NCBI GenBank assembly: GCA_007279775.1
Contig: QYPD01000009.1
Span: 1 to 13,284 of the forward strand
Source of the DNA: Spirochaetia bacterium
Lineage (GTDB): Bacteria > Patescibacteriota > Minisyncoccia > UBA6257 > UBA9933
Length of the DNA stretch: 13,284 nt
Reading direction: 5' to 3'
The first letter of the stretch is position 1. Each line of letters opens with the position of its first letter. Shown in pieces: positions 1 through 13,284 of this stretch. The notes beneath the pieces were generated by a model. The model had not been told where the DNA came from, ran no database searches, and saw nothing but the letters and a program-made list of their open reading frames with translations. A program made the position numbers and the translations under genes.

Positions 1-57
1 AAAAACATTCGTAGCCATTTGTAGATTCGGATAAATTAGTAGATTAGTATTATTATA
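1..57 (+). repeat. Family II intergenic repeat, right half, upstream of rplV
   Basis: The first 49 bases match 4048-4096 with a single substitution. They are built from units of the type ATTCGTAG and TTGTAGATTCGGATA. The full element elsewhere is an imperfect inverted repeat lying between a stop codon and the next start codon. Only its right half is visible here, so the left half and the preceding gene (expected rpsS) lie outside the window. No Shine-Dalgarno sequence precedes the rplV ATG. Confidence 0.8.
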
Positions 58-585
58 ATGAAAACCCAAATTGCAAAACTGAATTATTTGCGCATAGCGC
101 CTCGTAAAACCAGGCTTGTTGCGAGCATGATAAAAGGATTGTCAATAAACGAAGCGGAAGCTCAGTTGTTGATTAATCCAAAAAGGCCCAGTGATGCGGT
201 TTTAAAGTTGCTTCGTTCGGCGGTCGCTAACGCGAAAAATAACCAGAAATTGGATCCCGAAAAGCTTTTTGTGAAAGAAATTAGAGTTGACAACGGGCCG
301 ATGTTGAAAAGATTTATGCCCCGGGCGATGGGACGCGCCAGCGGAATTCAGAAAAAAAGCAGCCATATTATTTTGGTTTTGGGAGAAATGGAAAACGTGA
401 AAGCGCCGAGATTTAAGATAGCCAAAGTTGAAAAAGTTTCAAAGAGAGTTAAGGAAGAAATGGCAAAGAAGAGTAAGAAAGAAAAAGAAGAAAAAGAGCA
501 CGAAAAAACCAAAGGAGCGGAATCGCAAAAGCAGGTTGAAAAACCGGGCTTTACGAAAAAGTTCTTTAGGAGAAAATCCATTTAA
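58..585 (+). CDS. rplV: 50S ribosomal protein L22 with long charged C-terminal tail
   Basis: L22 binds 23S rRNA early in large-subunit assembly and lines the peptide exit tunnel. Residues 1-110 form the recognisable L22 core: an N-terminal RIAPRKTRLVASMIKG segment and the exit-tunnel hairpin ending in MPRAMGRASGIQKKSSHI. The family is usually about 110 residues, but this protein has 175. The extra part after about residue 113 is rich in Lys and Glu (an EEMAKKSKKEKEEKEHEK-type stretch) and ends in a basic KKFFRRKSI. It is probably disordered and may bind rRNA at the subunit surface. The ATG at 58 follows the family II repeat directly. rpsC begins 5 nt after the stop, as expected for the S10 operon. 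Identity is certain; the role of the tail is inferred. Confidence 0.97.
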   Translation: MKTQIAKLNYLRIAPRKTRLVASMIKGLSINEAEAQLLINPKRPSDAVLKLLRSAVANAKNNQKLDPEKLFVKEIRVDNGPMLKRFMPRAMGRASGIQKKSSHIILVLGEMENVKAPRFKIAKVEKVSKRVKEEMAKKSKKEKEEKEHEKTKGAESQKQVEKPGFTKKFFRRKSI

Positions 586-590
586 AAGCC

Positions 591-1259
591 ATGGGAAATA
601 AAATTAGGCCAGATTCATTAAGGACGGGTATTATCAGAGGTTGGTCGGGGAATTGGTTCCCGAAAAGAAATAAATTCGGCGCTTCGCTCGAAGAGGACGT
701 TTTAATTAGAGAAGTAATAAATGAAAAGATAGGCAACGCCGGCATAGATATTATTTTGATAGAAAAAGCCGGAGAAAATTACAGGATAACAATTAAAGCT
801 TCGCGTCCGGGAATAATTATCGGCCGCGGCGGAAAAGGCGTTGAAGATTTAACCAAACTTTTGGAAAGCAAATTGAGGAAAATAAGGAAAGAAAGGAAAT
901 TGGAAGGAGTAATTTATTTGAATTTGAATATAGAAGAGTTGAAAAGGCAGGATGTTTCGGCTAATGTTACCGCTCAAAATATCGCTTGGGATTTGGAAAA
1001 AAGAATTCCTCATCGCCGGACGGTGAAGAAATATTTGGAACAAATAATGCAAAACAGAGACGTTCAAGGCGCGAAGATATTGGTTAAAGGAAGATTAGAT
1101 GGAGCCGAAATTGCCAGAGACCAACATTTGGAGCGCGGCAAGCTTCCGCTTCAGACTTTAAGGGCGAATATTGATTTCGGCACGGCAACCGCTAGGACAA
1201 CTTTCGGAGCCATTGGAATAAAAGTTTGGATATATAAGGGAGATGTGTTTGAAAAATAA
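591..1259 (+). CDS. rpsC: 30S ribosomal protein S3
   Basis: S3 sits in the head of the small subunit at the mRNA entry channel. The N terminus MGNKIRPDSLRTGIIRGW matches the family start. A type II KH domain follows with the GXXG loop as GRGG at about residues 78-81, after KASRPGIIIG. The C-terminal domain carries RRTVKKYLEQ and the GRLDGAEIAR signature near residues 167-176. Length is 222 residues, typical for bacteria. The gene starts 5 nt after rplV and its stop directly abuts a family I structured spacer that separates it from rplP. No Shine-Dalgarno sequence is visible at the usual distance; an AGGAG 18 nt upstream is too far and lies inside rplV. Confidence 0.98.
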   Translation: MGNKIRPDSLRTGIIRGWSGNWFPKRNKFGASLEEDVLIREVINEKIGNAGIDIILIEKAGENYRITIKASRPGIIIGRGGKGVEDLTKLLESKLRKIRKERKLEGVIYLNLNIEELKRQDVSANVTAQNIAWDLEKRIPHRRTVKKYLEQIMQNRDVQGAKILVKGRLDGAEIARDQHLERGKLPLQTLRANIDFGTATARTTFGAIGIKVWIYKGDVFEK

Positions 1260-1414
1260 TTATGCCCAGTAACTCAACTCGATAGGTTTAATCATGATTT
1301 ATCGGTTTTGGTTACTGGGGATATGAAAATAATTAATTAATAAATAAATTAAATTCACTCAATAGTTGTTGATTAAACTAATAAATCACAATCGAGTTGA
1401 GTTCACTGGGTATG
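1260..1414 (+). repeat. Family I structured intergenic element, copy 1 (rpsC-rplP)
   Basis: The element fills the whole spacer from the rpsC stop to the rplP ATG. Left arm L is 1261-1283 and distal right arm D is 1391-1414. They pair over 23 left-arm positions with one bulged base on the right (C1404) and two G-U wobbles, and D includes the start codon at 1412. A proximal arm P (GTTACTGGG, 1311-1319) is perfectly complementary to CCCAGTAAC inside L (1265-1273), with an inner CGATA/TATCG pair at 1280-1284 and 1300-1304. A short M segment (ACTCAA, 1357-1362) can pair with TTGAGT in D (1397-1402). L:P plus M:D therefore competes with L:D. It closely resembles the copy at 3103-3254. Pairing is read by eye, not computed. 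Confidence 0.85.
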
Positions 1415-1828
1415 TTAATGCCAAAAAAAGTAAAACATAGAAAATGGCAGAAGGGGCGCTCAAGGAAGAGAAAGGTTGAAACGCGCGGGACAAAATTGTC
1501 TTACGGTTCTTTCGGGTTGCAATCTTTGGAAAATAGCTGGATTAATTCGCGCCAAATAGAAGCGGCGAGGAAGACCATAAGTAATTTTACCAAAAGAGGC
1601 GGGAAAATTTGGATAAGAATTTTCCCCGACAAGCCGATAACCAAACGGCCGCCGGAAACCACAATGGGCGGGGGAAAAGGAGCGGTTGAGTATTATGTTT
1701 TTCCGGTTAGAGTTGGAAGAATGATTTTTGAGCTCGATGGATTGCCGGAGGCCGAATCAAAACAAGCGCTGAAAAGAGCCGGTTATAAATTGCCGGTGAA
1801 AACGAGAATAATTTCAAAATCACAATGA
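1412..1828 (+). CDS. rplP: 50S ribosomal protein L16
   Basis: L16 contacts 23S rRNA and tRNA near the peptidyl-transferase and A-site region. The start MLMPKKVKHRKWQKGRSR is the normal L16 N terminus, and the conserved PETTMGGGKGAVEYYVFPV block with downstream FELDG is present. From the ATG at 1412 the protein has 138 residues, the usual size. A TTG 15 nt upstream is in frame but lies inside the repeat arm and would add five residues with no family counterpart, so the ATG was chosen. The start codon is the last three bases of the family I element, so it would be paired in the L:D fold. The stop overlaps the rpmC start as ATGA. Confidence 0.97.
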   Translation: MLMPKKVKHRKWQKGRSRKRKVETRGTKLSYGSFGLQSLENSWINSRQIEAARKTISNFTKRGGKIWIRIFPDKPITKRPPETTMGGGKGAVEYYVFPVRVGRMIFELDGLPEAESKQALKRAGYKLPVKTRIISKSQ

Positions 1829-2028
1829 AAGACAAAGAATTTCAACAAGTAAAAATAAAGCCGATAGAAGCCCTTAATAAGGAGTTGGTTGATTACCGCG
1901 AAAAATTGAGAAAATTTAAATTTGATTTAAGCCAGGGGAAAGTGAAAGACATTAAAGAAATCAAAAAAACGAAAAAGGCGGTTGCCAGAATATTAACGGT
2001 AATAAGCCAAAATAATTTAAATAAATAA
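1825..2028 (+). CDS. rpmC: 50S ribosomal protein L29
   Basis: L29 is a small two-helix protein on the solvent side of the large subunit near the tunnel exit, where it contributes to the docking region for exit-site factors. At 67 residues it is family-sized. The LVDYREKLRKFKFDLSQGK segment corresponds to the conserved L29 motif around LR-L+FQ-A-GQL, and the C-terminal KKTKKAVARILTVI matches the family's I+-ARI-T pattern. The ATG overlaps the rplP stop (ATGA), so the two are probably translationally coupled. A family I-type element follows four bases after the stop. Confidence 0.95.
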   Translation: MKDKEFQQVKIKPIEALNKELVDYREKLRKFKFDLSQGKVKDIKEIKKTKKAVARILTVISQNNLNK

Positions 2029-2031
2029 AAA

Positions 2032-2186
2032 CATGCCCAGTAGTGAAAACTCGACATTAGCTCGCCTCGCAAAATAAATTTTCCGATAAATTATAAGGTC
2101 GTTATTATGATAAAAACATATTAAAATAAACAAAGATTCTTCGGCTCGCTCTATTTTGCGCAGTCGAGTTTCTACTACTGGGTATG
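2032..2186 (+). repeat. Family I structured intergenic element, copy 2 (rpmC-rpsQ)
   Basis: Left arm 2032-2055 pairs with right arm 2163-2186 over 24 positions: 21 Watson-Crick pairs, two G-U wobbles and one A-C mismatch. The last three bases of the right arm are the rpsQ ATG, and CAT at 2032-2034 is its exact complement. Inside, CGCAAAATA (2068-2076) is perfectly complementary to TATTTTGCG (2152-2160), extending the stem past an asymmetric loop. The outer CCCAGTA/TACTGGG is shared with copies 1 and 3. The middle of the arm differs on both sides in a compensating way (GAAAACTCGAC against GTCGAGTTTC). The proximal competing arm of copies 1 and 3 is not seen here. Confidence 0.82.
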
Positions 2187-2414
2187 AAAAGAACTTTACA
2201 AGGAATTGTAGTTTCCGACAAAATGGAAAAAACAAGAGTAATAGCCATTACGCGTTTGAAAAAACATCCACGCTACCTTAAGTACTATAAAGTAACCAAG
2301 AATTTTAAAGCCCATGACGAGAAAAACAAATATAAAACGGGCGATAAAGTCGTGATTGAAGAAACAAAACCGATGTCGAAAGATAAAAAATGGGTAATTA
2401 TCGAAAAAATATAA
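2184..2414 (+). CDS. rpsQ: 30S ribosomal protein S17
   Basis: S17 is a primary 16S rRNA binder with an OB fold and helps nucleate the 5' domain of the small subunit. Evidence is the start [20 protein letters not shown] and the central [20 protein letters not shown], matching the conserved HP-Y-K---+-+-+-AHDE pattern. Then comes [20 protein letters not shown], the family's GD-V-I-E-RP-SK-K-W block. At 76 residues it is slightly short but complete. The start ATG is the end of the family I element. rplN begins 1 nt after its stop. Confidence 0.97.
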
Positions 2415-2415
2415 C

Positions 2416-2781
2416 ATGATTCAAGAACGTTCAATTTTAAAAGTCGCGGATAATAGCGGAGCGAAAATAGTCCGTTGTTTTAGGGTGCTTGGCGGAACCA
2501 GGCGACGTTACGCCTCAATAGGCGATATTATTGTCGCTTCCGTTCGGAAATCCGAACCCCGGAAAGCTTTGAAGAAAAAAGACATTGTCAGGGCGGTGAT
2601 AGTCAGGCAGAAAAATCCGTTAAGGAGAAAGGACGGTTCATATGTCCGTTTTGACGAAAACGCGGTTGTTATTGTTGATAAGAAAGAGCCGAAGGCAACT
2701 CGTATTTTTGGGCCTATTCCGCGTGAAATAAAAGAAATGGGTTATGAAAAAATAGCTACAATGGCCGAGGAAATAGTGTAA
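2416..2781 (+). CDS. rplN: 50S ribosomal protein L14
   Basis: L14 lies at the intersubunit face and contributes to bridges with 16S rRNA; it is also the binding site of silencing factor RsfS where that factor exists. The 121-residue protein starts [17 protein letters not shown] and carries the conserved [15 protein letters not shown] and AVIVRQK segments. It ends with the GPIPREIKE...[10 protein letters not shown] tail, corresponding to the family's GPV-RELR---F-KI-SLAPEV. Length and ends are typical. It sits 1 nt after rpsQ and 12 nt before rplX, so rpsQ-rplN-rplX forms a tight translational unit between two family I elements. Confidence 0.98.
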
Positions 2782-2793
2782 ATATATACAAAT

Positions 2794-3099
2794 ATGAAAT
2801 TAAAGAAAGATGATAATATAAAAATAATCGCCGGCAAGGATAAAAACAAAACCGGAAAGATTTTGAAAGTTCTTGTAAAAAAGGACAGAGTTTTAATAGA
2901 CGGCTTAAATCTTTACAAAAAGCACGTTCGTCCCAAGAAACAAGGAGAAAAAGGGGAGACAGTTTTGGTTCCGAGGCCGATCAATGTTTCAAACGTAATG
3001 TTGGTTTGTTCGGCTTGTGGAAGGGCGGTAAGGACAAGTTATGTTTTAAATAAAGGAAAGAAAACGCGAACTTGCAAAAAATGCGGAGCGTCTATATAA
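2794..3099 (+). CDS. rplX: 50S ribosomal protein L24 with zinc-ribbon-like C terminus
   Basis: L24 initiates assembly of the large subunit by binding domain I of 23S rRNA. Residues 1-35 form the KOW motif (KKDDNIKIIAGKDKNKTGKI). The middle has the HVRPKKQGEKG segment of bacterial L24. Near the C terminus two Cys pairs, C72-x-x-C75 and C94-x-x-C97, follow PINVSNVMLV and would hold one zinc ion, as in many zinc-bearing L24 proteins. Length is 101 residues, normal. The stop is 3 nt before the family I element that precedes rplE. In Escherichia coli the rplX-rplE junction is the S8 repressor target. Confidence 0.97.
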   Translation: MKLKKDDNIKIIAGKDKNKTGKILKVLVKKDRVLIDGLNLYKKHVRPKKQGEKGETVLVPRPINVSNVMLVCSACGRAVRTSYVLNKGKKTRTCKKCGASI

Positions 3100-3102
3100 A
3101 AG

Positions 3103-3254
3103 TATGCCCAGTAACTCAACTCGATAGAGTTTAATCATGATTTATCGGATTAAGTTACTGGGGATAATAAAATAATTAATAAATAAATTAAAATTTACTC
3201 AATAGTTGCTGATTAAACTAATAAATCGCAATCGAGTTGAGTTAACTGGGTATG
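3103..3254 (+). repeat. Family I structured intergenic element, copy 3 (rplX-rplE)
   Basis: This is a close relative of copy 1. Left arm L is 3103-3125 and distal arm D is 3231-3254. They pair over 23 left-arm positions with one bulged base on the right (an A where copy 1 has C) and two G-U wobbles, and D ends on the rplE ATG at 3252. Proximal arm P (3154-3162, GTTACTGGG) is perfectly complementary to L's CCCAGTAAC, and M (3197-3202, ACTCAA) to TTGAGT in D. AGTTTAATC just inside L can extend the long stem with GATTAAACT near 3211-3219. The single-stranded middle is AT-rich and differs from copy 1 by small indels, while all four arms are kept. Confidence 0.85.
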
Positions 3255-3758
3255 GAAAAGAAAATAAAGAAAAACGATTTAAAAAATCCAAAAATAGAGA
3301 AAGTTGTCATCAACGTCGGCGTCGGGAAAATTTCCCAACAGCAGGAATTTGAAAACAAAATTTTGCCGGAAATAATAAACGGCTTATCTTTGATAACCGG
3401 GCAAAAGCCTGTTATTTGTAAATCAAACAAATCAATCGCCGGATTTAAATTGAGGGCTGGCCAGACAGTGGGTTTAAAAATCACTTTAAGGCGCCAAAAA
3501 ATGCGTGATTTTGTCGCAAAATTGGTAAATATAGCTTTGCCGCGCGTCCGAGATTTTCAGGGAATCAGTTTGAAAAATATCGATAAAAATGGCGGTTTGA
3601 CGATAGGGATGAAAGAGCACATTGTTTTTCCGGAAATAGATTCCGATATTTCAAAGTTTGACTTCGGTTTGGAAATCAGTATTGTAAGTAGTGCGAAAAA
3701 CAGGGAAGAAGCTATAAATTTATACAAGTCGATTGGAATACCGTTTAAAAAATCTTAA
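3252..3758 (+). CDS. rplE: 50S ribosomal protein L5
   Basis: L5 binds 5S rRNA in the central protuberance and contacts P-site tRNA. Recognisable blocks are [51 protein letters not shown], and the C-terminal EHIVFPEID...[16 protein letters not shown]. At 168 residues it is slightly shorter than the usual ~180 because the N-terminal helix before the first strand is reduced, and it opens with a very lysine-rich [14 protein letters not shown]. The ATG at 3252 ends the family I element. rpsN follows 5 nt after the stop. An upstream extension is excluded by stops in the spacer. Confidence 0.97.
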
Positions 3759-3763
3759 TCAAC

Positions 3764-3949
3764 ATGGCAAAAGAATCAGTAATCGCAAGATCGAAAAAAA
3801 AACCGAAATATTCCACGCGCATCGTCAGGCGTTGTTTTAAATGCGGCCGCAAAAGGGGATATTTGAGGGATTTTGAATTATGCAGAATTTGTTTCAGGGA
3901 ATTGGCTTCTCGCGGGGAAATACCCGGAATAACAAAATCGTCATGGTGA
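3764..3949 (+). CDS. rpsN: 30S ribosomal protein S14, zinc-binding type Z
   Basis: S14 is assembled late into the head of the small subunit. The 61-residue length and the two pairs C24-x-x-C27 and C40-x-x-C43 identify the short zinc-binding form (type Z) rather than the ~100-residue zinc-free form. The C-terminal [16 protein letters not shown] matches the conserved R--A--G-IPG--K-SW ending. It starts 5 nt after rplE. The 156-nt spacer that follows holds a GC-rich hairpin and a family II repeat before rpsH. An overlapping frame at 3880-4071 is a shadow of this gene. Confidence 0.97.
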
Positions 3950-4105
3950 AAGAGCAACCCGAAACTACCCGCCTCGACTCGCCGTCAAGGCGAGGCGGGC
4001 GAATTCATCCGAATGCCCCGAATGAATCCGAATATAACAATATAATTAAAAACATTCGTAGCCATTTGTAGATTCGGATAAATTTGTAGATTGGGATCGG
4101 TTTAT
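3950..4105 (+). repeat. Composite spacer rpsN-rpsH: GC hairpin plus family II repeat
   Basis: The first part has a GC-rich hairpin unlike its AT-rich surroundings. CCCGCCTCG (3968-3976) is perfectly complementary to CGAGGCGGG (3991-3999), while CTCGCC (3978-3983) alternatively pairs with GGCGAG (3989-3994). The second part has two ATCCGAAT units (about 4007-4032), then the family II right half at 4048-4096, almost identical to 1-49. ATTCATCCGAAT-type and ATTCGGATAAAT-type units are mutually complementary, so the region can fold back on itself, though less regularly than the rplR-rpsE copy. The last 20-odd bases before the start match those before rpsE. No T-run follows the GC hairpin, so it is not an obvious terminator. 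Confidence 0.75.
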
Positions 4106-4489
4106 ATGTATATAGATTTATTGACAAAAATTAAAAATGCCCAGGCCGTCAAAAAAGAAACCGCCAAATCGGCATATTCAAAAATGGACGAGCGGATTTT
4201 GGAAATTCTTTTGTCAAAAGGGTATATTTCGGGTTTTGAAAAAAAAGGCAAGGGCGCCAAGCGCGTTTTTGATATCCAGCTGAAATATGAAAAAAATAAT
4301 GACGGGGCTATCACCGGAATCAAATTTGTCAGTAAGCCTTCACGTAAGATATATATCGGCTATAAAGACATAAGGCCGATAAAATCGGGTTACGGATTTA
4401 TGGTTATTTCTACGCCCGACGGCGTATTACCCGGCGGAGAAGCGCGAAGGAAAAAAGTTGGAGGAGAATTATTATTTGAAATTTGGTAA
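4106..4489 (+). CDS. rpsH: 30S ribosomal protein S8
   Basis: S8 is a primary 16S rRNA binder of the central domain, and in E. coli it also represses the spc operon. From the ATG at 4106 it has 127 residues. The N terminus MYIDLLTKIKNAQAVKKE matches the family's D-LTRIRNA opening. The C-terminal GYGFMVISTPDGVLP and GGEARRKKVGGELLFEIW correspond to the G-G--I-STS-G------A----GGE-L--+W ending. A TTG 15 nt upstream (4091) is in frame but belongs to the repeat shared with rpsE and would add residues without family support, so ATG was preferred. rplF starts 9 nt after the stop. Confidence 0.96.
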   Translation: MYIDLLTKIKNAQAVKKETAKSAYSKMDERILEILLSKGYISGFEKKGKGAKRVFDIQLKYEKNNDGAITGIKFVSKPSRKIYIGYKDIRPIKSGYGFMVISTPDGVLPGGEARRKKVGGELLFEIW

Positions 4490-4498
4490 TTTAAGATT

Positions 4499-5044
4499 AT
4501 GTCAAAAATAGGAAAAAAACCGATAGTTGTTCCGGGAAGCGTCGAAGTTAAAATAGACGACGGTTTTTTATCTTTTAAAAGCCAGAGCGGAAATTTGAAA
4601 TTGGAAATGCCTCGCGACATAAAAGTTGAATTAAAAGAAGGAGAGTTGATATTTTCTCCGAAAAATAATTTAAGATTAACTCGGGCGCTTTGGGGAACAA
4701 CCAGAGCCTTGGCAAATAACGCCGTAAACGGGTTGTCTTCGGGATTTGAAAAAAGCTTAAGATTGGAAGGAGTCGGTTACAAGGCGAATATGGAAGGAGA
4801 AACTTTGGTTTTGAATTTGGGATTGTCTCATCCGGTTAAATTCGTTTCTCCGCAGGGGGTGAAAATTTCCGTTGATAAAAACGTAATTAAAATTACGGGT
4901 TACGACAGAGCGGTCGTGGGCCAGTCGGCGGCGAAAATAAGGGCTTTCAAAAAGCCGGAACCGTACAAAGGCAAGGGAATTAGATATACCGATGAAATAG
5001 TTCGCAGAAAAGCCGGCAAAAAAGTCGCCGGAACGACAAAATAA
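4499..5044 (+). CDS. rplF: 50S ribosomal protein L6
   Basis: L6 sits near the factor-binding site of the large subunit. It is built of two similar domains. The start MSKIGKKPIVVPGSVEVKI is canonical. The domain junction carries GFEKSLRLEGVGYKANMEG. The C-terminal signature at about residues 153-175, with KPEPYKGKGIRY followed by EIVRRKAGK, matches the L6 hallmark (PEPYKGKGI+Y--E-+R+K-GK). Length is 181 residues, typical. The stop lies 17 nt before rplR; that gap contains GAGAG about 10 nt upstream of the rplR start, the closest thing to a Shine-Dalgarno sequence in this operon. Confidence 0.98.
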   Translation: MSKIGKKPIVVPGSVEVKIDDGFLSFKSQSGNLKLEMPRDIKVELKEGELIFSPKNNLRLTRALWGTTRALANNAVNGLSSGFEKSLRLEGVGYKANMEGETLVLNLGLSHPVKFVSPQGVKISVDKNVIKITGYDRAVVGQSAAKIRAFKKPEPYKGKGIRYTDEIVRRKAGKKVAGTTK

Positions 5045-5061
5045 TATAGAGAGTTTAAAGT

Positions 5062-5421
5062 ATGAAAAAAAGAAAGGTTTTAAATCAAATAAAGGAAAGG
5101 AGAAAAAAAAGGACAAGGGCAAGATTGTCCGGTTCTTTGGAGCGCCCCCGTTTTTCGGTTTTTAGGAGCAACAGTTATACTTATGTTCAAATAATAGACG
5201 ATGAAAACGGAAAAACCTTGGCAAGCGCCTCAACTATGGAGTTAAAAAAACAGACAAAAGCGGTTGGAAAAGAATTGGCGGAAAAGCTCGGGGAGCTTAT
5301 TGCCAAGAAAGCCGTTGAAAAAGGTATTAAGAAAGTCGTTTTCGACAGGGGAAGCTATAATTATCACGGTCGGGTTCAAGCTGTTGCCGAAGCTGCCAGA
5401 AAAGGCGGATTGGAATTCTAA
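5062..5421 (+). CDS. rplR: 50S ribosomal protein L18
   Basis: L18 binds 5S rRNA and helps dock it to the central protuberance together with L5. The 119-residue protein has a basic N terminus ([14 protein letters not shown]), then [20 protein letters not shown], the conserved RP-L-V-RS---I-AQ-ID block. It ends [29 protein letters not shown], the family's V-FDRGG--YHGRV-A-A-AARE-GL-F. The ATG at 5062 gives the normal family length. A long family II hairpin separates its stop from rpsE. Confidence 0.97.
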
Positions 5422-5534
5422 CGCGATCCGAAACTACGAATGCATCCGAATCTACAAATAAATCCGAATAACTATAAAAAATATTTGTAGCCATTCGAAG
5501 ATTCGTATCAATTTGTAGATTGGGATCGATTTAT
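5422..5534 (+). repeat. Family II intergenic inverted repeat (rplR-rpsE)
   Basis: This is the most regular family II copy. The 36-nt left arm at 5424-5459 and the 36-nt right arm at 5493-5528 align without gaps, with 28 complementary positions and one further G-U pair. The arms are built from ATCCGAA, CTACGAAT and CTACAAAT units on the left and their complements on the right. The loop is AT-rich. The right arm ends six bases before the rpsE ATG. The spacer runs from the rplR stop to the rpsE start, as in the family I elements, but the sequence is unrelated to family I. Confidence 0.82.
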
Positions 5535-6017
5535 ATGTATAAAGGACAAATAAGACCTAAAAGCGAATTTAAGGAAAAAGTTTTGGATATGCGTCGCGTG
5601 ACGCGCGTCGTTGCCGGCGGCAAAAGGTTCCGTTTCCGCGCGACAGTTGTCATTGGCGACGAGAAAGGAAGAGTCGGAGTTGGGATAGCCAAGGGCTTGG
5701 ACGTGGCGCAGGCGGTGGACAAAGCAAAATTAAACGCGAAGAAAGGATTAATAACCATTTTTTTAAAAGACAGAACAGTTTCGCATGAAGTGGAGGCCAA
5801 ATTCAGCGCGGCAAGAGTTCTCATCAAGCCGGCGAAGAATGGTCACGGTCTTAAAGCTGGAGGAGCGGTTCGCGTGGTTTTGCTTTTGGCTGGAGTCAAA
5901 GACGCCACGGCAAAATGTATGGGCAGGACTAAAAATAAATTGACTAACGCTTTGGCGGCGATGGAAGCGCTTAAAAAATTGAAAATTGAAAAATCAAAAA
6001 TCAAAATGACAGTTTAA
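5535..6017 (+). CDS. rpsE: 30S ribosomal protein S5
   Basis: S5 lies at the mRNA entry side of the small subunit and affects decoding fidelity. The N-terminal dsRNA-binding-like fold is seen in RRVTRVVAGGKRFRFRATVVIGD, and the conserved GRVGVGIAKG follows. The C-terminal domain has the AARVLIKPAKNGHGLKAGG and VRVVLLLAGVKD blocks. From the ATG at 5535 the protein has 160 residues. The in-frame TTG at 5520 lies in the repeat shared with rpsH and was not used. The last ten or so residues (KIEKSKIKMTV) are encoded by an AAAATTGAAAA/ATCAAAAA-type repeat that continues into the spacer. L30 does not follow. Confidence 0.97.
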   Translation: MYKGQIRPKSEFKEKVLDMRRVTRVVAGGKRFRFRATVVIGDEKGRVGVGIAKGLDVAQAVDKAKLNAKKGLITIFLKDRTVSHEVEAKFSAARVLIKPAKNGHGLKAGGAVRVVLLLAGVKDATAKCMGRTKNKLTNALAAMEALKKLKIEKSKIKMTV

Positions 6018-6117
6018 AAACGCAAAATTGTTTAAATGTAAAAATTTTAACATTAAAAAACTTTAACATTTTACATTGTCATTTTCCATTTTGATATTTA
6101 CATTTTAAATTAACATT
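5993..6117 (+). repeat. Family III AT-rich inverted repeat (end of rpsE to rplO)
   Basis: AATGTAAAA (6035-6043) is perfectly complementary to TTTTACATT (6069-6077), forming an inner hairpin. Outside it, 5993-6011, which encodes the end of S5, is largely complementary (about 16 of 19) to 6077-6095. Repeated ACATTTTA/TAACATT words fill the right part up to the rplO ATG. Thus the spacer and the last codons of rpsE together form a fold-back, again linking a stop codon with the next start. The spacer proper (6018-6117) is only 100 nt and holds no L30 gene. Confidence 0.65.
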
Positions 6118-6546
6118 ATGCAACTTCACGAATTACAACCGAAAACAAAATTTAAATCACGAAAGCGAGTCGGCAGGGGAGGCAAAAGAGGCACTTATTC
6201 CGGAAAGGGGCAGAAGGGCCAGAAATCTCGCTCAGGCCACGTAATCAGACCGGCGGAAAGGGATTTGATTCAGCGCTTGCCCAAACTGCGCGGTTTCAGG
6301 TTTAAACCGTTAAAAGAAAAGCCGGTTGTTTTAAATTTAGGTTTTTTGACCTCAAAAATAAAAAGCGGCATAATTAACAGGGAAGCTTTACTTGCTGCGG
6401 GTTTAATAAGTAAATCGGAAAAAAACGTGAAAATCGTCGGCCAAAAGAAAGGAAACGAGCCGATGAAAGCCGTTGAAATCAGCGGCCTTAAAGTTTCAAA
6501 GAAACTAAAAGAAGAGATAGAAAAATCTGGAGGCAAAGTAAATTAA
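6118..6546 (+). CDS. rplO: 50S ribosomal protein L15
   Basis: L15 is a late-assembly large-subunit protein with a long basic N-terminal extension threading rRNA. Evidence: MQLHELQPKTKFKSRKRVGRG at the start, then the glycine-rich basic arm with GTYSGKGQKGQKSRSG, then PKLRGF. The C-terminal globular domain has VNREALLAAGLI-like and ISGLKVSKKLKEEIEKSGG segments, where the family reads V-A---S--A---IE-AGG. Length is 142 residues, normal. In most bacteria rpmD (L30) lies between rpsE and this gene; here it is absent. A family II spacer follows before secY. Confidence 0.96.
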   Translation: MQLHELQPKTKFKSRKRVGRGGKRGTYSGKGQKGQKSRSGHVIRPAERDLIQRLPKLRGFRFKPLKEKPVVLNLGFLTSKIKSGIINREALLAAGLISKSEKNVKIVGQKKGNEPMKAVEISGLKVSKKLKEEIEKSGGKVN

Positions 6547-6652
6547 TCCGAAAATTTAAATCCGAATTCACGAATGGCTACGAAAAATTAACTTTATCAT
6601 TATTCGGATATATTCGTAGATTTGGATGAATTCGTAGGTTCGAATCGCATTT
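6547..6652 (+). repeat. Family II intergenic inverted repeat (rplO-secY)
   Basis: ATCCGAA, CACGAAT and GCTACGAA words on the left (6546-6585) are answered by TTCGGATA, TTCGTAG and GGATGAATTCGTAG words on the right (6603-6638). For example CTACGAA at about 6579-6585 is complementary to TTCGTAG at 6613-6619, and CGAATTC to GAATTCG. The loop is about 25 AT-rich bases. The spacer ends at the secY ATG. Compared with the rplR-rpsE copy the arms are less regular and slightly out of register. Confidence 0.72.
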
Positions 6653-7921
6653 ATGAATAAATTAATACAACTTTTTAAAATCTCCGATCTGCGAAAAAAA
6701 ATTTTGATAGTCGGGCTTTTGCTCGCGGCTACAAGGGTTTTATCGGCAATTCCAATTCCTTCAATCGACGCCATGAAATTGAAAGAATTTCTTGCTTCCA
6801 GCCAATTATTCGGTTTTGTTAATCTTTTTTCCGGAGGCGGGTTGAGTCATCTTTCAATAGTTATGATAGGTGTCGCTCCGTATATCACGGCCACCATCAT
6901 TATGCAGCTTTTGACGATGATTTTTCCGCGCTTGAAAGAAATGTATTATGAGGAAGGGGCGGCGGGAAAAGCAAAATTTAACCGCTGGTCGCGCTATATT
7001 ACCGTTCCTTTGGCAGGGCTCCAAGCTTACGGATTTTTGAATATTTTGGTTTCTCAGGGCGTCATTCCCCATATGGGAATGTTTGATTTAATTAAAAATG
7101 TGATTATAGTGTCCGCTGGAACAATGATTTTAGTTTGGCTTGGTGAATTGATTACCGAACACAAAATAGGCAACGGCATTTCCCTTATAATTTTTGCCGG
7201 CATAATTTCCGGGCTTCCGGCGACCGTCGGCAGGGCTCTTTTTTCCTACAGCGCTGAAACTTTGCCGACGTATCTGATTTTCGCGATTCTGGCGATTTTG
7301 GTAGTCGCCGGAGTGGTTTTCATAAACGAAGGCGAGAGGAAAATTCCGATAGCTTATGCCAAGAGGGTAAGGGGAATGAAAATGTACGGCGGCGCTTCAA
7401 GTTATTTGCCGCTTAAAGTGAACCAAGCGGGGGTCATCCCGATAATCTTCGCTATTTCAATTTTGCTTTTCCCGCAATTTATAGCGCAAGCAATGGCGAT
7501 TTTTTCCAGAAGTTTATCGCTCACGCTCACGAGTTGGGTTAATTATCTTTTCAACAACCAATATCTTTACAGCGCTTTCTACTTCCTTTTGGTTTTCATT
7601 TTTACCTATTTTTATACCGCTGTTACTTTCGACCCGAAAGAAATATCTAAAAATCTCCAGCGTTCGGGCGGATTTGTCGCTGGCATAAGGCCGGGCGATT
7701 CAACCACGGATTTCCTTTCAAAAATAATAAATCGTTTGACTCTTTCGGGCGCCATGTTTTTGGGCTTGTTAGCAATTTTGCCGAATCTTACCCAGATGGC
7801 GACGGGCATTAAAATTTTGACAATCGGCGGCACCGCGCTTTTGATTGTCGTTTCGGTCGCGCTTGAAACAATCAGACAAATCAATTCCCAATTGATAATG
7901 AGAGAATACGAAGAGATTTAA
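6653..7921 (+). CDS. secY: Protein translocase subunit SecY
   Basis: SecY forms the membrane channel through which SecA or the ribosome pushes unfolded proteins. The 422-residue sequence has about ten hydrophobic segments (roughly 17-37, 68-90, 117-135, 148-166, 173-190, 206-224, 258-280, 303-322, 363-378, 386-404). Family signatures are VAPYITATIIMQLL near 74-87, GNGISLIIFAGI at 173-184, the cytosolic loop GERKIPIAYAKR at 227-238, and VNQAGVIPIIFA at 256-267. The ISKNLQRSGGFVAGIRPG stretch at 331-348 matches the SecA/ribosome-contact loop. It is complete and uses the normal position after rplO. Regulation is not visible beyond the family II hairpin upstream. Confidence 0.98.
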   Translation: MNKLIQLFKISDLRKKILIVGLLLAATRVLSAIPIPSIDAMKLKEFLASSQLFGFVNLFSGGGLSHLSIVMIGVAPYITATIIMQLLTMIFPRLKEMYYEEGAAGKAKFNRWSRYITVPLAGLQAYGFLNILVSQGVIPHMGMFDLIKNVIIVSAGTMILVWLGELITEHKIGNGISLIIFAGIISGLPATVGRALFSYSAETLPTYLIFAILAILVVAGVVFINEGERKIPIAYAKRVRGMKMYGGASSYLPLKVNQAGVIPIIFAISILLFPQFIAQAMAIFSRSLSLTLTSWVNYLFNNQYLYSAFYFLLVFIFTYFYTAVTFDPKEISKNLQRSGGFVAGIRPGDSTTDFLSKIINRLTLSGAMFLGLLAILPNLTQMATGIKILTIGGTALLIVVSVALETIRQINSQLIMREYEEI

Positions 7922-7992
7922 CCATGACGATGACAATGACGATGACAAAATAATTAATTGTCATTGTCATAGTCAATAGTCATTGTAATTTA
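7922..7992 (+). repeat. Family IV hexamer-repeat hairpin (secY-adk)
   Basis: The left arm (about 7922-7948) is four near-copies of GATGAC/AATGAC. The right arm (about 7958-7985) is TGTCAT/AGTCAA words forming its imperfect reverse complement. The loop is about ten A/T bases. The element fills the 71-nt spacer between the secY stop and the adk ATG. It is unrelated in sequence to families I-III but has the same layout. Without a T-run after the right arm it does not look like an intrinsic terminator. Confidence 0.75.
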
Positions 7993-8691
7993 ATGCCTCT
8001 AGCCATAATGATTATGGGTCCGCAGGGTTCCGGCAAAGGGACTCAAGCGGAGCTGATATCTAAAAAATTAGACCTTTTTCATTTCGACACCGGCCAATAT
8101 TTAAGGGCCATTCTTTACGACCCGGCGTCGCAAAAAGACAAGACAATCCAAAGAGAGCGTAAATTGAATGAAGAGGGCATTCTTAATACGCCGTCATGGA
8201 TTTTGAAAATTGTAGTTCAGGCGGTAAAAAAAATGGCCGCTCTTAAAAAAGGAGTTGTGTTCAGCGGTTCTCCACGCACTTTTTACGAGGCATTCGGCCA
8301 TGAACAAGGCGGAAAACCGCAAAAATCGCAAGAGGGTTTGTTCGCGGTTTTAGAAAAATGTTACGGTAAGAAAAACGTTTCCGTTGTTGTTTTAGATATT
8401 CCATTAAAAGAGTCAATTAAAAGAATCAGCGCCCGCTTGTCTTGTTCGGTTTGCGGGAGCCCTTTTATAATTCAAAAATATAAGCTTGAATCTTGCCCGT
8501 TTTGCGGAGGAAAAATCATCAAAAGGAAAGACGATAATATAAAAAGCATTATGGAAAGGTTAAGTGAATATAATAATCGCACCAAGCCGATTTTTGCCGA
8601 ATTGAAAAAAAGAAAATACAAAATCTTTAAAATCGACGGTACGCCAGCGCCTTATAAAATCCATAAAACGATTCTTAACAAGGTTAAATAA
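7993..8691 (+). CDS. adk: Adenylate kinase-family nucleoside monophosphate kinase, divergent
   Basis: Adenylate kinase interconverts ATP + AMP and two ADP. The P-loop GPQGSGKGTQ lies at residues 9-18. The NMP-binding segment has T33, G34 and R38 (FDTGQYLRA). The lid carries four cysteines (C151, C154, C168, C171), the zinc-ribbon form. The RKDDN block (178-182) and ERLSEYNNRTKPI follow as in the family. Two usually conserved acidic positions are changed: TGD-LR reads TGQYLR, and DGFPR reads SGSPR (91-95). The phosphate-binding arginines remain, so activity is likely, but nucleotide preference may differ. At 232 residues it is slightly long. Position between secY and map supports the adk call. 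A second in-frame ATG lies at 8008. Confidence 0.92.
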   Translation: MPLAIMIMGPQGSGKGTQAELISKKLDLFHFDTGQYLRAILYDPASQKDKTIQRERKLNEEGILNTPSWILKIVVQAVKKMAALKKGVVFSGSPRTFYEAFGHEQGGKPQKSQEGLFAVLEKCYGKKNVSVVVLDIPLKESIKRISARLSCSVCGSPFIIQKYKLESCPFCGGKIIKRKDDNIKSIMERLSEYNNRTKPIFAELKKRKYKIFKIDGTPAPYKIHKTILNKVK

Positions 8692-8831
8692 ACCCAGTAA
8701 CGCTACTTCAATGTCTTGCTTTTGAAAAAGCAAGAAACGGAGCAGGTTGCCGGGTAAGAAGATTAAATAAAAAAATATCACTTCAGTCCAATCACGATTT
8801 ATCGTGATTAAGTTGAAGTAGTGTTATGGGT
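8692..8831 (+). repeat. Divergent family I-like structured element (adk-map)
   Basis: Left arm 8692-8711 (ACCCAGTAACGCTACTTCAA) pairs with right arm 8812-8831 over 19-20 pairs with one bulged G and one or two G-U wobbles. A proximal arm at 8746-8755 (GTTGCCGGGT) can pair with the outer left arm (nine of ten, one G-U). Inside are two perfect hairpins: TCTTGCTTTT/AAAAGCAAGA (8714-8735) and AATCACGAT/ATCGTGATT (8790-8809). ACTTCA near 8780 can pair with TGAAGT in the right arm. This is the same four-arm plan as copies 1 and 3 with a mostly different sequence. Unlike them, the start codon (8840) lies eight bases beyond the right arm. Confidence 0.78.
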
Positions 8832-8839
8832 AAATCTTA

Positions 8840-9610
8840 ATGGCAAATCTTTTAAAATCTCCGAAAGAAATAAAGAATATTGCCGTTGCCGGCAAGATTT
8901 TGGCGAAAATATTGAAAATTTTGGAGAAAGAAATTAAAGTAAGCATTCCCTTAAAGAAATTGGACAGTTTGGTTTATCAATTGTCTAAAAAATACGGCGT
9001 TCAGCCGGCGTTTTTGGGCTACAGGCCCGACGCCGCTTCAAGACCTTTCGGTGCTTCAATTTGCGCTTCATTAAACGACGTTATTGTTCACGGTTTGCCG
9101 AATAATTATAAACTTCAATCGGGAGATATTTTGAAAATCGATATTGGCGTGGAATACCGCGAAAACGGAAAAAGTTTTTTCGCGGATTCGGCTTTTACGG
9201 TCGGCTTGGGAAAAGTTTCCAAAGAAGCGAAAATTTTGATAAAGGCCACCAAAATGGCTCTTGAGAAAGCGGTAAAAGTCGCGAAACCCGGCAATACCTT
9301 GGGCGATATCGGCTATGCCGTTGAAAGAGTGGCGCGCGAAAATAAATTAAGCGTGCTTAGAGAATTAACCGGCCATGGCACGGGGTTGGCTTTGCACGAA
9401 GACCCGATAATCTATAATTTTGGCGAAAAGGGCAGAGGGATGGTTTTAAAACCCGGAATGGTTTTGGCGATTGAACCGATGCTTTCAACAGGCTCAAGCG
9501 GAATTATTCAAAGGCCCGATGAAAGCTGGGCGACCGCCGACGGCGGATTGTCAGCCCATTTTGAACATACTATCGTAATTACGGAACGGGGACAAAAAGT
9601 ATTGACGTAA
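8840..9610 (+). CDS. map: Methionine aminopeptidase, type I
   Basis: The enzyme removes the initiator methionine from nascent proteins at the tunnel exit, after deformylation. All five metal ligands of the pita-bread fold are present: D101 (KIDIG), D116 (FADSA), H179 (TGHGTG), E212 (AIEPM) and E242 (FEHT). The substrate-binding histidines H84 (IVHGLP) and H186 (LHEDP) are also present. Length is 256 residues, normal for type Ia. The ATG at 8840 gives MANLLKSPKEI, aligning with the usual I-IKT-EEI opening. It is the last gene of the classical spc order here; infA and rpmJ do not follow. Confidence 0.97.
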   Translation: MANLLKSPKEIKNIAVAGKILAKILKILEKEIKVSIPLKKLDSLVYQLSKKYGVQPAFLGYRPDAASRPFGASICASLNDVIVHGLPNNYKLQSGDILKIDIGVEYRENGKSFFADSAFTVGLGKVSKEAKILIKATKMALEKAVKVAKPGNTLGDIGYAVERVARENKLSVLRELTGHGTGLALHEDPIIYNFGEKGRGMVLKPGMVLAIEPMLSTGSSGIIQRPDESWATADGGLSAHFEHTIVITERGQKVLT

Positions 9611-9637
9611 CTTTAATTAAGTTTAAAATTATTAAAC

Positions 9638-10354
9638 ATGAAACCATATTTATCCGTAATTATTCCGGCATTGAACGAGGCGAAACGCTTGCCGCCGACT
9701 TTAGTTGATATTAATAAACACTTGGAGAAGATTGATTTTGAATATGAAATTATTGTGGTTGACAATAATTCAACGGATGCCACTTCTGAAGTAGTTGAGA
9801 GATTTTCACATATAATTAAAAATTTAAAATTGGTGAAGTTGAAAATAAAAGGCAAAGGTTTAGCCGTTAAAGAGGGGATGCTTAAGGCGACGGGTGAATA
9901 TCGGGCGTTTACAGATGCAGATAATTCCATTTCATTTGACCAGATTATAAACGCTTTAAAATATTTTAATGACGGCGCTGACGTGATTATCGGGTCGCGC
10001 GACGTTAAAGGAGCGCGTGAAGAACAGCCTTGGTATAGGCAGTTGGCGGGGAATATCGGAAATTTGATAATTCAAGCGCTTTTATTGCCGGGCTTGTGGG
10101 ATACCCAGTGCCCGCTGAAAATTTTTAAAGCTGAAGTTGCCGAAAAAGTTTTTTCCGTTTCAAAAATTAAGCGTTGGGGATTTGACGTTGAAATATTGTC
10201 GCTTGCCAAAAAGATGGGATACAAAATAAAAGAAATTCCCGCGGTTTTCGTAAGCGTCCCAGGTTCAGGAGTTAAGCCGACGACCTATCTCTTTGTTTTA
10301 TTGGAAGTTTTAAAAATAAAATGGTGGTTAATTACAAATAAATACAACTTATGA
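9638..10354 (+). CDS. Family 2 glycosyltransferase (dolichyl/polyprenyl-phosphate sugar synthase-like)
   Basis: GT2 enzymes of the DPM1/ALG5 type transfer a hexose from a nucleotide sugar to a polyprenyl phosphate for envelope glycan or glycoprotein assembly. The GT-A fold is shown by SVIIPALNEAKRL (residues 6-18), EIIVVDNNSTD (37-47), KGKGLAVKEGM (71-81), the metal-binding DAD (93-95) and VIIGSRD (116-122). Further blocks are QCPLKIFK (157-164) and WGFDVEILSLAKK (180-192). At 238 residues it is a soluble catalytic domain without the C-terminal membrane segments some relatives have. It sits 27 nt after map, and its stop overlaps the greA start (ATGA). The exact donor and acceptor cannot be read from the sequence. 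Confidence 0.88.
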   Translation: MKPYLSVIIPALNEAKRLPPTLVDINKHLEKIDFEYEIIVVDNNSTDATSEVVERFSHIIKNLKLVKLKIKGKGLAVKEGMLKATGEYRAFTDADNSISFDQIINALKYFNDGADVIIGSRDVKGAREEQPWYRQLAGNIGNLIIQALLLPGLWDTQCPLKIFKAEVAEKVFSVSKIKRWGFDVEILSLAKKMGYKIKEIPAVFVSVPGSGVKPTTYLFVLLEVLKIKWWLITNKYNL

Positions 10355-10806
10355 AAACTTATTTAACAAAAGAACGTTATGAAGAATTGAAAGTCGAACT
10401 TCAACGGCTTAAAATTGAAGGCCGGATGGAAATAGCGGACCGCCTTAAAAAATCCAAAGATTACGGCGATTTGAGCGAGAACTCGGAATATTCCGACGCT
10501 AAAGACGCGCAAGCGAAATTGGAAACGAAAATTTTCGAAATTGAAGAATCGCTTAAAGAAGCGGTTATAATTAAGAAAAGCTCAAATAAAGACATTGTCG
10601 GCGTGGGTTCAACGGTTGAGGCTCAAAAAGGCATGAAAACCGTTGTTTACACTATTGTGGGCTCAAGCGAGTCGAAACCCGAGAATAACCTTATTTCAAA
10701 TGAATCGCCTCTGGGAAGGGCGTTTTTGGGCCGAAAAGCGGGCGATATAGTGGAAATGGAAGTTCCAGCGGGCAAAATAAAGTATAAAATACTTAAAATA
10801 GCTTAA
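10351..10806 (+). CDS. greA: Transcription elongation factor GreA
   Basis: GreA rescues backtracked RNA polymerase by stimulating transcript cleavage in the active site. The N-terminal coiled coil (residues 1-75) has the acidic tip YGDLSENSEYSDAKDAQ; D40 and E43 correspond to the metal-positioning residues. The C-terminal FKBP-like domain (about 80-151) carries VGVGSTVEA, YTIVGSSES and SPLGRAFLGRKAGD, all typical of GreA (SP-G-ALLG---GD-V). Length is 151 residues, slightly short. It overlaps the glycosyltransferase stop by 4 nt and ends 2 nt before serS, so the three genes are likely one transcript. Confidence 0.96.
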   Translation: MKTYLTKERYEELKVELQRLKIEGRMEIADRLKKSKDYGDLSENSEYSDAKDAQAKLETKIFEIEESLKEAVIIKKSSNKDIVGVGSTVEAQKGMKTVVYTIVGSSESKPENNLISNESPLGRAFLGRKAGDIVEMEVPAGKIKYKILKIA

Positions 10807-10808
10807 TT

Positions 10809-12056
10809 ATGTTAGACGTTAATTTAATCCGCCAAAATCCGGAAAAAGTGAAAGAAGGGATAAAAAAGAAAAACTACGCCCCGTCTTTGGTTGATGAATT
10901 TTTGGCAATAGACGAAGAGTGGCGGAAATTGACGGAAGAAACGGATGGCCTCCGTGCTCAACAGAAAAAATTATCAGAGGAAAGAAAAATAGAAGAAGCA
11001 AAAGCCTTAAAAGAAAAAATCCAATCTTTGGAAGAAAGTTTGCGTTTCACAGAAGAAAAAAGAAAACAAATTTTAAATAAATTTCCGAATCTTCCTTTTG
11101 AAGACGTTCCGGTCGGAAAAGACGATTCCGAAAACGTTGTTTTGAAAACCGTCGGCGATTTGCCAAAATGGGATTTCCAGCCGAAAAATTATATTGAGCT
11201 CGGCAAAAACCTTGGCATTATAGATACCGAAACCGCTTCAGAAACAAGCGGCAGCCGGTTTGGTTATCTTAAAGGCGGAGCGGCGATGTTGGAATTCGCT
11301 TTGGTTAAATTGGCGATGGAAACGGCGATGAAAAAAGGTTTTGTTCCTGTTGTTCCGCCCGTGATGATAAAAAGTGAAATGATGAAAGCGATGGGCTATG
11401 TTGATCGCCGCGAAGACCAAGACGAAACTTATTTTCTGGAAAAAGACGGTTTGTATCTGGTGGGCACTTCCGAGCAGTCAATCGGGCCAATGCACAGCGG
11501 AGAAATTTTTGATGAAAAAGATTTGCCCAAAAGGTATGTCGGTTTTTCAACTTGTTTCAGGCGCGAGGCCGGTTCATACGGCAAAGACACAAAAGGCATT
11601 TTAAGGGTTCATCAATTCGACAAAATTGAAATGTTCAGCTTTTGTAATCCCGAAAATTCAGGAAAAGAGCACGAATTAATTTTGGGTATTGAAGAAGAAC
11701 TTATGCAAGCGCTTAAACTGTCTTACCATGTTTTAAGAATTTGCACAGGTGATTTGGGTTCTCCGGCAGCTGGCAAATACGATATTGAAACCTGGATTCC
11801 CAGCGAAAACAAATATCGCGAAACCCATTCTACTTCAAACTGCACCGATTTCCAAGCAAGAAGGCTTAATATCAAATATAAACTCAAAACTCAAAACTCA
11901 AAACTCAAAACTGATTACGTCCACACTCTAAACGGTACGGCTTTCGCCATCGGCAGAATACTCATCGCCATCATTGAAAACTATCAGCAAAAAGACGGCT
12001 CAATCTTGGTCCCCGAAGTTTTGCGGGGGTATATGGGAGTAGAAAAAATCAGTTGA
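10809..12056 (+). CDS. serS: Seryl-tRNA synthetase with heptamer-repeat-encoded loop
   Basis: SerRS charges tRNA-Ser using ATP and serine. The N-terminal tRNA-binding coiled coil spans about residues 28-90. The class II core follows: T220-S-E222 for serine binding, motif 2 from F250 (FRREAGSYGKDTKG, then RVHQFDKIE), ETHSTSNCTDFQARRLNI at 338-355, and motif 3 around NGTAFAIGRILIAIIENYQ (375-393). The C-terminal VPEVLRGYMG is canonical. Length is 415 residues. Between ARRLNIKY and YVHTLNG the loop (residues 358-369) is encoded by five tandem heptamers rather than a family-conserved sequence. The start lies 2 nt after greA. Its 3' end overlaps a TTGACA/TGTCAA palindrome upstream of the toxin-antitoxin module. 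Confidence 0.97.
   Translation: MLDVNLIRQNPEKVKEGIKKKNYAPSLVDEFLAIDEEWRKLTEETDGLRAQQKKLSEERKIEEAKALKEKIQSLEESLRFTEEKRKQILNKFPNLPFEDVPVGKDDSENVVLKTVGDLPKWDFQPKNYIELGKNLGIIDTETASETSGSRFGYLKGGAAMLEFALVKLAMETAMKKGFVPVVPPVMIKSEMMKAMGYVDRREDQDETYFLEKDGLYLVGTSEQSIGPMHSGEIFDEKDLPKRYVGFSTCFRREAGSYGKDTKGILRVHQFDKIEMFSFCNPENSGKEHELILGIEEELMQALKLSYHVLRICTGDLGSPAAGKYDIETWIPSENKYRETHSTSNCTDFQARRLNIKYKLKTQNSKLKTDYVHTLNGTAFAIGRILIAIIENYQQKDGSILVPEVLRGYMGVEKIS
11880..11914 (+). repeat. Heptamer tandem repeat (AAACTCA)5 inside serS
   Basis: Four exact copies of AAACTCA are followed by one AAACTGA, giving 35 bases read in frame as KLKTQNSKLKTD. Because seven is not a multiple of three, gain or loss of one or two units would shift the serS frame before motif 3. 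The tract falls in a surface loop between the ARRLN helix and the motif 3 strand, where length varies in the family. Confidence 0.92.
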
Positions 12057-12086
12057 CATCTGTCAACTATTGACTTATTGGTTGAC
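12053..12086 (+). promoter_or_regulatory. Cluster of TTGAC half-sites, candidate operator of the toxin-antitoxin module
   Basis: TTGACA (12053-12058) and TGTCAA (12061-12066) form a perfect palindrome with a 2-nt spacer. TGTCAA also forms an inverted pair with TTGAC at 12070-12074, and another TTGAC lies at 12082-12086. The first half-site overlaps the serS stop codon. The third coincides with the predicted -35 box. Antitoxins with DNA-binding domains commonly repress their own promoter at such sites; binding here is inferred. Confidence 0.5.
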
Positions 12087-12098
12087 GAAGATTATTAT
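12070..12098 (+). promoter_or_regulatory. Predicted sigma-70-type promoter, HTH antitoxin-Doc toxin operon
   Basis: A TTGACT -35 box (12070-12075), a 17-nt spacer and a TATTAT -10 box (12093-12098) precede the antitoxin ATG at 12107. Transcription would start about 12104-12107, leaving no room for a leader, so the mRNA is probably leaderless. No Shine-Dalgarno sequence is present. Confidence 0.65.
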
Positions 12099-12106
12099 TT
12101 GAATAT

Positions 12107-12361
12107 ATGGATAAAGAGTTTCTTTCAACAATTGAAATTGCCTCACTTTTGGGTATTAGCAGGCAGGCAGTTTTTAAAAGAATTAAAGCCGGTGAGATAA
12201 AGGCGCGAAAAATCGGCCGTAATTTTGTGATTAACAGAAAAGACATTCCGGGAATTACGGGCAAGGTTTTAACGCAAGAGCAGAAATCGGAAATTCAAAA
12301 ATCAGTTGATAAAACCTTTCGCGAGTATGGCGAGACTTTAAGGTTATTAGGGCAGGAATGA
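12107..12361 (+). CDS. HTH-domain (excisionase/MerR-like) putative antitoxin
   Basis: The 84-residue protein begins with a winged helix-turn-helix of the excisionase type: LSTIEIASLLGISRQAVFKR (about 6-25), then IKAGEIKARKIGRNFVINRKDI. Such domains bind DNA. A linker and an amphipathic C-terminal helix (about 56-84, with KTFREYGETLRLLGQE) could wrap the partner toxin. The stop overlaps the start of the Doc/Fic gene (ATGA), a typical antitoxin-toxin arrangement. The gene has its own promoter overlapped by TTGAC half-sites, suggesting autoregulation. The antitoxin role is inferred from context. A canonical Fic-inhibitory S/T-x-x-x-E-G/N motif is not clearly present. A phage- or transposon-derived excisionase is the alternative. 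Confidence 0.8.
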   Translation: MDKEFLSTIEIASLLGISRQAVFKRIKAGEIKARKIGRNFVINRKDIPGITGKVLTQEQKSEIQKSVDKTFREYGETLRLLGQE

Positions 12362-12744
12362 AGATCAAAGAATTAACAATTGCCGAAGTAGAATATATCG
12401 CTTTTTATTTGGCAAATTCTACCCGTTTCCCCAATGTTTTGGAAAGCTGTTTAATAACTCCTTTTGCTTCCTTCGGCGGTAAAACCGCTTATCGGGGCGT
12501 CATTGGCAAGTCGTCAATGCTTTTTTATTTAATGATTAAAAATCATCCTTTTCAGAACGGAAATAAACGGATTGCAATGACAACGCTTATGTATTTTCTG
12601 TATGAAAATGGGAAATGGTTAAGGGTGGACAATCAAGAACTTTATAATTTCGCTAAATGGGTCGCCACGAGTAATCCTAAGTTGAAAATTGAAACCGTAA
12701 AAGCGGTAGAAAAATTTATTGAAATGTATATAATAAAGTTATAG
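12358..12744 (+). CDS. Doc/Fic-family toxin
   Basis: Doc-type Fic proteins modify a translation factor or other target, arresting growth; P1 Doc phosphorylates EF-Tu. The hallmark HPFQNGNKR (residues 63-71) fits the Doc version HxFx-[DN]-[AG]-NKR rather than the AMP-transferring HPFxxGNGRxxR. It is followed by the IAMTTLMYFLYENG helix of the family. Length is 128 residues, Doc-like, with no extra domain. The N-terminal TIAEVEYIAFYLA helix resembles the L--EE-I-IH opening of the family. It overlaps the HTH gene by 4 nt, so the pair is probably a type II toxin-antitoxin module with a non-Phd antitoxin. Activity on any target is inferred. Confidence 0.88.
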   Translation: MKIKELTIAEVEYIAFYLANSTRFPNVLESCLITPFASFGGKTAYRGVIGKSSMLFYLMIKNHPFQNGNKRIAMTTLMYFLYENGKWLRVDNQELYNFAKWVATSNPKLKIETVKAVEKFIEMYIIKL

Positions 12745-12749
12745 AAATA

Positions 12750-12772
12750 GCAAAATATGCAAAATATTTGCG
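12750..12772 (+). promoter_or_regulatory. Direct repeat and short palindrome at the -35 box of the next gene
   Basis: GCAAAATAT occurs twice in tandem (12750-12758, 12759-12767), followed by TTGCGC. The second copy also forms GCAAA-ATA-TTTGC (12759-12771), which overlaps the predicted -35. This could be a regulator site. The sequence is short and AT-rich, so chance is possible. Confidence 0.3.
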
Positions 12773-12796
12773 CAAATTCAAAATTTATGGTAAAAT
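12768..12796 (+). promoter_or_regulatory. Predicted promoter of the SDH-type proteinase gene
   Basis: A TTGCGC -35 box (12768-12773), a 17-nt spacer and a TAAAAT -10 box (12791-12796) with an extended TGG directly before it (12788-12790). The ATG is at 12804, seven bases after the -10, so the transcript would again be leaderless. Confidence 0.65.
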
Positions 12797-12803
12797 ATAG
12801 GAT

Positions 12804-13284
12804 ATGGATAAAAAATCTCTTATAGAACAAATTGAAAAAGCCCGAAATTCCCGCGTAATTACTTATTTAACCAGCGACAGGCCCGGTCCGGTTAACGCCC
12901 GCGTGGCAATGGATATTATTCCACTTATCAGCAAACAACTTCAAACAATTGGAAAAACTGAAAATATTGATTTGTTTTTATACAGCGCTGGAGGAGATAC
13001 AATGGTGCCTTGGCGTTTAGTTTCAATGATTCGCGAACATTGTGATAAATTTTCAGTTATTATTCCATACAAAGCCCATAGCGCGGCAACGATGATTGCG
13101 CTCGGAGCAGATGAAATCGTTATGAGCGACCTTTCCGAACTTTCGCCGATTGACCCCTCAACCGCCAATGTTTTTAATCCTCAAGACCCGCAAAATCCGC
13201 AGGGTAGAATCCCAATTTCGGTTGAAGACGTAATGGCGTATTTTGACTTGGCGAAAAATAAATTTGGGATAAAAAATGATGAAC
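12804..13284 (+). CDS. SDH-family ClpP-fold serine proteinase (5' part, runs off the window)
   Basis: The frame is open from ATG 12804 to the window end (160 codons plus one base), so only the N-terminal part is seen. Recognisable blocks are YLTSDRPGPVNA (21-32), IDLFLYSAGGDTMVPWRL (55-72), VIIPYKAHSAATMIALGADE (85-104) and LSPIDPSTAN (113-122). SAGGD resembles the oxyanion glycine loop, and Ser93 in AHSAAT is the likely nucleophile of the crotonase/ClpP fold. The relatives are the serine dehydrogenase proteinase (SDH)/SppA-like proteins, which act without an ATPase partner; their natural substrates are mostly unknown. Two prolines and several Gln/Asn (NPQDPQNPQG, 125-134) form a linker before the next helix. 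Start choice is supported by the promoter seven bases upstream. Confidence 0.86.
   Translation, partial: MDKKSLIEQIEKARNSRVITYLTSDRPGPVNARVAMDIIPLISKQLQTIGKTENIDLFLYSAGGDTMVPWRLVSMIREHCDKFSVIIPYKAHSAATMIALGADEIVMSDLSELSPIDPSTANVFNPQDPQNPQGRIPISVEDVMAYFDLAKNKFGIKNDE

Follow-up and report, generated by a model that had tools for sequence, protein, structure and literature searches.

Results

The rpsC-rplP junction and its predicted fold

The window analysed here, a stretch of 13,284 nucleotides, covers the S10/spc ribosomal operon (rplV, rpsC, rplP and onward to secY, adk and map, gene names that we presume from recognising the translations) and comes from a partial host genome (G000) of 427,610 bases that is 64.6% complete. 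The junction between rpsC and rplP is occupied by a 146-bp element (copy 1; 1265..1410, + strand), delimited by a DNA search of its own genome and by its ends and flanks, whose two arms, L (1265-1284) and D (1391-1410), lie on the + strand. The arm sequences at this junction are TATGCCCAGTAACTCAACTCGAT for L and ATCGAGTTGAGTTCACTGGGTATG for D. A TATG direct repeat borders the element on the left (1261..1264, +) and on the right (1411..1414, +), where we take the ATG at 1412-1414 to be the rplP start codon, and a single TATG stands at the empty junction of a relative (L039). Within the element, a P box (1311..1319, +; GTTACTGGG) constitutes a third copy of the terminal motif with the potential to pair with L, and a short M segment (ACTCAA) lies at 1357..1362 (+). 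The duplicated ATG also opens a mini-ORF, MPSNSTR (1262..1285, +), which stops at the end of the L arm and may be functional. A preliminary description of this junction had read L, P, M and D as the four competing arms of an attenuator- or riboswitch-like RNA, and their positions and sequences were given correctly.

Folding of positions 1255-1430 (176 nt), which that description had proposed as a check, returned a minimum free energy of -48 kcal/mol against a shuffle mean of -25.8 (z -6.0, with 0 of 200 shuffles as good), which is far beyond chance. The L:D pairing is present in this structure and hides the rplP start codon as had been claimed, the three AUG bases being unpaired at predicted frequencies of 0.7, 5 and 10%. 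When D is forced to be single-stranded, L pairs instead with P in a fold of -33.1 kcal/mol; as such, the posited alternative does exist, but the gap of approximately 15 kcal/mol leaves the two states unbalanced at equilibrium, and the same restraint that yields L:P in the rplE copy, the copy at 8693 and two congener copies does not yield it in the rpsQ copy. The M segment, although found at the place assigned to it, is weak and not conserved (the exact motif occurs in two of six A-type copies) and is without support as a working part.

Copies in the window, in a congener and beyond

The window carries four copies of the element, which fall into three subfamilies. Copy 2 (2036..2182, +), of a different subfamily from copy 1, occupies the rpmC-rpsQ junction with CATG to its left and TATG to its right; copy 3 (3107..3250, +), of the same subfamily as copy 1, occupies the rplX-rplE junction with TATG on either side; and copy 4 (8693..8830, +), representing the third subfamily, lies between adk and map with TAAA on either side, its end falling 9 nt 5' of the map ATG (8840). 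A DNA search of the window's own genome with the element gave 22 matches, seven of them at E<1e-4 including the element itself, and the left end ATGCCCAGTARY occurs 16 times there and 16 times in the congener (G001), with no occurrence of a reversed control pattern.

In the congener, the rplP junction holds an element at the same place as in the window, and the rplE site is likewise filled in both genomes. The rpsQ site is filled in the window genome only, its empty version in the congener reading CATG; since the filled site reads CATG/TATG, the right-hand T may be the element's own. Conversely, an element at rpsC is found in the congener only, where its right part is visible before the contig ends. 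Presence and absence thus differ between congeners, as the mobility of MITEs entails. Across the arms, the two species differ at 0 of 40 sites in the rplP copy and 1 of 40 in the rplE copy, compared with 13/99 and 8/102 in the respective interiors and 74/247 at fourfold sites in five neighbouring genes. In the two species, copies that share a gene are, however, no closer than copies at different genes (8/102 and 10/99), which suggests either that each species acquired its insertions at these sites independently or that the copies were homogenised; as both are possible, conservation of the arms is not by itself proof of function.

A search with rpsC gave 61 matches, 30 of them with loci, from which 25 junctions were parsed (the window's own, the congener's and 23 others) and five were not. 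The end motifs CCCAGTA and TACTGGG are absent from the rpsC-rplP junction in all 23 parsed relatives besides the congener. Seventeen of these element-free junctions have a gap of 2-21 nt and six hold 86-273 nt of other sequence. One (L039) reads TAA TT ATGTTATTGCC, the predicted empty site, and another (L033, genome G006) has a different insert of 273 nt with a terminal long hairpin built on AACCCAGCCGTCT.

Copies matching the exact pattern were found in 8 of 22 family genomes and in 10 of 379 genomes of the phylum, seven of these ten carrying more than one. A scan of a genome collection returned at least 114 stretches with the element, and the 80 that were loaded comprise 58 with candidate-phyla lineage names (Doudna-, Azam-, Niyogi-, Wolfe-, Kerfeld-, Uhr-, Moran-, Portnoy-, Magasanik-, Lipton-, Jorgensen- and Terrybacteria, and the labels Parcubacteria group and Patescibacteria group) and 22 with no lineage name. 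NCBI taxonomy assigns Wolfe- and Kerfeldbacteria to the Patescibacteria group, alongside which it lists Doudnabacteria as a candidate phylum; the remaining names we take to be Patescibacteria. No exact match to the one pattern scanned was found among viral contigs.

Two other features of the window were noted in passing. A second, unrelated repeat family, ATTCGTAGCCATTTGTAGATTCGGAT..., has inverted copies at 1-50, 4045-4115, 5420-5544 and 6560-6651 (before rplV, rpsH, rpsE and secY), which also end close to start codons, with 52 matches in the window genome and 21 in the congener at E<=0.01. At 12107-12744, a small HTH/excisionase-like ORF is followed by an ORF with the motif HPFQNGNKR, which we presume to be a Doc/Fic toxin-antitoxin pair.

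Anatomy of the element

The element measures approximately 110-160 bp (112-149 bp in the census described below), is multicopy, and is too small to hold a transposase gene. Its matched terminal inverted repeats of about 20 nt have the fixed ends CCCAGTA...TACTGGG, and a short direct repeat of 3-4 bp (TATG at copy 1) lies on either side. Arm sequences differ between lineages but match within an element: among elements picked by their 7-nt ends (a single census place with poor arms was excluded), positions 13-19 are 95% paired within the element as compared with 59% when arms are swapped (maximum of 500 swaps 64%; 77 distinct pairs), a strong compensation of the L:D pairing across lineages. A recurrent mismatch falls near positions 10-11 (ATA against ATA, or GA against AG). 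Among the other L:D mismatches, in a set filtered for arm match by a filter that favours neither type, G.U and A.C are about as frequent, at 12 and 10 for positions 13-24 and 0 and 3 for positions 1-7. This lack of G.U bias makes the arms look constrained as DNA, and selection on a sense RNA L:D stem is not favoured.

At least seven of the nine P box positions form Watson-Crick pairs with L in 51 of 169 elements, as against 7.4 for shuffled interiors and 8 for a same-strand control, and G.U pairs per P:L pair number 0.56 as against 0.29 in shuffles, a hint that sense-strand L:P pairing may matter in some subfamilies. Beyond the arms, an interior fold was considered and rejected, being weak on both strands (mean z -1.8 to +0.9 by genome).

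Several structural variants were observed. Longer relatives with the same ends measure 233, 234 and 312 bp (L087, L091 in the congener, and L127, respectively); two elements in tandem (L160, L276, L292) have a single 4-nt spacer between them, TATG or TACA, which is what insertion at the border of an existing element should produce; and in one genome (G110; L274-L296) 25 of 26 copies carry a perfect hairpin of 7-13 bp some 20 nt in from the right end, the stem of which varies on both sides between copies.

Position, orientation and target duplication

The sets used for the arm mismatches, the Shine-Dalgarno motif, the -10 box, the P box and the mini-ORF had been selected in part for matching arms or with a pattern that included an ATG, and therefore the rates of start-codon position and of duplication were taken from a census of six genomes whose search pattern contained no ATG. 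It returned 59 places, 58 of which were kept; a place with mismatched arms (G267 C5) and duplicate entries for L312 and L280 were left out, L296 standing in for the L280 entry. ORFs were simple stop-to-stop calls. As the sequences in every count are related, the counts here and elsewhere do not represent independent events.

Of the 58 census elements, 47 end 0-2 nt before the ATG of an ORF. Forty-six of them end 0-1 nt 5' of an ATG with which an ORF of 38 or more codons begins, one (L325) lies 2 nt from the ATG of a gene that looks like murA, and the other 11 are elsewhere. The start-codon copies all have one orientation relative to the gene, the orientation in G010 being judged by eye because the script rule had left it untyped. 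Eight of the 11 non-start copies face the next ORF and one (L297) faces away, while two are undecided (the third copy of L292, which sits between convergent ORFs, and L306, with no ORF near). Among 85 elements matched by the pattern that requires ATG, the right-hand ATG has an ORF of 38 codons or more in 78.

Exact 4-bp flank repeats border 35 of the 58 elements, and 3-bp repeats a further nine. In rows not scored as start codons, exact 4-bp repeats occur in 6 of 12 as against 4 of 132 cross pairs, and the duplications at non-start copies are varied (TCAA, CCTA, TTGA twice, TTTA and TACA), which argues that the flank repeat is, at least usually, a target-site duplication; the same variety rules out strict targeting of NATG. 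At start codons, 29 of 46 copies have an exact 4-bp repeat, eight a 3-bp repeat and nine neither, these last comprising three CATG/TATG, two AATG/TATG, one TATG/CATG and three with no clear repeat. In the 80 loaded loci, TATG occurs 258 times at predicted starts and 539 times elsewhere between genes, on ORFs of at least 80 codons, a threshold that misses small genes and so inflates the non-start figure. A preference for TATG, together with loss of insertions inside genes, would accordingly predict about one third of copies at starts and not the four fifths found. In 9 of 58 cases a frame of 60 or more codons from upstream extends 8-49 nt into the element, which means that certain insertions reach the end of the preceding gene. 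Two of the 85 elements matched with ATG (L159 and L069) sit instead at TATGGTATAAT, which resembles an extended -10 promoter.

The genes targeted

Upstream of the left ATG, TANNNT peaks at 12-15 nt, with 51 occurrences against 12.4 expected in 90 genes that are not tightly behind another; in 45 tight junctions the corresponding figures are 8 and 4.1, which is less clear. A Shine-Dalgarno-like motif precedes only 10 of 135 target genes. Judged from these sequence signals, the targets would seem to include many leaderless starts in addition to tight operon junctions. A leaderless gene with an insertion at its start would yield an mRNA whose first codon is the duplicated AUG. The frame of the mini-ORF meets a stop within its first eight codons in 6 of 142 elements, compared with 36.9 in shuffles, and is open in the other 136; frame +1 is likewise low in stops (29, with 47.0 expected). 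At the right end, 41 of 135 elements also have a TANNNT, at a distance of 10 nt from the ATG. We rejected a leaderless promoter there, as the box stands at 10 nt and not at 12-15, and in a minority of copies.

The search for a mobilising enzyme

No mobilising enzyme was found in searches for the Y1 and DDE_Tnp_1 families. Y1 transposases occur in 13 of 22 family genomes, that of the window included, and in three of six genomes of a second set. No Y1 match was obtained in G010, which is rated 100% complete and holds nine copies of the element, or in G116 and G248. None of 12 Y1 loci checked, out of 22 matches, is flanked by both element ends, a single motif being present in one (L232). On this patchy distribution and the unflanked loci, Y1 was set aside as the mobiliser, as was DDE_Tnp_1 (PF01609), which occurs in 1 of 10 genomes at a locus without CCCAGTA or TACTGGG. 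Nor did pairs of ends at long range reveal an autonomous copy in the loci examined, since all pairs 700-3200 bp apart belong to separate short elements with their own partners 128-159 nt away. Lone ends number 4/55, 0/12, 2/8 and 1/5 in four genomes, where none shares a contig with another, and three of the seven have a decayed partner 138-198 nt away.

Discussion

The copies described here very probably represent a family of non-autonomous, MITE-like mobile elements of Patescibacteria, as judged from their sequences. They have the matched terminal inverted repeats, the target-site duplication, and the short, multicopy nature of MITEs, and a transposase acting in trans would be their mover. 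On the best account that the sequences allow, what is remarkable about the family is its position at start codons in one orientation. A copy may survive there because the left ATG keeps the original start context while the right duplicate supplies the gene with its ATG, and a single orientation may arise because the downstream gene can be expressed in no other, or because the target orients the insertion. A fixed single orientation is unusual for ordinary cut-and-paste transposons and counts against the MITE account, as do the 17 of 46 start-codon copies without an exact 4-bp repeat and the lack of an autonomous copy among the loci and four genomes examined.

The supposed RNA switch before rplP is one copy of this small mobile DNA repeat and not an L16-specific attenuator; the regulatory reading of the rpsC-rplP structure is only partly supported by the sequence. 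It is quite improbable that the structure is a cis-regulatory RNA of the ribosomal operon in which L:D hides the rplP start and L:P opens it. The pairings and the alternative fold exist, the P box is enriched with its excess of G.U pairs (0.56 per pair, 0.29 shuffled), and the arms differ at 1 of 80 positions between congeners as compared with 74 of 247 fourfold sites. However, the same element is dispersed before unrelated genes, none of the 23 parsed relatives other than the congener has it at this junction, L:D has no G.U excess, 15 kcal/mol separate the folds with L:P lacking in the rpsQ copy, and between two species copies at the same gene resemble each other no more than copies at different genes do. 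A self-removing, intron-like RNA would sit comfortably in housekeeping genes, and its excision would restore the start codon, yet such an RNA should be tolerated in the middle of genes, and no mid-gene copy was noticed in the census of 58 (nine of which do have an upstream frame running 8-49 nt into the element); we regard this explanation as scarcely credible.

A single-strand element of the HUH/Y1 type (IS200/IS605, REPIN/RAYT-like), inserted 3' of NATG, would explain both the fixed orientation and the carriage of the right TATG, and it accords with the C/T mismatch with the CATG empty site and with the occurrence of Y1 transposases (13 of 22 family genomes, the window's among them, and three of six in the second set). 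We nonetheless consider it unlikely, given that the 4-bp duplications vary in sequence, that Y1 has no match in the 100% complete G010 with its nine copies, in G116 or in G248, and that both ends flank none of the 12 Y1 loci checked among 22 matches. Compatible with the mobile-element account, and an addition to it, is the tentative proposal that an inserted copy may set the translation or transcription of the next gene, selection keeping sense copies at starts; the route might be the hairpin with reinitiation from the mini-ORF, cleavage by RNase III next to the ATG, or a right-end promoter. The 47 of 58 copies at start codons in uniform orientation, the arms conserved between congeners, the mostly open mini-ORF frame and the right-end TANNNT 10 nt from the ATG in 41 of 135 elements are consistent with such a part. 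Against it, that box lies at 10 nt where those of the left ATG lie at 12-15, and most elements lack it; the mini-ORF counts are phylogenetically non-independent and a second frame is also depleted in stops; and arm conservation could reflect recent insertion or gene conversion. More doubtful still is the fuller version, in which a mobile element of Patescibacteria that recognises start codons, or is retained almost exclusively at them, duplicates the ATG, re-heads the gene and doubles as a portable translation switch built from an upstream mini-ORF and a hairpin pairing both ATGs. In that mechanism the RNA arms would close the hairpin that pairs the two ATGs, and ribosomes on the upstream gene or the mini-ORF might, at a guess, melt L and thereby free the ATG of the gene.

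Among known systems, Correia repeat enclosed elements have an end sequence of their own and a TA duplication. They are MITEs of Neisseria that are short, with inverted ends and many copies mostly just 5' of genes, according to excerpts of PMC10969869. The same excerpts describe an arm RNA cleavable by RNase III and promoters in some copies (PMC10969869). The present family shares the short length, inverted ends and copy number but lives in a different host phylum, lies mostly exactly at the start codon in fixed orientation, and has a duplication of 3-4 bp. With prokaryotic MITEs in general it shares inverted ends, target duplication, copy number and the lack of a transposase gene, and differs in that no autonomous partner was found in the loci and genomes searched, in its start-codon position, and in lineage-specific arms that change together. 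REPIN/RAYT systems are hairpin-forming repeat pairs without target duplication; our elements are similarly hairpin-forming and occur in genomes often with Y1 transposases, but their target duplications vary and none of the 12 Y1 loci checked is associated with them. Ribosomal protein leaders such as the S10 leader are structured RNAs beside a ribosomal gene, as copy 1 is, although our element is not tied to ribosomal genes. The conservation at the same gene in relatives that marks ribosomal leaders and riboswitches was not found, and Rfam gave no match at the gathering score, with only chance-level matches at E up to 10. In the open-licence literature, including passages of PMC12641178 and PMC10969869, we found no published description of the element.

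For annotation, it follows that structured junctions in operons of this kind should be checked for the repeat before they are called riboswitches. Mobile elements usually harm or reshuffle gene control, and copies that, within highly reduced genomes, stand one way round where housekeeping genes start pose the question of how the start is found, or why only this placement survives. As many of the target genes are seemingly leaderless and most are without a Shine-Dalgarno-like motif, these elements may serve as a probe of how translation starts in such bacteria.
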